From assembly GCA_009783265.1 (NCBI GenBank), contig WRHM01000003.1, positions 124,001 to 188,000 of the forward strand: a DNA stretch of 64,000 nt. The letters are read 5' to 3'. This DNA comes from Oscillospiraceae bacterium. Lineage in GTDB: Bacteria; Bacillota; Clostridia; Oscillospirales; WRJC01. The notes under the pieces were generated by a model, which saw only the letters and a program-made list of their open reading frames with translations, was not told the DNA's origin and ran no database searches. Both the position numbers and the translations under genes were made by a program. The first letter of the stretch is position 1, and each line of letters opens with the position of its first letter. Positions 1-64,000 of this stretch are shown one piece after another.

Positions 1-236
1 ACAGGTCTGTCTGAACTGGGCTGGAACGGAACTTTCGCTTCTTGTCCGCAGCTTGCGCATGTTGTAACATGCATTTCTTTTTGGGATTTCCCGGAGTTTT
101 TTCTTGCGTCGCGGCAATTTTTGCATCTCTGAGGCTCGTTCTGGAATCCTCTTTCAGCATAAAATTCCTGTTCTCCCACAGTAAAAATGAATTCTTGTCC
201 GCAGTCTTTGCATACGATAGTTTTGTCTTGATACAT
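1..236 (-). CDS. zinc-ribbon domain protein (3' end outside window)
   Basis: The frame opens at ATG 236 with a GAGGT Shine-Dalgarno site just upstream and runs off the left edge. It is not broken within the window. The translation begins MYQDKTIVCKDCGQEF and contains CKDC, CKNC and CASC pairs, so it has at least three CxxC knuckles. This matches the small clostridial zinc-ribbon family (zf_Tbcl-like), in which two CxxC pairs bind one zinc. The molecular role is unknown; nucleic-acid or protein binding is only inferred. It lies downstream of the sigma factor gene on the same strand, with two hairpins between them. Confidence 0.8.
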   Translation of the reverse strand, partial: MYQDKTIVCKDCGQEFIFTVGEQEFYAERGFQNEPQRCKNCRDARKNSGKSQKEMHVTTCASCGQEAKVPFQPSSDRP

Positions 237-279
237 GATAATACCTCGCTTTTGGTTTAAAAAAATTTATTAGCCCAAG

Positions 280-334
280 GCCGGAATTAAACCGGCATAA
301 CTGAATATAATTTTAATTATATTCAGTTTTCTTT
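280..334. terminator. two hairpins between sigma factor and zinc-ribbon gene
   Basis: A 5-bp GC hairpin (280-284 with 292-296) is followed by a perfect 13-bp inverted repeat (300-312 with 315-327). The second is followed on the plus strand by a T-rich run. No plus-strand gene precedes it, so the U-tract faces the wrong way for the minus-strand genes. It could stop antisense transcription or act as a weak bidirectional terminator. Confidence 0.4.
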
Positions 335-379
335 TGCAAAGCATGGGCACATTATAATTAACAATTATATAATTAATTG

Positions 380-1048
380 CTAATATTCTGAAACAAAATA
401 TTCGGCGTAAGGCTTGAGTTTTGATTTGACGCGGCAGATTGCGTTATCTATTGATTTTACGCTTTTATTAAGCATTCGGGCCATATATTTATAGCTTTTG
501 TTTTCTACGTACATCATGAAAACTTTTTTTTCAAGCGCTGTGAGTATATTAACATTAATAAAACTAAGAAACGAAGAGAAATCGCTAAAATCAAAATAAC
601 GGTCATATTTTACAGATTCGTTCTCGCGGATTTCGTCAAACGAAATAAAAGCATAGCCCGAATATTTTTCGGTTTTGCCGTATTTTCTGCACAAAGAAAC
701 CAGATAATTTTTTATGCATATATTCGCGTATGTCGAAAACTTCACGTCTTTCATGAAGTCATAATATTTTGCGGCTTTGTATAAAATTATGCGGCATTCC
801 TGAAACAAATCTTCTTTGTCCGAATTAAGCGCGGCAAACGCAAACTTAGACGACGAATTTACCGAATAAGAATATATCTTTGAAATATTATAAGATATAA
901 TATTATTATAACGTTCCGAAAGTACCCTGAAAGCGTCTCCGTTTCCGCTTTTAACTTCTTTTATCAGATATAAATCGCCCTGGTTTATTAATTTGCAATC
1001 CGTTTCCGATGTTTCCTGCGGATATGGCAGACTGTACGCTTTCAACAT
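380..1048 (-). CDS. RNA polymerase sigma-70 family factor, SigH-like
   Basis: A 222-aa protein with region 2 at about residues 30-110 (EDLFQECRIILYKAAKYYD, then FSTYANICIKNYL) and region 4 at about 170-215. The C-terminal motif KSIDNAICRVKSKL is typical of sporulation sigma factor SigH, which directs early sporulation and stationary-phase genes in Firmicutes. Region 2 is more divergent than in orthodox SigH and carries extra Ser-rich residues near 60-75. The usual sigH neighbours (rpmG, secE, nusG) are absent, so this may be a SigH paralogue rather than SigH itself. ATG 1048 has a GGGGAT Shine-Dalgarno site. Confidence 0.8.
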   Translation of the reverse strand: MLKAYSLPYPQETSETDCKLINQGDLYLIKEVKSGNGDAFRVLSERYNNIISYNISKIYSYSVNSSSKFAFAALNSDKEDLFQECRIILYKAAKYYDFMKDVKFSTYANICIKNYLVSLCRKYGKTEKYSGYAFISFDEIRENESVKYDRYFDFSDFSSFLSFINVNILTALEKKVFMMYVENKSYKYMARMLNKSVKSIDNAICRVKSKLKPYAEYFVSEY

Positions 1049-1226
1049 TTATGAAATCCCCGAAAGTTAAAGTTAATTAATACAAACATATAAAAATATA
1101 AATCAATAATAAACAGTATATCAGTTATACGAAAAAATGTCAATAAAAACAAAAAAATATTGTATAATTTAATAGTTTGTTAATATTTGCCCGGTTTTAT
1201 CGCTTATATCCGCATTATTTTTTATG

Positions 1227-1451
1227 TTATTGCCCGGTTTTATCGTTTTCATCATTTGAATTTTCTAAATTTTCTGAATTTACGGCAATATCCATAAGCC
1301 TTATCAATTCAAGGCAACTCTTGAAATTTTGAATTTTTCCCGTTTCTATCCATTGAACGGTACCCTGCCAGCTTGAATTCTGCCTGTATTTGATTTTAAC
1401 CAAAAATGAACTTTCAGAATTTATCAAATCTTTTTCTTCGTTTATAGTCAT
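1227..1451 (-). CDS. small conserved protein of the sortase/BTAD operon (copy A)
   Basis: A 74-aa protein with a good ribosome site (CGGAGAG) before ATG 1451. The core at about residues 14-53 contains SWQGTVQWIETGKIQNF followed by a short helix (LELIRLMD); the tail is Asn/Glu-rich. It has no signal peptide or membrane segment. The core resembles that of the gene upstream (1504-1779), so the two look paralogous. Small proteins of this kind recur beside BTAD regulators in clostridia, from memory. The function is unknown. Confidence 0.65.
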   Translation of the reverse strand: MTINEEKDLINSESSFLVKIKYRQNSSWQGTVQWIETGKIQNFKSCLELIRLMDIAVNSENLENSNDENDKTGQ

Positions 1452-1503
1452 AATTTTTCTCTCCGTTTTAATTATTAAATTATTATTAAATTATTATTTT
1501 TAT

Positions 1504-1779
1504 TTAATCATCCCATCCCCGGAGTTTTCTTTGGGACTGCGGATACCATACAATATCGCACTGCTCTTCAATAAATTTAAAAAGCTCGCTTATATCGCTG
1601 AATTTTTGGGTTTTGTCCGTCCACACGCATGAAACTTCACCGCCGACGCCCTGCATATTTACCGTAAATTCAGAAAGCCCTTTTTTTTCTGTCTGCGTAA
1701 TTCTCGGGATTCCCCGTTTTGCCGAATTTATATTTACCTGTTCTTCAGCATTTGTTTTTATATTATCTATTTTATCCAT
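1504..1779 (-). CDS. small conserved protein of the sortase/BTAD operon (copy B)
   Basis: A 91-aa protein with a GGAGAT ribosome site before ATG 1779. Residues about 35-70 (SEFTVNMQGVGGEVSCVWTD, then TQKFSDISELFKFIEE) align loosely with copy A: a short beta-rich segment ending in a W-x-[ED] element, a K-x-Q-x-F turn and a helix. The N-terminus is Asn/Glu-rich and the C-terminus basic. It begins about 20 bp after the BTAD regulator stop, so co-transcription is likely. The function is unknown. Confidence 0.6.
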   Translation of the reverse strand: MDKIDNIKTNAEEQVNINSAKRGIPRITQTEKKGLSEFTVNMQGVGGEVSCVWTDKTQKFSDISELFKFIEEQCDIVWYPQSQRKLRGWDD

Positions 1780-1799
1780 ATTTTAAATATCTCCGTAAA

Positions 1800-3029
1800 T
1801 TATATAATTTCATGTTCAAGCGGGATTATTTTATAATTAATAACATAACGCTCACTCAAAATTTCGTCCTCTATTTTTTTGTTTATGCGTTTCATTGCAA
1901 TTTCGGCGTCCTCAAAAGTAAGATTTGTCAGCATTATTAAAATCTGTTTGGGATTCCAGTGGCAAACTATATCACCACGTCTGAAAGCCTGCACAAATTT
2001 TCTCCGCGCTTCTTCGATTATATGAAGCATTTTTTCTTTTTCATCAGGGTCAGACAACCGGCTTTCGGCAAATGTCGCCAAAACCATCATAATCGAAAGC
2101 CCGCTGCGTTCCAGATTTCTCAGCATAATTTTACTTATTGCGATAAAAGTGTCTTTATCGCATTGAAAAGCCCCGGAAGTTCTTTCGTCTTTCCAGAGAA
2201 TATCGTTTATAAACTCCAGATCGATATTTGTCATTTCTGTTTTAAGAGGGGTTTCTCTCGCCTGTTTCAAAACATCGGCGAATAAATACGACGGATTCAC
2301 GCCGAGTTCCCTGTACATGATTTCGGCCATTCTGTCATAATGTTTTTGTGCTTCCTGTTTTCTGTTAAGCGAAACCATTGCCCTTAAAAAATACAGATTG
2401 CTCTTTTCATCTAAGAATTCATGTTTGAAAAAATCATTGCACACTCTTATGACAGCTTCAAAATCACCGGATTTATCTAACAGTTCAAGAAATAGAGCAA
2501 TACAGTCCGAATATTTTTTCTTGTATGTGGTCCTTATGGGCAGCACCCATATATCATATATAATATCGCTCAGAAAATCGCCGTTATATAACTCTATCGC
2601 TTTTTCAAAGCACTGCCTCGCGTCATAAGGCGAAGATTTCATGAGTTCTTTCCCTTTTTCGATATATTCAGTCATAGCGTCGCAGTCGGTCCATACGGGA
2701 AATTTTTCATTCCATTTATAACAGCCCTGATTAAATAAAATCAAATCGTCGGCTTTTACTGTCAGAGAAAGATAATTCCGTAAACGATATATTAAATTTT
2801 GCAATGCTTTTTCGGGATTTTCGCATGAATCCTCTCCCCATATAATATCAATAAGTTCCCCTGCGGACAGCATTTTGTTTTTGTGTGATAATATATATTT
2901 AAAAAGATTCCACACGCGTATAGACCGTTTACTGTTTTCGGTTATTTTAACGCCTTTCGAGTATATCTCAAACCTGCCCAGTGTGTATATATGAAACAAA
3001 TAATCGTTCTTTTCGTTATATGCATCCAT
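1800..3029 (-). CDS. BTAD-family transcriptional regulator with C-terminal degenerate cyclase-like region
   Basis: A 409-aa protein from the preferred start. Order: an OmpR-type winged helix (about 15-100, containing FEIYSKGVKI and IDIIWGEDSCENPEKALQNL), then a bacterial transcriptional activator domain of helical repeats (about 105-250). A C-terminal part of about 140 residues has a FRRGDIVCHWNPKQILIML stretch that resembles a degenerate GGDEF fold without the catalytic motif. An ATG at 3080 is in frame, but the AGAGGGA site sits before ATG 3029, which I prefer. The gene follows the sortase gene, suggesting it regulates that surface-protein system; this is inference. Confidence 0.8.
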   Translation of the reverse strand: MDAYNEKNDYLFHIYTLGRFEIYSKGVKITENSKRSIRVWNLFKYILSHKNKMLSAGELIDIIWGEDSCENPEKALQNLIYRLRNYLSLTVKADDLILFNQGCYKWNEKFPVWTDCDAMTEYIEKGKELMKSSPYDARQCFEKAIELYNGDFLSDIIYDIWVLPIRTTYKKKYSDCIALFLELLDKSGDFEAVIRVCNDFFKHEFLDEKSNLYFLRAMVSLNRKQEAQKHYDRMAEIMYRELGVNPSYLFADVLKQARETPLKTEMTNIDLEFINDILWKDERTSGAFQCDKDTFIAISKIMLRNLERSGLSIMMVLATFAESRLSDPDEKEKMLHIIEEARRKFVQAFRRGDIVCHWNPKQILIMLTNLTFEDAEIAMKRINKKIEDEILSERYVINYKIIPLEHEII

Positions 3030-3066
3030 ATTTTGAATATCCCTCTTTCTCTGAATTATAAAATCT

Positions 3067-4011
3067 TTAATTAAAATCATCGGCGGCGTTTGCCATTTGC
3101 GCGGCTATTTCTTCCGGTATTTCATCTTTGTTTTTAATCATTCTTGCCGACAAAACATATCTGGTGTCCGATTCTTGATTTGTGCAGGTCGATAAAGTCA
3201 GGATTCTGTCCCCTTCTTTTATCTCAATCCCGGTGTCATATATAGACCGTTCCTTCATTTCCGCCGCAAGATTGAGAAACTCACGTTCGGACCTGAAAAA
3301 TATTTTTATATAATTAAAAGATATATGCGTTTTAAAATATGCAAACACTTCCCAGACATTGTCTTCATATATCGTATTGTAAATAATATAACGGTGATTA
3401 TTAAAAAAATCTTCGTCCATATAATAACTCAACGTATGAAACATCGAATTAGAATACATCTGATGCCCGTATATAACCGTGTTCGGGTCATGCCGTTCAA
3501 CGCTGTTTTCATAGTCCAGACAAATAGAGCCGGCCGCGCTCAAAGTTTTATATAAATTTCTCTCCAAATAATATTCAGTGTACTGGTCGTAATACGCGAC
3601 GGGATAATATACTACGGTGTCGGGGATTTTTACTATCCCGATAATATCGTCGTTGTTATATTTCGCTCTAAGCCTGTCGAATTTATCCTGATATTCTCTT
3701 TTAACTTTTACCGGAGGATTGGTAGTAGACGGAATTGTAGATTCTTCTATGGGTTCTTCAGGCCCGGCAGTAATTTCTGAAATTTTATTGGAATAATCGG
3801 GGTCGTTTTCGATTTCAATAATATTTATATGTATTTCTTCGGTTGTCCGGGACTGGGATATTTGCGGCTGGGTTTCGTTATTATTTAAAACTATATTGCC
3901 CGGGTTCGGGATTTGATCCTGATTTACAACCAGAATTAATACGCTCAGCATTATAATAATTAAAACTGCAGTAGTAATAATTCTTGTTTTTTTGTTTGAT
4001 TTGCTGCTCAT
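3067..4011 (-). CDS. class B sortase
   Basis: A 314-aa membrane-anchored transpeptidase. Residues 8-30 form an N-terminal membrane anchor. A low-complexity Ser/Thr/Pro/Glu linker to about residue 105 is followed by the catalytic domain. The triad is visible: His183 (YGHQM), Cys276 (TLSTCTN) and Arg284 (DTRYVLSAR). Sortases cleave sorting motifs and join surface proteins to peptidoglycan or to each other. No protein with a recognisable sorting signal lies in this window, so the substrate must be elsewhere. It is the first gene of the minus-strand operon and has its own promoter at 4053-4081. Confidence 0.9.
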   Translation of the reverse strand: MSSKSNKKTRIITTAVLIIIMLSVLILVVNQDQIPNPGNIVLNNNETQPQISQSRTTEEIHINIIEIENDPDYSNKISEITAGPEEPIEESTIPSTTNPPVKVKREYQDKFDRLRAKYNNDDIIGIVKIPDTVVYYPVAYYDQYTEYYLERNLYKTLSAAGSICLDYENSVERHDPNTVIYGHQMYSNSMFHTLSYYMDEDFFNNHRYIIYNTIYEDNVWEVFAYFKTHISFNYIKIFFRSEREFLNLAAEMKERSIYDTGIEIKEGDRILTLSTCTNQESDTRYVLSARMIKNKDEIPEEIAAQMANAADDFN

Positions 4012-4052
4012 TTAGTGGCTCTTCCCAATAACTATTATTCTGTATAATAATT

Positions 4053-4081
4053 ATTATACTATATAAAATAAAATTTTTCAA
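4053..4081 (-). promoter_or_regulatory. sigma-A promoter of the sortase operon
   Basis: On the minus strand TTGAAA (4081-4076) and TATAAT (4058-4053) are separated by 17 bases. The start would be near 4046, about 35 bases before the sortase ATG. Confidence 0.7.
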
Positions 4082-4247
4082 CTGTCATTTTTAAAAAAAT
4101 ATATAAAATATAAAAAAAATTCGGCATTTATTTTAATTCCGGATTTTTTGTGTCGGATTTTATAGTGTAATTCATAGAAATTTATACAAAAACATTGGCA
4201 AGCCGAGAAAAATTAAAAAAGAACGCTAAAAATATTTTTGCGTTTCC

Positions 4248-4276
4248 TTGACTTTTTTAAATCTGTGATGTATAAT
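4248..4276 (+). promoter_or_regulatory. sigma-A promoter of a free-standing RNA
   Basis: TTGACT (4248-4253), a 17-base spacer and a perfect TATAAT (4271-4276). Nothing downstream encodes a protein before the terminator at 4369-4418. Confidence 0.8.
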
Positions 4277-4282
4277 GATTGT

Positions 4283-4418
4283 GAATAAAGTTTTTATATA
4301 TAGCATGCGCCCGCGAAAGCGGGGGGATAGCAACCGGGCTGACCGGCCCAAATGGTTAACCAAATTATGTAAGTTAGTCGCACATCTGCAAGCGGGCGAC
4401 TAACTTACTTCTATTTTT
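4283..4418 (+). ncRNA. candidate structured small RNA, family not recognised
   Basis: About 135 bases between a near-consensus promoter and a strong intrinsic terminator. The 5' half has a GAAA-capped hairpin near 4309-4326 and GC-rich pairing around 4334-4350, then a TGGTTAACCA palindrome near 4353. The 3' end is a perfect 13-bp stem (4369-4381 with 4396-4408) followed by a T-rich run. There is no start codon with a ribosome site. A second promoter (4478) serves rpsB separately, so this looks like an independent RNA rather than an rpsB leader. I could not match it to 6S, SRP, tmRNA, T-box or a riboswitch class I know. Confidence 0.6.
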
Positions 4419-4477
4419 AACACGTACATTAACAGAAATTTATATTAAGAATAAAACAAAAAAATTGCATAAACCTC

Positions 4478-4506
4478 TTGAAATTGGCGTTTGTTTATGT
4501 TATAAT
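4478..4506 (+). promoter_or_regulatory. sigma-A promoter of rpsB-tsf
   Basis: TTGAAA (4478-4483), 17-base spacer, TATAAT (4501-4506). It leaves a leader of about 200 bases before the rpsB ATG. Confidence 0.75.
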
Positions 4507-4512
4507 ATAATT

Positions 4513-4700
4513 TATCCCAAAAATTTTACAAAATTTCACGCGGAATTTTGGCCGGTCTGCGGGACGTCGAGGACGCCGTCCCCTGCAAATTGGCAGTTCG
4601 CCCCAAAGGTGGGATTTTTTCTTTGTGGGGCATACGGATAAAATTAATTTTTTTTTGATAAATTTGATAAGTCTGTATAAATTCCGTGACAGATAACCTT
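4513..4700 (+). promoter_or_regulatory. structured 5' leader of rpsB
   Basis: Two hairpins are visible: 4558-4565 with 4578-4587, and 4600-4608 with 4621-4631. The loop of the second contains a short GC stem followed by six T residues (about 4601-4620), which could form a competing terminator. Such leaders often mediate feedback control by the ribosomal protein. Regulation by S2 is inference only. Confidence 0.4.
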
Positions 4701-4715
4701 AAAGGAGGAAATAAA

Positions 4716-5537
4716 ATGTCTGTAATCTCAATGAAACAGCTTCTTGAAGCAGGTGTTCACTTCGGTCACCACACAAGAAAATGGAACCCCAAAATGGCTG
4801 AGTATATATTTACCGAAAGAAACGGCATATATGTAATCGACCTGCAAAAAACAGTCAAAAAAATCGAAGAGGCTTACGCGTATGTCCGTCAGTTGTCAGA
4901 AGACGGCGGGGCTATATTATTCATAGGCACAAAAAAACAGGCGCAGGAATCTATAAAAGAAGAAGCCGGCAGGAGCGGCATGTTTTATGTCAATCAACGC
5001 TGGCCCGGAGGAATGCTCACAAATTTCAAGACGATCAAAAAGAGCATCAACCGTTTGCACAGCCTGTATAAAATGCAGGAAGACGGGACTTTTGATATGC
5101 TTCCCAAAAAAGAAATCATAGCGCTTCTAAAAGAAATAAACGATCTCGAACACGACTACGGCGGTATAAAAGATATGGTTTCTCTGCCAAACGCTTTGTT
5201 TATAGTTGATCCGAAAAAAGAAAGAAACGCAGTTCTTGAAGCCAAAAAGCTTAACATCCCGATAGTCGCTATAGTCGATACAAACTGCGACCCGGACGAA
5301 ATCGATTATCCCATTCCAGGAAACGACGACGCTATCAGAGCTATAAAACTTATTGCTTCTGCTGTTTCAGACGCTTTAATCGAGGGACGTCAGGGAGAAT
5401 CGTTTGCCGAGGCTCCGGGTTCTGAGAGTGAAATGGCGGCGGCCATTGAAGAACCTGATGAAAAATACGGCGAAACCGAATCTATTAAAATAGAAGTATT
5501 TGAAGAAGCTGCGGCAGTTGAAGAAAACGCTCAATAA
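4716..5537 (+). CDS. rpsB: 30S ribosomal protein S2
   Basis: A 273-aa protein. The N-terminus carries the S2 signature [20 protein letters not shown], and the body shows the family motifs [20 protein letters not shown] and VDTNCDPD. S2 binds the 30S head/body junction late in assembly. The start at 4716 has an AAAGGAGG site at 4701-4708; an in-frame ATG at 4686 lacks one and is rejected. The last 35 residues are an acidic tail rich in Glu and Ala. It is followed by tsf, the usual order. Confidence 0.98.
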
Positions 5538-5548
5538 AATAATATATG

Positions 5549-5627
5549 TAGAGGCGATCCTTGCGGTTGCCCGATAAAATCAATAATTATCATAGTTCTG
5601 AGGGCAACCGCAAGGGTTGCCCCCACG
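5549..5627. repeat. palindromic repeat between rpsB and tsf
   Basis: Imperfect inverted repeats of 25 bases (5549-5573 and 5603-5627, about 21 of 25 paired) enclose a 29-base AT-rich loop. The inner 14 bases of each arm match perfectly (5560-5573 with 5603-5616). It has the look of a small dispersed palindromic element. It lies in the rpsB-tsf transcript but has no T-run, so it may act on mRNA stability. Confidence 0.6.
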
Positions 5628-5679
5628 AAATAAAAATAAATATTATATAAAATATAAAAATAAACGGAGGTATTATAAA

Positions 5680-6609
5680 ATGGCAGTAAGCGCAAGAGAC
5701 GTCGCCGATTTAAGAGCGAAAACAGGCGTCGGTATGATGGATTGTAAAAAAGCGTTGGAGGAAACAAACGGGAACTTCGACGAAGCTATAAAATTATTGA
5801 GGGAAAAAGGGCTTGCGGTCGCGGCTAAAAAAGCAACCAGAATAGCGGCTGAGGGCGTTGTGGATATATTATACGACGAAACGTCGAACACATCAGTCAT
5901 GGCTGAAGTAAATTCAGAAACTGATTTTGTCGCCAAAAACGAAAGCTTTCAGGCATTTGTCAAGGGCTGTCTGAAAGTTATATTAAAAGAAAAGCCCGCA
6001 GATGTTGCGGAATTATTGACCAAACCGTTCGGAAACGGAATAACTGTAGATGAAGCGTTGAAAGAGCAGATTTTGCAAATCAAAGAAAACCTGTCAATCA
6101 GAAGATTTGTGATAGTTGAGGGCGTAGTCAGCACTTATGTACACAATAAAGGCGCGATAGGCGTTATAGTAAAAGTTGACGCTGACGAAAAAGCTCTGGC
6201 AGATAGTGGATTTAACGAATTTAAGAAAAATCTCGCGTTGCAGATCGCGTCTATGAGCCCGGTTTATGTAAGCAGGGACGATGTTCCAATGTCAGTTATA
6301 GAAGAAGAGCGGGAAATAGTTTCGACTCAGATCAAAAACGACGAAGCGAACGCTAAAAAACCGGCGAGTGTCATTGAAAAAATGGTCGAGGGGAAAATAC
6401 GCAAATATTACGAGGATAACTGTTTGCTCGAACAGGGCTATGTAAAAGAAGATAAACTGAGCGTTGGCGGCTATGTCGAGAATTATAAAAAGCAAGTCGG
6501 CGCAGATGTAAAAGTCGCGGTTTTCTACAGATTTGAAAAAGGCGAGGGTATTCAGAAGAGAGAAGACAATTTTGCCGAAGAAATCGCGAAGCTAACGGGA
6601 CAGAAATAA
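5680..6609 (+). CDS. tsf: translation elongation factor Ts
   Basis: A 309-aa protein. The N-terminal UBA-like domain contains DLRAKTGVGMMDCKKAL, and the core contains the family motif EVNSETDFVAKNE. EF-Ts exchanges GDP for GTP on EF-Tu. The start at ATG 5680 follows a CGGAGG site; the 21 in-frame codons upstream lie in the repeat and leader. It ends just before a GC-rich terminator. Confidence 0.98.
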   Translation: MAVSARDVADLRAKTGVGMMDCKKALEETNGNFDEAIKLLREKGLAVAAKKATRIAAEGVVDILYDETSNTSVMAEVNSETDFVAKNESFQAFVKGCLKVILKEKPADVAELLTKPFGNGITVDEALKEQILQIKENLSIRRFVIVEGVVSTYVHNKGAIGVIVKVDADEKALADSGFNEFKKNLALQIASMSPVYVSRDDVPMSVIEEEREIVSTQIKNDEANAKKPASVIEKMVEGKIRKYYEDNCLLEQGYVKEDKLSVGGYVENYKKQVGADVKVAVFYRFEKGEGIQKREDNFAEEIAKLTGQK

Positions 6610-6625
6610 TATTAAAATAAAGTTT

Positions 6626-6662
6626 ATCGGGCAGGAAAAAAACCTGCCCGTGAATTTTTGTG
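6626..6662 (+). terminator. tsf intrinsic terminator (left copy of a 37-bp direct repeat)
   Basis: CGGGCAGG pairs with CCTGCCCG around an A-rich loop and is followed by a T-run (TGAATTTTTGTG). A copy differing by one A lies at 7435-7470, so the two copies bracket the toxin-antitoxin cassette. Confidence 0.85.
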
Positions 6663-6691
6663 TTGACAATCGTGCGACAATCGTGTATAAT
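6663..6691 (+). promoter_or_regulatory. promoter and tandem operator of the Phd/PIN cassette
   Basis: A perfect TTGACA (6663-6668) and TATAAT (6686-6691) with 17-base spacing. The spacer holds two direct copies of GACAATCGTG (6665-6674 and 6676-6685). Tandem repeats overlapping the core promoter are the expected binding site for an autoregulating antitoxin. The promoter starts at the base after the terminator repeat. Confidence 0.85.
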
Positions 6692-6728
6692 TAATAATAG
6701 GGAAAAAATATATATAGGAGTGAGATAA

Positions 6729-7016
6729 ATGGAATTTTTAACTGTTCGCGATTTTAGAGCATCGTCTAAAAATGTTTGGGATAAGTTAGCCCAAACAGGC
6801 GAAATTGTTGTTACTAATAACGGAAAACCAACTGCTTTAATGCTAAATATTGAAAATGGCAACTTTGATGAGCTTTCGAGGGCGATCAGGCAGGCAAAGG
6901 CAATGATAGCTTTAAATTCTATTCGGGAAGAAGCTGCGGAAAGAGGGTTTTTAAGCGATGACGAAATCGAAGCGGAAATACAAGCATACCGTCAGGAAAA
7001 GCGTGACAAAAAATGA
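6729..7016 (+). CDS. Phd/YefM-type antitoxin
   Basis: A 95-aa protein. The N-terminal DNA-binding Phd fold is clear: FLTVRDFRASSKNVWDKLA, then EIVVTNNGKPTALML. A helical C-terminal tail of about 45 residues should wrap the toxin. These antitoxins neutralise the toxin and repress their own promoter. The stop overlaps the toxin start by 4 bases (ATGA), a usual sign of coupled translation. A TAGGAG site precedes the ATG. Confidence 0.9.
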   Translation: MEFLTVRDFRASSKNVWDKLAQTGEIVVTNNGKPTALMLNIENGNFDELSRAIRQAKAMIALNSIREEAAERGFLSDDEIEAEIQAYRQEKRDKK

Positions 7017-7429
7017 AATCGGACGATAAAATAAAAGTCGTTATTGATACAAATGTGTTAGTCTCGGCGCTTTGGTCGAAACATAACAGAGTTACCGAAA
7101 TTCTTTCGCTCGTCATTAACGACGCGTTATTGGCGTGTTACGACGTCGCGGTTATGCAGGAATATCAGGAAGTATTAAGCCGTCCAAATTTAGCGTTTCA
7201 CTTTGAAAAATCGAGAGTAAATGAAATCATAAATAAAATTAAAATTGACGGATTAAGCGTTGTAGTCCGCTCAAGTTCAATGCCGCTAAAAGACGAAAGT
7301 GACCGGGCTTTTTATGATGTGGCAAAAGCGTGCAACGCATATCTGATTACCAGTAATATCAGGCATTATCCAAATGAACCGTTTATCGTCGATCCATTCG
7401 ATTTTATTAAACTGATAATTGGAGATTAA
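7013..7429 (+). CDS. PIN-domain toxin (COG1569-like)
   Basis: A 138-aa PIN nuclease. Acidic residues that would bind the metal are visible: IDTNVLVSALW near residue 11, the Glu of MQEYQEVLSRP, DESDRAFYDVA near 97-107, and the later LITSNIRHYP segment. PIN toxins cleave RNA when the antitoxin is degraded. It forms an operon with the antitoxin upstream and ends 5 bases before the right-hand repeat copy. Confidence 0.88.
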   Translation: MKSDDKIKVVIDTNVLVSALWSKHNRVTEILSLVINDALLACYDVAVMQEYQEVLSRPNLAFHFEKSRVNEIINKIKIDGLSVVVRSSSMPLKDESDRAFYDVAKACNAYLITSNIRHYPNEPFIVDPFDFIKLIIGD

Positions 7430-7434
7430 CAGAC

Positions 7435-7470
7435 ATCGGGCAGGAAAAAACCTGCCCGTGAATTTTTGTG
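7435..7470. terminator. terminator hairpin, right copy of the direct repeat
   Basis: 36 bases identical to 6626-6662 apart from one missing A in the loop. It terminates the toxin gene and lies only 6 bases from the end of the convergent lipoprotein gene, so it may serve both. Confidence 0.85.
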
Positions 7471-7476
7471 CGTTTG

Positions 7477-7917
7477 TTATTTTTTAATATACTTAATATC
7501 ATTATACGTAAAAGTTAATGTATTTTCAGTAAGATTAAAATAATCAGTTGCTATGTCGCCGTTCGAGTAAACAAATTCTATTTGTTTATAACCCAATCCT
7601 GCATTTGATACAGAATACTTTCCCTTTCTCACAATACTATAATATTTATGGCCATTGTATTCGCCAATAAATTTTATTTCATCGTAATATTTATCTTCAT
7701 TCAAGAGTTTAGATTCAGATAAATTTGTATATTGGGTTTTCGTAAACGACTTTCCGGAAAATTTTATACTATCCTTATAAGTTTTTCCATTAATCTCACG
7801 ACCATATTCTCTTTCCCATGTACCGGAAAGCCCTCCCCCGCCGCCGCAAGCCGCAAACATAGAAAACACCGAAATAATTATAACCGCCGCTAAAAAAACC
7901 GAAACAATTTTTTTCAT
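7477..7917 (-). CDS. putative lipoprotein
   Basis: A 146-aa protein. The N-terminus MKKIVSVFLAAVIIISVFSM is a signal peptide, followed by FAACGGGGG with the likely lipidated Cys24. The mature part is Gly- then Tyr/Lys-rich and predicted beta-rich (GTWEREYGREINGKTY), resembling small clostridial lipocalin-like lipoproteins. The start at 7917 has a GGGAGG site; earlier in-frame starts extend past it without one. The function is unknown. Confidence 0.75.
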   Translation of the reverse strand: MKKIVSVFLAAVIIISVFSMFAACGGGGGLSGTWEREYGREINGKTYKDSIKFSGKSFTKTQYTNLSESKLLNEDKYYDEIKFIGEYNGHKYYSIVRKGKYSVSNAGLGYKQIEFVYSNGDIATDYFNLTENTLTFTYNDIKYIKK

Positions 7918-8042
7918 AAAAATTCCTCCCAAAATATGTATTAAATATTTTTTCAGGAGAAATAATAAATGCCGGGCATGGAAAATAAAACCACACACGG
8001 CATAAAAATTATCTCTAATTAAATCACAATCATAAAATACAC

Positions 8043-8071
8043 TTGACTATATAAGTCAAATGATGTATAAT
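8043..8071 (+). promoter_or_regulatory. sigma-A promoter of a second structured RNA
   Basis: TTGACT (8043-8048), 17-base spacer, perfect TATAAT (8066-8071). Transcription would begin near 8078 at the first base of the outer RNA stem. Confidence 0.8.
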
Positions 8072-8077
8072 ATAATT

Positions 8078-8175
8078 GCGGGTTACGAGAAATTCGATGT
8101 GTATGGTGGGACTGCACCTGTTGCATGCCGTAGGGTGTTGCAAGCACTCTACGGTCGCCCGCATTTATTATTTCT
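8078..8175 (+). ncRNA. candidate three-way-junction RNA upstream of a radical SAM gene
   Basis: An outer GCGGG/CCCGC stem (8078-8082 with 8158-8162) encloses two hairpins. One is a 10-bp stem (8128-8137 with 8145-8154, one G-U pair). The other is a GGTG/CACC stem (8105-8108 with 8115-8118) that may extend. A T-rich stretch follows the outer stem. No ribosome site or reading frame fits. About 100 bases separate it from the radical SAM gene, so it could be an independent small RNA or a riboswitch-like leader. I do not recognise the family. Confidence 0.55.
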
Positions 8176-8268
8176 CTACAGACACATTTTAACATATATT
8201 TATATTATTGTCAAGACATAGATTAAAAATTTCTATGTTAATTTTTTACGAAAAACAGGAGTAATTTT

Positions 8269-9273
8269 ATGTCCAATTACAAAATCAACTCGCTATATTC
8301 AGGAGCGGGGATTATAGTTACATACAAATGCTCGGCAGCTTGCCTGCATTGCTGTTATTCTTCGTCGCCCAAAAGAAGCGGCGACTATATGTCAAAAGAT
8401 ACGGCTGACAAAATTTTCGCGCTGCTCAAAAAAATGGGGTGCTATTCTGTTCACATAGGCGGCGGCGAGCCGTTTATGAATTTTGATAAATTATTAGAAG
8501 TCTGCAAATCCGCAAGAGAGCATAATATTTCTATTGATTATATCGAGACAAACGCTTCATGGTTTACGGATAATATCAGCGTTTCCGATAAACTTAAAAA
8601 TTTAATATCTGCCGGAGTTGATTGCCTGTTAATATCAATCGATCCTTTTCATAACGAATTTGTGCCGTATATCAAGATAAAAAATCTGCTGAAATGCTGC
8701 GAAAAAAACGGCATGGGGACTTTTTTGTGGCAGTCTAAATTTGAGAGAATAATCCGGCAGCTTGACGAACATGCTACTCATTCACTCTCTGAATATGAAG
8801 ATATATTCGGCGGCGATTTTATAAAATCAATTTCTGAAAGTTACGGGCTGGGTTATAACGGCAGGGCTTTGCGGATACTCGAAAAATTTACAAAAGATAA
8901 AAAACCGTATGATTATTTTCTGAGGGATAATCAGTGCGGCGACAGAATAAAATCCCTGCATCATTTTCACGTTGATATGGACGAAAATCTGATTCCCCCA
9001 TCTTGCAACGGCTTCAGGGCGAATATTTTTGATTTGTGCAGCGGGGGTCTCAACAGTGACAAGTATATATACTTTACATCTGTAATAAATAACGGGCTTG
9101 AAGAATTATTTAAAAAAGCAAAAGATCTGGGATTTATCCCGAAAAGTGAGGGATATGCCTCAAAATGCGCGTTATGTTTTGATATGAAAAAATATATATG
9201 CGAAAATATTAAAGCAAAAACCGGACTGGAACCGGTTGACATAGGCCCCGCGGGATTTTTTACTGAAAGTTAA
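8269..9273 (+). CDS. radical SAM protein of unknown function
   Basis: A 334-aa protein with the radical SAM cluster motif Cys21-x3-Cys25-x2-Cys28 (CSAACLHC) and the SAM-binding GGGEPF segment near residue 64. The C-terminus has Cys299, Cys302 and Cys310 (CALCFDMKKYIC), which could ligate a second cluster, though a full SPASM pattern is not clear. Internal HATHSLSEYEDIF and FHVDMDENLIPPSC are not motifs I can place. No peptide substrate or partner enzyme is adjacent. It lies downstream of the structured RNA at 8078 and has an AGGAG site. Confidence 0.85.
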   Translation: MSNYKINSLYSGAGIIVTYKCSAACLHCCYSSSPKRSGDYMSKDTADKIFALLKKMGCYSVHIGGGEPFMNFDKLLEVCKSAREHNISIDYIETNASWFTDNISVSDKLKNLISAGVDCLLISIDPFHNEFVPYIKIKNLLKCCEKNGMGTFLWQSKFERIIRQLDEHATHSLSEYEDIFGGDFIKSISESYGLGYNGRALRILEKFTKDKKPYDYFLRDNQCGDRIKSLHHFHVDMDENLIPPSCNGFRANIFDLCSGGLNSDKYIYFTSVINNGLEELFKKAKDLGFIPKSEGYASKCALCFDMKKYICENIKAKTGLEPVDIGPAGFFTES

Positions 9274-9351
9274 AAATTATATCAACAGATATTCAATAAT
9301 TTTATTGTATAATTATTTATTATAGATTACAGCAGAGGAAAATAAATAAAC

Positions 9352-10518
9352 ATGAATGTTTTGGCAAATGATATAAAAAAACATTTGGCGACAATAGACT
9401 GGTTTCTTGTCATAACCGTTTTTTTGGCTATGGTTTACGGTTTTATTTTAATCAAGAGTGCGACAAATGTCGTGCCATACTTAAATCCGCCTCAAAATCA
9501 ACTAAGAATGATTATTGTTCATGTTACGGCGGCAATTATCGGAATCGCGGGTATGTTTATACTCTCTAAATTGGATTACGGCCAATTAGTCAAATATTCA
9601 AGATATTTATATATTTTTGGCGTTTTGCTTCTCGTTTTTACATTGATTTTCGGAGTGGGAGACGAAGTGGGAAACCGCTCATGGCTTTATATTCCCGGTA
9701 TTCCCGTCGGCATACAGCCGTCAGAATTTGTAAAAATCGCGTTTATTTTAATTCTTGCCAATCTTCTTGACAAATTTAAAGAAAATTTAAACCATATTAA
9801 AATTATACTTTTGGTAATTCTGCCATTTGCTATAATATTCGGGCTGATTTTAGCGGCGGGGGATTTGGGAAATAATTTAGTTTACGCGTTTATATTTGTG
9901 GCAATGTGTTTTGCGGCAGGGGTAAGTTTGTGGTATTTTCTGGCCGGTATTTTTATATTTGTCGCATCGTCGCCGATATGGTGGAATCTGATGCCTTATT
10001 ACAGGCAAATGCGTATAATCGCCGGGTTTGACCCTTCTGTTGATCCTGACGAGTTTGGATTTCAGGCGTTGCGTTCAATGAGGGCAATAGGCTCCGGGGG
10101 ATTATACGGCGCGGGTTATCAAAAAGGCTATATGACTCAACGGGGTCTTGTTCCAAAACAGTGGACGGATTTTATATATTCGGCGGCGGGGGAAGAATTT
10201 GGATTTATAGGCGCGATGCTGGTCCTGATACTTCTGACTGTAATAATAGCGCGGATATTTATTATCTCACGCAAGGCGAGAAACACTTCGGGTTCTTTGA
10301 TATGCGTGGGGGTCATGTCTATATTTATCGGGCAAACTGTGGAAAATGTAGGGATGTGTCTTGGGAAACTCCCGGTAATTGGAATAACCCTGCCGTTTTT
10401 CAGTTACGGAGGGTCGTCGATTTTAAGTTCTCTTTTGGCAATAGGACTTGTTTTAAGCGTAAATTCAAGAAAAAATATATATTATTTCACAAGGGACGAA
10501 AATCTTGATAGGTTTTAA
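9352..10518 (+). CDS. rodA: FtsW/RodA/SpoVE family peptidoglycan polymerase
   Basis: A 388-aa SEDS protein with about ten membrane segments. It polymerises glycan strands from lipid II with a partner transpeptidase. The conserved catalytic Asp is Asp171 (AAGDLGNN). Other family landmarks are GIQPSEFVKIAFIL and LPFFSYGGSS near the C-terminus. The sequence looks closer to RodA (elongation) than to FtsW, but SpoVE cannot be excluded. It stands alone, so no class B PBP or MreBCD neighbour supports the choice. Confidence 0.88.
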   Translation: MNVLANDIKKHLATIDWFLVITVFLAMVYGFILIKSATNVVPYLNPPQNQLRMIIVHVTAAIIGIAGMFILSKLDYGQLVKYSRYLYIFGVLLLVFTLIFGVGDEVGNRSWLYIPGIPVGIQPSEFVKIAFILILANLLDKFKENLNHIKIILLVILPFAIIFGLILAAGDLGNNLVYAFIFVAMCFAAGVSLWYFLAGIFIFVASSPIWWNLMPYYRQMRIIAGFDPSVDPDEFGFQALRSMRAIGSGGLYGAGYQKGYMTQRGLVPKQWTDFIYSAAGEEFGFIGAMLVLILLTVIIARIFIISRKARNTSGSLICVGVMSIFIGQTVENVGMCLGKLPVIGITLPFFSYGGSSILSSLLAIGLVLSVNSRKNIYYFTRDENLDRF

Positions 10519-10519
10519 C

Positions 10520-10548
10520 TTGAAAGCGAAAATCTATTATGATATAAT
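10520..10548 (+). promoter_or_regulatory. promoter of metK
   Basis: TTGAAA (10520-10525), 17-base spacer, TATAAT (10543-10548), starting 2 bases after the rodA stop. The leader is under 40 bases, too short for a SAM riboswitch. Confidence 0.7.
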
Positions 10549-10590
10549 AAAATAAATTTTATATTAAAAATAAAAGGGTTATATTAAATT

Positions 10591-11766
10591 ATGGAAAAAA
10601 TATTATTTACGTCTGAATCTGTTACTGAAGGGCATCCGGATAAATTATGCGACCAAATATCGGACGCTATACTTGACGAACTCCTGAAAGGCGCCCCTAT
10701 GTCAAGAGTCGCGTGCGAAGCCACAGCGACTACAGGGCTTGTCATGGTCATGGGAGAAATAACAACTGAGACATACGTCGATATTCAGGAGATTGTGAGA
10801 AACACAATCGGCGAGGTTGGCTATAAAAACGCGAATTACGGGTTTGATTCGATAAATTGCGCCGTTATAAGTTCTATACATGAGCAGTCGCCGGATATTG
10901 CGCTGGGCGTGGATAAATCTTATGAGGCGAAAAACGGTGAAATGTCTGATTTTGACACGGGAGCCGGAGATCAGGGCATGATGTTTGGGTATGCGTGCGA
11001 CGAAACCCCGGAATTAATGCCCCTGCCGATTTCACTCGCCCATAAGCTCGCCAAGAAACTCGCCAAAACAAGAAAAGCAGGAATTTTGGAATATCTCAGG
11101 CCTGACGGTAAATCGCAGGTCACGGTCGAATATATCGACGGCGTACCGAAAAGAGTTGACACGATAGTCGTGTCTACGCAGCATGACCCCGATATTGCGC
11201 TTGACAAAATAAAAAAAGATATTGTAAGAGAAGTTATAATTCCGGTAATCCCCGAAAATTTTATAGACGATAAGACTAAAATATACGTAAATCCCACAGG
11301 GAGATTTGTTATAGGTGGTCCGGCATGCGATTCAGGGTTGACCGGGAGAAAAATAATAGTTGACACATACGGCGGATATGCCAAACATGGCGGCGGGAGT
11401 TTTTCGGGTAAAGACCCTACAAAAGTTGACCGGACGGCGGCATACGCGGCGCGTCACGCCGCGAAAAATATCGTAGCGTCGGGGCTTGCGAAAAAATGCG
11501 AGATTCAGATAGCTTACGCGATAGGCGTTGCGAAACCTGTATCTGTCATGGCAGACACATTCGGGACGGGAAAACTTCCGGATTCGAGATTATCTCAAAT
11601 AATAACTGAAGTGGTGGATTTAAGGCCGGCTGCGATAATCGAGAGATTTAAGTTGCGCCGTCCTATTTATAAAGCGCTTGCGGCATACGGCCACATGGGG
11701 CGCGAGGATTTAGATGTGCCGTGGGAGAATTTAGATTTAGTTGATGTTTTGAAGGACATGAAATAG
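10591..11766 (+). CDS. metK: S-adenosylmethionine synthetase
   Basis: A 391-aa protein that makes S-adenosylmethionine from methionine and ATP as a homotetramer. Signatures: [20 protein letters not shown] near residue 9, the loop [12 protein letters not shown] near 128, and the phosphate-binding [19 protein letters not shown] near 267. The length is normal. It has its own short-leader promoter and no riboswitch. Confidence 0.98.
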
Positions 11767-11845
11767 TTATTTGTTTTTTATTTTAATCAATATTAATAAA
11801 AAGAATTTATATTTTGATTTGAACGGAGGTATAAATTTAAAGAAT

Positions 11846-12187
11846 ATGTATTATTTAATTTTGGGCAGTATATTTTTTATATTTTTCTTTATGCAAAAAA
11901 TTGTTTTTACTTATGCAGAGCGTGTAATATTTAAGTTTATACCTATTATAATCGTATTTGCGCTTGGCGCGTTCGGATATATCGCTTATCATGCGGAAAG
12001 ATATTTATTGTTTAACGGCGAATATCCTCCTGTTACTTACCAAATCGACGGATTAGATATAATTTATTTTTTATTAGGAATATTAATTTTACCGGCAATA
12101 ATCGGCTGTATTTTGGGAATTGCATACGCAAAAGTTAAAGAAAAAGTTTGCACAAAAGGAAATCTAAAACATGAAAAAGTTTTTTAA
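11846..12187 (+). CDS. small membrane protein, hypothetical
   Basis: A 113-aa protein with three predicted membrane segments (about residues 5-20, 29-48 and 75-100) and a basic C-terminus. The ATG at 11846 lies 16 bases after a GGAGG, longer than usual spacing; the frame is open further upstream (to 11771) without a better start. The end overlaps the next gene by 17 bases, suggesting coupled translation. I recognise no family. Confidence 0.55.
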   Translation: MYYLILGSIFFIFFFMQKIVFTYAERVIFKFIPIIIVFALGAFGYIAYHAERYLLFNGEYPPVTYQIDGLDIIYFLLGILILPAIIGCILGIAYAKVKEKVCTKGNLKHEKVF

Positions 12188-12812
12188 TAAGCCGTATAAT
12201 TTACTATTTACGGCATCGTCGGTTATACTCCTGCAATTTTTATCGTCGGTGATATATTTTTATATGCAGGCGATAATAAATCAGGGATTTGACTACTGGA
12301 GCTATTTTATTTATATAATTTATTGTCTGGCGGTTTGCGTGATCACAGGAATTTTTATTATAAAAAAGCTCGAAGAAAACAAAAATATAAAAAATATAAA
12401 TTATGTTAAGATGTGGTTTTCTGGATTTTTTCTGTACGCGTTCTGCGAAATATTGCTCTTAATAAAAATGTTAGTTATTGAATACAGCGATTCGACGGAA
12501 TCTGCTTCTAATTTATGGGACAATCAGCATTTATACAGGTTATTTCTCTGTGTTTCCGTGATTTTTCTGATATATTGCGTCATGTATATTTTGGAAAAGA
12601 AAAGAATATATTTTATTTTCGCGGGCGTGAATTTGTTTTTGTTTTGCCTATTTATAATATTTATGCCGGATATAACAGAATTTTTGCTGGTTGGGAACGA
12701 GGGCGTGCTTGAAGTAATAAGCGTTGTATTTGCCAGAGAAGCCGGGACTGTATTGTTTATGCTAAATTTATTTATATTTGCGTTATATGAATTATATAAT
12801 TATAAAGAATAA
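12171..12812 (+). CDS. integral membrane protein, hypothetical
   Basis: A 213-aa protein with about six hydrophobic segments and short polar loops. It is rich in Phe, Ile, Leu and Tyr, with no conserved charged motif that would point to transport or catalysis. It is translationally coupled to the small membrane protein before it, so the two may form a complex. A terminator follows at 12835. Confidence 0.6.
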   Translation: MKKFFNKPYNLLFTASSVILLQFLSSVIYFYMQAIINQGFDYWSYFIYIIYCLAVCVITGIFIIKKLEENKNIKNINYVKMWFSGFFLYAFCEILLLIKMLVIEYSDSTESASNLWDNQHLYRLFLCVSVIFLIYCVMYILEKKRIYFIFAGVNLFLFCLFIIFMPDITEFLLVGNEGVLEVISVVFAREAGTVLFMLNLFIFALYELYNYKE

Positions 12813-12834
12813 CACATTGGTTATAAATTTTTAT

Positions 12835-12865
12835 AAGGGCACGGTTTAACGTGTCCTTTGTGTTA
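12835..12865 (+). terminator. terminator after the two membrane-protein genes
   Basis: A 9-bp stem with one G-U pair (12835-12843 with 12850-12858) is followed by TTGTGTTATTT. It separates these genes from the rpoB promoter. Confidence 0.75.
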
Positions 12866-12908
12866 TTTATATTTTTATAAATTTTTTACAAAATTCGCAA
12901 AATAATAC

Positions 12909-12937
12909 TTGACATGAAATCTTTTCTGTGTTATAAT
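12909..12937 (+). promoter_or_regulatory. consensus promoter of rpoB-rpoC
   Basis: Perfect TTGACA (12909-12914) and TATAAT (12932-12937) with 17-base spacing. The leader to the rpoB ATG is about 255 bases. It is AT-rich and contains a weak CTATTAT/ATAATAG hairpin followed by T residues near 12943-12990. I see no known leader motif and no convincing leader peptide. Confidence 0.85.
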
Positions 12938-13197
12938 AAACTATTATTCTATAAAAATGTATAATAGAGTATTATGTCTATTTTTTGATTTTTGTATATT
13001 TTTGACAAATATTTGATGTTATTTATAGCTATTTTATTCTATTATTTATTATATGTTTCTTCGCGTGAATTTATGAACATAACACGCCATTTTTATACCG
13101 GGAGGTCGATTTTTTATCACTTAAATTTCAGATTTTCAGATTTTATAATAATTATAACCTGCGGTTTTATATTTTTTGAATGGAGTGATTTATTTTT

Positions 13198-16100
13198 ATG
13201 GTCAAACCTCAAAAACTCGGCAATAATATTCGTATGAGCTTCGCCAAAATAAAAGAGGCTCTCGAAATGCCTAATCTTATCGAGGTGCAAAAAAATTCAT
13301 ACAGATGGTTTCTTGACGAAGGACTTATGGAGGTGCTCAGAGACGTATCTCCTATTGTTGACTATTCGGGCAATTTAACGATTGAATTTACCGGATATTT
13401 TTTGGATCCGGCGCCTAAATATCCCGTTGAGGAATGCAAAGACAGAGACGTAAATTACGCTGCGCCGCTAAAAATAACGGTGCGGCTCGAAAATAAAAAC
13501 TCCGGCGAAGTAAAACAGTCTGAAATTTATATGGGCGATTTCCCTCTTATGACCGAAAACGGCTCTTTTATCATAAACGGGGCCGAAAGAGTCGTCGTCT
13601 CGCAGATTGTCCGCTCGCCGGGTATATATTACGAAGCAGTCATGGATAAATCCGGTAAAAGATTGTTTTCAAATACTGTTATTCCATACCGGGGGGCATG
13701 GCTTGAATATGAGACAGATTTAAACGACGTTTTTTATGTCAGGATAGATAAAAACAGAAAAATCCCTATAACTGTTTTAATCAGGGCCCTTGGCATTAAT
13801 TCTTCAGACGAGATAAAAGAAATATTCGGGGACGGCGAAAAAATACTTGCCACTCTTGAAAAAGACGCCACTCCGGGCGAAGCCGAGATAAATAATACTA
13901 CTGCTTCAGACGAAGCACTGAAAGAAATATACAGAAAACTCCGTCCGGGAGATCCGCCGCTTGTCGAAAGCGCGAAAGTTTTGATAAATAATTTGTTTTT
14001 TGACCCCAAAAGATATGATTTATCTACTGTCGGCAGATATAAATTCAATAAAAAACTCGCTCTGGCTTACAGGATAGCCGGATTTACTTTGAGCCGTCCG
14101 GCAGTTTCGCCTATTACAGGCGAAATATTAGCCGAAGCGGGGGAAAAACTCACGCGAAAAACAGCCGAAGCAATAGAAGACAACGGCATAAACGAAGTTT
14201 ATATTAATATTGACGACGACAGGGAAGTAAAAGTTTTTTCTAATGATATGATATATCTCGATAAAGTCGTGAATTTTGATATTTCCGGTCTGGGCATAAA
14301 AGAAAAAGTAAAATTTTCGGTTTTGCAGGATATTTTAAAAAATTATTCGGATGAAACAGATATAAAAGACGAAATCAAAAGACAAAAAGACAAGCTTGTT
14401 CCAAAGCATATAATTAAAGCCGATATTTTTTCGTCTATAAATTATCTTATATGCTTGGGCTACGGGATAGGCGAGACTGACGATATAGACCATTTGGGCA
14501 ACAGAAGGCTGCGCTCGGTCGGCGAACTTCTCCAGAATCAGATGCGAATGGGTTTTGCGAGAATGGACAAAGTTATAAAAGAGAGAATGACTACTCAGGA
14601 TCCCACGCAGATAACGCCCCAGTCGCTTATAAATATACGGCCGCTTGTTTCTTCGATAAAAGAATTTTTTGGTTCGAACCCGTTGTCGCAATTTATGGAC
14701 CAGACGAATCCGGTATCGGAAATAACCCACAAGAGAAGGCTTTCGGCATTAGGCCACGGCGGCCTGTCAAGAGAAAGGGCGTCTTTTGAAGTAAGGGACG
14801 TGCATTATACTCATTACGGCAGAATGTGTCCGATAGAAACCCCTGAAGGTCCGAATATAGGCCTTATATCTTATCTTGCAACTTATGCGAAAATAAACCA
14901 ATACGGGTTTATACAGGCCCCGTACAGGAAAATAAACAAAGAAACCGGAGAGATAACCGACGAAATAGTTTATATGACAGCCGATCAGGAAGACGAGTTT
15001 TACGTCGTTCAGGCAAACGAGCCTTTGACTGACGACCATAAATATTTTAAAAATTACAAGGTCGCCGCCCGGCATAGAAACGAAATAACCGAGGTAGAAA
15101 AAGAACAAGCTGATTTTATAGACGTTTCGCCGAAAATGCTTGTATCAGTCGCAACTGCGCTTATCCCGTTTCTTGAAAACGACGATAACTCAAGAGCCCT
15201 TATGGGTTCAAACATGCAGAAACAGGCAGTGCCGCTCATGATTTCAGAATCGCCGATTATCGGCACAGGCATGGAATATAAAATAGCGATGGATTCGGGC
15301 GCGGCGGTGGTTTCAAGAGACGGCGGAATTGTCGAAAGCGTTTCGGCTGATGAAATTATCGTCAGAAACAATCAGGGTCATAAAGACGTTTATCATTTGA
15401 TAAAATTCAAGAGGAGCAATCAGGGAACGTGCATAAACCAGCGTCCGATTGTATCAAAAGACCAGCAAATCGAAAAAGGCGAAGTTATCGCGGACGGTCC
15501 TTCGACAGATAACGGAGAAATTTCGCTGGGTAAAAATGTTTTGATAGGCTTTATGACATGGGAAGGCTATAATTACGAAGACGCTGTTTTAATAAACGAA
15601 CGGCTTGTCAGGGATGACGTTTACACGTCTATTCATATAGAAGAATATTCGCACGAATCAAAAGATACAAAATTAGGTCCTGAAGAGATAACAAAAGATA
15701 TACCCAATGTCGGCGACGACGCTCTGAAAAATCTAACAAGCGAAGGAATAGTCAGAAAAGGCGCGGAAGTAAGGGCGGGCGATATACTCGTTGGAAAAGT
15801 TACGCCGAAGGGCGAAACTGAACTCACAGCCGAAGAAAGATTGCTCAGGGCAATCTTCGGTGAAAAAGCGAGGGAAGTCAGGGACACGTCTCTCAAGCTG
15901 CCTCACGGAGAGAGCGGTATTGTAGTAGACGTAAAAGTTTTCTCACGCGAAAATTCAGACGAGCTGACACCGGGAGTAAACAAAGTCGCGAGGGTTTATG
16001 TGGCTCAAAAGCGCAAGATTTCAGTCGGCGATAAAATGGCGGGCCGCCACGGAAACAAAGGCGTTATATCAAGAATACTGCCGCCTGAAGATATGCCGTT

Positions 16101-16959
16101 TTTACCGGACGGAACGCCGCTCGATATAGTTTTAAATCCCTTGGGGGTTCCGTCGCGAATGAATATAGGACAGGTTCTGGAAGTGCATCTGGGAATTGCG
16201 GCAAAATATTTGGGTTGGAAAATCATGACCCCGGTTTTCGACGGCGCAAACGAGAGAGATATAGAAGACTGCCTGATACAGTCAGGGCTTGATCCGGACG
16301 GAAAAAGCGTACTGTACGATGGAAGAACGGGTATGCCTTTTGATAACAGAGTTACTGTCGGCTATATGTATTTCCTGAAACTGCTGCATCTTGTAGACGA
16401 TAAAATTCACGCAAGGTCAACGGGGCCGTATTCGCTTGTAACCCAGCAGCCCCTCGGCGGAAAAGCGCAGTTCGGCGGTCAAAGATTCGGCGAAATGGAA
16501 GTCTGGGCGCTTGAGGCTTATGGCGCGGCATATACTTTGCAGGAAATACTGACAGTCAAGAGCGACGACACTCTGGGAAGGGTCAAAACTTATGAAGCTA
16601 TCGTAAAAGGGCAGAATATCCCGACTCCCGGAGTTCCTGAATCTTTTAAAGTTTTGATAAAAGAATTACAGTCTCTGGGGCTTGATATAAGAGTTCTGGA
16701 CAAAGAAATGCGCGAAGTGCATATAAAAGAGAGTTCTGAAGAGGACGTTAACCGTCCCAAGAGCATAACTCCGGAAATGATAGGCGAATCAGTCATAGAG
16801 CGCGACAGTCTCGAAGACGGCGGATATACTGACGACGGTTATAAAAATGACGAAGATGAAGAAGACAGCGAATATGAAGACGACGAGGATGCGAAATACG
16901 AAGAAGTATATGATGGAGACGAGGACGAGAACGACTACGACGATTATGAGATTAAATAA
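13198..16959 (+). CDS. rpoB: DNA-directed RNA polymerase beta subunit
   Basis: A 1253-aa protein. The rifampicin-pocket region is intact and wild-type in appearance at the main resistance positions ([20 protein letters not shown], then [13 protein letters not shown]). RPIETPEG-type and GRHGNKG motifs are present, as is the C-terminal clamp with [20 protein letters not shown]. The last 60 residues are an acidic Asp/Glu/Tyr tail longer than in B. subtilis. The start has a GGAGTG site. The gene follows a strong promoter of its own and not rplJ-rplL. Confidence 0.98.
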
Positions 16960-16980
16960 AAATTTTTAATATTTTAGATA

Positions 16981-17115
16981 AATCCCCCGTCAAACGCGCT
17001 GCGTTTGCCACCCCTTTTAAAATAAAAAAGGGGCTTTGGAAATGCCAATCAGCCCCTATTTTAATAATTTTAATAAATTAATAAAGGGGAAAGCGGCGAC
17101 AGCCGCAGGGGGATT
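16981..17115. repeat. palindromic element (MITE-like) between rpoB and rpoC
   Basis: A 135-bp element with 8-bp perfect terminal inverted repeats (AATCCCCC 16981-16988, GGGGGATT 17108-17115). It holds three internal hairpins: AAACGC/GCGTTT near the left end, GCGGC/GCCGC near the right end, and a central GGGGCT-TTGG/CCAA-AGCCCC stem followed by TATTTT. The central hairpin looks like an intrinsic terminator in the plus direction. It encodes nothing. The terminal bases recall dispersed clostridial repeats. Confidence 0.75.
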
Positions 17116-17161
17116 GTATATTTTCGGCGGTTTATTAATTTTTACGGAGGTTATTTAATTA

Positions 17162-20100
17162 ATGGAACATAAAGATTTCGCGGCTATTAAAATCGGTCTT
17201 GCTTCACCGGAAATGATAAAATCATGGTCGCACGGAGAAGTCAAAAAGCCCGAGACTATAAATTACAGAACCCTCAAACCTGAGCGCGACGGTCTTTTCT
17301 GTGAAAAAATCTTTGGCCCGATGAAAGACTGGGAATGTCACTGCGGAAAATACAAGAGAATAAGATATAAAGGCAAAACCTGCGAAAAATGCGGAGTTGA
17401 AGTTACGACAAATAAAGTAAGGCGCGAAAGGATGGGGCATATAGAACTCGCGGCCCCGGTTTCGCACATCTGGTATTTCAGGACGCTGCCCTCAAGAATG
17501 GGGCTTATTCTTGATATTTCCCCGCGTTTGTTGGAAAAAGTGCTGTATTTCGCGAATTATATAGTAATCGACCCCGGTAAATCTTCGCTCGAGCCAAAAC
17601 AGTTATTAAACGAGCGCGAATACAGGGATATGAAAGAGGCTTACGAAGATAATTTTAAGGCGGGAATGGGCGCGGAGGCAATAAAAGAGCTTTTGCGTAA
17701 CATCAACCTTGAGGAGCTTTCTGCCGCACTCAAACAAGAACTTTCCTCCGCTTCGGGACAAAAAAAGATAAGAATAATAAAAAGGCTTGAAGTTGTTGAA
17801 GCGTTTAGACTATCCGGCAATAAGCCTGAATGGATGATATTAAACGTTTTGCCTGTCGTGCCTCCGGATCTGAGACCTATGGTCCAGTTAGACGGAGGAA
17901 AATTCGCGACTTCTGATTTAAATGATTTATACAGGCGGGTAATAAACAGAAACAACAGGTTAAAAAGGCTTATGGAGTTATCGGCTCCGGATATAATAAT
18001 ACGAAACGAAAAAAGAATGCTTCAGGAAGCCGTTGACGCTTTGATTGACAACGGCAGGAGGGGACGGCCTGTGACCGGACCGAATAACCGTCCGTTGAAA
18101 TCTTTATCTGAACTTCTCAGGGGCAAACAGGGACGCTTCAGGCAGAATCTTCTGGGTAAGCGCGTAGATTATTCCGGGCGTTCGGTTATAGTCGTGGGTC
18201 CTGAATTAAAATTATATCAGTGCGGATTGCCTAAAGATATGGCTCTCGAATTATTTAAGCCCTTTGTTATGAAACGTCTTGTAGAAACTGGCAGGGCTTC
18301 TAATATAAAAGACGCGAAGAAAAAAGTTGAGAGAATGAACGCTGCTGTATGGGATGCTCTTGAAAGCGTAATCGCAGAACACCCGGTGTTGTTAAACAGA
18401 GCCCCTACCCTGCACAGATTATCTATTCAGGCATTTGAGCCGATTCTTGTCGAGGGTAAGGCAATTAAGCTTCACCCGCTCGTATGCTCGGCATTTAACG
18501 CAGATTTCGACGGAGACCAGATGCCCGTTCACGTGCCGTTATCGGCGGAGGCTCAGGCTGAGGCAAGATTTTTAATGCTTTCGGCAAATAATCTTTTAAA
18601 ACCTGTTGACGGTCACGCAGTCGCTGTCCCGTCGCAGGATTTAGTTCTTGGCGCATATTATTTGACTATGATACGCGACGATGAAATTGGCAAAGACAAG
18701 ATTTTCAAAGATTATGACGAAGCCGTGATGGCTTACGAAAACGGATATATAGGCCTGCATGTCCCGATAAAAATACACAGGACCGGGGAAATAGACGGCA
18801 AAGTTTACTCAAAACTTATCGACGGGACGCTTGGCAGATTTATATTTAATGAAATACTGCCGCAGGACTTGGGGTATGCCGACAGAACGGACGAATCTAA
18901 CATGCTCGATCTGGAAATTGCGTTTGAGACTACTTCAAAAGAACTTAAAGATATAGTAGACAGGTGCATAAAACGCCACGGGACTTCAAAAACCGCGATT
19001 GTTCTTGACCAGATAAAAAATCTCGGATTCAAATATTCTACCCAGGGCGCAATCACGATTGCGGTTTCTGATATGACTATCCCGCCGGAAAAATATACTC
19101 TCGTAAAAGCCGCTGAAGAAAAAGTCGAGGAAATCAATAACTTTTTTGCTATGGGGGAGCTGACAGAAGACGAACGCTACAAAAACGTAGTAGAAACATG
19201 GGAAAATACGACAAAGGCCGTCACTGCTTCTTTGCAGGCTTATCTCCACAGGGATAATCCAATATATATGACGTCTCACTCAGGAGCGAGAGGTTCACTA
19301 AATCAGCTCAGACAGCTTGCCGGAATGAGGGGACTTATGTTTTCGGCAACCGGGCAAACTATTGAAATTCCCATCAAGTCAAACTTCAGGGAAGGGCTTA
19401 ATATATTAGAGTATTTCATCGCGGCAAGGGGCGCAAGAAAAGGACTTGCCGACACGGCTTTAAGAACGGCTGACTCAGGTTATCTCACCCGCCGCCTCGT
19501 TGACGTTTCGCAGGAAGTCATAATACATTCAGAGAACTGCCATACAAAAGAAGGCTTGTGGATTTCGGAAATAAAAGACGGAAACGAAGTGCTTGAGCCT
19601 TTCAAGGACCGTCTTTTGGGAAGATATACGATAGGCCAGATAGTTCACCCGGAAACCGGAGAAGTTATAGCCGAAGACGACGTGATACTCTTAGAAAAGC
19701 ACGTAAAAGATATTATCGACGCAGGTATAGAAAAAATTTATGTGCGTTCTATTTTGAGATGCCGTTCGCGCAGCGGAGTGTGCATACATTGTTACGGCTC
19801 AGATCTGGCCACGGGCAAACCGGTAAATATAGGCGAATCTGTCGGAATTATAGCGGCTCAGTCAATAGGCGAGCCGGGAACGCAGCTCACAATGAGAACA
19901 TTCAGGAGCGGCGGCGTTGCCGGTTCTGATATAACTCAGGGGCTTCCGAGAGTCGAAGAGCTTTTCGAGGCACGCCGCCCGAAAAAAGCCGCGATAATCA
20001 GCGAAATTTCGGGATATGTAAATATTCAGGACGTAAAACGCAACAGGCATATATCAATAACCGATCCTTCAACGGGAGAAGAAAAAATATATTCTTCGCC

Positions 20101-21022
20101 GATGGGTATAAAAGTTTTAGTTGATATAGGCGACTACGTTGAAAAAGGCGCGCCGCTCACAGAGGGCGACCTTGCGCCGGCAGATATAACAAAAATCATA
20201 GGACTCGACGCGGTTTACAATTATATAATCAAAGAAATCCAAAGAGTCTACAGAGGCCAGTCAGTTGAGATAAACGATAAGCATATAGAAGTTATCGCCC
20301 GCCAGATGACAAGAAAAGTCAGGGTAGAAGATACCGGGGACACTCTTTTATTATACGGTTCTCTTGTAGACAGCAACGAATTTGAGGACGAAAACGAGAG
20401 AATACAGAAGTTAATCGACGCAGGGGACGATACTTTGCGGTTCGCTTCATGTTCTCCGGTTTTACTGGGCATAACAAAGGCTTCTCTCTCAACTGAATCG
20501 TTTTTATCCGCAGCTTCTTTCCAGGAAACGACGAAAGTTTTGACGGAAGCGGCGATAAAAGGCAAAGTGGACGAACTTTTAGGGCTGAAAGAGAACGTAA
20601 TTATCGGCAAGCTTATTCCCGCAGGCACGGGATTGCAGTCTTACAGGGATATTCGCGTGGTTGAATCCACCAGCGAAGAAGCGAGAAATATAGAAACGCG
20701 GAATTTCGAGAGATTTGCTTTGAACAGGAATGTCTCCGGAGAATTTGGATCTTTTCAGAATATTATAAAGCCTGTTACCAAAGTGTTGGGGACGACTGCC
20801 GTTTACGACGAAGATACAATTGACGGCGACGACGGTTTTTCCGATGAGGACGGCTTTGACGACAACAGTGATTTCGCAGGCAATATATCCGACTCAGACG
20901 CCGACGAAAACGAATACGGCGAAAAAATGTTTGCCGGCGATTCCGAAGATACAGAAGAAGAAACCGCAATAATATCGGGCAGCAATATGTTCGGCGATTA
21001 CGGCGTGACTGACGAGGAGTAA
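17162..21022 (+). CDS. rpoC: DNA-directed RNA polymerase beta' subunit
   Basis: A 1286-aa protein. The N-terminal zinc ribbon is present ([20 protein letters not shown], about residues 60-80). The catalytic Mg-binding motif [11 protein letters not shown] lies near residue 446. The second zinc site includes [13 protein letters not shown], and [16 protein letters not shown] is intact. The C-terminal 80 residues are acidic, matching the acidic tail of the beta subunit. The start has a CGGAGG site just after the palindromic repeat. A strong terminator follows. Confidence 0.98.
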
Positions 21023-21045
21023 GAGATATTTTTATAAAAAGATTT

Positions 21046-21084
21046 GGGGCGGATTAAATTATCCGCCCCTGTTTTTGTTTTTTG
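21046..21084 (+). terminator. rpoC terminator
   Basis: A perfect 8-bp GC-rich stem (GGGGCGGA 21046-21053 with TCCGCCCC 21062-21069) followed by a long T-rich run. Confidence 0.9.
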
Positions 21085-21120
21085 ATGTTGAATAACGATG
21101 CAAAATAGCGTTCTCACTTA

Positions 21121-21277
21121 ATACCCTCTTTAGTTTAAAGAGGGTGGCACGCGAGATGTTGTGTAAATTATTGTAAGTTTACGTTTAGTCCGCGTGACGG
21201 GTGTTTTGTTAAATTTGATGTTTCTTAAAAACACCCGCCGCCTGCGGGCGGCACCCTCTTTAAATCAAAGAGGGTAA
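21121..21277. repeat. composite palindromic repeat after rpoC
   Basis: Both ends are near-identical 23-bp palindromes (21123-21145 and 21253-21275, ACCCTCTTT...AAAGAGGGT). Between them lie a CACGCG/CGCGTG pair, a GGGTGTTTT/AAAACACCC pair and a GCCGCC/GGCGGC hairpin. There is no coding frame. It fills the rpoC-XRE intergenic space, which otherwise holds only the rpoC terminator. Confidence 0.7.
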
Positions 21278-21317
21278 AGAGTAAGTTCTTCTGTGTTCTT
21301 TCAAATAGCGATTTGTT

Positions 21318-22244
21318 CTATTGATTCAAAAACCCCTGTAATTTTGCGATTTCACGTTTTGGCCATTCTGTTGCCAGTTCAATTTCTTCCTCGTTAAATA
21401 TTACCCGTTCGTGCAGCGCTATTACTTCTTCCCACGCCCATATTGATTCTTTATATTTTCCCATTTCATTATATGTGAAAGCCATGCCATAATAATTATC
21501 GCCCATATCCGGTTTTTGTTCAACGGACTTTTTAAAATATTCAATTGCTTCGTCGTATCTTTTCACCCCTCTGCATGTTTCCCCGTAAAGATTTAATAAC
21601 AACGCGTCGTTCGGAAATTTTTCTAAACCATTTTTGATTATCTCCAACGCTTTTTCGGGATTTATGCCGTCGCCGTAAGTCCCGCTGTATGAAGAAGCAA
21701 GCCCGTACCAATTAACCGCATTATCAGGGTCATTTTTTACCCGTTCTTCATATTTTTCTATATTTTCTTTATGCCGTCCCTGAGTTGCTAAAAGATAGCG
21801 TAACTGTCCTTCCATCTGCGCGCCCATTTCGATAGATTTATTATATATTTCCTCTGCTTTTTTATTAAAATCCTGTGCGCGGAATTGATATAGTTGCCCA
21901 TAACATGCCATATCTTCTTTATCTATTTTGTTCTCGGCGATAAGTTTTTCATATTCGGAATCTGCTTTTTCAAAATTTTCTTTTGTGTGGCTATAACAAT
22001 ATAGAGCAAAAAGTCTATGGGCTTTGTTTTTATAGCCTTTCATGTTGACTTTGAAAAGTTCGTCGATCGGAACTTCAAAATATTCGGCTATCGCGGGCAA
22101 TAAAAATATATCGGGAGTTGTGACGTTGTTTTCCCATTTGCTCACGGCTTGATATGATATACATAAATGCTCGGCAAGTTGTTCCTGCGTGACTTGTTTT
22201 TCGTTACGCAGTTTTTTTATATTTTCTCCTATGTTCGGTTTCAT
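21318..22244 (-). CDS. XRE-family regulator with TPR repeats
   Basis: A 308-aa protein. Residues 8-62 form a Cro/C1-type helix-turn-helix (LAEHLCISYQAVSKWENNV). Residues 65-300 are helical tetratricopeptide-like repeats (DPDNAVNWYGLASSYSG, then DEAIEYFKKSVEQKPDMGDN). This layout resembles peptide- or protein-sensing regulators, but no signal gene is adjacent. GGAGGA precedes ATG 22244. It diverges from lepA. Confidence 0.85.
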   Translation of the reverse strand: MKPNIGENIKKLRNEKQVTQEQLAEHLCISYQAVSKWENNVTTPDIFLLPAIAEYFEVPIDELFKVNMKGYKNKAHRLFALYCYSHTKENFEKADSEYEKLIAENKIDKEDMACYGQLYQFRAQDFNKKAEEIYNKSIEMGAQMEGQLRYLLATQGRHKENIEKYEERVKNDPDNAVNWYGLASSYSGTYGDGINPEKALEIIKNGLEKFPNDALLLNLYGETCRGVKRYDEAIEYFKKSVEQKPDMGDNYYGMAFTYNEMGKYKESIWAWEEVIALHERVIFNEEEIELATEWPKREIAKLQGFLNQ

Positions 22245-22278
22245 GATTAATTCCTCCGGATTAATTTTGTGTGATTTT

Positions 22279-22339
22279 ATTATATATCATAAAAATATAT
22301 TTGACAATAACCGCTTAGGTTATATCAACTAACTTGATA
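22279..22339 (-). promoter_or_regulatory. XRE gene promoter with nearby inverted repeats
   Basis: On the minus strand TTGTCA (22307-22302), 17 bases and TATAAT (22284-22279). Two short inverted repeats lie upstream of the -35 box: ATAACC/GGTTAT (22307-22312 with 22318-22323) and TATCAA/TTGATA (22323-22328 with 22334-22339). They could be binding sites for the XRE protein; this is inference. Confidence 0.5.
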
Positions 22340-22373
22340 ATAAAAAAGTTATAAAAAAATCAAAAGAATATTG

Positions 22374-22402
22374 TTGATTAAAATATATATTTTTGGTATA
22401 AT
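22374..22402 (+). promoter_or_regulatory. promoter of lepA
   Basis: TTGATT (22374-22379), 17-base spacer, TATAAT (22397-22402). The start codon follows about 40 bases later. Confidence 0.7.
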
Positions 22403-22447
22403 ATATAAAAATAATTTATTGTAACAATCGGAAGGATATTTTAACTC

Positions 22448-24253
22448 ATGCAGGATATAAACAACATCAGGAATTTTTGCATTATCGCCCATATCGACCA
22501 CGGCAAAAGCACACTCGCCGACAGGATTCTTGAACTCACGCATACTGTCGCGTCAAGAGATATGGAAGAACAGATATTAGACAACATGGAACTCGAAAGA
22601 GAACGGGGCATAACTATTAAAGCCCGGGCCGTGCGTTTGAATTATACCGGAAAAGACGGGAAAGAGTATTTATTTAATTTAATCGACACTCCCGGCCACG
22701 TTGATTTTAATTATGAAGTTTCGCGCTCGCTTAAAGCGTGCGAAGGGGCTTTATTAGTTGTTGACGCGTCGCAGGGTATTCAGGCGCAGACGCTTGCCAA
22801 CGCTTATCTTGCCGCCGATAATAATCTTGAAATCGTGCCTGTAGTAAATAAAATAGATTTGATAAGCGCGGAGCCTGAACGGGCAATCAGGGAAATAGAA
22901 GAAATAATCGGCATACCAGCCGAGGACGCGCCGTTGGTCTCGGCTAAAACCGGGCTGAATATAGAGAGCGTCATGGAAAAAATAGTCGCTGATATTCCCG
23001 CGCCGAAAGGCGATGAAAATAATTCGCTGAAAGCGCTTATATTTGATTCTTATTATGATTCTTATAAAGGCGTAATCGTGTATATAAGAATTATGGACGG
23101 CAAAATAAAAATCAGCGATAAAATAAAAATGATGCACACCGGGACAGAATATGAAGCGGTCGAAGTCGGGTATCTCAAGCCTGACGGATACGTAAATTCC
23201 GGCAATTTATCAGCCGGAGAAGTCGGGTATATAACTGCGAGCATAAAAAATCTTAATGAGATAAGCGTAGGAGATACTGTCACGTCAACCGAAAACGGAG
23301 CTGTAGAGCCTTTACCGGGATTCAAAAAAGCCGTATCTATGGTATTTTCGGGGATTTATCCTGCGGACGGCGCAGATTATAATGCTTTAAGAGACGCTTT
23401 GCTTAAATTGCAGTTAAACGACGCCGCTTTGACTTTTGAGCCTGAAACGTCGGTTGCTCTGGGATTTGGGTTCAGGTGCGGATTTCTGGGGCTTTTGCAC
23501 ATGGATATAATACAGGAGAGAATAGAGCGGGAGTTTGATTTAACTATAATCGTCACTGCGCCAAGCGTTATATATCATATAAACAAAAAAAACGGCGATA
23601 CTGTCATGATAGACAACCCCACAAATTATCCCGCGCCGGATGAAATAGAATCGGCTATGGAGCCTATAGTAAACGCGAGCATTATCACCCCGTCGGAATA
23701 TGTGGGCAGTATTATGGAACTCTGTCAGGACAGGCGAGGTATATTTAAAGATATGCGTTATATAGACACAAACAGGACAGAGCTTCATTATGAATTGCCG
23801 TTAAACGAGATAATATATGATTTTTTTGACACAATCAAGAGCAGGAGCAAAGGTTACGCATCGCTTGATTATGAACTTGCGGGATATAAAATATCTAATC
23901 TTGTAAAACTTGATATATTGCTCAACGGCGATATAATCGACGCTTTCTCTTTTATCGTCCACGCTGAAAAAGCTTATGAGAGAGGGCGTAAAATCACTGA
24001 AAAGCTAAAAGAGAATATCCCGAGGCAATTATTTGAAGTGCCTGTACAGGCGGCAATCGGGGGAAAAGTTATCGCGAGGGAGACTGTGAGGGCATTGAGA
24101 AAAGACGTTTTGGCAAAGTGTTACGGCGGCGATATAACCAGAAAGAAAAAGCTGCTTGAAAAACAGAAAGAGGGCAAGAAAAAAATGCGCCAGTTAGGCT
24201 CGGTCGAAGTGTCGAAAGAGGCGTTTATGGCTGTATTGAAGTTTGACGAGTGA
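22448..24253 (+). CDS. lepA: elongation factor 4 (LepA), ribosomal back-translocase GTPase
   Basis: A 601-aa protein of normal length. The G domain shows [14 protein letters not shown] near residue 14, RERGITIKA near 50 and [11 protein letters not shown] near 79. The LepA-specific C-terminal domain ends [20 protein letters not shown]. LepA acts on stalled or assembling ribosomes. The last ten codons plus stop occur again at 24919-24950 after the toxin-antitoxin cassette. lepA next to hemW is a common Firmicutes order, which the cassette interrupts here. Confidence 0.98.
24222..24253 (+). repeat. left copy of lepA 3'-end direct repeat
   Basis: The last 32 bases of lepA. They match 24919-24950 at 29 of 32 positions. 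Confidence 0.85.
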
Positions 24254-24287
24254 GCGATTATTTATACAAATTATGGAGGTAATATTT

Positions 24288-24524
24288 ATGTATGCGATAA
24301 AAGCTATATATGACGGGATTAATTTTAAACCTATGCAGCCAATCCCGGTAAAAGAAAATTATGAAGTAGTCATTACGTTTATCGAACCTGTAAAAAAAGA
24401 GCAAGCTGGAATAATGGATTTTGCAGGGATTTGGAAAGATGGGGACATGTTAGATTTAGACGAGATAATGGCTGAAAGGAAAAATTTTTCTTTAGGGAGA
24501 TATGAAAATGATGATATTTCTTGA
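24288..24524 (+). CDS. small antitoxin of a PIN toxin pair
   Basis: A 78-aa protein beginning MYAIKAIYDGINFKPMQPIP, matching short beta-strand antitoxins often annotated AF2212-like or DUF104-type, which pair with VapC-like toxins. A flexible acidic C-terminus would bind the toxin. ATG 24288 has a TGGAGG site; an upstream in-frame start at 24243 overlaps lepA and is rejected. No separate promoter is clear, so read-through from lepA is likely. It overlaps the toxin gene by 23 bases. Confidence 0.7.
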   Translation: MYAIKAIYDGINFKPMQPIPVKENYEVVITFIEPVKKEQAGIMDFAGIWKDGDMLDLDEIMAERKNFSLGRYENDDIS

Positions 24525-24906
24525 TACTGATATACTGTCATATTTTTTAACAGGCAATCCTATAATTTGTGACAAAATACAAGAAGAAGTTGATAATCAA
24601 CATCAAATTTGCCTGACTTGCGTCAATGTTTATGAAGTTGTTAAAGGCTTGAAATATAGAGGTAATAAAAATAAAGAACAAGATTTTTTCAAATTTTTAA
24701 CGAATATTAAAGTATTTTATTTAGAAGAAGTATCAATTCAGAAAGCCGCAGATATATACGCGACTTTAAGAAAAAAGGGCGTAACTATCGGGGACGCAGA
24801 TATTTTGATAGCGTCGATTGTCATATCAAACGGCGGAAAATTTATAACAAACAATTCAAAGCATTATTCAAATATTAACGGATTAATAATGGAAAATTGG
24901 TGTTAG
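24502..24906 (+). CDS. VapC-type PIN-domain toxin
   Basis: A 134-aa PIN ribonuclease. The metal-binding acidic residues fit the family: FLDTDILSYFLTGNP, CVNVYEVVKGL, and TIGDADILIASIVISNGGKF. VapC toxins cut tRNA or rRNA when freed from antitoxin. The exact start is uncertain (ATG 24502, 24508 or 24511); GGGAG upstream suits 24508 or 24511 best. It is followed directly by the second copy of the lepA 3' end. Confidence 0.85.
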   Translation: MKMMIFLDTDILSYFLTGNPIICDKIQEEVDNQHQICLTCVNVYEVVKGLKYRGNKNKEQDFFKFLTNIKVFYLEEVSIQKAADIYATLRKKGVTIGDADILIASIVISNGGKFITNNSKHYSNINGLIMENWC

Positions 24907-24918
24907 GTTATCAAAATC

Positions 24919-24950
24919 CGTTTATGGTTGTGCTGAAGTTTGACGAGTGA
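24919..24950 (+). repeat. right copy of lepA 3'-end direct repeat
   Basis: 32 bases matching the lepA 3' end including its TGA. Of the three differences, two are synonymous third- or first-position changes in Val and Leu codons and one would change Ala to Val. So it looks like a real lepA tail that diverged under coding constraint, not random similarity. Confidence 0.85.
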
Positions 24951-24970
24951 TGAAAGGACAATAATATCAA

Positions 24971-26155
24971 ATGAAATACTTAGGATTATATATACACATT
25001 CCGTTTTGCGCGGCAAAATGTGGATACTGCGATTTTTATTCGGTCAAAGCCACGGAAAAAACTCACGAGGCTTATATCGGCGCGCTCATAAAACAAATGA
25101 AAGAATACAGCCTGCCTGCCAAAGATAATTTAATCGATTCTGTTTTTATAGGCGGCGGAACCCCGACGTGCATTGATATTAATTTGCTTTTAGACGTTAT
25201 AAAAAACGCAAAAAAATTATTTAGTTTGTCGCATAATCTGGAGTTCACGATTGAGGCAAACCCTAAAACGATTGATTTGCCGGGACTAAAAAAATTATAT
25301 AAAGCCGGAGTGAACAGACTAAGCATAGGATTACAGAGCGTGGACGGCAAAGAATTGCAGTTTTTGTCACGCATACATAATTATGATGATTTTTTAGAGT
25401 GCTATGAAAATGCAAAAACTGCGGGATTCAAGAATATAAGCGTTGACGTTATGTACGGCATACCCGGACAAACCCCAAAAAGTTTTTACGCAACTTTAAA
25501 AAAAGTTATATTATTAAAACCCGCGCATATATCGGCCTACGGCCTGAAAATTGAGCCGGATACTTTATTTTATAAAAATCACGAAAAACTGCAAAAATAT
25601 CTGCCGTCCGAAGACGACGAAAAAACGATGTATTTTATGTGCTGTGAATTATTGGAAAAAAACGGATATAATCAGTACGAAATCTCAAATTTCGCCAGAA
25701 CCGGCTATGAATGCAGGCATAACTTAAAATACTGGACCTGCTCTGAATATATCGGATTGGGAACGGGAGCGCATTCTTATTTTTCGAATTGCCGGTTTTC
25801 GTTTAAAAAAGATATAAAAGAATATATCAAAAATTTCAATTACGGCGAGACTGAACTGCAAGGGGTTGACATGTTTGATTTTGATAAATATAGTCTTTTC
25901 GACGAGCATACTGAAATTAAGCCAAACGAGAGAGTCGGCGAATATATAATGCTAAATTTCAGGCTTAAATCCGGAATTGACAAGAATAAATTTGCGAAAC
26001 TATTTTATATGGATTTCGATAATTTATATTATAATAAAATCGCGCCGTTTATCGAAAGCGGTCATATTGTCCGAACGGACGCGGGTTATGCGTTATCTGT
26101 CGAGGGAATGTTTGTGTCTAATTATATACTGGCCAAAATAGTTGATTTTGATTAA
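24971..26155 (+). CDS. hemW: HemW, radical SAM heme chaperone
   Basis: A 394-aa protein. The radical SAM cluster ligands are Cys13, Cys17 and Cys20 (CAAKCGYCDF), with the GGGTPT SAM-binding motif near residue 61 and SIGLQS near 118. It lacks the extra N-terminal features of true HemN, so HemW (formerly misnamed coproporphyrinogen oxidase) fits better. The HNLKYW motif near the middle is also HemW-like. AAAGGA precedes the ATG. It follows lepA as usual, apart from the inserted cassette. Confidence 0.92.
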   Translation: MKYLGLYIHIPFCAAKCGYCDFYSVKATEKTHEAYIGALIKQMKEYSLPAKDNLIDSVFIGGGTPTCIDINLLLDVIKNAKKLFSLSHNLEFTIEANPKTIDLPGLKKLYKAGVNRLSIGLQSVDGKELQFLSRIHNYDDFLECYENAKTAGFKNISVDVMYGIPGQTPKSFYATLKKVILLKPAHISAYGLKIEPDTLFYKNHEKLQKYLPSEDDEKTMYFMCCELLEKNGYNQYEISNFARTGYECRHNLKYWTCSEYIGLGTGAHSYFSNCRFSFKKDIKEYIKNFNYGETELQGVDMFDFDKYSLFDEHTEIKPNERVGEYIMLNFRLKSGIDKNKFAKLFYMDFDNLYYNKIAPFIESGHIVRTDAGYALSVEGMFVSNYILAKIVDFD

Positions 26156-26258
26156 AATAAAAAATTTTCTGTCTATTTGTTTTTTGTGACCGTTTTGTGA
26201 GTGATTTGTGACCGGAAAGAATTATAATAATTTATATCTGAAAAGGAGCTTTGAATTT

Positions 26259-28148
26259 ATGCCAAAACAAGTTGAATTAAAAAACGTGAAAATAACCGGC
26301 GGATATTTTCACGAAAAGCAAAAAATGAACAGGCAAATTACTATTCCCGCAACTTACAGGCAGTTTTATAATACCGGCAGGATCGACGCGTTTAAATTAA
26401 AATGGCGGAGCGAACAGCCCAACCAGCCTCATATTTTCTGGGACAGCGACGTGGCAAAATGGATCGAGGGCGCGGCTTATACTCTTATTCATAAGAGAGA
26501 CGTGAACCTTGAAAGCCTGATTGATTCTATAATAGAAGATTTGGTGAGCGGGCAAACTTCAGAGGGATATTTTAACAGTTATTATCAGACCGTTGAGCTT
26601 GCCAACAGATTTACAAACAGGAATAATCACGAGTTATACTGCGCCGGACATCTTATAGAAGGAGCCGTGGCATATAAAAAAGCGACGGGAAAATACGCGT
26701 TTTTAAACGCCATGTGCAGATATGCCGATTATATATACGAAGTTTTCACGGACCCCTACAGGGATAAAAATTATATAACTCCCGGACATGAAGAAATCGA
26801 GCTTGCGCTTGTTAAATTATATCATGAGACAAAAAACAAAAAATATCTTGATTTAAGTAAGTTTTTTATTGACAAAAGGGGAACTATCGACGGTGAAAAA
26901 CAGACAAACGACGGCTGGGCGTCGTCTAATTACGCTCAGGACCATTTGCCCGTAGTCGAACAGGCGACGGCTGAGGGGCACGCTGTCAGGTGTTTATACA
27001 TGTTTTCGGGAGCGGCGGATATAGCGAGGGAATTTAACGATGAGAAACTTAAAAAAGCGTGTGAGACTGTTTTTGATAATATAATAAATAAAAGAATGTA
27101 CGTGACCGGGGGAATCGGCGGAAATTATTCGGGAGAGGCGTTTTCTTACGATTATGATTTGCCAAACGAGCTTGCGTATACAGAAACGTGCGCGTCTATC
27201 GCTATGATTTTCTTCTGCGACAGAATGTATTTACTGACCGGTGAAAAAAAATACATAGATATAATAGAATTGCAGTTGTATAACGCTGTTTTATCGGGGA
27301 TATCGCTTCACGGCGACAGGTTTTTTTATTGCAATCCTTTAGAAGTACACCCAGAACGCAGAGATTATTTCACGAAAATACGCAATTCGCAGTTTGCGCC
27401 CGAATACGAAAGGCCCGAATATTTCGGCTGCTCATGCTGCCCGCCAAACGTTATCAGGCTTATATCCTCGCTTGGCCAGTATATGTATCACGTTGACGGC
27501 GACGATCAGGACGATGAAGAAATCGATAAAATTTACGTGAATTTATATAATTCGAGTGTGTTCGAGTATAACGGCGTTAAAATAATCCAAGAGACTGATT
27601 ATCCGAGAAGCGGGAAAATAAATATAACAGTAGAAACACAAGAAACAGAAGAAACAGATAAAAAATTCGAGTTATATTTGAGAATACCGAACTGGAATAA
27701 AAATTTTAAATGCGGCGCGGACAGGTATGATATTACTAACGACAGATATATCGCAGTAAATCCTTTTGAATCCGGATGTGATCAATTCTCGCTTGAATTT
27801 GAAATGCCCGTAGTTGAACTGTATGCAAATCCCAAAGTGCATTATTGCGCGGGAAGAATCGCGATTAAACGCGGCCCGATAGTTTATTGCGCCGAGGGCG
27901 TCGACAACGGCGATTATTTAAAATCCGTAAAAATAAGCGATAATCCCGAATATAAATGCGAACAGTCGCAAATCGACGATAATAATATAATAAAAATAAC
28001 ATGCGACTGCGAAATTATAACTGAAAAATCAGACGTTTTATATTCCGAGAATATTTTTAAAAAAGAGAAAAAACGCCTTTCGCTTATTCCGTATGCTTCG
28101 TGGGCAAACAGGGGCAGAAACGAAATGCTTGTCTGGTTCATGAAATAA
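26259..28148 (+). CDS. GH127 family beta-L-arabinofuranosidase-like glycosidase
   Basis: A 629-aa protein related to HypBA1, which removes beta-L-arabinofuranose with a zinc-bound Cys nucleophile. The family residues are visible at matching spacing: the acid Glu293 (GEAFSYDYDL), then Glu309 and Cys311 (YTETCAS), and the Cys393-Cys394 pair (FGCSCCPPN). There is no signal peptide, so it acts inside the cell on imported sugars or glycopeptides. The start at 26259 has AAAGGAG. No transporter or sugar gene is adjacent, so the natural substrate is not shown. A terminator follows. Confidence 0.88.
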   Translation: MPKQVELKNVKITGGYFHEKQKMNRQITIPATYRQFYNTGRIDAFKLKWRSEQPNQPHIFWDSDVAKWIEGAAYTLIHKRDVNLESLIDSIIEDLVSGQTSEGYFNSYYQTVELANRFTNRNNHELYCAGHLIEGAVAYKKATGKYAFLNAMCRYADYIYEVFTDPYRDKNYITPGHEEIELALVKLYHETKNKKYLDLSKFFIDKRGTIDGEKQTNDGWASSNYAQDHLPVVEQATAEGHAVRCLYMFSGAADIAREFNDEKLKKACETVFDNIINKRMYVTGGIGGNYSGEAFSYDYDLPNELAYTETCASIAMIFFCDRMYLLTGEKKYIDIIELQLYNAVLSGISLHGDRFFYCNPLEVHPERRDYFTKIRNSQFAPEYERPEYFGCSCCPPNVIRLISSLGQYMYHVDGDDQDDEEIDKIYVNLYNSSVFEYNGVKIIQETDYPRSGKINITVETQETEETDKKFELYLRIPNWNKNFKCGADRYDITNDRYIAVNPFESGCDQFSLEFEMPVVELYANPKVHYCAGRIAIKRGPIVYCAEGVDNGDYLKSVKISDNPEYKCEQSQIDDNNIIKITCDCEIITEKSDVLYSENIFKKEKKRLSLIPYASWANRGRNEMLVWFMK

Positions 28149-28180
28149 AATATATAAAAATTTTCCGTAAATAAAATTTA

Positions 28181-28210
28181 GGGCGGCAATATGCCGCCTT
28201 ATTATTTTTG
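28181..28210. terminator. terminator between GH127 gene and convergent small gene
   Basis: GGCGGCA (28182-28188) pairs with TGCCGCC (28192-28198), followed by TTATTATTTTT. It could work for both converging genes. Confidence 0.8.
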
Positions 28211-28438
28211 ATTTATTTTGGCTTGGTTTTTTTCTTCGTTTCCGGTATTTTTATTTTCAAAATATTTTTCGCGTATCGCCTTTTGTCCCGCCGCCAATAT
28301 AATATCCTGCCCAACGGCCATCAAAAAATTCCCGAGCGTGCTTTGCTGGTCTGAAGTTAAGTTATCAGCGAGCAAAATCGCGACTTCGGCAGACAATAAA
28401 ATTATTTCTTTTTCTGGCATTTTAAAAAAATCAGGCAT
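28202..28438 (-). CDS. small conserved hypothetical protein
   Basis: A 78-aa protein with an Ala/Leu-rich helical core (LLSAEVAILLADNLTSDQQ, then GNFLMAVGQDIILAAGQKAI) and a charged Asn/Lys/Glu tail. It has no membrane segment of clear length. The ribosome site is weak, and a second ATG six codons in is possible. Similar short helical proteins are common in clostridia and have no known role. Confidence 0.55.
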   Translation of the reverse strand: MPDFFKMPEKEIILLSAEVAILLADNLTSDQQSTLGNFLMAVGQDIILAAGQKAIREKYFENKNTGNEEKNQAKINQK

Positions 28439-28508
28439 ATATATATTTTTATCCCGCCGTTAGAATTATTATATTTATTATATAATATATGCCCGATTTT
28501 TTTTATTA

Positions 28509-28982
28509 TTAATTTTTATCGTTTCTCTCTAAATTCAACAGTTCGTCCACATTCACGCTTTCGCCGTCGCCCCAGAGCTTTTCGAGTTTATAATAATCCC
28601 TCGCCTCGCTGTTGAAAATATGCGCGAGAACAGAATCATAATCAAGTATTATCCAGTCTGTGCTCGAATGGCCGCTTATTCTTGAAGGCGCTGTATTAAA
28701 TTTTTCTTTTAGCTGAAACTCAACCTCTCCGGCAAGCGACCTGATATGCGTTGATGAAGTTCCAGTCGCTATAACAAAATAATCGGCTATAATAGTCTGT
28801 TTGTTAGTCTCGATTATTTTTACGCTTTTGGCTTTTTTGTCGTCTAAAATTATACTTATTTTTTCTGCCAGATTTTTTGACTGTTCAAGCTGTCCGGGTT
28901 TTATCTCGATATATTTGATTTCTTCTTTTTTTATATTTTCAGAATTATTTACGTTATTTATTTTTTCGCCGTCTATATCCAT
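28509..28982 (-). CDS. rsfS: ribosomal silencing factor RsfS
   Basis: A 157-aa protein. It binds L14 on the 50S subunit and blocks subunit joining in starvation. The family core is clear: ADYFVIATGTSSTHIRSLA and DWIILDYDSVLAHIF, with the C-terminal RDYYKLEKLWGD. The first 30 residues are a poorly conserved Asn/Glu/Lys-rich extension. It ends the yhbY-nadD-yqeK-LCP-rsfS run. AAAGGA precedes the ATG. Confidence 0.93.
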   Translation of the reverse strand: MDIDGEKINNVNNSENIKKEEIKYIEIKPGQLEQSKNLAEKISIILDDKKAKSVKIIETNKQTIIADYFVIATGTSSTHIRSLAGEVEFQLKEKFNTAPSRISGHSSTDWIILDYDSVLAHIFNSEARDYYKLEKLWGDGESVNVDELLNLERNDKN

Positions 28983-29031
28983 TAAAATAAAAATTCCTTT
29001 CTTAAATATATATAAATAATATATATTTTTT

Positions 29032-30294
29032 TTATTTAATTAAATTGTTCATAGTTTCGCCGTCTATGTTTATTTCCGATTTATATCCCGTATAATTCAA
29101 TAAATCTTTGTCGTAAATATTAAAATTAGTTTCGGGTATGTCTTTTTTATACGGGTTATAATATTTGTTTATTATTTCCATAGTTTCAGCTTTATACACT
29201 TCAAGCCTCCCTACGGAGGTTAACCACTCGCTCGGAACTGTGTGAGTGCGTATATTTTCAAGTTTGACGCCGGCGACTTTTGCCGCGAACCAGCCGGCGT
29301 TGGCAAGAGATATATTCGTGAGCATATAATCAGAGCCTACTTCAAACAGACCTTTTATTGTGTTTACGTCCGGTTTGCTGAGCATTTTTTTCAATACTGC
29401 CGCTATAAACCTCTGCTGAGTTTGTATTCTGCCTATATCCTCGCCGGGATAGCCTATATCGTAATAATTAGGTTCTCTGCTGCCGTTTGCATATATATTA
29501 CCGTGTCTGAATCTTATGACCTGTTCGGCTTTTTTGCCGTCTAAAGGCTGTAACCCCGGCTGCAGATCTATATGCAGATTCTGATATGGATCGTCGTATT
29601 TCATTCTTAAAGGCACGGCAAAATCAACCCCGCCGATTTTATCGACAAGCAATTTAAAGCCGTCTAAATCTATCATAACATAATAATTAACCGGGATTCC
29701 GAAAGTGTTTTTTATCACGCCGCAAAGATATTTTATCCCATCTACCGATGCTTCATCACCTCTTTTGCCGTTTTTTGACGCGTTTATGCGCCCTCTGGGG
29801 TAAACACCGTTCATTATGGCGGTATCGGCATAATTTATTCCTACATACGTGTCTCTGGGTATATTCAAAATAGAAATCGTGTTTTCTTTTACGTTAAACA
29901 TGGCAAGCATCATATTATCAGTACGTCCTACAAATCTGCCGCCGCCTTCGCCGTCGAGCCCGAGTATCAGAAAAGTATAGCAGTCGCTGTTTCTGTCTTT
30001 TGACATATCCACCCCCGGGGGTATTTCGTCGCCGTCCTCGTCAATGCCTGCCATAAATTCTAAATCGCCCTCAATATCAAAAAACGGCGTATCGTCTATT
30101 GGCGGCTTGTAAACATATAAAAATATATTTACCGCTAAAAAAAACACGAATATCAATGACAAAAACGTAAGCAGAACGATTCTTCCGGCGGTTAAAACCT
30201 TACCGGATTTCTTTTTGCTTTTGTTTTTACTGTTTTTATTTCGCCCTTTATTATTACTGCTTCCGGGCAGTTCGCGGACTTTATATTTATTCAT
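29032..30294 (-). CDS. LytR-CpsA-Psr family cell-wall glycopolymer ligase
   Basis: A 420-aa protein with a basic Lys/Asn-rich N-terminus, one membrane anchor (about 32-56) and an extracytoplasmic LCP domain (about 105-400). The LCP core shows GRTDNMMLAMFNV, LNIPRDTYV and RFRHG with the conserved Arg and Asp residues. LCP enzymes attach teichoic acids or capsule to peptidoglycan. Position between yqeK and rsfS is typical for clostridia. Confidence 0.9.
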   Translation of the reverse strand: MNKYKVRELPGSSNNKGRNKNSKNKSKKKSGKVLTAGRIVLLTFLSLIFVFFLAVNIFLYVYKPPIDDTPFFDIEGDLEFMAGIDEDGDEIPPGVDMSKDRNSDCYTFLILGLDGEGGGRFVGRTDNMMLAMFNVKENTISILNIPRDTYVGINYADTAIMNGVYPRGRINASKNGKRGDEASVDGIKYLCGVIKNTFGIPVNYYVMIDLDGFKLLVDKIGGVDFAVPLRMKYDDPYQNLHIDLQPGLQPLDGKKAEQVIRFRHGNIYANGSREPNYYDIGYPGEDIGRIQTQQRFIAAVLKKMLSKPDVNTIKGLFEVGSDYMLTNISLANAGWFAAKVAGVKLENIRTHTVPSEWLTSVGRLEVYKAETMEIINKYYNPYKKDIPETNFNIYDKDLLNYTGYKSEINIDGETMNNLIK

Positions 30295-30316
30295 ATTTTA
30301 ACACCATTATTTTTTA

Positions 30317-30886
30317 TTATATATTATAAACAAAGTCAAATATCGTTTCGTCAAGAATTTTATACTTTTGTTCGAGGGTTTCGGCTTTTTCTATTTTTGA
30401 GTAAAAATATTCGCGGACTTCAATGCACCGCTGGTCCTCCCTGTTTGGCTCTATCCAGTCGGCCAAATGAAGAATTTTGTTGAATAAATCCGGAAATTTC
30501 GACAAATCGCTTATATCTGTATGATTATATATCGCGTTAAAAATTATATCGTCTGCGCCAAACTCGAATTTAGCGATATACGCCCCTGTCTTGGCGTGAA
30601 GCGACCATTCTGCCTTTTTTTCGTCTTCCGAAAGAATTATATTATAACTTTCAAGAATTTCGAAATATTTTTCAACGCCAAACTCTTTTGTAATATCGTG
30701 TAATATCGCCGCGGATTTAAGCTTTTTTATAAATTCATCGCCGCAGTTATATATCTCCGCGATTTTTACGGCTTCTTCTTCAACCCCGAGAATATGCGTG
30801 TATCTTTTTTCTTTCACAAGAGATTTTACAAGCGCGCGAAGCCCATCAAAATCGTCCCAATTTATATTATCTTTATTGCAAAACAT
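30317..30886 (-). CDS. yqeK: YqeK-type HD-domain nucleotide hydrolase
   Basis: A 189-aa HD protein. Metal ligands are visible in RYTHILGVEEEAVKIA (His) and the HD pair in AAILHDITKEF, with WSLHAKTGAYIAK and IYNHTDIS further on. YqeK proteins cleave diadenosine tetraphosphate symmetrically. The start overlaps the end of nadD by 14 bases, so translation is coupled, and nadD-yqeK is a common pair. Confidence 0.9.
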   Translation of the reverse strand: MFCNKDNINWDDFDGLRALVKSLVKEKRYTHILGVEEEAVKIAEIYNCGDEFIKKLKSAAILHDITKEFGVEKYFEILESYNIILSEDEKKAEWSLHAKTGAYIAKFEFGADDIIFNAIYNHTDISDLSKFPDLFNKILHLADWIEPNREDQRCIEVREYFYSKIEKAETLEQKYKILDETIFDFVYNI

Positions 30887-31499
30887 AAATTTTTCTTTCT
30901 TTTATATAATTTATAACTTCAGGGCTTAAATAATCAGGTAAATTATCAAAATCGCCGTTTTTTATTTTTTCCCTGATCTCAGTCGAAGAAATTTCAAACG
31001 CGTTATTTCCCAAAAGTTCAATTTTATATCCCCGGCTTATTAAAATTTCGCGTTTTTTTAGTACTTGAGTTATATCCGAATCATTCCTCAAAGCGACGGC
31101 AAAAACGCACATTCCGAGAAGTTCCGTATATCTGTGCCAGTATTCGAGATATAAAAACATATCCGAACCGGCTAAAAAATATATTATATCTTCGGGATAT
31201 ATTTCGCGAAGCGCTTTAATAGTATCAAAAGTATAGCTCACGCCGTCTTTTTTTATTTCGATATCAGAAACTTCTATATTATAATTATTTAGATTTTTAT
31301 ACTTGCCAAAACAGATTTTGCACATTTCCAGCCGGCTTTCAGGCAAAATATTTGCGTCGCCCGGCTTGTGCGGCGGAATATTCGACGGGATGATCAAAAG
31401 TTTATCAAGATTAAATTTATTATAAAATTCAACTGAGATAATCTCGTGCCCTTTGTGAACCGGATTAAACGTTCCGCCGAAAACGCCGATTTTATTCAT
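30873..31499 (-). CDS. nadD: nicotinate-nucleotide adenylyltransferase
   Basis: A 208-aa protein making deamido-NAD from nicotinate mononucleotide and ATP. The nucleotidyltransferase motif GGTFNPVHKGHE is at residues 8-19, and the C-terminal ISSTEIREKI is the second ATP-binding motif. AAGGAG precedes ATG 31499. It lies between yhbY and yqeK, the expected order. Confidence 0.96.
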   Translation of the reverse strand: MNKIGVFGGTFNPVHKGHEIISVEFYNKFNLDKLLIIPSNIPPHKPGDANILPESRLEMCKICFGKYKNLNNYNIEVSDIEIKKDGVSYTFDTIKALREIYPEDIIYFLAGSDMFLYLEYWHRYTELLGMCVFAVALRNDSDITQVLKKREILISRGYKIELLGNNAFEISSTEIREKIKNGDFDNLPDYLSPEVINYIKERKIYVLQ

Positions 31500-31615
31500 A
31501 TAATAAAACCCGTACTCCTTTTTATTTACATCAATTATATCACAGTAAATTTTTTTTATTATAAAGATTTCATTAATTTTTTAATAATTTTAATAGACAT
31601 TTGTGAAATCTATAT

Positions 31616-31690
31616 CTACTTTTTTGTAATCAAACAAAAAAGTAGCAAAAAAATTGCCTTAAAGGAGGGAACCATCCGTTCCCCCTTTAA
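31616..31690. repeat. paired hairpin repeat between yhbY and nadD
   Basis: An 11-bp stem (31616-31626 with 31635-31645) and a second palindrome (31659-31690, TTAAAGG.../...CCTTTAA). No frame or U-tract suits the minus-strand genes. It looks like a dispersed palindromic repeat. The 220 bases between nadD and yhbY hold nothing else I can name. Confidence 0.5.
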
Positions 31691-31720
31691 GAAATCCCTC
31701 TCCCCATTTTCAAGAGCGTT

Positions 31721-32029
31721 CTATAATTTTTCAATAATTTTCGACAGTTCGCGTTTTTCGGCTTTGCGCGACTTTCTGTATAATAAAACTTTTGAGCCGA
31801 TGACTTGAACTACCTCGCTGTCAGTTCTTTCCGCGAGTTTAAAAGCGGCTTCTTTTGCAGTGTACAGGGCAGTTTCAAGAATTTTTATTTTTATCAGTTC
31901 TTTCGCGTCGAGCGCAGAATTTATCTGGATTATATAATCTTCGTCGATTTCGTTTTTCCCCATTTGATATAAAGCGTCAGTTTTTGCGCCCGTTGATTTT
32001 AATTTAGCCCTCTGTTTGCTTGTAAGCAT
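31721..32029 (-). CDS. yhbY: YhbY-family RNA-binding (CRM domain) protein
   Basis: A 102-aa single CRM domain. The start MLTSKQRAKLKSTG and the GxxG-like loop near VQVIGSKVLLYRKS match the family, which binds pre-50S ribosomal RNA. AAAGG precedes the ATG. The usual obg gene does not precede it here; rdgB does. Confidence 0.92.
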   Translation of the reverse strand: MLTSKQRAKLKSTGAKTDALYQMGKNEIDEDYIIQINSALDAKELIKIKILETALYTAKEAAFKLAERTDSEVVQVIGSKVLLYRKSRKAEKRELSKIIEKL

Positions 32030-32052
32030 TATATTTTTTGCCTTTCTTAAAT

Positions 32053-32676
32053 TTATATAATATATTTGACGATTTTTTTCGCGAATTGTTCCGCCGCCAC
32101 CCCCCTGTGGCTGATTTTATTTTTTTCTGTCTCAGATAGCTGCGCGAAAGTTTTCTTTTCCGGCGGATAATAAAACACAGGATCATAACCAAATCCGTTT
32201 TCTCCGGTTTTTTCACGCATGATAAACCCTTCGCATTTTCCCGAAACGCAGAAACTTGTATTTTTATTTATAACACAATAAATCGCGCAGTAAAAATGCG
32301 CCGTTCTTTTATCGTCCGGAACGTTTTTTAATTCGCTTAATAATTTTTCTATCTGTTCATGATTTGAAACTTTTTTACCCGCGACGCTCGCGTATCTTGA
32401 CGAATATATACCCGGCGCGCCGTTTAAATAATCCACGCATAAACCCGAATCGTCGCCGAAGCATATCATACCTGTTTTCTCAAAAACCGCGCGGGCTTTT
32501 ATTGCTGCGTTTTCTTCAAAAGTAGTGCCGTTCTCGATTATCTCATCTGTAAAGCCGACATCGTTTACACTTAGCAAATTTATTTCAAATTTACTTAAAT
32601 TTTTATTTATCAGATAATTCATTTCTTTGATTTTATTCGCGTTATTCGACGCGAACACTATCTTTGTTTTTTGCAT
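32053..32676 (-). CDS. rdgB: XTP/dITP diphosphatase (RdgB/HAM1)
   Basis: A 207-aa house-cleaning enzyme that removes ITP, XTP and dITP. Signatures: FASNNANKIKEM at the N-terminus, FGDDSGLCVDYLNGAPGIYS in the middle, GFGYDPVFYYP and the C-terminal SHRGVA. Length is normal. A restriction-modification pair lies between it and ftsY. Confidence 0.95.
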   Translation of the reverse strand: MQKTKIVFASNNANKIKEMNYLINKNLSKFEINLLSVNDVGFTDEIIENGTTFEENAAIKARAVFEKTGMICFGDDSGLCVDYLNGAPGIYSSRYASVAGKKVSNHEQIEKLLSELKNVPDDKRTAHFYCAIYCVINKNTSFCVSGKCEGFIMREKTGENGFGYDPVFYYPPEKKTFAQLSETEKNKISHRGVAAEQFAKKIVKYII

Positions 32677-32702
32677 GAAATTTCACCAACCGCCTTTTTG
32701 TT

Positions 32703-33299
32703 TTATATAATATTATAAAAATCAATTTGTTCATACTCATGTTCGATTATCGGCGCGGGGAACAGTATTCCGTTAAAAGTCAAAGCGGCTCCGAATGATG
32801 AAAACTCTTTCATAAAAGAAGTCGGGTTGTTTCCATAATATATAACGCAGCAAGACATCGGAGCTCCTTTATTGTCGTCAGTCCCTCCAATAATAAATTT
32901 AAGCCGCGTATCATATAAAAAGCATATTGCGCCTGCGATCGGGTACACATATTTTTTCCAATGCGAAGTATTTGTGGCAACCGGAACTAATGCGATAATT
33001 TCATTATTGAATTTTTTATACGTGACCGATATTTTTTTGAACCAGTCCCTAATGGCGGTACCCCGTTCTTTATCGTTTCCATAAGGCGGATTAACATATA
33101 TTGTGGGATAATCCCATTCTTCAAGTAAACCGTCCTTTTCCGGAAGTAAAAACTCTGTTTCGGCATTTACTACCGAATATATACTCGAACACGGGTCTAA
33201 ATCAATTTTACCGCCCCATACGCGTTTTACCGCGTCAACGTATTTTTGGGGCGTACACCAGTCTTTATTAACAGTTATTGCCTGTCTGCCTGCCGACAT
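32703..33299 (-). CDS. DNA N6-adenine methyltransferase (phage Dam-type)
   Basis: A 198-aa protein of the phage-type adenine methyltransferase family (PF05869-like). Residues 13-20 (DWCTPQKYV) begin the family pattern, DLDPCSS forms the SAM-binding part, and YVNPPYG near residue 90 is the catalytic NPPY. It lies 12 bases after the putative endonuclease gene with a GGGGG site, so the two form an operon and a likely restriction-modification system. The target sequence cannot be read from the protein. Confidence 0.85.
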   Translation of the reverse strand: MSAGRQAITVNKDWCTPQKYVDAVKRVWGGKIDLDPCSSIYSVVNAETEFLLPEKDGLLEEWDYPTIYVNPPYGNDKERGTAIRDWFKKISVTYKKFNNEIIALVPVATNTSHWKKYVYPIAGAICFLYDTRLKFIIGGTDDNKGAPMSCCVIYYGNNPTSFMKEFSSFGAALTFNGILFPAPIIEHEYEQIDFYNII

Positions 33300-33311
33300 C
33301 TTTCATCCCCC

Positions 33312-34409
33312 TTATTTTCCCAGCTCTATTAACATATCGTTTAATCCTTTAATACCGTTTTCTTTTGGCGCAATTATGTTAAACCATGATTCAATTTCTT
33401 TTATGTTCTCGTTAAAATATTTTGTTAAAACTATATCAGCTTCATAATCCATAGTAGTTTTTGTAAACCTGTTTATTTTCTTTCCTTTTTCGTAACTCAT
33501 TTCAAAAGCGTTCTTTACCGCCTGAAAATCATTATTGCTATTTATTATTATGTCTTCAATAAAAGCGGATAACCCCTCGTCTGTGAGAAAAAGCAGCCAA
33601 TCATATGATTGAGACAAAACTTTCATTTCCTTGTTTTGATTGCCGGAAGTGAACCAATTCCCGTGATTGCTTACAATCCCTACCGTAAGGATAAAATCGG
33701 CGAGCAGTTCTGTCTCATGTTCAAAAACAGCTTTTTTAATAAGAGCGTTATAATCGTCATAAAAACAAAATTTCCCGTTGTTTTCTATAACTCCGCCAAT
33801 TCTGCCGTCGCTTAATCTTATCCGTTGAATCGACGATACCGTTCGCGCAACGTATGAGCCCTGTTTCGCTTTTTCTATCGTTTGCGGACCCTTTTTTGCG
33901 CCCTCTTCTATTCCGACGCGCTTACATTCAAACATCGCAAACGGCTTATTGGATAGTTCATATATAAAAACGCGCTTTTTATCGCCGGAATAATAAGCGT
34001 TACAAAACGACGTATCAGAATAGGCAATCGTGCAGGCGTTTTTTATCACGCCGTCTTTTATTAAATTTCTTGTCGTTTTTGATTTTTGGAAATTTTCCGG
34101 CAAATTTGCGTTATTATAAATCCAAGTTGACGAAACTGCGGCAATTTGCGGCATCTCCAAAATTTTTATCAGCTTGTTGTGGTGAAAAGTAAATTCTACA
34201 TTATGCGTTATATCCTGATTAGCATATTCAGACAACGGTTTTTCTATTGCCGTTCTATATTCGTGTCCCCAAGCTTTGATAAGATAAAAGCCGATAATCT
34301 CAACCATAGTACCCAAAGCCCTGCCGGCTGCTTTTTTTGGCGACTCAGTATGCGAAAAAATAGTTTCAGATAACAGATTTTGCATAAAATCTATTGATTT
34401 ATACGACAC
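33312..34409 (-). CDS. putative type II restriction endonuclease
   Basis: A 365-aa protein. The segment FAMFECKRVGIEEGAKKGPQ near residue 180 contains an E-x-K element preceded by a beta strand, as in PD-(D/E)xK nucleases, and IEKAKQGSYVARTVSS follows. I think the family is a type II restriction enzyme but cannot name it. The preferred start is GTG 34409, with GGGGGA seven bases upstream. An ATG at 34460 would overlap the end of ftsY. Pairing with the methyltransferase downstream supports the call. Confidence 0.65.
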   Translation of the reverse strand: MSYKSIDFMQNLLSETIFSHTESPKKAAGRALGTMVEIIGFYLIKAWGHEYRTAIEKPLSEYANQDITHNVEFTFHHNKLIKILEMPQIAAVSSTWIYNNANLPENFQKSKTTRNLIKDGVIKNACTIAYSDTSFCNAYYSGDKKRVFIYELSNKPFAMFECKRVGIEEGAKKGPQTIEKAKQGSYVARTVSSIQRIRLSDGRIGGVIENNGKFCFYDDYNALIKKAVFEHETELLADFILTVGIVSNHGNWFTSGNQNKEMKVLSQSYDWLLFLTDEGLSAFIEDIIINSNNDFQAVKNAFEMSYEKGKKINRFTKTTMDYEADIVLTKYFNENIKEIESWFNIIAPKENGIKGLNDMLIELGK

Positions 34410-34437
34410 ATTATTTCCCCCAATATAATTTCCAAAA

Positions 34438-35370
34438 TCAATCGAACAATGCCCTCGCAAACTCTTTACCGTCGAAATTATCCAGATCGTCTATTTTCTC
34501 CCCTACCCCGATAAATTTTATCGGTATGCCAAGCTCGCGCCGCACTGATATTACAATTCCGCCTTTTGACGAACTGTCGAGTTTAGTTAAAATTATTCCC
34601 GTTATATTCGCCGAATTTTTAAATTCACGCGCCTGATTTACCGCGTTCTGACCCGTCGTAGCGTCAAGCACAAGCAGAGTCTCGACGCTTGCTTCCGGAA
34701 TTTCACGGTTAATCACGCGCGATATTTTCGCAAGTTCGTCCATGAGATTTTTTTTGTTGTGCAATCTTCCCGCAGTATCAATTATTAAAACGTCGGTTTT
34801 TTTGCTCTTGCACGACTGTATGGCGTCATAAACAACGGCGGCGGGATCTGATCCTTCCTGATGTTTTATAATATCAACCCCGGCGCGCTCAGTCCAGACT
34901 TCGAGCTGTTCTATCGCGGCGGCCCTGAAAGTATCGGCGGCGGCGACTGTAACGGTTTTTTTATCGCGGCGCAGAATATCCGCGAGTTTGCCAATAGACG
35001 TAGTTTTTCCCGCTCCGTTTACTCCTATAACAAGAATCACCGACGGCTTTATTTGATTTATTTTATTCGATTGATTTGATTCAAGAATTAAACCCTCGTT
35101 GTCGCCGATTATCTCTTCTATTATTTCCTGAAGTACGTTTTTTACTTCATTGCCGTCCGATAATCTGCGTTCTTTTATTTCTCCGCGCAAACGCTCTATT
35201 ATTTCAGACGCTGTATTTACGCCAACGTCAGACGCTATTAATATTTCTTCAAGTTCGTCTAATAAATCCTCGTCGATTCTAACAAATGCCTTAAGAATAT
35301 TATTGACTTGTCCTATAACTGTATCTTTGGTTTTTTTTAGCCCCTGTTTTAATTTATCAAATAATCCCAT
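34438..35370 (-). CDS. ftsY: signal recognition particle receptor FtsY
   Basis: A 310-aa SRP-type GTPase. NG domain motifs: GVNGAGKTTSIGKLA near residue 113, AADTFRAAAIEQLEVW, DTAGRLHNK near 197 and TKLDSSSKGG near 262. The acidic A domain is very short, as usual in Firmicutes. It starts 4 bases after the smc stop with no ribosome site, so translation is coupled to smc. Confidence 0.97.
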   Translation of the reverse strand: MGLFDKLKQGLKKTKDTVIGQVNNILKAFVRIDEDLLDELEEILIASDVGVNTASEIIERLRGEIKERRLSDGNEVKNVLQEIIEEIIGDNEGLILESNQSNKINQIKPSVILVIGVNGAGKTTSIGKLADILRRDKKTVTVAAADTFRAAAIEQLEVWTERAGVDIIKHQEGSDPAAVVYDAIQSCKSKKTDVLIIDTAGRLHNKKNLMDELAKISRVINREIPEASVETLLVLDATTGQNAVNQAREFKNSANITGIILTKLDSSSKGGIVISVRRELGIPIKFIGVGEKIDDLDNFDGKEFARALFD

Positions 35371-35374
35371 AAAT

Positions 35375-38300
35375 TTATTTTAACGCCCCAATCTTTTTAA
35401 TCTTTCTCTCCACTTCATTTATATCAAGCGCGAGATATTTCGAAATGCCTTTGTCCTGCATAGTTATCCCGTAAAGCCTGTTTGCGATTTCCATTGTGCC
35501 TCGCCTGTGTGAAATTATTATAAACTGCGTATTTTCAGCGTATCTTTTTAAATAAGCCGCGAACCTGTCTACGTTTACTTCGTCCAGTGCCGTTTCTATC
35601 TCATCGAGCACGCAAAAAGGCGCGGGGTTTATTTTAAGCAGCGCGAAATATAAAGCAATCGCGACAAATGCCTGTTCCCCTCCTGATAAAAGAGATATAT
35701 GCTTCACGTTTTTGCCGGGAGGCTGGACTTCTATTTCAAGTTCGCTTTCAAGTACGTTATCAGGGTCCAGATAAATTATTCTCGCCGTTCCGCCGCCGAA
35801 AAGCTCGGCAAAAACTTCTTTGAAGTTTTCATTTATCTGTACCATAGAATTAGAAAAAACATTTTTCATCTCAATTTCGAGATTATCTATTATTTTTTGC
35901 AAAGAATCAAGAGAATTACCCAGATCTGCCGACTGTGTCGTCATAAAATCATATCTTTCGCTGAGTTCTTTGTATTCGTCTATCGCGTTCACGTTTACGT
36001 TGCCGAGTTCTTTTATTTCGGATTTTATTTTTGAGAGTTCCCTTTGAACATTAATCGCTTTGCCGTTATTATCTGCTGCTACTATATTAGTGAAATTCAC
36101 TATTTCTTTTGCCTCTGAAAAAGTAAGTTCGTATTCTTCCCATAATTTATTAATTATATCGTCGTGTTCTTTTTCTTTTTCGTTTTTCTTTGCTTCGAGT
36201 TTTGTAGTCTCCCTGAAAAGCGTTTCTCTCTCGTGGCTTTTTTCTTTGATGCTGTTTCTTGAATCTACGTCTTCTTTTTCGAGTTCGTTTCTGCTGTTCT
36301 CGTATCCGGCCAATAAAACATCAAGTTCTTTAGATTTATTTTCAAGTTCTTTTATTTCATTCCGGTTTATTTTTATATTATTCTCGGCAGAAGTTAAATT
36401 TTGCTTTTTCTCCTGATTCTGAGACGATAACCTGTCGTTTTGCGTTTTTAAGCTTATCTTTGCCCTGTTTAAATTCTCAAGCCTTTCGTTTTCTATGTTT
36501 ATATTATTTAATATACTTGACAAAAACAATTTTTTCTGGTTTATATTCATCAGGGCTATTTCTTTTTCTTCGGCTGTCTTCTTTATCCCGGATTTATGTT
36601 CGTTTAAAATCTGCGAATATTGCTCAAATTGCGCTATGGTTTCCGAAAGTTTTTTCTCATAATTTTTTTTATTCTGCAGCGCCGAAAGTTCCTCGTTTGC
36701 TTTTAATTCTCTTTCATTCGATTCTGAATTTATTTGATTTTCGTTTAGATCCAGAGCCGAAAGTTTTAATTTTATCTCTGAATCGATATTATATAAATCC
36801 GAAACATGCGCGTTTAATTTTTCTTTTAAAATTTTATCCTGCTCTGAAAGTTTTGTTATATTATCAAGCGTTAAATCTATTTCTTTCTGTAGTTTTTTTT
36901 GCGTTGCGTCAATATCTGAATTTCTCTTTTTGAGATTTTCTATTTCGTTTTTACTTGATAAAAGCGAACTTTTTTTAACCGTAGAACCTCCGGTAAAAGA
37001 GCCGCCTGCGTTTATGACCTGACTGTCAAGCGTGACTATTTTATACATATATCCTGTTTTTTCGGCGATTTTTGCCGCATTATTTATATTATCGCAGATT
37101 ATAGTCCTGCCAAGCAGGTATTTTATTATATTTTCGTACCTTGAATCGCATTTTACTAAATTGCTCCCTGTGTCAATAAATCCCGAAGCATTATTGTTCC
37201 TGCGCAGATAATCAAGCTTGTCTCTCTCTATAAACCTGCCTTTTATAATCGAAACAGGATAAAACGTAGCGCGCCCCAGATTATTTGTCTTTAAATATTT
37301 TATTGCGTCTTTCGCCGAATTTTCGTCGTCGACGATTATATTCTGCAAATTAACCCCCAGTGCAGTCTCGATTGCAGGAGCATATTTTTCTTCGGCTTCG
37401 ATAAGCTGCGCGACAGTGCCGTTTACGCCTTTAAGATTGCCTTTTATAACGCTTTTGACGCTTTCGGGATAGCCTTCTAAATTATCGTATATATAAGTGA
37501 GCGACTGGATATACTGCCCGTTTTTTTCGCGCTCTAAATATAAAATATCATATTCTTTTCGCTGTGCTTTTTCGTTTTTTTGCAATTCTTTTATTTTATT
37601 TTCTGTTTCCTCAGATTCTATTATTGTTTTTTCTTTTGCGGTTTCAATAGACTTTTTTCTGGAATTTAAGTTTTTTAAATCGCTCTTGTTTTTTTCTTTA
37701 ATTTCCGCGATTTTTTCAATATCCGCCGCAAGCATTTCTTTTCTCTCAAGAATATGCTTGATTTCAGCGTTATTTTCAGAAATTTTTATTTTAAGCGCGT
37801 TTATTTCAGAATTTAAATCAAATATTATATTATTTATCTCTTCGGTTTTACTGTTTTGCTCAGAGATTTTTAAATCTATATGCTCAGAGTATGACTCTAT
37901 GTCCTCTATTTCCATTTCAAGAGTTTTATATTCCGCGTTAATTTTATCTATAATATCAGTTTTGTCCGCGATTTCTTTGTCGAGATTAATTATTTCAATT
38001 TTATGTTTCTCAAAATCATACGAATTAAATTCTATATCGTCTTTAATTTTGGCAATATCGTTTTGCATTATAACAATATCCGCTTTTTTGCCCGCTATAT
38101 TTTTCTGAATCTCAAAATTTTCGTTTTTTCCGATCTCATAATCACGTCTTATCGCCTGAATTTTATTATATAAATTTTCTGTTTTTTCGTTTAATTTATT
38201 AATTTGCGCATCCGCGCTTTCGAAATTAAATTTAGAGATTTCATAATCGCCTATTATTTTTTCAAATTCCGTCTGCATCTTTTCAATAGAATTTACCCAG

Positions 38301-38986
38301 ACGTATATTTCAAGGGCTTTTTTTCTGTCGTATAAATCAAGATATTTTTTCGCTTTTTCAGATTCGAGTTTTAACGGCTCGATCCGTCCCTCTATCTCAA
38401 AAATAATATCTTTGACTCTGGTTAAATTATCCCTTACGTCAAATAATTTTTTTTCGGCTTCGGATTTTTTGTACCTGTATTTTGAAATGCCGGACGCCTC
38501 TTCAAAAATACTCCTGCGGTCCTCGCTCTTTTTAGATATAAGCTCAGCTATCCTCCCCTGCCCTATTATAGAATAGCCTTCTCTGCCAACTCCCGTATTT
38601 AAAAATAATTCATATATATCTTTTAATCTTACGCTCTTGTCGTTGATAAAATATCCGCTTTCACCCGATCTTGCTAATTGCCGGGTTATTTTTATTTCGC
38701 TGTAATCGCAGTCCACAAGTTTATCAGAATTGTCGATAATAAGAGAAACCCTCGCAAAACTCGATGGTTTGATTTCTTTTGTGCCGCCGAAAATAACGTC
38801 CTCCATTCTTGAGCCCCTCAGAATTTTAGACGACATTTCCCCGAATACCCACCTGACAGCGTCAGATATATTTGATTTCCCGCTGCCGTTAGGCCCGATG
38901 ATAGCCGTGATTCCCCGCTCGAAATTTATCGACGTTTTCGCCGGGAATGATTTAAACCCGTTTAATTCCACAGTTTTTAAATACAC
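35375..38986 (-). CDS. smc: chromosome segregation protein SMC
   Basis: A 1203-aa SMC ATPase. Walker A is GPNGSGKS at residues 31-38, the hinge is near 510-670 (GYPESVKSVIKGNLKGVNG, then GGSFTGGS), flanked by long coiled coils. The ABC signature LSGGEQ lies near residue 1098 and Walker B CVLDEIETALDE follows. SMC with ScpAB organises the chromosome. It starts 2 bases after the radical SAM gene and precedes ftsY, the rnc-smc-ftsY order. Confidence 0.97.
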   Translation of the reverse strand: MYLKTVELNGFKSFPAKTSINFERGITAIIGPNGSGKSNISDAVRWVFGEMSSKILRGSRMEDVIFGGTKEIKPSSFARVSLIIDNSDKLVDCDYSEIKITRQLARSGESGYFINDKSVRLKDIYELFLNTGVGREGYSIIGQGRIAELISKKSEDRRSIFEEASGISKYRYKKSEAEKKLFDVRDNLTRVKDIIFEIEGRIEPLKLESEKAKKYLDLYDRKKALEIYVWVNSIEKMQTEFEKIIGDYEISKFNFESADAQINKLNEKTENLYNKIQAIRRDYEIGKNENFEIQKNIAGKKADIVIMQNDIAKIKDDIEFNSYDFEKHKIEIINLDKEIADKTDIIDKINAEYKTLEMEIEDIESYSEHIDLKISEQNSKTEEINNIIFDLNSEINALKIKISENNAEIKHILERKEMLAADIEKIAEIKEKNKSDLKNLNSRKKSIETAKEKTIIESEETENKIKELQKNEKAQRKEYDILYLEREKNGQYIQSLTYIYDNLEGYPESVKSVIKGNLKGVNGTVAQLIEAEEKYAPAIETALGVNLQNIIVDDENSAKDAIKYLKTNNLGRATFYPVSIIKGRFIERDKLDYLRRNNNASGFIDTGSNLVKCDSRYENIIKYLLGRTIICDNINNAAKIAEKTGYMYKIVTLDSQVINAGGSFTGGSTVKKSSLLSSKNEIENLKKRNSDIDATQKKLQKEIDLTLDNITKLSEQDKILKEKLNAHVSDLYNIDSEIKLKLSALDLNENQINSESNERELKANEELSALQNKKNYEKKLSETIAQFEQYSQILNEHKSGIKKTAEEKEIALMNINQKKLFLSSILNNINIENERLENLNRAKISLKTQNDRLSSQNQEKKQNLTSAENNIKINRNEIKELENKSKELDVLLAGYENSRNELEKEDVDSRNSIKEKSHERETLFRETTKLEAKKNEKEKEHDDIINKLWEEYELTFSEAKEIVNFTNIVAADNNGKAINVQRELSKIKSEIKELGNVNVNAIDEYKELSERYDFMTTQSADLGNSLDSLQKIIDNLEIEMKNVFSNSMVQINENFKEVFAELFGGGTARIIYLDPDNVLESELEIEVQPPGKNVKHISLLSGGEQAFVAIALYFALLKINPAPFCVLDEIETALDEVNVDRFAAYLKRYAENTQFIIISHRRGTMEIANRLYGITMQDKGISKYLALDINEVERKIKKIGALK

Positions 38987-38988
38987 TT

Positions 38989-40128
38989 TTAATTCTCCGT
39001 TATCTCTATTTTATATAAATTTATATTATTATCTTCAATAATTTTTATATTTTTAAAATTAAATTTTTCTTTAAGCTTGCTTATATTTTTTTTCTTATGC
39101 CCCATAACTTTTGACATGTTTTTTTTGTTTGCGCGTATAATTATTGCAACCCCCGCCGTCTGCGGACGGCACCCCCTTCTGAGAAGGGGGCTGGGGTTAT
39201 AAGCTTCTTTCTTTTGCCCCCTGGAGAAGGGGGTGGCTCCGCAGAGTCGGGGGTTGTAACCGCTTATCTCATCAACTATTTTATCATATATAATCTCGCT
39301 TTCCACGAGTTCGCCGAATGCGGGGTGATACGCTCCGGCGATAATATCCGAGTTATTTATATCAGACGAACAAAGTCCCATTCTTAAAATTTCTATTTTA
39401 TTAAAATCAAAAATATTTTTTATTTTTTTTGCTCTGAATATTGCCTCGTCAAGGCTCAAAGGCTCGTATTTATTTGATTTATACATATTATAAAGCTGTG
39501 TGTCCCGCAATATAACAGTCGGGTATATTCTCGACGAATCAATTCCGAGATTTACAAGTTCTTCAGCCGTTTTTATATCTCTTTCCCTGTTCGATCCCGG
39601 CAGTCCGAGCATCATCTGCCCGGTTAAGTTTATTCCCGAAGATTTAATAATTTCACATGCCTTTTTCGTGTTTTCAACAGTGCAGCCTCTTTTGCACGCA
39701 TTTAAAACTTCGTCAAACATGCTCTGGATTCCCAGTTCTATTGATTTTACGTTATATTTCAGCAAAATATCTGTTATTTCCCGGGAAATATAATCAGGCC
39801 GCGTAGAAATCCTTATACCGTTTATTATTTTATGTTTTTCGATATATTCATTTGCGATTTCTAAAAATTTTATCATCTGGGATTTTTCAAGCCCGGTAAA
39901 TGAACCTCCGAAAAAAGCGATTTCCGTACCGACAGAATTATTATAATTATCGTCAATACGGTCAATATTTTTATAAATAATATCAATAAATTTTTCGATT
40001 GTCTCTCTTATCTCTTTTTCCCCTGAGCTTTCGCTCTGCCCTGTTATTATCTTCTGATTACAGAATACGCAATCGTTTCTACATCCTGAATGCGTGATAA
40101 ATACGGGTATATTATAATGCTTTCTCAT
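38989..40128 (-). CDS. Elp3-like radical SAM protein with in-frame palindromic insertion
   Basis: A 379-aa protein. Cys16, Cys20 and Cys23 (CRNDCVFC) bind the radical cluster; FFGGSFTGL and SIELGIQS are the other core motifs. This clostridial family usually sits between rnc and smc; it is related to Elp3 radical SAM domains but has no acetyltransferase domain. Near residues 290-328 about 38 residues rich in Pro, Arg and Gly are encoded by a palindromic repeat (39144-39259). The flanking sequence resumes with IIIRANKKNMSKVMGHKKKN, a KH-like tail. The frame is intact, so the protein may still fold. Confidence 0.88.
   Translation of the reverse strand: MRKHYNIPVFITHSGCRNDCVFCNQKIITGQSESSGEKEIRETIEKFIDIIYKNIDRIDDNYNNSVGTEIAFFGGSFTGLEKSQMIKFLEIANEYIEKHKIINGIRISTRPDYISREITDILLKYNVKSIELGIQSMFDEVLNACKRGCTVENTKKACEIIKSSGINLTGQMMLGLPGSNRERDIKTAEELVNLGIDSSRIYPTVILRDTQLYNMYKSNKYEPLSLDEAIFRAKKIKNIFDFNKIEILRMGLCSSDINNSDIIAGAYHPAFGELVESEIIYDKIVDEISGYNPRLCGATPFSRGQKKEAYNPSPLLRRGCRPQTAGVAIIIRANKKNMSKVMGHKKKNISKLKEKFNFKNIKIIEDNNINLYKIEITEN
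39144..39259. repeat. palindromic repeat inserted in frame in a radical SAM gene
   Basis: A 116-bp element with 12-bp terminal inverted repeats matching at 11 of 12 positions (39144-39155 and 39248-39259). Internal hairpins include GCCGTC/GACGGC and CCCCCTTCT/AGAAGGGGG. It has the same style as the rpoB-rpoC element (C-rich ends, GC hairpins, AT-rich centre) but different sequence. Confidence 0.8.
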
Positions 40129-40133
40129 CGCGC

Positions 40134-40895
40134 TTAATACCCGAACAAAATTATCGCTTCTTTAGCGGCATTCTGCTCAGCCGATTTTTTCGACTTGCCT
40201 TTTCCCTCGCCGATTATATTATTGTTCAATTTTGCGTGTACTTCAAAAATCTTCTCGTGCGCGGGCCCGCTTTCATTGATAAGAACATATTCTAAAACTT
40301 CGCCGTTGTTTTGCTGGATTATTTGCTGCAAAAGACTTTTATAGTCTTTTATATCACCTTCGTTTACTATATCGTCGATTGGCTTTAATATAAATTTAAA
40401 TAAATATTTTTTCGCCGCTTCAAGCCCGCCGTCGAGAAAAATCGAACCTAAAACAGCTTCAAAAGCGTCGGCAAGAGTTGATTTTCTGTTTCTGCCGTTC
40501 GATATTATTTCCCCGTGTCCCAGAAATAAAGCCGCCCCGAGATTTATAGATTCCGCGAACCTAAACAAAGAATCCTCGCATACGACAGTCGCCCTGATAC
40601 GCGTAAGCTCGCCCTCTTTGCAGTCCCTGAGCTTTAAATATATATACTCTGACGTAATCAAAGATAAAACGGCGTCCCCTAAAAATTCCAGCCTCTCGTT
40701 GCATTCAGACTTTATCCCTTTTGATTTCATTTCGTTTGAATATGACGAATGAGTCAGAGCTGTTGTAAGAAAAGAAATATTTTTATATTCGTATCCTATT
40801 TTTTTTGCGAAATTCCTGACTTGTTTTTCATCATTTTTATTATTATTCAAATTTTTATTGTGTTTTGTATTTTGTGCGATTTTTTCTTTTTCCAT
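40134..40895 (-). CDS. rnc: ribonuclease III
   Basis: A 253-aa protein with an Asn/Lys-rich N-terminal extension of about 25 residues. The RNase III domain shows ERLEFLGDAVLSL (catalytic acids) and DAFEAVLGSIFLD. The C-terminal double-stranded RNA-binding domain (about 175-253) contains ESGPAHEKIFEVHAKL and KSKKSAEQNAAKEA. It matures rRNA and cleaves duplex RNA. The acpP gene that often precedes rnc is missing; plsX is directly upstream. Confidence 0.96.
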   Translation of the reverse strand: MEKEKIAQNTKHNKNLNNNKNDEKQVRNFAKKIGYEYKNISFLTTALTHSSYSNEMKSKGIKSECNERLEFLGDAVLSLITSEYIYLKLRDCKEGELTRIRATVVCEDSLFRFAESINLGAALFLGHGEIISNGRNRKSTLADAFEAVLGSIFLDGGLEAAKKYLFKFILKPIDDIVNEGDIKDYKSLLQQIIQQNNGEVLEYVLINESGPAHEKIFEVHAKLNNNIIGEGKGKSKKSAEQNAAKEAIILFGY

Positions 40896-40915
40896 TTTTA
40901 TTTGTTACCTTTGTA

Positions 40916-41917
40916 TTATTTATTGATCCTGCTCTGCATTTCTATTTCTTCGACTAATTTTGTTTCAGCGCAGAATTTAGCCTGCCGTATCGCGTTTTTT
41001 ATGGCTTTAGCGTCAGAACTCCCGTGAGCTTTGATGACTGGTCTGCGAACACCCAGAAACGGCGTGCCGCCGTACTCTGACGGGTCAAAAGATTTTTTGA
41101 ATCCCCTAAGTGAATCTTTAAGCAAAGCCGCAGAAATTTTTGTAAAAATATCGCGGGAAAGCATAGATTTTAATTTATTAAACATAAAGATACCAAAACC
41201 CTCAGTCAGTTTTAAAATTATATTCCCCGTAAAGCCGTCCGTGACTAGAACATCACTGCACCTGATGGGTATATCCCTGCCCTCGATATTGCCTATAAAA
41301 TTTATAGTTTTTGTCTCAGACAATAATTTATAAGCCTCGACATGCTCAGCCGTTCCTTTGGTTTTTTCCTCGCCGATATTTGCGAGTCCGACCGTCGGGG
41401 ATTCTATGCCGAATATTTTTTTCATATAGATAGACCCCATAAACCCAAACTGCTTCAGATACTCGGCTTTTATATCCGAATTTGCGCCGACGTCTATCAG
41501 CAGCGTTTTTCTCTCAAACGGCAGCACCATTGCAAGTGCCGGCCTTTTTATATCGCTTATGCGTTTTATTATCAGAGTCGAACCTGCCACAAGCGCGCCG
41601 GTATTTCCGGCTGAAACCATTGCCGCGATCTCATCGTCTTTGTCGTCGGCAAACATTCTGAAACAAACGCCCATAGACGAGTCTTTATTTGATTTTATAA
41701 CCGAAATCGGATCATCTTCCATTGCTAAAATTTTATCGGTATGTACTATTTCTATATTTTTTAAAGATAAATTATTTTCTTCGGTTATATGATTTATTTT
41801 TTCTCTGTCGCCGACTAAAATCAACTGCACGTCAAGTTCATCGACTGCGAGAGCCGCGCCTTTGACTGTTTCAAACGGCGCGTTATCGCCGCCCATAGCG
41901 TCTAAAATTATTTTCAT
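40916..41917 (-). CDS. plsX: phosphate acyltransferase PlsX
   Basis: A 333-aa protein that transfers acyl chains from acyl-ACP to phosphate for phospholipid synthesis. The N-terminus is IILDAMGGDNAPFETVKGA, with MVSAGNTGALVAGS and LIDVGANSDIKAEYL as further signatures. CGGAAG precedes the ATG. It lies 20 bases before rnc with no acpP between. Confidence 0.95.
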   Translation of the reverse strand: MKIILDAMGGDNAPFETVKGAALAVDELDVQLILVGDREKINHITEENNLSLKNIEIVHTDKILAMEDDPISVIKSNKDSSMGVCFRMFADDKDDEIAAMVSAGNTGALVAGSTLIIKRISDIKRPALAMVLPFERKTLLIDVGANSDIKAEYLKQFGFMGSIYMKKIFGIESPTVGLANIGEEKTKGTAEHVEAYKLLSETKTINFIGNIEGRDIPIRCSDVLVTDGFTGNIILKLTEGFGIFMFNKLKSMLSRDIFTKISAALLKDSLRGFKKSFDPSEYGGTPFLGVRRPVIKAHGSSDAKAIKNAIRQAKFCAETKLVEEIEMQSRINK

Positions 41918-41963
41918 TTTTCACAATCTTCCGTTTCGGTTTTTATATATTTACAAATAATGC

Positions 41964-42545
41964 TTAATTGGTTTCTTTTAATGGCACGCCTACATTTTTT
42001 ATAAAATAATCAACATCTCTGTTTCCTGTCTTTTCGGCTGCTTCAGTAAAAAAACAACCCGGCAATCCGCCTTTTGTGCGATGAAATAATACGCATGAGC
42101 AACATTTTCCCCATTTATCGCAATCTGTAAAAGTACATTTGCAATGATTTTCATTTCCCGAATTAATTGACCTTACGCATGATGACATTTGCTTTTCATT
42201 AATTTCGGGTTTTGACAAAACTTCGGAAATCATGTTTATTGTTTTTGCCATAATATCATCCGAAACAACGCCGAATTTTTTAATTATCAAGCTTTTGTCC
42301 AAAGAATATATCTTATCTGCGCGTACACACGATTTTTTCGGGAGAGTTCCCTGCTTCATATCATCATTATCAAATTCTACCGTATAATCTTTTGACGTGA
42401 TATTACTTGTTATTGCGGCGACAATTATATCATTTTGTTTATTGTTATATTCATTTTTCGATATTACAACAACCGGTCGCCTTTTAGTTGATTTTAAATC
42501 GCTGAATGGTATATTAATGAGAATGATTTCACTTTGTTCAGGCAT
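41964..42545 (-). CDS. MazF/PemK-type toxin fused to a DUF6485-like Cys-rich domain
   Basis: A 193-aa protein from the preferred start. Residues 1-110 are a MazF-type fold (SEIILINIPFSDLKSTKRRP and VVVISKNEYN at the N-terminus), an mRNA interferase. Residues 135-193 hold seven cysteines in CKCTFTDCDKWGKCCSCVLF followed by HRTKGGLPGC, matching the small standalone DUF6485 family. The two parts are one uninterrupted frame. ATG 42545 has GAGG nine bases upstream; an ATG at 42563 has none. It overlaps the antitoxin gene by 8 bases. Confidence 0.8.
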   Translation of the reverse strand: MPEQSEIILINIPFSDLKSTKRRPVVVISKNEYNNKQNDIIVAAITSNITSKDYTVEFDNDDMKQGTLPKKSCVRADKIYSLDKSLIIKKFGVVSDDIMAKTINMISEVLSKPEINEKQMSSCVRSINSGNENHCKCTFTDCDKWGKCCSCVLFHRTKGGLPGCFFTEAAEKTGNRDVDYFIKNVGVPLKETN

Positions 42546-42729
42546 TATTCCATACCTCGTCATCTACATCGTTATTCCAAAAATCAAGGCTGCTTTCGCT
42601 TGCAAGCAACAAGTCGCCAAATTCGTCATTATATTTTATAATATCCGTATCGGGATAAAGTTTTTTAAGTTGGTCGTATACTTTATTTATATCCATTTTT
42701 TTATTAAAGTTTATTAATATAGAATTCAT
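42538..42729 (-). CDS. MazE-position antitoxin
   Basis: A 63-aa acidic protein from ATG 42729, which has a GGTGAT site and lies downstream of the promoter at 42752-42780; earlier in-frame starts reach into the promoter. The C-terminal SLDFWNNDVDDEVWNNA is the kind of aromatic/acidic tail that binds PemK-like toxins. The N-terminus is not an obvious AbrB or MetJ-like DNA-binding domain. Assignment rests mainly on position next to the toxin. Confidence 0.7.
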   Translation of the reverse strand: MNSILINFNKKMDINKVYDQLKKLYPDTDIIKYNDEFGDLLLASESSLDFWNNDVDDEVWNNA

Positions 42730-42751
42730 CTTATCACCAGCTTTCATTTTA

Positions 42752-42780
42752 ATTATACCACATTCACTCAAATTTTTCAA
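42752..42780 (-). promoter_or_regulatory. promoter of the mazEF-like pair
   Basis: On the minus strand TTGAAA (42780-42775), 17 bases, TATAAT (42757-42752). It overlaps the last codons of trmFO. Confidence 0.75.
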
Positions 42781-44113
42781 GATATTTTTGCGAATTTCTC
42801 CAAAGTTTCATGTATTCGAGAGCGATTTCAGCCGTTCTCTGTTTGATAAATCTTTTTCCGCCCTTTATTTTTTCTTTTCCTTTGGAACTTTCGATTATTC
42901 CGAAATTTATCCCCATGGGCTGAAAATTATTCACGCTTTCGTCGCTTATATAATACGCCAACGCGCCAATCGCCGTAAATCTTGGGAAAACCGTTGGATT
43001 CTCAACGTTTAATACCCTCTCCGCAACTGCGACCCCGGCGGCAAATCCAGACGCTGCCGAACATATATATCCCTCTGTCCCTGTGATTTGCCCGGCGAAA
43101 TATATATTTTTATATTTTTTTAAATTATAACAACAATCCAGAAGTTCCGGCGAATTTATAAAAGTGTTTCTGTGCATTACCCCGTATCTTAAAAATTCGC
43201 AGTTTTTTAACGCCGGGATTAAACAAAACACCCTTTTTTGTTCCGGAAACATAAGATTAGTCTGGAACCCAACTATATTATACATAGTTTTCTCGCTGTT
43301 GTCCTGCCTTAACTGCACTACGGCATACGGCTGTTTCCCGGTTTTGGGATCTTTAATCCCCACAGGCTTCATGCAACCGAACAATAAAGTTTCTTCTCCC
43401 CTTTTTGCCGCAGTTTCGACCGGCATACAGCCCTCAAACACGTTTTTTTCTATATATTCACGCTCAAATCCGTGAAGTTTTACCGTTTCGGCTGAGATTA
43501 ATTCTTTATAGAACATTTCATATTCTTCTTTTGTCATAGGGCAGTTTATATAATCTTTTTCGCCCTTGTCATATCTCGAAGCGTAAAACGCGCTTTCAAA
43601 ATCTATAGAGTCAACGCTCACTATCGGCGCGGCGGCGTCGAAAAAATATAAATAATCCCCGCCTATAATAGATTTTATTTCATCCTGCAAAATCTCAGAA
43701 GTCAAAGGGCCCGTCGCGATTATATTAATTTTATCTTTGTTTATTTTTCCGACTTCGCCGGTTATGATCTCTATATTTTCGTTTGATTTTATTTTATCTG
43801 TGATATATTCTGAAAATTTATCCCTGTCAACCGCCAAAGCCCCGCCTGCAGGCACCTGAGTTTTATACGCCGCTTCGATAATTAAACTGCCGCCTATTTC
43901 AAGCTCTTTTTTTAAAAGTCCCGTAGCGTTTTCGATATTCTGCGCTTTGAACGAGTTAGAGCAGACAAGCTCGGCGAAATTTTTATTTGAATGAGCGGGA
44001 GAAAATTTAATTGGCTTCATTTCAAACAGTTTTACTTTAATCCCGCGTACCGCAATCTGCCACGCCGCCTCGCACCCCGCAAGTCCCGCGCCTGTTATGT
44101 TTATACTATCTAT
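42764..44113 (-). CDS. trmFO: TrmFO, folate-dependent tRNA uracil-54 methyltransferase, start codon AUA or damaged
   Basis: The enzyme methylates U54 of tRNA using methylene-tetrahydrofolate and FADH2. Motifs: [43 protein letters not shown]. The first ATG (44020) would remove the FAD-binding Rossmann motif. Reading further upstream in frame restores [20 protein letters not shown], but the only possible start is ATA at 44113, preceded by GAGG at suitable distance; a TAG closes the frame beyond it. From 44113 the protein has 449 aa, close to the family length. Either AUA initiates, or an ATG was lost by mutation or sequencing error. Confidence 0.88.
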
Positions 44114-44151
44114 GTTTTTTGTTCCTCGCTTCCACTAATGCTTATTTTCGG

Positions 44152-44334
44152 TCATTTCTTCTTAGTTATCTTCGAAATTATTTCCGTTATTAACGCAAAA
44201 AGAACCAACCATATTACAGATTCAATGGTAATCCAAAGAATATCTATTTCTCTGTTAGATATAACTTGAAATAAAATACTTACCAAAAAATAAACTATTC
44301 CACTAATCATATAACTAAGAATTTTTTCCTTCAT
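44152..44334 (-). CDS. small membrane protein, hypothetical
   Basis: A 60-aa protein with two membrane segments (about 8-26 and 33-53) and a Lys-rich C-terminus. A strong GGAGG site precedes ATG 44334. It lies between hicA and trmFO in the same direction. I recognise no family; a two-segment basic protein could be a small toxin or a membrane-complex subunit, but nothing here decides. Confidence 0.6.
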   Translation of the reverse strand: MKEKILSYMISGIVYFLVSILFQVISNREIDILWITIESVIWLVLFALITEIISKITKKK

Positions 44335-44384
44335 AAAGTTATACCTCCGACTAATATAAATTTTTTACGCAATTAAAATTTTTC

Positions 44385-44579
44385 TTATACTTTCTGATTC
44401 ACTCCCGCGTCTTTTAATATGCCGTTTGCAGTATGTCTGTTTTCAATTTTATCAACAACGGTAAACGCCCTGTTGTTAATAGGGCTATACCACATTTTAT
44501 GCGAACCTTTCCCGCGTCGAAGAAAATAACAGCCATGTTCAGACAATATATCCAATACTTGTTTTGTATAATCAGCCAT
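44385..44579 (-). CDS. hicA: HicA-type mRNA interferase toxin
   Basis: A 64-aa protein. The catalytic His27 lies in RRGKGSHKMW, the HicA hallmark of a double-stranded RNA-binding fold, and the family end KIENRHTANGILKDAGV is present. HicA cleaves mRNA and tmRNA during starvation. It overlaps the antitoxin stop by one base and has its own GGAGG within that gene. Confidence 0.85.
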   Translation of the reverse strand: MADYTKQVLDILSEHGCYFLRRGKGSHKMWYSPINNRAFTVVDKIENRHTANGILKDAGVNQKV

Positions 44580-44812
44580 TACGCGGAAACCTCCACATTC
44601 ATACTAACTATACGTTCTATCTCAAGTTTTATTTTAATTTCGCCGCTATAGCCAAGTTCATTTTCTGCTATATCACCCATGGCGATTTTCACTCTTTCAA
44701 GCAGCGCGTCAAACGAGCCATGGTCTAAAGTCAAAGCAAACTTGTCGCAGGACGATGTCGCAAGCCAAATCTTTTCGTCATCGTACCATGTAAATTTTAC
44801 TGTAAATTCCAT
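44579..44812 (-). CDS. hicB: HicB-like antitoxin (DUF1902)
   Basis: A 77-aa protein with the partial RNase H-like fold of HicB/DUF1902 antitoxins (FTWYDDEKIWLATSSCDKF, then SFDALLERVKIAMGDI). It has no added helix-turn-helix, so DNA binding would be weak or absent. It precedes hicA, and an AGGAGG site precedes its start. It begins 27 bases after topA. Confidence 0.8.
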   Translation of the reverse strand: MEFTVKFTWYDDEKIWLATSSCDKFALTLDHGSFDALLERVKIAMGDIAENELGYSGEIKIKLEIERIVSMNVEVSA

Positions 44813-44839
44813 TATAATTTCCTCCTGTTAAATATATAT

Positions 44840-47167
44840 TTATTCTTCCGTTTCCTGTCTGTCTTTCTCTGGCATCTCCCGTTTTTCCTGATAACCGCAG
44901 CTTTCTTTGTTATAGCAATAAACAAAATCCTTGCCTTTTTTATGCAGCATAAGACCGCCGCACTTCGGGCATTTTTCTTTTACAGGCATGTCCCAGACTG
45001 AAAATTTGCACTCCGGATATTTTTCGCAGGAATAAAAATACATCTTGTTTTTGCCGCGTTTCCTCAGTATTTTCGCGCCGCATACCGGACAGTTTGCGTT
45101 TTCTATCTCATCGTTTATAGGCTTTGTGTTTTTGCACTTAGGATAATTCGAACAGGCGTAAAAATTCCCGTACCTTCCTCTTCTTATAACCATGAATTCA
45201 CCGCATAAATCGCATTTTATATCAGTTTTCTGGACTTCTGCTTTTTCTTCTTTTTTTATTATATTGCCGTCTTTGTCCAGCGGCATAGTAAATTTGCATT
45301 CGGGATAACTCGGACAAGCGGCAAACTTCCCGAATCTGCCGTTTTTGACTATTAATTTTTTGCCGCAGTTTTCGCATAAATAATCTATTTCAGCGTCGGG
45401 GACGACTATCTCTTCTTTTCCTATGTTTATTTCAGCCTCGTCAAGGCTTTTGCTGAAACCCACATAAAATTTATCCAATACGCTTATATAATCAACCCTG
45501 CCGTCTTCTATCTCGTCGAAATCCTCTTCCATTTTAGCCGTGAACCCGTAATTTACTATATCCTGAAAATTATTCTTCATGACATTTGTCGTAATTTCGC
45601 CCAACAGAGTGGGCTTTAACGCTTTGCCCTCCCGCTCGACATATCCCCGCTGCAATATAGTCGTAAGAGTCGGCGCGTAAGTACTCGGCCTGCCTATGCC
45701 CTGTTCTTTTAATGTTTTAATAAGAGTTGCTTCTGTATATCTGAACGGGGGCTGCGTGAAATTTTGCGTATGCGTCAATTTATTAAAACCGAGTTTTTCG
45801 CCGTCGTTCAATTCAGGCAGTTTTTTTTCTTTGCTGTCAAAATTATCTGAATTATCAAAATTGTCTTTGTCGCTTTTTTTATCGCTTTCGTCTAAAATTT
45901 CTTCATATATAGCTAAATATCCGGGGAATTTGATCGTATATCCCGAGGCTTTAAATATATACCCGTTAGCAATTATATCTGCGTTGACAGTATCCAGAAC
46001 AGCCGATTGCATCTGGCTTGCGAGAAATCTTTCCCAAATTAATTTATATATTTTATACTGATCCTGAGAGAGAGATTTTTTTATAATTTCGGGATCATAA
46101 TCTTTCATGTGCGAAGGGCGTATGGCTTCATGCGCGTCCTGCGCGTTTTTTTCGTTTGTTTTATATTCTTTCGGGGATTCCGGATAAAACTTTTCGCCGT
46201 ATTTGTCTAATATATATTCTTTCGCGCCTTCTCTCGCCTCGTCTGATATCCTCACAGAATCCGTTCTCATATAAGTTATAAGCCCCTGAACTCCGGTTTT
46301 CCCTCCGAGATTTATCCCTTCGTATAATTCCTGCGCGGCTCTTGTTGTCCTGCTTGACTGGAAATTAAATTTTTTATTTGCCTCCTGCAGCAGAGTCGCC
46401 GTAGTAAAAGGCGGTGCGGGAGCTTTATATCTCACTCCTTTTTTAATATTTTTGACAATATATTCCGCGCCTTTGAGATCATTTAAAATTTTATTCGTCT
46501 CTTGTTCGCCTGCAAGATTAATCCTGCCTTTTTCGTTTCCGAAAAATCTTGCCTCGAAGTTTTTGTTCTGTGAATTAAACAAGTCGGCGACTATATTCCA
46601 GTATTCTTCGGGCTTGAAGCAGCGTATCTCCTCTTCCCTGTCTACAATAAGCCGCGTCGCGACAGACTGCACGCGCCCGGCAGATAATCCGCTTTTTACG
46701 TTTTTCCATAAAAACGGGCTGATTTTATAACCAACGAGCCTGTCTATTATTCTTCTTGCCTGCTGGGCGTCAACGAGATTCATATCTAAAGGACGAGGGC
46801 TTTTTATGCCGTTTTTGACTGCCGTTTTTGTGATTTCGTTAAACGATATACGTTTTGCCTTGTCGGTTTCGATCCCCAGAATTGCGGCTAAATGCCATGC
46901 TATGGCTTCGCCCTCTCTGTCCGGGTCTGTCGCCAGAAATATATTTTCCGCGCCTTTAGTTTCTTTTTTCAAATCTTTAATTATATCGCCCTTGTCCCGC
47001 ATATTTATATACCGGACTTGAAAATTATTTTCAACGTCAACCCCAAGCTTGCTTTTTGGCAAATCCCGGACGTGCCCTTTTGACGCTATAACTTTATAAT
47101 TGCTTCCCAGATAACCTTTTACCGTGTTCGCTTTTGCCGGCGATTCCATTATAACTATATTTTTCAT
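44840..47167 (-). CDS. topA: DNA topoisomerase I
   Basis: A 775-aa type IA topoisomerase that relaxes negative supercoils. Toprim motifs: VIMESPAKANTVKGYL at the N-terminus and ATDPDREGEAIAWHLA. The active-site Tyr is in YMRTDSVRI near residue 299. The C-terminus has four Cys4 zinc ribbons (about 595-760). The order dprA-topA-trmFO is usual in Firmicutes; here hicBA and a small membrane protein intervene. Confidence 0.97.
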   Translation of the reverse strand: MKNIVIMESPAKANTVKGYLGSNYKVIASKGHVRDLPKSKLGVDVENNFQVRYINMRDKGDIIKDLKKETKGAENIFLATDPDREGEAIAWHLAAILGIETDKAKRISFNEITKTAVKNGIKSPRPLDMNLVDAQQARRIIDRLVGYKISPFLWKNVKSGLSAGRVQSVATRLIVDREEEIRCFKPEEYWNIVADLFNSQNKNFEARFFGNEKGRINLAGEQETNKILNDLKGAEYIVKNIKKGVRYKAPAPPFTTATLLQEANKKFNFQSSRTTRAAQELYEGINLGGKTGVQGLITYMRTDSVRISDEAREGAKEYILDKYGEKFYPESPKEYKTNEKNAQDAHEAIRPSHMKDYDPEIIKKSLSQDQYKIYKLIWERFLASQMQSAVLDTVNADIIANGYIFKASGYTIKFPGYLAIYEEILDESDKKSDKDNFDNSDNFDSKEKKLPELNDGEKLGFNKLTHTQNFTQPPFRYTEATLIKTLKEQGIGRPSTYAPTLTTILQRGYVEREGKALKPTLLGEITTNVMKNNFQDIVNYGFTAKMEEDFDEIEDGRVDYISVLDKFYVGFSKSLDEAEINIGKEEIVVPDAEIDYLCENCGKKLIVKNGRFGKFAACPSYPECKFTMPLDKDGNIIKKEEKAEVQKTDIKCDLCGEFMVIRRGRYGNFYACSNYPKCKNTKPINDEIENANCPVCGAKILRKRGKNKMYFYSCEKYPECKFSVWDMPVKEKCPKCGGLMLHKKGKDFVYCYNKESCGYQEKREMPEKDRQETEE

Positions 47168-47218
47168 AATTTTATTATCAAAATCCTCCGCTGTTTATTA
47201 TTTTTATATATTTTATAC

Positions 47219-47237
47219 GAACGCGCAACGCGCGTTC
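47219..47237. repeat. GC-rich palindrome between dprA and topA
   Basis: GAACGCGC pairs with GCGCGTTC around a 3-base loop. It has no U-tract in the minus direction, so it is probably not a strong terminator; it could limit dprA-topA read-through or stabilise the mRNA. Confidence 0.4.
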
Positions 47238-47258
47238 CCGCGATTTTATTTATTTGAT

Positions 47259-48572
47259 TTAAAGGCTCAGGAAACTGTCGCTTATTTTATAATAATCTCC
47301 CGGAAGGGACGTTATTATTCCGTAAAGTTCAAGAAAAGTGAGAGTATTCATTACTTCGGATATTGTCATTCCGGTCTCTATATCATTAGCGTGAAGTTTT
47401 TCGTTTCTTTTTGCGTGAAACGCCTCGAAAACCCTGAGTTCCGTATCGTTTAGAATTATTTTCAGGGCCGAAAGCTTTTCCGAAAGGCTGACTTCCGGTT
47501 TATTTTCCTGATTTATTTTATCTTCTTCTTTTTTAATTCCCGTGTTTTGCGATTTGATTTTGTCCGATAATTTATTTACGATTTTTTTATTATAATTCCT
47601 GTCTTTTTTATTCTCTTTGCTTTCTTTATTTTCATAATAACTGCTTTTATTTTTATAAAACCATGTGTTTTCGATATTTATCCTGTGACTGTAAATATGC
47701 TCGTATTCAGATAAAATATCATAAGCCTCAGTCACTATCCCTGCCTGGTCTTTAAGTAAACTGTTTGCACCCCTGCTGTTATGGGCGTTTATATTGCCGG
47801 GTACGGCGTATAATTCCCGGCCCTGAAACAACGCTGTTTTAGCCGTGATCAACGCCCCGCTCCTAAAATCCGCCTCGACCACAAGAACAGCCTGAGATAA
47901 TCCGCTTATTATCCTGTTCCTGACCGGGAAGTGAAATCCCTTAGGCTCAGTTCCCGGGGGATATTCTGTCATAACCAGCCCTTTTTCTATAATTTTATCC
48001 ATTAGGTTTTTATTTTCCAACGGATAAACCCTGTCTATACCGCACCCGAAAACAGCAACAGTAAAACCTCCCGCAATCAAACAGCCTTTATGAGACGCAG
48101 AATCAATACCTTCGGCCATGCCGCTCACTATAATTGCCCCGCACGACGCAAGCTCCCTCGCTAATTCATAAGCAGTCTTTTTTCCGTAATCCGTCATTTT
48201 TCTTGTGCCGACCATCGCTATGCATAAATTATCGTCTATATCCGGCAGTTTACCTTTATAATACAAAACAACCGGAAAAGCCCTTACGCTTCTCAGCCGC
48301 TTAGGATATAATTTGCTGTCGCAGTTTAATACAGACACATTATTTTTCGCGCAAAACTCAAGTATTTTTTCGGCATCCGCCGTATCTTTGTTGCACAGCC
48401 TGTCAAAAATGCTTTCTTCCATATCTATTAAATCGCATTTTTCTTTTAATTCATCTTTTTCAGCCGAATATATTTTTTCGGCTGTTTCAAATATACCCAA
48501 AAGTTTCTGCGGCGCCGCGCTTCCCGCGCCGCAAGCGAGAGCCAGCCATATATAATATAAATCTCCGCCCAT
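47259..48572 (-). CDS. dprA: DNA-processing protein DprA
   Basis: A 437-aa protein that loads RecA on incoming single-stranded DNA. The Rossmann-like domain (about 95-300) shows MVGTRKMTDYGKKTAYELA, SGMAEGIDSASHKG, VFGCGIDRVYP and LVVEADFRSGALITA. A Lys/Asn-rich linker of about 60 residues joins it to a C-terminal winged helix (about 375-435). ATG 48572 has the best-placed AGGAG; ATG 48581 is too close to it. Confidence 0.93.
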   Translation of the reverse strand: MGGDLYYIWLALACGAGSAAPQKLLGIFETAEKIYSAEKDELKEKCDLIDMEESIFDRLCNKDTADAEKILEFCAKNNVSVLNCDSKLYPKRLRSVRAFPVVLYYKGKLPDIDDNLCIAMVGTRKMTDYGKKTAYELARELASCGAIIVSGMAEGIDSASHKGCLIAGGFTVAVFGCGIDRVYPLENKNLMDKIIEKGLVMTEYPPGTEPKGFHFPVRNRIISGLSQAVLVVEADFRSGALITAKTALFQGRELYAVPGNINAHNSRGANSLLKDQAGIVTEAYDILSEYEHIYSHRINIENTWFYKNKSSYYENKESKENKKDRNYNKKIVNKLSDKIKSQNTGIKKEEDKINQENKPEVSLSEKLSALKIILNDTELRVFEAFHAKRNEKLHANDIETGMTISEVMNTLTFLELYGIITSLPGDYYKISDSFLSL

Positions 48573-48599
48573 TTTTTTCATTCTCCTGTTTTTAATTAA

Positions 48600-49394
48600 T
48601 TATTTCAATTCCATCCCTTTTCTCATCTCCCACAAAACAATCGCCGCCGCGACCGATACATTCAACGATTCACTGTTCTGATTTATCGGTATAATTATTT
48701 TTTCATCGCATATACTCACAATTCCCCCGTCAATACCGTTTCCCTCGTTACCGAAAACCACTGCTGTTTTTGAATTAAATTCAACTTCGTCTATCGAACG
48801 GGAATTTTTATCCAGATGCGCAGCAAATATATTATATCCGTTTTTTTTGAGATTTGCAATATCTGTTTCTATATTTTTACTTATTTTTATATTCTGCCGG
48901 AAAACCGCACCCATTGCGGCCCTCTGTGTTTTTCCTGAATATATGTCCGCGCAGTCTTCTGATAAAATAATATCAATACCGCAAACCGCGTTTGCAGTTC
49001 TTATAACAGTGCCGACATTTCCGGGGTCTCTTACTGAATTTAATATAATCACCGGTTTTTCGTATGATAATATTATATCTTCCCCCGGCTTTTCAATAAC
49101 GCACATAACTCCCTGAAACGCTTCTTCGTCCGTGATCTTTTTATAAACTTCGCTTGTCACGGTCACAACTGAGGCATTTTGGGGTAACTTGGGTAACGAG
49201 AAATCAAAAGCAAATTCCTCTAAAATAATTATATATCTTATATTTTTTCTGTATGTCGAATTAAAAACTTCTTTAAAAAGTTTTATTCCCTCAACATAAA
49301 AAAGCCCGGTTTGGTTTCTGTATTTCTTTTGCTTTAACTTGCATATTTCCGTTATAAAATTATTATTCCTGCCGGATATAAATTTCTCACTCAC
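48600..49394 (-). CDS. TrmH/SpoU-family RNA 2'-O-methyltransferase
   Basis: A 264-aa SPOUT protein. An N-terminal substrate-binding domain (about 12-95, KYRNQTGLFYVEGIKLFKEV) precedes the knot. Knot motifs: ILNSVRDPGNVGTVIRTANA, VVFGNEGNGID and IPINQNSESLNVSVAAAIVL. The target is probably 23S rRNA, but the exact nucleotide cannot be read. The start is GTG 49394. It is separated from secD by a short hairpin. Confidence 0.9.
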   Translation of the reverse strand: MSEKFISGRNNNFITEICKLKQKKYRNQTGLFYVEGIKLFKEVFNSTYRKNIRYIIILEEFAFDFSLPKLPQNASVVTVTSEVYKKITDEEAFQGVMCVIEKPGEDIILSYEKPVIILNSVRDPGNVGTVIRTANAVCGIDIILSEDCADIYSGKTQRAAMGAVFRQNIKISKNIETDIANLKKNGYNIFAAHLDKNSRSIDEVEFNSKTAVVFGNEGNGIDGGIVSICDEKIIIPINQNSESLNVSVAAAIVLWEMRKGMELK

Positions 49395-49425
49395 AATATT
49401 TTCCCGCGCCTTTTAAATTTTATCA

Positions 49426-49448
49426 GGGGCAGACACTAAGTCTGCCCC
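49426..49448. terminator. hairpin downstream of secD
   Basis: A perfect 9-bp stem (GGGGCAGAC 49426-49434 with GTCTGCCCC 49440-49448). On the minus strand it is followed by TGATAAAATTT, a weak U-tract. It may partly terminate the secD transcript. Confidence 0.5.
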
Positions 49449-49469
49449 CACAAATATATAGTTTTTATT

Positions 49470-50723
49470 TTAAAGCCCGTAAAGCCTGCCGTTAGTTATA
49501 TTCATACGGACAATCTGGTTCAGCAGCCATCTTGTCACCGTTATCGCCGTAAACATCGATATAATAACGCCCATAAATAAAGTCACCGCAAATCCGATAA
49601 TAGGCCCGGAGCCGAAAATCCAGAGTACGACGGCCGCGATTAGCGTAGTTATATTAGAATCCACAATAGCCGTAAACGCTCTGTGAAATCCTCCGCTTAC
49701 CGATGCTTTTATAGTCTTCCCGCTCCTTAGTTCTTCTTTGACTCTTTCAAATATTATTACGTTAGCGTCAACTGCCATACCTACGGATAAAATAATTCCC
49801 GCAATTCCCGGCAGGGATAAATTCGCCTGCGTTATAACAAGAGTAACGCCAATTATCGCAATATAAGCAACAAGTGCTATCGATGCGATAAATCCCGGGA
49901 GCCTGTAATAAACCGTCATAAAAATCATTACTAAAATTATGCCTATAAGTCCGGCTATAAGACTTGTCTCAAGCGATTTTTCCCCAAGCATAGGGCCCGT
50001 AGCGGTCAACTGGACGTCTTTTAACGCAAAAGGCAGCTGCCCCGCCGAGATTATCCCCGCGTAATATTCAGCGCCGGCCCTGTCATATCCTCCCGTTATC
50101 ATGCAGCTATCGGTGTTTAACTCTTTTTCAACCGAAGGCCTCATCATAAGATTGTCGTCGAGATATATCGCAATATAATTTTCGCTTGTCGAAGATTTTG
50201 CCGCCGCAATTCTCGTAGCTTCCGCCCATTTTGAAACAGCTTCGGGTCTAAGTTTTAAGCTTATAAAATATTCGTTCCCGTAGCCTCTCGCGTCGCCGAA
50301 AGACGCTACCGCGCTTTCTATATCTTTTCCGTCCATCACTATATTTCCGTCAGAATCCCTGAATTCAAGAACTGCGTTTGCGCCAAGCATTTTTACCGCT
50401 TCTTCGGGGTCTGATATTCCGGGTATCTCAACGAGAATCTGGTTTATTCCGCTTGCCGCAACTGTGGCTTCAGAATAATTGAGCATATCTAAGCGTCCCT
50501 GTATCATTGCCACAGCCGAATTAATTTCATCGCGCGAAGGCGTTTCATTTGTGTCAGCCTCATATAAAATAGCCGACCCTCCGGCAAGGTCAAGTCCCAG
50601 CCTTATCCCCCCTTCGTCAAAAACTCCCGGTATTCCCCACACCCTGATCCCAAAAACCGCTATCGAGAGCAGGCATAAAATAGACACTATCACAAGGGCA
50701 AAAGTTATTATACTCTTTTTCAT
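49470..50723 (-). CDS. secD: protein translocase subunit SecD
   Basis: A 417-aa protein. One N-terminal membrane segment and the LGLDLAGGSAILYE motif are followed by the P1 domain. The C-terminal half has five membrane segments, with SLPGIAGIILSVGMAVDANV and IIFERVKEELRSGKTIKASV marking the SecD signature. It uses proton motive force to help release translocated proteins. The gene ends at 49470 and no secF follows, although secD and secF are normally adjacent or fused. CGGAGG precedes the ATG. Confidence 0.94.
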   Translation of the reverse strand: MKKSIITFALVIVSILCLLSIAVFGIRVWGIPGVFDEGGIRLGLDLAGGSAILYEADTNETPSRDEINSAVAMIQGRLDMLNYSEATVAASGINQILVEIPGISDPEEAVKMLGANAVLEFRDSDGNIVMDGKDIESAVASFGDARGYGNEYFISLKLRPEAVSKWAEATRIAAAKSSTSENYIAIYLDDNLMMRPSVEKELNTDSCMITGGYDRAGAEYYAGIISAGQLPFALKDVQLTATGPMLGEKSLETSLIAGLIGIILVMIFMTVYYRLPGFIASIALVAYIAIIGVTLVITQANLSLPGIAGIILSVGMAVDANVIIFERVKEELRSGKTIKASVSGGFHRAFTAIVDSNITTLIAAVVLWIFGSGPIIGFAVTLFMGVIISMFTAITVTRWLLNQIVRMNITNGRLYGL

Positions 50724-50801
50724 TTTAATTAATTCCTCCGCGTTATTATCCGGTCTGTATTTTTTTGCGTGCCGATTCTTAAATATTTTTTATTTTCATA
50801 T

Positions 50802-50829
50802 CATTTAATTATATATATATAATTAAATG
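50802..50829. repeat. 28-bp perfect AT palindrome upstream of secD
   Basis: CATTTAATT and AATTAAATG flank an alternating AT core. It lies about 80 bases upstream of the secD start, between it and its promoter, so it would form a hairpin in the 5' leader. Its function is unknown. Confidence 0.5.
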
Positions 50830-50881
50830 CAAAAAATATATAAAATAATAAAATTTTGGCAGACATTAAGCAGCAAATTTT

Positions 50882-50911
50882 ATTATAACATACTCATTCT
50901 GCAAAAGTCAA
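50882..50911 (-). promoter_or_regulatory. promoter of secD
   Basis: On the minus strand TTGACT (50911-50906), 18 bases, TATAAT (50887-50882). The leader is about 150 bases and carries the AT palindrome. Confidence 0.7.
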
Positions 50912-50983
50912 TGATTTTTTTTGTTAATTATAGGTGAAATATTGAAAATTTTTTGTATAATTTGTTATTTTTCCAAAAATCCC

Positions 50984-51012
50984 TTGACTTTATAATAAAT
51001 TTAGTATATTAT
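50984..51012 (+). promoter_or_regulatory. promoter of the natAB-like operon
   Basis: TTGACT (50984-50989), 17 bases, TATTAT (51007-51012). Start near 51019, just before the inverted repeat. The rest of the leader to 51223 is AT-rich and shows no clear gene. Confidence 0.65.
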
Positions 51013-51028
51013 ATTATTATACAGTCGA

Positions 51029-51063
51029 GTAAATTATATTTACCATGAGTAAATATAATTTAC
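51029..51063. promoter_or_regulatory. palindromic operator at the natAB-like promoter
   Basis: A perfect 15-bp inverted repeat (GTAAATTATATTTAC 51029-51043, GTAAATATAATTTAC 51049-51063) with a 5-base spacer. It lies 10 bases after the predicted start, where a dimeric repressor (TetR- or GntR-like) would block transcription. The RNA would also fold into a hairpin. The regulator is not encoded nearby. Confidence 0.65.
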
Positions 51064-51223
51064 CATCGTGAGTTCTCCGAGTGTTTCGCGATATATTTTA
51101 TTCATTGTAAAGGTAAATACCTTGTCAAATTTTAATAAACCGTAAAGTGTTTTGCCTTGACAGAGCATAAATAAATACACAAAAATAACAATATTATTTT
51201 TATAAATTTTAGGAGTGATATTA

Positions 51224-51973
51224 TTGCCAAAATTGCTTGAAATCAAAAACGTAAAAAAATCATACGGCAAAAAAGAAGCCGTCAAGGGCATTTCGTTTGA
51301 AGTCGGCGAAGGTGAAATCTTCGCGCTCATAGGACCTAACGGAGCGGGTAAAACCACTACATTAAGAATGATTTCAACGCTTATAGAAATAAACGACGGC
51401 CAGATTCTCCTCGGAGACATAGACGTTAAAAAAAATCCCGCGAAAGCCAGAGAACTATTAACATATCTTCCCGATGAAGCCGGAGCTTATAAAAATATGA
51501 CCGGCATAAATTATCTTAAATTCATGGCGGAGTTATGCACAAATTCAGCCGAAGAACAAAAAAAGTCAGTAGATTACGCAGTTTCTGTCTGTTCTTCACT
51601 CGGCGACGCGATTTATGATAAAATCAAAACTTACAGCAAAGGCATGATGAGAAAGCTGTTAATTGCACGAGCAGTCATGACAAGGCCGAAGCTCGCGATA
51701 TTAGACGAACCCACAAGCGGACTTGATATAATCAACGGGCTGGAAGTCAGAAATTTTATAAAATCGCTCACAGAAACCGGAATGAGCGTGCTTTTATCGA
51801 GCCACAACATGCTTGAAATAGACTATGTCTCTGACAGGGTCGCCATAATCGACAAAGGTATAATTTACGCAATCGGCACGCCTAAAGAACTAAAAGAAAA
51901 ATACGAGGCTCAAAATCTTGAAGAAGTATTTGTAAAATGCGTAAAGGAGGTCGAGGGCAGCCGTGAAGAATAA
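51224..51973 (+). CDS. ABC transporter ATP-binding protein, NatA-like
   Basis: A 249-aa ATPase. Walker A is GPNGAGKTT, the signature is TYSKGMMRKLLIARA, and Walker B is LAILDEPTSGLD with the H-loop SSHNML. The closest known layout is NatA of the NatAB sodium exporter, but drug or peptide export is equally possible. The start is TTG 51224, nine bases after AGGAG. It overlaps the permease gene by 11 bases. Confidence 0.88.
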   Translation: MPKLLEIKNVKKSYGKKEAVKGISFEVGEGEIFALIGPNGAGKTTTLRMISTLIEINDGQILLGDIDVKKNPAKARELLTYLPDEAGAYKNMTGINYLKFMAELCTNSAEEQKKSVDYAVSVCSSLGDAIYDKIKTYSKGMMRKLLIARAVMTRPKLAILDEPTSGLDIINGLEVRNFIKSLTETGMSVLLSSHNMLEIDYVSDRVAIIDKGIIYAIGTPKELKEKYEAQNLEEVFVKCVKEVEGSREE

Positions 51974-53378
51974 ATTTTTTGTAATATTTAAAAAAGAATT
52001 GAAAGACCTTATAACTGTCCAGACTTTGTTTCCTCTTGTATTAATATTTGTCCTTTTTTACTTTCTGGGAAATATGATGCCCTCTCTGATAAGCGACGAC
52101 ACAGTCACAATCCAGTCAGAACAAACCGACCAGAGCGGACAAACTTCTGAAGTTGAGATAACCGTTTCTAAAAATTCAATGATAGGATTTATAGATTACG
52201 ACAAGTCCGAGCTTTCAGATTATATTTACGTCAATCTGCCGACAAGGGGAATAACCCCGATAATCCCGAAATCGTCAAACCCGGAAGAAGCGATGACCGA
52301 ACTTGAAACTTATAATTTAAACGGCGAGGAAATAAAAATCCAGTCGCTTATCGTGATACCTGAAGGTCTTGACGCAAAACTCAGGGCGGGAGAATACGTT
52401 TCCATTGACGCGTATTCGTCGATAGATTCATTTGGATTGACTTCGATGATCGCCGGTGCTTCGGCGCAGACTGCTATAGGCTCGATAAATTCTGTTTTAA
52501 CGCGGGAATTGTTTGATTTATACGGCGGCGACCCAAGCATAGATATAAATTATATAAACTATCCGGTATATTCCAACGATTATACTTATTTAAACAGTAA
52601 AACCGAAAAAGTAAACGCGACTATGGTTTTAAGTTATGTTTCCTCACAGACAATGTTTATACCTATAATAATAATGCTTATATTAATGATGGCTTCCCAG
52701 ATGATAGCGGGCTCTATAGTGAACGAAAAAACAGACAAAACCCTTGAGACACTTATGACCGCCCCGATGAACCGAATGTCTGTGCTGCTCGCTAAAGTTC
52801 TGGCAGCGGCGATTTACGCTATAATATACGCCGTCGTGTTCAGTATATCCAATAATAATTTTATGGGCAGTATGGCCGGCGGCGATATATATCCCGAAGG
52901 ATTTGCCGCAACTCTTGAAACATTCGGCATAACGTTTAATATTACTACTCTGGCTATAGTTGGCGTGCAGTTGTTTTTGTCAGTTTTATGCGGGCTTGCG
53001 ATTTCACTGCTTATAGGCATGATGATAGAAGATATTAAATCGCTTCAGGCATATCTTATCCCGATTATATTTGCCGTAATGATACCGTATTTCTTATCGA
53101 TGTTTCTTGATATAAACACATTGCCGCTGATTGCGAAAATTCTTGTATATGCGATACCGTTTACACATACGTACACAGCCTTTACAAATATATTCGTGCA
53201 AAATTACACGCTGCTTATCTTCGGAGCGATATATCAGGCGATATTTGTCGCGATACTGCTCACGGTTGCCGTGAGGATATTTAATTCAGATAAATTATTC
53301 ACGCTCGGTCAGATCATGAAAAAGAAACCGGGCAAAAAGAACGGTTCTTTCTCCATCGGAAAATGGAGGATAGGATAA
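51963..53378 (+). CDS. ABC-2 type permease, NatB-like
   Basis: A 471-aa membrane protein. One membrane segment near residues 22-42 is followed by a large extracytoplasmic domain (about 45-220). Five or six membrane segments fill the C-terminal half, with the typical VNEKTDKTLETLMTAPM coupling motif. The start is GTG 51963 after an AAAGGAGG site. It works with the ATPase upstream. A repeat region follows. Confidence 0.88.
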   Translation: MKNKFFVIFKKELKDLITVQTLFPLVLIFVLFYFLGNMMPSLISDDTVTIQSEQTDQSGQTSEVEITVSKNSMIGFIDYDKSELSDYIYVNLPTRGITPIIPKSSNPEEAMTELETYNLNGEEIKIQSLIVIPEGLDAKLRAGEYVSIDAYSSIDSFGLTSMIAGASAQTAIGSINSVLTRELFDLYGGDPSIDINYINYPVYSNDYTYLNSKTEKVNATMVLSYVSSQTMFIPIIIMLILMMASQMIAGSIVNEKTDKTLETLMTAPMNRMSVLLAKVLAAAIYAIIYAVVFSISNNNFMGSMAGGDIYPEGFAATLETFGITFNITTLAIVGVQLFLSVLCGLAISLLIGMMIEDIKSLQAYLIPIIFAVMIPYFLSMFLDINTLPLIAKILVYAIPFTHTYTAFTNIFVQNYTLLIFGAIYQAIFVAILLTVAVRIFNSDKLFTLGQIMKKKPGKKNGSFSIGKWRIG

Positions 53379-53430
53379 GAAGCCGTCACCGTCAGCAGAG
53401 ACGGCAAAAATCAAATAAGCTTTCATCTTA

Positions 53431-53592
53431 GTAGGGGCGGCTGCATAGGGTCGCAAAAGTGAATCAAACAGCAGGTTCGCGGGTGAACTTAACTGTGGTC
53501 GTTCCCTACACTCCCCAAAAAATAATCAAGTTTTTATATAAATAACATACGGAATTTAATCTGTAGGGAACGCCGCCCCCGGCGTTCCCTGC
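53431..53592. repeat. palindromic repeat region between natB-like and gpmI
   Basis: A perfect 10-bp hairpin (53565-53574 with 53581-53590, AGGGAACGCC) and a 10-bp arm at 53501-53510 that matches 53562-53571. The left end has another C/G-rich stretch (AGTAGGGGCGG). It holds no gene and may act as a terminator for both converging operons. Confidence 0.55.
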
Positions 53593-53601
53593 AAAATCGC
53601 A

Positions 53602-55254
53602 TTATATAAACTCAATCATGCTTTCATCCCATGAATCCGGCGCATCGTATCCTAATAAATTTACGAACGTCGCCGCCAAATTGGATAACTGAAAGTCTTT
53701 TTGCTTTACAGTATATTTATTTTTATAAAAATCGTCAATAAATATACACGGCACGGGATTTAACGTGTGCGCCGTCCTTGAATTGAATTTTCCGTTTTTG
53801 TCTACAGCCAGAGCGTTTGTCTTTTTGTCAATCTCAAACATTTCATCGGCGTTGCCGTGATCGGCCGTGATTATTAAAACGCCCCCGGCTTCTTCTACTG
53901 CTTTTAAAATTCTCGCAAGCTGCAAATCGACTGTCTCGACCCCGATTATAGTAGCGTCGAGATTTCCCGTGTGGCCGACCATATCGCCGTTGGGAAAATT
54001 CGCCCTGATAAATTTATATTTGCCGCTTTTAATTTCTTCGACGAGTATATCGGTTATTTCAGCCGCTTTCATCCACGGGCGCTGCTCAAACGGTACTATA
54101 TCTGATTTTATTTCTATATATGTCTCTGTATTTTCATCGAATTTTCCGCTCCTGTTGCCGTTCCAGAAATAAGTCACATGGCCGAATTTCTGAGTTTCTG
54201 AAACTGCAAGCTGGGTTATTTTTTCATTTGCGAGATATTCGCCGAGCGTGCCGGTTATTTCGGGGGGATCAACAAGATATTTTTTTGGAATGTGCAAATC
54301 CCCGTCATATTCGAGCATACCCGCGTATAATATATCAGGCTTTTTTATCCTGTCGAATTTGTCAAACTCGTCCCCTGAGTCAAACGCTTTTGAAATCTCG
54401 ATTGCCCTGTCGCCCCTGAAATTAAATAATACGACGCTGTCGCCGTCTGTGATTTTTCCAATCGGCTCGCCGTTTTCAGCAATTACAAAAGGGTCTAACG
54501 GCTGGTCGTTTACGTTATTTGTTTCTTTTCTGATTGTATTTATCGCTTCGACTGCGGACTCAAAAAGCCTGCCGTCGCCGAGAACGTGAATATGCCAGCC
54601 CCTTTCGACCATTTTCCAGTCGGCTTCGTACCTGTCCATAGTTATGCTCATGCGTCCGCCGCCGGAAGCGATTCTCGCGTCGAAATCATCAGAGTTAAGT
54701 CCGGCGAGAAAGCGCTCGAATTTTTCCACGTAAATAACCCCCGACATAGGCGGCACGTCTCGCCCGTCCAATAATACGTGAATCCTGACTTTTTTTATCC
54801 CCTCTGATTTGGCCTGTCTTATCATAGAATATAAGTGATCTAAATTCGAGTGGACGTTCGCGTCGGATAATAACCCGATAAAATGTAAAGCCGAATTGCC
54901 TGACAGACAGTTATCGCGCAATTCACACCAAGTTTTTGACTTAAACATTGCGCCCGATTCGATAGATTCAGTTACAAGTTTGCACCCCTGAGCGAAAACC
55001 TGACCCGAACCCATCGCGTTATGTCCGACTTCGGAGTTTCCCATATCTTCGTCAGACGGCAAACCGACTGCGGTACCGTGAGCCTTGAGTTTTCTCACAG
55101 GATAATTATTATTTAGACCGTCAAGAACGGGAGTATTCGCAAGATAAACCGCGTTCCCCGCGTTTTCTCCGGCGATCCCAATTCCGTCCATCACGACGCA
55201 TACAAGCGGGCCGTCGATTCCGGCAAATTTCCCGGATTTTTTTAAATTCAGCAT
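53602..55254 (-). CDS. gpmI: 2,3-bisphosphoglycerate-independent phosphoglycerate mutase
   Basis: A 550-aa manganese enzyme interconverting 3- and 2-phosphoglycerate. The N-terminal VVMDGIGIAGENAGNAV binds metal, the catalytic Ser74 is in MGNSEVGHNAMGSG, and FRANFPNGDMVGHTGNLDA and ITADHGNADEM complete the metal sites. It is about 40 residues longer than the usual 510, with extra sequence near the C-terminal SRTAHTLNPVPCIF segment. It stands alone, not in a glycolytic operon. GAAGGAG precedes the ATG. Confidence 0.97.
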   Translation of the reverse strand: MLNLKKSGKFAGIDGPLVCVVMDGIGIAGENAGNAVYLANTPVLDGLNNNYPVRKLKAHGTAVGLPSDEDMGNSEVGHNAMGSGQVFAQGCKLVTESIESGAMFKSKTWCELRDNCLSGNSALHFIGLLSDANVHSNLDHLYSMIRQAKSEGIKKVRIHVLLDGRDVPPMSGVIYVEKFERFLAGLNSDDFDARIASGGGRMSITMDRYEADWKMVERGWHIHVLGDGRLFESAVEAINTIRKETNNVNDQPLDPFVIAENGEPIGKITDGDSVVLFNFRGDRAIEISKAFDSGDEFDKFDRIKKPDILYAGMLEYDGDLHIPKKYLVDPPEITGTLGEYLANEKITQLAVSETQKFGHVTYFWNGNRSGKFDENTETYIEIKSDIVPFEQRPWMKAAEITDILVEEIKSGKYKFIRANFPNGDMVGHTGNLDATIIGVETVDLQLARILKAVEEAGGVLIITADHGNADEMFEIDKKTNALAVDKNGKFNSRTAHTLNPVPCIFIDDFYKNKYTVKQKDFQLSNLAATFVNLLGYDAPDSWDESMIEFI

Positions 55255-55299
55255 ATTATTTTATAATCTCCTTCGACAAATTTATATATTAATTTATAT

Positions 55300-55329
55300 A
55301 TTATACAACATTTTTCCTGAGTATAACAA
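55300..55329 (-). promoter_or_regulatory. promoter of gpmI
   Basis: On the minus strand TTGTTA (55329-55324), 18 bases, TATAAT (55305-55300). The start is about 50 bases before the ATG. Confidence 0.6.
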
Positions 55330-55474
55330 GATAAAATAATTAAAATATAAAAAAGTTACAAATCCAAAGCAAAATTTTCGCAAATTTAAACGCGCTTGTT
55401 TTAATTGTATTATATTTTTAAAATCCCGGTATAATAAATAGCGGGCAATTAACGGGGAGGCATAATATTAAGTT

Positions 55475-56656
55475 ATGACTGTGAATAAAACGAATAAAAA
55501 AGAAAAAAAGTTAAAAAAATTAAAGAAGTTAAAAAACAATAATATAATCTATGTAATCGAGGCTTTTGTCCTGACTGCGGCGGCTGTTTTTCTTTCGGTT
55601 ATAAGCGGCGGCGCGCTGGTTAATGATTTGACAGGCTTAATCTGCGTTATTGCGGCTTCAGCTTTGTTTGCGTGCGTTTTGTTTCTCACAAATCCGGGCG
55701 TGATATTTATTTCGGGGATTGCGAGTTTTGCTATAACTTTCACAATAAACGGTAATATAACAGGTTCGTTTGAAAGCCTTATATACGTGATTATCGGGTC
55801 TATTATTTATTTCGGGTTAAGAAACGCAAAAAACAAAAAAACCAGAACCCAGATCACTGTTTTAATCACGGTTGTTCTGGTGGTATTTTATTTTCTGATG
55901 CTCGCGCTTTCTTTTATGATGGCCACAGGAACGTTTTATTCCGGAATGATTGCGCTGACTTCTGAAATTGACAGGGCATTAAACGACGGCGTAGAATCTT
56001 TTATAAGCCAATATACTGCGTTGCTTGCGAAATCTTCGGGAGGAACAGTATCTGAAGAAACGGCTCAGGCGGCGTATCTTACTGAAATCTATGTAAAAGA
56101 GCTTGTGATGAATTTTAAAGCTATAATACCGGCTTGTTTTATAATATACAGCGCGCTTATCGCGTATTTGTCAACGTCGCTTTTCAAGTCGGCGTATAAT
56201 ATTTTTATACCTATGGCAAATCCGGGCAGGAAAAAAATAAAAAATAAATACTGGCGGGTTAATATTTCTGTTGTGTCGGCAATAATCATGATAGCCGCTT
56301 TGTTTTTTGCGCTTCTGTTTTCAAAAAAAGATAATATCCTGCCGTCGATAGTTCTGACAAATTTGATATATATTCTCGCGCCCGGTTTTTGTCTGATGGG
56401 AATTTATTTTACATACGACAGGATTTTCAAAGAAAAAGCCCGTATTTTTCCGGTTATGCTGATAGCAGCCGCGATTATGTTCGCTTTTATTTTCCCTTCG
56501 GCTATAATTTTTATATTATACGCCGCCGCTTCTGTTTTAATGGCGGTGGGATTGTACGCTGCTCTGATAGACTCAATAAAAAAAGTGTTGGATAAAGCAA
56601 AAAAAGCTTTGCTCGGCGATGAAAATGACGACGACGATGATGATTATATCGACTGA
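55475..56656 (+). CDS. yybS: YybS-like (DUF2232) membrane protein
   Basis: A 393-aa membrane protein with about eight membrane segments, a Lys-rich N-terminus and an Asp-rich C-terminus (DDDDDDYID). The position directly before gdpP, rplI and dnaB is the B. subtilis yybS position. DUF2232 proteins have no proven function. GGGGAGG precedes the ATG. Confidence 0.8.
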   Translation: MTVNKTNKKEKKLKKLKKLKNNNIIYVIEAFVLTAAAVFLSVISGGALVNDLTGLICVIAASALFACVLFLTNPGVIFISGIASFAITFTINGNITGSFESLIYVIIGSIIYFGLRNAKNKKTRTQITVLITVVLVVFYFLMLALSFMMATGTFYSGMIALTSEIDRALNDGVESFISQYTALLAKSSGGTVSEETAQAAYLTEIYVKELVMNFKAIIPACFIIYSALIAYLSTSLFKSAYNIFIPMANPGRKKIKNKYWRVNISVVSAIIMIAALFFALLFSKKDNILPSIVLTNLIYILAPGFCLMGIYFTYDRIFKEKARIFPVMLIAAAIMFAFIFPSAIIFILYAAASVLMAVGLYAALIDSIKKVLDKAKKALLGDENDDDDDDYID

Positions 56657-56754
56657 TTATAAATTATAAATTAGATTATATTTATGTATAGTATAGTTAT
56701 TTATAAAATAAACCGGTGGTTTTGAAAAAGAAAATCTAATGTTAATGTAAATTT

Positions 56755-56820
56755 AAAGTAAGTGTTTACGGGTGGGTTATAGTCCGTCTCGCGACGGGTA
56801 CGCTTACTTTTCTTATTTTG
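56755..56820 (+). terminator. structured terminator region after yybS
   Basis: An 11-bp outer stem (56755-56765 with 56800-56810) closes a region with an inner CCGTC/GACGG hairpin (56784-56788 with 56793-56797) and an alternative ACGG/CCGT pairing. A T-rich run follows. It is more elaborate than a plain terminator and could be a small RNA. No strong promoter is clear just upstream. Confidence 0.5.
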
Positions 56821-56866
56821 TTATAAAAAATTTTAAAAATTTTAAAAAAGAAGATTATAAATTTAA

Positions 56867-56895
56867 TTGTATGTTTGTTTTGTATGTGATATAAT
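56867..56895 (+). promoter_or_regulatory. promoter of gdpP
   Basis: TTGTAT (56867-56872), 17 bases, TATAAT (56890-56895), about 50 bases before the ATG. Confidence 0.65.
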
Positions 56896-56946
56896 AGCTT
56901 CATAAACAATATTTTATATTTAAACTTTAAAAACTGGTGAACGTTT

Positions 56947-59049
56947 ATGAAACCTAAATCTAATGGCAGGTTGAAAAAATATATATCGGAACACAGAAGC
57001 TTTTTGCGTTTTGTCGTTAATTTTTTCTGCGTTTTATTGGTTTTGGCTTTCTTCTGGTTTTCTAAAACTCTTGAAGATTATGATAAATCAATAAAACTGG
57101 CGTTAATAATATTTGCTGTAGATATTATTCTGACTCTGATAGTTATTGTTTTGGGAGGACCGGATAAAAGTCCTAAAATCAAAAAAAAAGGCGCGGGAGA
57201 TTTAAAGCCTCTGATTGAAAATATGACGCTTGATTTGATATATGATTTCGCTTTTCCTATTTTGATAACTGAACAGAAAGGCTATATTTTATGGCATAAC
57301 GGGTCGGCTGTCGAGTATCTGCCGCAGGAGGACAGCGGCGGGCTTTTATGGAAAAATATTTCTGCGGTTTCGGGAAATCAAATATCGGTCGAAAAATTTT
57401 ATGAAAATTCAGACGGCACAAAAAGCATGGCAAAACCTGATAAACCCGAAAATTTGTCTCCCGTAAATATTTTTATAAACGGCAAATCTTTCAGGGTTGC
57501 TGTGTATAAAATAAATTCGGTAGTGTCTCCGGAAGTAAACGAACTGAATATATTTGTTTTTACTGATATGTCAGAGTTTGAATACTTAAAAACAGAAACT
57601 GAAATGAAAGACCCTGTAGCCGCTTATTTTATGATAGACAATCTTGACGAGACAAACCAGAAAATGCAGGACAAATACAGGAACGCGTCGGGAGCGGTAT
57701 CTGATTTGCTGAATGAATTTATCGGGAATTGCGGCGGGGTCATAAAAGAATACAGCAAAGACAAATATCTTTGTTTTTTTGAGAACAGGGATTTAAAAAA
57801 TTTTACGAAATCAAAGTTCGGCATTCTGGATTCAGTCAGGGATATAAAAATAGAGGAACTCGATATGCCTGTAACTATTTCGGGCGGCGTTTCAAATATA
57901 ACGGGCAGCCTTTTTGAAAAAGAAGCCGCGGCGCGCCACGCGCTTGATTTGGCACTGCAAAGGGGCGGAGATCAGGTAGTGGTCAAGGGATTGTCTTCTA
58001 CTGAGTTTTTCGGCGGTAAAACAAAAACTGTGCAAAAAAGAATAAAAGTCAGATCGAGAGTCATAGCGGGCGAACTTGCGGAGTATATGCAAAACAGTTC
58101 GAATGTTTTGATTATGGGGCATAAATTCGCAGACAACGACAGTATAGGCTCATGCGTGGGCATAGCCCGTTTCGCTATGTCTTTCAACTGTGAAGTCAAT
58201 ATAATAGTAAATATCCACGACCCGAATATAAAACCTGCATTCGCAAAACTGAGGGGGCTGGAAGAATATAAAGATATTTTTACAGACGAGCCTGCCGCGC
58301 TGGATAAAATTACGGGAGAGACTTTAGTTGTCGTCACAGACGTAAATAACCCGCAGTATTTTGAATCAGAGGCAGTTTACAAAAACGTTTATAAATGCGC
58401 GGTTATCGACCATCACAGAAAAACTATAGAATACGAAAAAGAACCGGAGATATTTTATATCGAGCCTGCGGCTTCTTCCGCGTCCGAGCTTGTCGCGGAA
58501 ATACTCGAGCAATCGCTTGCCCCGGGCGCGCTTTTAAAAGAAGAGGCCGAGCTTCTTCTGGCGGGAATATTTCTGGACACTAAGAATTTTTCCCGCAAAA
58601 CCGGTACGAGAACTTTTTCGGCGGCATTATATCTGAGGGGCGAAGGGGCCGACACATCAGAGGCTCAGGCTATGGTGGTCAAGACAAACGTCGAAGAATT
58701 CACTAAAGAAGCGCGTTTTGAATTAAACGCTATAACTTACAGGAATATAATCGCTATATCAGTAGTAGAGGAAGAATTGACTGTCACAGATAAAACTGCC
58801 GGAGCTAAAGCCGCCGAAAGAATGCTGGGAATAGACGGAATCACGGCGTCATTTGTTATATTTAAAATAGAAGATACGGTTCATATTTCGGCGCGTTCGC
58901 TTGGAAAAGTAAACGTGCAGATAATTTTGGAGGCGTTTGGCGGAGGCGGGCATTTTGAATTTGCGGGGGCGCAGGTGAGAAACGCGAGTCTTAAAGACGT
59001 ATTAATTTTGCTCAAAAAGACGATAGACGAATATTTTGACGCAAATTAA
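56947..59049 (+). CDS. gdpP: cyclic-di-AMP phosphodiesterase GdpP
   Basis: A 700-aa protein. Two membrane segments (about 20-40 and 48-70) are followed by a PAS-like region, a degenerate GGDEF domain (about 215-335, GGVSNITG) and the catalytic DHH-DHHA1 module. The DHH residues are visible in MGHKFADNDSIG near residue 393 and CAVIDHHRKT. DHHA1 ends with GGGGHFEFAGAQV. It hydrolyses cyclic-di-AMP. TGGTGA precedes the ATG. Two accessory genes separate it from rplI. Confidence 0.96.
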   Translation: MKPKSNGRLKKYISEHRSFLRFVVNFFCVLLVLAFFWFSKTLEDYDKSIKLALIIFAVDIILTLIVIVLGGPDKSPKIKKKGAGDLKPLIENMTLDLIYDFAFPILITEQKGYILWHNGSAVEYLPQEDSGGLLWKNISAVSGNQISVEKFYENSDGTKSMAKPDKPENLSPVNIFINGKSFRVAVYKINSVVSPEVNELNIFVFTDMSEFEYLKTETEMKDPVAAYFMIDNLDETNQKMQDKYRNASGAVSDLLNEFIGNCGGVIKEYSKDKYLCFFENRDLKNFTKSKFGILDSVRDIKIEELDMPVTISGGVSNITGSLFEKEAAARHALDLALQRGGDQVVVKGLSSTEFFGGKTKTVQKRIKVRSRVIAGELAEYMQNSSNVLIMGHKFADNDSIGSCVGIARFAMSFNCEVNIIVNIHDPNIKPAFAKLRGLEEYKDIFTDEPAALDKITGETLVVVTDVNNPQYFESEAVYKNVYKCAVIDHHRKTIEYEKEPEIFYIEPAASSASELVAEILEQSLAPGALLKEEAELLLAGIFLDTKNFSRKTGTRTFSAALYLRGEGADTSEAQAMVVKTNVEEFTKEARFELNAITYRNIIAISVVEEELTVTDKTAGAKAAERMLGIDGITASFVIFKIEDTVHISARSLGKVNVQIILEAFGGGGHFEFAGAQVRNASLKDVLILLKKTIDEYFDAN

Positions 59050-59086
59050 AATAAAAATAAAACTTTAATAAACAGAGGATTGCAGA

Positions 59087-59518
59087 GTGAATGAATACTT
59101 GAATAAAATTATTTGCGGCGACTGTTCTTCTGAAAATGTTTCGTTGCTGGCTAAAATGAATCAGCAATTAATTGAAGATGAAAAGGCAGAAACAAATTTA
59201 AACCTAAAACAATTAGAAAAACGCATGAAAGATTTTATTAATTCCAGCTATAAGGCATTTCTATTTTATCGCAATGAAAATGTTATAGGATACGCTCTAT
59301 GTAATATGACGAAAACTCCCGTATATTTGCGGCAATTCTTTATTTGCCGTGATGTACGCCGTAAGGGATATGGAAAACAAGCATTTCACGAATTGCTTAT
59401 CTATCTTAATATTCAAGAAATTGATTTAGATGTTTATTCATGGAACAAAACCGGAATTTCATTTTGGGAATCTCTTGGATTTGAAAAACGATGTTATAAT
59501 ATGCGTTATATGAAATAA
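59087..59518 (+). CDS. GNAT-family N-acetyltransferase
   Basis: A 143-aa GNAT protein. The acetyl-CoA loop is RDVRRKGYGKQAFHELLIYL near residue 87, and YLRQFFICRDV and SWNKTGISFWESLGF are the flanking strands. The substrate is unknown. The start is GTG 59087 with AGAGG. It interrupts the gdpP-rplI order and is probably accessory. Confidence 0.85.
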   Translation: MNEYLNKIICGDCSSENVSLLAKMNQQLIEDEKAETNLNLKQLEKRMKDFINSSYKAFLFYRNENVIGYALCNMTKTPVYLRQFFICRDVRRKGYGKQAFHELLIYLNIQEIDLDVYSWNKTGISFWESLGFEKRCYNMRYMK

Positions 59519-59539
59519 ATATATTATTTTTAATAAGAA

Positions 59540-59998
59540 ATGGCAGAAAAAAAGAATATGGATAAAAATGAATTACAGGAGTTTATAAACGTCAATATTT
59601 CTGACTTAAACCAAAACAGGTTTGATTATCTGAATAAATTGAAATTAACTGATATTTTGAAAAGGGAAAATATATATTTATATAAAGCTAAAAATATACA
59701 GACAAGTGAAGGATTAATAAAGACTCTCATCAATTCCGATTTGATGTCCCATGAAGAAAATATTTTAGTTGAATTTTGGGGGAAACTTGCAATATTTGCT
59801 TCGCAGGTCGGGATATATAGCATAGATTTAGAAATTATAGATAATAAAATAAGATATAGCGAAGATTTCAACAAAGAATATTCAAAAGTAATAAATAAAT
59901 TCAACCGCGAATTTTTAAATACATATTTTTTGGAAGACGGCTCTATTGACTGGATAAAAATTTTAAAATTAAATAGTGAAAATAAGTTAAGTATATAA
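59540..59998 (+). CDS. small protein resembling the N-terminus of PmeII-type restriction endonucleases
   Basis: A 152-aa protein. The first 90 residues (EFINVNISDLNQNRFDYLN, then TDILKRENIYLYKAKNIQTS) resemble, from memory, the N-terminus of PmeII-like type II restriction enzymes, which run to about 270 aa. The later YSIDLEIIDNKIRY could be what remains of the catalytic strand, but no E-x-K follows. I suspect an internally deleted remnant. No methyltransferase is adjacent. The ribosome site is weak. Confidence 0.5.
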   Translation: MAEKKNMDKNELQEFINVNISDLNQNRFDYLNKLKLTDILKRENIYLYKAKNIQTSEGLIKTLINSDLMSHEENILVEFWGKLAIFASQVGIYSIDLEIIDNKIRYSEDFNKEYSKVINKFNREFLNTYFLEDGSIDWIKILKLNSENKLSI

Positions 59999-60037
59999 TA
60001 ACCAAAACTAAAAATAAAGTTAGGAGAATTTATCAGG

Positions 60038-60487
60038 ATGAAAGTTTTGCTTAAAGAAGATGTAAAAGGTCAGGGCAAAAAAGGCGAGATTATAAACGTC
60101 TCGGACGGCTATGCGAGAAATTTTTTGTTTCCGAGAAGTCTTGCTGTTATAGCCGACGCAAAAGCCGTAAACGAAGTCAAAACAAAAAAAGAGGCCGAGC
60201 TTCACAAAATCGAGGCTGAAAAACAAAACGCGAAAGACTTGGGCGAGAGGCTTTCGAGAACTATATTAAAAATCGCTTCGACTTCTACCCCTGACGGTAA
60301 ATTATATGGCTCTGTCACTACATCTAATATTGCAGAAGAATTAAAAAAGCAGGAGAATATAGATATAGACAAACGCAAAATAAATCTTGACGAGCATATA
60401 AAATCTTTCGGGACTTATACTGTCGAAATAAAAGTATATCCCGAAATAACCGCAAGTCTCACTGTTGTGGTGACGGATAATAAATAA
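60038..60487 (+). CDS. rplI: 50S ribosomal protein L9
   Basis: A 149-aa protein. The N-terminal motif [20 protein letters not shown] binds 23S rRNA; a long helix ([20 protein letters not shown]) leads to the C-terminal domain. L9 helps keep the reading frame. It precedes dnaB as in B. subtilis. Confidence 0.97.
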
Positions 60488-60511
60488 TAGATAAAAGGGG
60501 AAGTTTTAAAA

Positions 60512-61927
60512 TTGGGCAGTTACTCTAATTTTAACAGTAATAATAACAATAGTTCTAATAATTCCGACAATAATTTTATATCGTCTGAATATGACATAAA
60601 AAAAATACCGTATTCTTTGGATGCCGAGCAGTCTGTTTTGGGGGCTGTTTTAATTTCTCCTGAAATCTATGAAGAAATCGCCGAGACTCTATCAGTTGAT
60701 GATTTTTATTTAGATAATCACAGGGAGATTTACGATTCTATAACTAATTTATATCTTAAAAACCGGTCGCTTGATTTAGTTACGCTGCTTGAAGATATAG
60801 TTTCTAAAAGTTCGCGCTCAGGCTCAGGAGACGCAATCCGGAACAGTACAAAAGAATATCTGATGAGACTGTCGGATAACGTCCCGGTTATCGCGAATAT
60901 AAAAGAATACGCGGCGATCGTCAAAGAAAAATCTCTGAGGCGAAAATTAATAAGCATCTCGCACGAGATGATAAAAATGGCGCATGAAGACGCGTCTAAT
61001 TCAGATATTATAATAGACCGGGCTGCACAGATGATTTTTGCCCTCGCGCAGGGCAGGATAACGCAGGATTTTGTCCATGTGAGAAATATACTGGTTGACG
61101 TTTTCGCCAATGTCCATAATCTTCAGACAGACAAAGAAGCCGCGAGAGGGCTCTCGTCCGGATTTTCGGGGATTGACAATGTGCTTGTGGGCATGAATCC
61201 GGGGAATTTGATTTTAATAGGCGCGAGACCCGGTATGGGAAAGACTGCTTTTGCCCTGAATATCGCCATAAACGCGGCGGCTAAAAAGAAAACCGTCGCC
61301 TTTTTCCAGCTTGAAATGGCCAAAGAAGAGATTGTTTCAAGGCTTTTGGCAAGCGAGGCTTTTGTCGATGGTTTCAAGCTTAAAGCCGGCGTGCTAAGCG
61401 TTGAGGACTGGACGAAAATCACTGAGGCAGGCTCGAGAATATCTGAGTGCGATATATATATAGACGACACGCCGAGCATGACCGTCACCGGAATGAAAGC
61501 TAAGCTGAGAAGATTAAAAAAACTCGATTTGGTTGTAATAGACCATTTGCAGTTAATGCAGACTGACAGAGCCAACGGGAACAGGGTTCAGGAAATATCC
61601 GAAATATCGCGCAATTTAAAAATCATGGCAAAAGAGCTCAACGTTCCCGTGATAACCTGCGCACAGTTATCGAGGGGGCCCGAATCGAGGGACGACAAGC
61701 GTCCAATGCTGTCGGATTTGAGGGAATCGGGCGCAATAGAGCAGGACGCCGACGTAGTTATGTTTTTGTACAGGGACGATTATTATAAAGAAAGCGTCGA
61801 GAAACATAACAGGGCCGAGATAATTTTTGCCAAAAACAGGCACGGGGCAATAGGCAAAGTAGAAGTCGGATTTGAAAAGAAATTCACGAGATTTTATGAT
61901 ATAGACGAAGTGCATAAAGAACAGTAG
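60512..61927 (+). CDS. dnaB: replicative DNA helicase DnaB
   Basis: A 471-aa hexameric helicase (DnaC in B. subtilis). An Asn/Ser-rich N-terminus of about 25 residues precedes the primase-binding domain (PYSLDAEQSVLGAVLISPEI). Walker A is GARPGMGKT near residue 237, Walker B is LVVIDHLQLM, and motif 4 is ARLS-like CAQLSRGPESRDDKRPMLSD. The start is TTG 60512 after GGGG, and no ATG near it fits. Confidence 0.96.
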   Translation: MGSYSNFNSNNNNSSNNSDNNFISSEYDIKKIPYSLDAEQSVLGAVLISPEIYEEIAETLSVDDFYLDNHREIYDSITNLYLKNRSLDLVTLLEDIVSKSSRSGSGDAIRNSTKEYLMRLSDNVPVIANIKEYAAIVKEKSLRRKLISISHEMIKMAHEDASNSDIIIDRAAQMIFALAQGRITQDFVHVRNILVDVFANVHNLQTDKEAARGLSSGFSGIDNVLVGMNPGNLILIGARPGMGKTAFALNIAINAAAKKKTVAFFQLEMAKEEIVSRLLASEAFVDGFKLKAGVLSVEDWTKITEAGSRISECDIYIDDTPSMTVTGMKAKLRRLKKLDLVVIDHLQLMQTDRANGNRVQEISEISRNLKIMAKELNVPVITCAQLSRGPESRDDKRPMLSDLRESGAIEQDADVVMFLYRDDYYKESVEKHNRAEIIFAKNRHGAIGKVEVGFEKKFTRFYDIDEVHKEQ

Positions 61928-61939
61928 GGGTTCAAGTTT

Positions 61940-62170
61940 ATGAAAATATATAAAATATCAAATCAGGAAGCTTCATATATATTAGTTACGCCGGAAGATG
62001 AACGTTCCAGTAATTATTATTTATTTATTCCCGATCAGAATTTGATTAAAAGAATTGATAATGCTTTAGAATTTATTATTTCAAACAAATTTATTTATAA
62101 AAAAACCGAATTATCCGTAATACCTGCGGAACATCACGAAAAATTAAATATATTATTGAAAGGCATGTAA
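61940..62170 (+). CDS. small hypothetical protein between dnaB and tilS
   Basis: A 76-aa acidic/aromatic protein (SNQEASYILVTPEDERSSNY), with no membrane segment or known motif. An AGGGG site precedes the ATG, and it is followed directly by tilS, so co-expression is likely. I recognise no family. Confidence 0.55.
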   Translation: MKIYKISNQEASYILVTPEDERSSNYYLFIPDQNLIKRIDNALEFIISNKFIYKKTELSVIPAEHHEKLNILLKGM

Positions 62171-63235
62171 TTGCGCAAAATTAATAAACGTATTATGAAT
62201 CTGGAACAAAAAGCTGAAAAACTGATAAAAGAATATAACATGATTGACAGCAGCGGCAATATTCTTGTCGCTTTTTCGGGTGGGAGCGATTCGTCCGCTC
62301 TGCTTTTTTTCCTGATTAATTATATAAAAAATACAGGCGAAGACAAAAAAGATAAAATTTACGCCGCTCACATGAATCATACGATACGGGGGGAAGAATC
62401 TGATAACGACGAAAAGTTTGCGGTTGATACATGCGAAAAATATAATATAAAGCTTTTCACGGAGCATAAAAATATCCCGGAAATCGTGAAAACATCAAAA
62501 AAAAGCGTGGAAGAAGCCGCAAGGGACGAAAGATATGATTTTTTTTGCAGGGTCGCGGAATCAATCGGCGGAGATATTAAAGTCGCAACTGCACACACAG
62601 CGTCGGACAATAGCGAAACCGTTATTTTTAATTTGGCGAGAGGATGCGGATTAACCGGATTTTCGGGGATTTCTCCTGTGAATATAATAAAAAACAAAAA
62701 TATTATCCGGCCGTTTCTGTCGTGTTCAAAAGAAGATATTTTAGAATACTGCAAAAGAAATAATATATTATATATCGAAGATAAAACAAATACGGACGAA
62801 AATTATACAAGAAATTTTATCAGACATAATATAACTTCAAGATTAAAAGAGAAGTTTAATAATTTAGACGAAAATATATTCAAAACAACGGAAATAACGC
62901 GTGACGCGGCCGATTTTTTGAATTCTTGCGCCGATGATTTAATAAAAAATAACTCAGATAAATCAAATGAAATTGATATTTACGCTCTTCTGACAAGTCA
63001 TAAAGCTTTACAGAGAGCGGTTATAACAAGGCTTTATGAGAACGCCGTCTGTCCGGATACGAAAAAACTCGAATTCAAGCATGTTTTATATGTCGAAGAA
63101 TTGCTCAAAAATTCGGGCAATTCAAAAAAATCAATAGATCTGCCCGGATTTGTGACGGCTGTAATCTCAGAAAACAGATTAATTTTTGAAAAAACAGAAA
63201 ACAAAAAAACCAGCAGAAACCGAAAAATAATTTAG
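62171..63235 (+). CDS. tilS: tRNA(Ile)-lysidine synthetase
   Basis: A 354-aa N-type ATP-pyrophosphatase that converts tRNA-Ile cytidine-34 to lysidine. The ATP motif SGGSDS is at residues 36-41; AAHMNHTIRGEESDNDEKF and TAHTASDNSETVIFNLARG follow. It is over 100 residues shorter than the B. subtilis enzyme, lacking most of the C-terminal tRNA-binding domain. The preferred start is TTG 62171, one base after the previous stop, with AAAGG. It precedes hpt. Confidence 0.93.
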   Translation: MRKINKRIMNLEQKAEKLIKEYNMIDSSGNILVAFSGGSDSSALLFFLINYIKNTGEDKKDKIYAAHMNHTIRGEESDNDEKFAVDTCEKYNIKLFTEHKNIPEIVKTSKKSVEEAARDERYDFFCRVAESIGGDIKVATAHTASDNSETVIFNLARGCGLTGFSGISPVNIIKNKNIIRPFLSCSKEDILEYCKRNNILYIEDKTNTDENYTRNFIRHNITSRLKEKFNNLDENIFKTTEITRDAADFLNSCADDLIKNNSDKSNEIDIYALLTSHKALQRAVITRLYENAVCPDTKKLEFKHVLYVEELLKNSGNSKKSIDLPGFVTAVISENRLIFEKTENKKTSRNRKII

Positions 63236-63368
63236 ATAATTTTAAATCGTCAGAAATAATTTACAATTTATTTAATAATTGATTTAATCATGTTATAATT
63301 GATTTTGATAAAATAATTGGAATAATGGGAATATTAATCCCCCGAATATAAAATTAACGAGGTTTAAA

Positions 63369-63950
63369 ATGGCGGATATTATAAACGCTGAATATCCTAT
63401 GTCGGATTTTAGAGAAATAATTGTATCGGAAGAAGAAATAAAGGGCATAATATGCCGTATAGCAAATGAAATAAATCAAAATTACGCGGGTAAAAAACTT
63501 CTCGTGTGCGGGATTTTAAAAGGGGCGTTTATATTCACTTCGGATTTGATACGGCAGATAAAAATACCTCTTGAAGTAACTTTTATACAAGCGTCGTCTT
63601 ACGGGAACGGCTCGACTTCTCAGGGTAAAGTGAAAGTCACAGAATTTTCAGACCTTGGGAATTACAATAATTTTGATATACTGGTCGTTGACGATATACT
63701 TGATACGGGAAACACCCTGTGCCGCTTAAAAGATTTTCTGAGAGAGCGGGGATTTAAAAATATAGAATTCTGCACGCTTTTGGATAAGCCTGAAAGACGG
63801 GAAAGCAAAATCGACGTGAAATATATCGGCAAGCAGATAGCAAACGAATTTGTCGTGGGGTACGGACTCGATTTCAACGAGAAATACAGGAGTTTGCCGT
63901 TTATTGCCTCGCTTCACGAAAAAATGTATGAAAATACTTTAAAAACATAA
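63369..63950 (+). CDS. hpt: hypoxanthine phosphoribosyltransferase
   Basis: A 193-aa purine salvage enzyme making IMP and GMP from hypoxanthine or guanine and PRPP. The PRPP loop is ILVVDDILDTGNTL near residue 105, and GILKGAFIFTSDL and RSLPFIASL are also typical. CGAGG precedes the ATG. tilS-hpt(-ftsH) is a common Firmicutes order; ftsH would lie beyond the window. A weak TTTAAT/TATAAT pair near 63285 might be its promoter. Confidence 0.95.
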   Translation: MADIINAEYPMSDFREIIVSEEEIKGIICRIANEINQNYAGKKLLVCGILKGAFIFTSDLIRQIKIPLEVTFIQASSYGNGSTSQGKVKVTEFSDLGNYNNFDILVVDDILDTGNTLCRLKDFLRERGFKNIEFCTLLDKPERRESKIDVKYIGKQIANEFVVGYGLDFNEKYRSLPFIASLHEKMYENTLKT

Positions 63951-64000
63951 GAAAATTAGAAAAGATTAATATAATATAAAATATAAGTTTATATTTGGTT

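Follow-up and report, generated by a model that had tools for sequence, protein, structure and literature searches.

The locus described here lies in a window of 64,000 nt (the whole stretch of DNA that was analysed) and holds two promoters that face each other (Table 1). The one on the + strand agrees with the consensus at 11 of 12 positions (8043-8071), and the outer stem of a folded RNA, the cloverleaf, begins seven bases past its -10 box. Its counterpart on the - strand opens a leader in which the complement of the cloverleaf is followed by an intrinsic terminator and then by a gene with a ribosome-binding site. A first-pass annotation of the window had proposed both the strong + promoter and a compact RNA that begins with its outer stem. 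In these respects it placed the RNA correctly; the facing promoter, its leader, and the gene behind it had escaped its notice.

Table 1. Features of the two facing units, in window coordinates
Feature	Position	Strand	Remarks
Antisense-RNA promoter (predicted)	-35 TTGACT 8043-8048; -10 TATAAT 8066-8071	+	TTGACT-17-TATAAT
Putative antisense RNA, four-way junction	8078-8176	+	fold, covariation, G-U bias
Closing stem	8078-8083/8157-8162	+	
Three hairpins	8086-8096, 8097-8126, 8127-8155	+	
U-rich tail of the + RNA	8163-8176	+	3' end inferred
Leader promoter	8186-8214	-	-35 TTGACA 8214-8209, -10 TAAAAT 8191-8186; start near 8179
P1, 5' strand	8161-8176	-	leader 5' end, GAGAAATAATAAATGC
X2, putative antiterminator segment	8095-8108, core 8099-8106	-	CACCATACACATCG
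P6, intrinsic terminator hairpin	7969-8003	-	
P6, 5' arm	7998-7991	-	GTGTGTGG; pairs with X2 (predicted)
Terminator U-tract	7959-7968	-	TTATTATTTC
P1, 3' strand	7957-7972	-	GCATTTATTATTTCTC; end of P6 plus U-tract
Ribosome-binding site	7924-7930	-	GGGAGGA
Controlled gene (predicted)	7477-7917	-	146-aa putative lipoprotein, no Pfam match

A Phd-like antitoxin and a PIN-domain toxin are encoded side by side in the interval from tsf to the element (6729-7429, +). Near-identical terminator hairpins (CGGGCAGG..CCTGCCCG) follow tsf (6629-6661) and the PIN gene (7437-7470), the former with a loop that is one base longer, which suggests a small duplication. On the other side, a radical SAM protein is encoded at 8269-9273 (+); it shows 70-74% identity within the genus, and its nearest NCBIfam model, YydG, scores far below the cut-off.

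Fold and strand of the cloverleaf RNA

The minimum free energy of 8078-8175 is -39.6 kcal/mol, against a mean of -27.2 for shuffled sequences (z -4.0; 1 of 200 shuffles was as good). Eleven copies, taken from all three genus genomes, were aligned: 89.7% of the cells pair and 12 of 34 pairs change on both sides, a number reached by 3 of 500 shuffles. With 44 distinct copies, in an alignment that had been fitted to the structure, 29 of the 34 pairs vary on both sides (265 cells vs 64 when shuffled, matched by none of 500 shuffles), and the small CGA/UCG hairpin at 8086-8096 is conserved, with 97.7% of its cells paired. The + strand junction RNA of the first-pass annotation is thus real as a fold, but the three-way junction it had drawn is in fact a four-way junction with three hairpins.

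Since both strands of an inverted repeat can fold, the + and - strands were compared. For the 11 copies, RNAalifold with RIBOSUM gave -54.8 for the + strand and -38.3 for the - strand, and G-U occurs in 62 cells vs A-C in 10; in a 45-row alignment, these counts are 237 and 14. Because of the folding energies and the bias of G-U over A-C, we assign the cloverleaf to the + strand, where it had been put from the outset. The - strand as the structured one, an idea derived from the P1 inverted repeat, is ruled out for the cloverleaf by the same energies and bias; for P1 and P6, on the other hand, - strand structure is retained.

No tRNA gene was called on the element, and Rfam 15 gave nothing over it at the gathering score, in the window or in 40 further loci. 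Sub-threshold matches to the element were chance ones only, and the sole Rfam match among the scanned loci is a cobalamin riboswitch away from the element in L148.

Distribution of the copies, their signals, and their genes

The source genome contains three copies. Searching 59 genomes (its own and relatives) by DNA similarity gave matches in four, namely the three genomes of the genus (G000, G001, and G002) and one other (G017), where the match (L011) is short and AT-rich. The named records of the genus are Oscillospiraceae MAGs, with a termite-gut origin read from the isolate names. A covariance model (R1) made from the 11 aligned copies found 13 copies at E<1e-10 in all three genus genomes and, its E-values being rough, had matches in 47 of 394 genomes of the order at E<=0.1 (36 at E<=0.001). 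A second model (R2, 45 rows) matched, at E<=0.001, 11 of 391 sampled genomes of the class and 10 of 398 of the phylum, where each count includes the source genome and the class set also has a second genome of the order. Genomes carry up to nine copies; nine are found in G762 (L136, L143, L147-L153), a class member in a single 4.4-Mb contig, where the leader genes of L143 and L148 resemble an Xre-type regulator by reading of the translation.

Pattern scanning of genome contigs gave 14 matches: eight are the element (seven in one termite-gut MAG, one in another), and six are ordinary promoters, some adjoining tRNAs, that no covariance model matched. Four pattern scans of viral contigs returned 0, 1, 1, and 0 matches, both on contig L133; phage records gave one match and plasmids none. 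L133, the only contig of the viral collection with the RNA, looks conjugative or integrative (serine recombinase, helicase after the leader, Xre; all by reading). Contig L113 holds two copies in opposite orientation (5935-6045 and 11378-11487) that are identical for at least 330 nt beyond the RNA and are part of a larger duplicated unit; no terminator was detected there. Apparently, the RNA belongs to a widespread, unnamed family of switches in gut and related bacteria.

Both promoters recur with the RNA. All 11 first copies have the antisense-RNA promoter, with a variable spacer, as well as the facing - strand promoter. After dropping one partial row and one doubly fetched copy, 75 distinct copies remained, 73 of them with both flanks; the antisense-RNA promoter was found in 70 of these 73, the leader promoter in 60, and both in 60, compared with 148 of 2000 control windows with one promoter. 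In four loci (L090, L092, L101, and L107), the spacer of the leader promoter often has a palindrome that is repeated farther upstream and is locus-specific; these palindromes resemble operators at which local repressors would bind. Just upstream in L120 and L122 is the gene of a small protein that reads as an HTH regulator.

A terminator (hairpin plus U-tract) is present in 36 of the 41 first-set copies with enough sequence, in 34 at E<=-12, a threshold passed by 27 of 300 random windows and 25 of 213 regions upstream of other genes. In a held-out set from the class and phylum (31 copies, being 34 minus two duplicates and one partial row), 29 have a terminator between antisense target and gene. 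The genes likewise keep to the leader side: an ATG ORF of at least 50 codons with a Shine-Dalgarno sequence (SD), within 330 nt of the RNA, occurs there in 45 of 68 copies; the opposite side has one in 14 of 66, and at random the figure is 171 of 1000. Under this rule, 23 of 68 copies lack one. Copies whose ORF is not convincing (e.g., C1 and two copies in G002) may be remnants.

The genes served vary, from surface proteins and lipoproteins to TnpB, an excisionase-like protein, and others. ORFs were listed for 32 of 44 copies examined, among them one with no trusted ORF at any of several TTG starts, and 20 downstream proteins were searched against Pfam. Matches above the curated cut-off were obtained for 11 of the 20: SLH in four (one also with LRR_5), Cu_amine_oxidN1 in three (two also with NPCBM above the cut-off), RCC1, PASTA/DUF6591, and TnpB in one each, and an HTH (Mga) in a small excisionase-like protein adjoining an integrase-like ORF (both labels are our reading). 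One HATPase-like protein stayed under the cut-off, and eight had no match. The absence of a common function is in keeping with a portable control module. Five copies of one genome (L020, L022, L023, L025, and L083) stand ahead of a family of Cys-rich proteins of ~70 aa (MKK..CxxC), of which one member was searched in Pfam, with no match. An additional hairpin lies past the terminator in L020, L022, L023, and L025; the SD could pair with the 5' arm of this hairpin in two of them, L022 and L023.

Leader pairing and the attenuation model

X2, the leader segment complementary to the 5' arm of the second hairpin of the + RNA, is predicted to pair with the 5' arm of P6: CCAUACAC with GUGUGUGG in the window, and CUCAUAC with GUAUGAG in L096. 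This pairing is locus-specific. X2 binds its own P6 5' arm at -12.24 kcal/mol vs -9.71 for swapped partners (n=36, namely 34 detected terminators and two entered by hand; p=1e-4), and own still exceeds swapped with one copy per X2 sequence (n=25, p=1e-4). The copies are related, so none of the permutation p-values given here is fully independent. As X2 had been chosen by eye on the first set, the class and phylum set was taken as a held-out test, which gave -11.22 for own vs -10.30 for swapped (n=29, p=0.012). X1, the other arm of the same hairpin with the same relatedness, showed no locus-specific signal (p=0.84 and 0.40). Scanning the whole antisense region against P6 for duplexes, with no restriction, gave a median rank of 26 in 100, which is not significant; the aligned X2 test was therefore used in its place.

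The long-range helix P1, between the 5' end of the leader and the base and U-tract of the terminator, is locus-specific as well (own -15.55 vs swapped -8.90, n=65, p=1e-4), also outside the genus (-15.38 vs -8.68, n=53, p=1e-4). Where G-U pairs stabilise the second hairpin of the antisense RNA, the leader has A-C mismatches, so X2 would be freer there. Folding of the nascent leader gave at least four X2:P6 pairs in only 41 of 65 copies. In the window, the full leader, when free, folds with X2 pairing and P1 formed and with 0.0 terminator pairs; blocking the part complementary to the antisense RNA brings this number to 11.9. For the majority of the remaining copies, the equilibrium lies with the terminator even when no antisense RNA is present (median 10.4 terminator pairs), and forbidding it costs a median of 2.4 kcal/mol; the switch would thus have to be kinetic there, acting during transcription.

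Loops diverge more than stems, a pattern to be expected of RNAs that each act on their own leader: identity is 0.32 and 0.53 in loops vs 0.86 in stems among the paralogues of G002, and 0.42 and 0.43 vs 0.79 among the copies of the source genome.

The + RNA, in copies whose sequences combine its fold with two promoters, a terminator, locus-specific X2:P6 and P1 pairing, and leader-side genes, is likely a cis-antisense RNA that controls a transcription attenuator on the - strand leader. It would be an RNA of the RNAI/RNAIII kind, made constitutively, and would act on the leader coming from the facing promoter. During leader synthesis, X2 would pair with the P6 5' arm and block the terminator, and the leader 5' end would engage the base of P6 and the U-tract in P1, whose role is a guess. 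With both helices formed, transcription would read through into the gene, in the window that of the small lipoprotein. Binding of the antisense RNA to the 5' region of the leader would withdraw X2 and the 5' strand of P1; P6 would then fold, and transcription would end ahead of the gene. With hairpin loops that have diverged, the antisense RNAs would each be confined to their own leader. We infer that both RNAs are made, that they bind each other, that binding leads to termination, and that the effect has this direction.

Other readings share part of this evidence. The antisense RNA might act by another route (RNase III cleavage, a translation block, or type I toxin-antitoxin action), with P6 as a plain terminator. 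The same face-to-face layout would serve such a route, and in the window leader the SD is paired in a local hairpin, and UUUCUCC could pair with GGGAGGAA. We consider this unlikely, given a terminator that sits between antisense target and gene in most copies and an X2:P6 pairing that is locus-specific. As to toxins, the downstream proteins (SLH, Cu_amine_oxidN1, TnpB, RCC1) are not small toxins as a class, and the set as a whole does not have the small hydrophobic toxin of type I systems. Less probable still is an independent trans-acting RNA with an incidental leader opposite it. It would account for the promoter and tail of the RNA and for its varied neighbours, but the copies share the facing promoter, terminator, P1, and gene orientation far more often than controls do, and a shared target would conserve the loops, which are the least conserved parts.

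Very improbable is an element acting at the DNA level (a MITE, or a replication or recombination site with inverted repeats): the copies are multiple, contain inverted repeats, and in G353 even include two inside an identical larger repeat, but compensatory changes and the G-U over A-C bias mark an RNA, and no shared ends were seen by eye in the copies compared. Finally, we reject, as having next to no probability, the first-pass proposal of a riboswitch or leader of the radical SAM gene, which adjoins the RNA in the window alone, because its single orthologues in the two sister genomes (G001:C22 and G002:C274) lie on contigs without an RNA copy (the covariance model matched at neither locus) and the remaining RNA copies adjoin unrelated genes, so that the RNA occurs without the gene, a situation that the proposal itself had named as speaking against it. 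The gene tied to the RNA is the one on the opposite strand.

Beyond the antisense attenuator itself, we tentatively suggest, as a reading that could well go either way, an unnamed phylum-wide family of portable, mutually insulated chromosomal antisense attenuators of Bacillota. Each would serve one accessory gene (often for a surface protein or mobile element), and a closed leader fold would keep the two sides of the terminator from each other, the 5' arm being engaged by X2 and the 3' base and U-tract by P1. We recognised no description of a cloverleaf-attenuator family in the literature searched, which included passages of PMC11109978, PMC8040213, PMC2864571, and PMC2965389; an earlier unnamed listing, for instance among the 3161 candidate RNAs in the supplement of PMC8040213, is possible. 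If the insulated-attenuator reading is true, all-or-none expression of surface proteins would be possible, like an RNA-only phase switch, and the question arises whether antisense RNA switches surface proteins of gut Clostridia on and off. A chromosomal family found across the order, and sporadically across the phylum, would make antisense attenuation a general regulatory device of Bacillota.

Comparison with known antisense attenuators

Most known cases of antisense-controlled attenuation come, to our knowledge, from the copy control of plasmids, with a few single loci besides. The layout and logic found here match the antisense-driven attenuation of pT181 and pIP501, as far as the available portions of PMC4878617, PMC4981023, and PMC5415839 describe it. 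In pIP501 (Inc18), the antisense RNA RNAIII comes from a convergent promoter within the 329-bp leader and induces attenuation before repR (PMC4981023, in the part available); the present RNA is comparable in size to RNAIII (136 nt), with a convergent promoter and predicted attenuation ahead of a gene. The pIP501 system controls a plasmid replication gene, whereas the present family is mostly chromosomal and serves many genes. For repC of pT181, the accessible text of PMC4878617 describes an antisense RNA that sequesters an anti-terminator, which would otherwise pair with the 5' part of the terminator stem; here too, the anti-terminator lies in the antisense target and is predicted to pair with the terminator 5' arm. 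Unlike pT181, the present family has a four-way-junction antisense RNA and the long-range P1 helix. According to the same text, insulated antisense/attenuator pairs are hard to engineer from pT181; the copies described here would be a large natural set of such pairs. A non-replication gene as target is shared with RnaG/icsA of Shigella, a single locus under antisense transcription attenuation (PMC5394118, in the part available).

In short, a convergent antisense promoter, a terminator before the gene, and an anti-terminator that pairs with its 5' arm, as predicted from sequence, are held in common with pT181 and pIP501, whereas a plasmid replication initiator as target and homology to a plasmid antisense RNA are lacking: the best score of R2 on pT181 and pAMbeta1 (a relative of pIP501) was 9.1 bits (E 1.3), outside the control region. 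Anti-Q/prgQ of pCF10 is another Gram-positive system in which antisense RNA drives termination in a leader; we liken it to the present family by description, not by sequence, and, unlike the family, it controls conjugation on a plasmid. As there is no model match and the genes differ, the copies are not filed as members of the pT181/pIP501 group; they are best read as a separate, mainly chromosomal family that would work like the pT181 and pIP501 attenuators.

Follow-up and report, generated by a model that had tools for sequence, protein, structure and literature searches.

The window analysed here, a stretch of 64,000 nucleotides, belongs to the source genome (G000), a draft of 2.59 Mb in 17 contigs that is 91% complete. 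It carries a palindromic element within a radical SAM gene and a second member of the same repeat family between genes, as follows:

38989-40128, reverse strand: host ORF, a 379-aa radical SAM protein with the Pfam domains Radical_SAM and Radical_SAM_C
39144-39259, no strand assigned: palindromic element, an inside-out unit pair, in frame at residues ~290-328 of the radical SAM ORF
39147-39192, forward strand: unit A (CAACCCCC-hairpin-CACCCCCTTCTGAGAAGGGGGCT), 100% identical to the unit at C4:144617-144662 of the same genome
39193-39215, no strand assigned: non-conserved centre separating units A and B
39216-39256, reverse strand: unit B, inverted, with a diverged first hairpin (GACTCTGCGGAGCC)
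21121-21277, no strand assigned: second family member in the window, CCCTCTTT subfamily, an outward pair between genes

The in-frame palindromic repeat at 39144-39259, described in an earlier note on this DNA, is confirmed by its arms, its fold, the open host ORF and its recurrence across the genome. The inverted arms of the 116-bp element (39144-39155 and 39248-39259) are 12 nt long and 92% complementary, and its full length forms a single long hairpin (-79.6 kcal/mol, z = -7.5) that was equalled in stability by 0 of 200 shuffled sequences; the fold of the coding strand has z = -7.05. The host ORF reads through the element without a stop. The same note was right to call the host protein Elp3-like: both radical SAM Pfam domains are present and the NCBIfam Elp3 model matches the ORF with a score below the model cut-off, which makes the protein Elp3-like and not Elp3.

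The note also held that the element adds about 38 residues. In the orthologue alignment that it proposed, nothing in two genomes of the same genus (orthologues 67-72% identical over the best segments) or in more distant clostridial orthologues corresponds to residues ~290-328, so the absence stands. The size needs adjustment: linker length differs among orthologues, and the net gain relative to the nearest relatives is therefore ~24-31 aa, not exactly 38. As 116 is not divisible by 3, the true insertion ends may also differ from the ends of the element, and the relatives are too distant to pin them exactly. In the AlphaFold model (model mean 89), the insert has a pLDDT of 45-59 and lies between a helix (271-291) and a strand (327-333), i.e. 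it is modelled as a low-confidence linker joining well-predicted parts. The predicted insert-derived peptides include EAYNPSPLLR in the radical SAM protein and VTTTPAAEAALPSEK in isoleucyl-tRNA synthetase (IleS).

This single copy is a member of a genome-wide family. BLAST searches with the element gave 85 matches across the 2.59-Mb genome, and the core hairpin pattern matched 93 times in forward and 90 times in reverse orientation, against 2 and 4 for a reversed control. A unit-oriented pattern gave 160 matches (some of them overlapping) against 0 in the control, and the closest subfamily comprises 38 hairpins in the genome. In 400 kb sampled around copies, we found 112 units that make up 81 elements; this pattern-based sampling was systematic for contigs C1, C2 and the first part of C3, and elsewhere covered the closest subfamily only. 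The unit is ~46 nt long and has two hairpins (i.e. (C)AACCCCC, a short variable hairpin, CACCCCCTT, a loop and AAGGGGGCT). The 81 elements consist of 49 single units, a count that may include pairs whose diverged partner was missed by the pattern, 26 outward pairs and 6 inside-out pairs, the window copy at 39144-39259 among the last. Outward pairs have AAGCCCC...GGGGCTT ends and a partly conserved centre of ~30 nt. Terminal inverted repeats are present, but outward and inside-out copies do not share the same ends.

Genic copies were called with a home-made codon model trained on 28 long ORFs of the window. Under a strict rule (both flanks clearly coding and in a common frame), 16 elements are genic and 16/16 are open in the host frame, with 0 stops. 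Under a looser rule, the count of elements in frame within ORFs rises to 27 of 81; four of these are close to a gene end, and two share one gene. The codon model places the remaining 54 elements between genes, a class that includes a few small same-strand gaps representing possible split genes (e.g. C1:201876, C1:273916 and C1:480074); two of the 54 touch a scored ORF, one a 60-aa ORF that is probably spurious and the other through a single-base overlap at the ORF edge. Breakage of host genes by other copies, which the earlier note named as a finding that would count against it, was seen for none of the 81 elements, with the caveat that long-broken genes would have decayed to an intergenic appearance. 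Open frames are commoner in genic than in intergenic copies, both among single units (p = 2.5e-5) and among pairs (p = 1.2e-3). Given the open frames of each element, the chance that 27 of 27 would be open in the host frame is ~4e-6, before a further 1/3 for frame retention. This excess fits an intrinsically stop-poor sequence together with purifying selection. At least five reading frames of the unit are used in genes.

Hosts that score above curated cut-offs are IleS, DNA gyrase B (GyrB), DnaX, DXS, RimO, HtpG (HSP90), asparagine synthase and a hexose kinase of the 1-phosphofructokinase type. For one further host, PrmC is the sole matching model, with a score below the cut-off, and others were named by eye from sequence (i.e. 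AddA, AddB, Ogt and RsmG-like, RlmI-like, RqcH-like and U32-peptidase-like proteins). More than one repeat-derived insert is apparent in AddB (L200:6981-10814; TPVSGFADGGTSRTPSPTQKGA), GyrB (L038:887-3073; PTPSANGASFTEGV) and the RqcH-like protein (L007:852-2912), which makes the 27 genic copies probably an undercount.

We then compared these loci with two genomes of the same genus (G001 and G002). About 18 hosts could be aligned with one or both, and in nearly all of them the insert is missing from at least one relative; for IleS, HtpG and RimO, DNA alignments show the gap in the relatives directly. The insert loop of IleS is occupied in the source genome and in G002, by different arm types, and is empty in G001; relative to solved IleRS sequences, the insert sits in an alignment gap. 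The insert loop of DnaX is occupied in the source genome and in G001. Filling of these two loops in different species suggests that insertions have struck the same tolerant loops across species. Among the loci examined in the relatives, G001 has 11 elements, 4 of them in frame, and G002 has 9, of which 1 is in frame. Strong DNA matches occur in 10 of 394 genomes drawn from the order, belonging to this genus, to one other family and, in one genome, to a third; the nearest named relative is the Oscillospiraceae MAG Emb289P4bin38. Units of the family are also found on two IMG/VR contigs filed as viral (L272 and L273, with six units on L273): either the family is carried by phages or these contigs are host DNA.

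These data are probably explained by a lineage-specific family of short, mobile and selfish palindromes that lie in frame in genes and are translated, with frame-breaking copies removed by selection. The family and the arrangements of its units, the in-frame copies in core genes, the relatives without inserts and the finding of no gene-breaking copy are the parts of this explanation that were observed. The ~46-nt unit with its two hairpins would spread widely, singly or as inverted pairs. Because the sequence is GC-rich, stop-poor and open in most frames, many genic insertions can keep the frame; to judge from their sequence, in-frame copies would be translated as spacer peptides of ~16 to 44 residues in loops and linkers of the hosts, and insertions that break useful genes would be purged by selection. 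Copy number and empty sites together point to mobility and transposition of the copies. The units may be moved by an activity that recognises hairpins and either works in trans or has disappeared: their occurrence singly and in both inverted orders favours such an activity over a MITE mechanism bounded by terminal inverted repeats, a preference that we hold with roughly even confidence.

A possible though rather unlikely alternative is that the repeats are REP-type elements whose mobility depended on a RAYT (Y1) transposase of the genus, since lost from the source genome. Units that occur singly or in both inverted pairings are known from REPs (PMC3733652), Y1 genes are present in both G001 and G002, and the source genome also has a separate GTAG-tagged repeat. 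However, our transposase search, which covered three families (Y1_Tnp, rve and DDE_Tnp_1), returned no Y1_Tnp in the source genome, an absence that is weak for a draft of 91% completeness, and no family units lie in the ~3.4 kb of sequence around each of the four Y1 loci examined in the relatives. The unit also lacks the GTAG tag, and a GTAG/CGTC tag combined with a single 5-13 bp stem was not found; one arm type contains CGTC, without the described stem or tail.

The label MITE, used in the earlier note, implies that the element arose by deletion from a DDE-type insertion sequence, whose transposase acts on terminal inverted repeats. This reading agrees with the size (~116-130 bp), the inverted ends and the 26 outward pairs with AAGCCCC/GGGGCTT ends. 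We nevertheless consider it unlikely, somewhat more so than loss of a RAYT, because these 26 pairs show no target-site duplication (matches of at least 5: 0 against a shuffled mean of 1.0), many units are single and six pairs are inside-out. Moreover, the one DDE_Tnp_1 gene of the source genome has 0 family units within the surrounding 3.6 kb, and no gene with an rve domain was found in this 91% complete genome. As neither a target-site duplication nor, among the three transposase families searched, a transposase whose ends match was found, the label is not upheld, and the layout is nearer to REP-type organisation. Two intervals between elements were inspected as candidate autonomous parents and rejected: by eye, the ORFs at C1:463.6-465.7 kb read as a sigma-factor-like protein plus one that is uncharacterised, and those at C1:547.1-549.6 kb as an ABC-transporter ATPase alongside a helix-turn-helix regulator.

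Domesticated or regulatory insertions, with hairpins or peptides retained as useful (e.g. because they influence mRNA stability or serve as new linkers), would be in keeping with the very stable hairpins and with IleS and DnaX loops that are each occupied in two species. This appears improbable, since the hosts are unrelated, several reading frames are used, many orthologous sites are empty and the radical SAM insert is predicted with low confidence. It is more improbable still that the insert is excised from mRNA or skipped in translation and is thus absent from the mature protein. Long perfect hairpins occur in core genes and translation of the inserts is read from sequence, both of which leave room for such a process; however, every genic copy is open in the host frame and has fewer stops, neither of which skipping would need, and no intron or other curated structured RNA of Rfam matched in the window at gathering scores. 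If true, it would imply a general bypass mechanism that yields normal-length proteins although hairpins interrupt dozens of genes, core genes included. An assembly artefact or decayed pseudogenes, for which the draft state of the genome (17 contigs, 91% complete) might speak, are scarcely credible against many independent loci in three genomes and full-length housekeeping ORFs above curated cut-offs.

A second, unrelated repeat family with a GTAG-tagged REP layout (GTAGGG plus a perfect stem) is present at 53563-53591 of the window, on the forward strand, and elsewhere in the source genome (e.g. G000:C1:474482, C1:576982 and C10:74400). It gave 54 matches in the 400 kb sampled around the palindrome copies; 11 of 49 scored sites are in frame in genes, with 0 stops there, and are often read as VGRDDPGAP. 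In G001, a RAYT-like Y1 transposase gene (L281; G001:C57:5870-6241) appears to contain GTAG-type hairpin repeats in its own frame.

In-frame selfish palindromes have so far been a curiosity centred largely on Rickettsia. About 27 in-frame copies, many of them in core genes, differing loop occupancy in relatives and a second in-frame repeat family make up a system in which it can be tested how frequently new peptide segments arise from small mobile repeats and which factors hold these in check. They also carry a practical warning: repeat inserts in proteins from metagenomes will pass for new insertions or domains.

The likeness to Rickettsia palindromic elements (RPEs) that the earlier note drew is supported: in a gut clostridium, too, we find short palindromes in frame in unrelated genes as well as in spacers, tolerated in conserved proteins and absent from orthologues. 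To our knowledge, no transposase is known for RPEs. RPEs are ~105-150 bp long, occur in frame in many unrelated genes and also between genes, are tolerated in conserved proteins and are each described as encoding a conserved peptide (PMC10969869, PMC2229807). The likeness is one of a way of working, not of sequence kinship or membership. The clostridial family belongs to another lineage and has another sequence, its ~46-nt two-hairpin unit also occurs alone and it is read in at least five frames, in contrast to the conserved peptide of RPEs.

GTAG/CGTC REPs occur as single, head-to-head or tail-to-tail units and are found in frame in genes, including those for replication and repair; CGTC REPs are without a dedicated transposase (PMC3733652). 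The clostridial family resembles intragenic REPs in its single or inverted-pair units in frame in genes, and CGTC REPs likewise lack a dedicated transposase. By contrast, REPs have a single 8-9 bp stem with a GTAG/CGTC tag, whereas the clostridial unit has 46 nt, two hairpins and no constant tag. GTAG repeats are listed from Proteobacteria, Cyanobacteria, Chloroflexi and PVC bacteria, with Firmicutes and Clostridia unmentioned (PMC3733652). ERIC, the 107-bp Correia element and other MITEs are also small inverted-repeat elements with open frames fused to genes; for ERIC and Correia, the features listed are terminal inverted repeats, TA ends and a target-site duplication (PMC2229807), whereas no such duplication was found in the clostridial family. 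We found no prior description of in-frame palindromes in clostridia in the open-licence literature. New here are the clostridial home of the family, how many core genes serve as hosts and its reading in at least five frames; the mode itself is known from RPEs and intragenic REPs.
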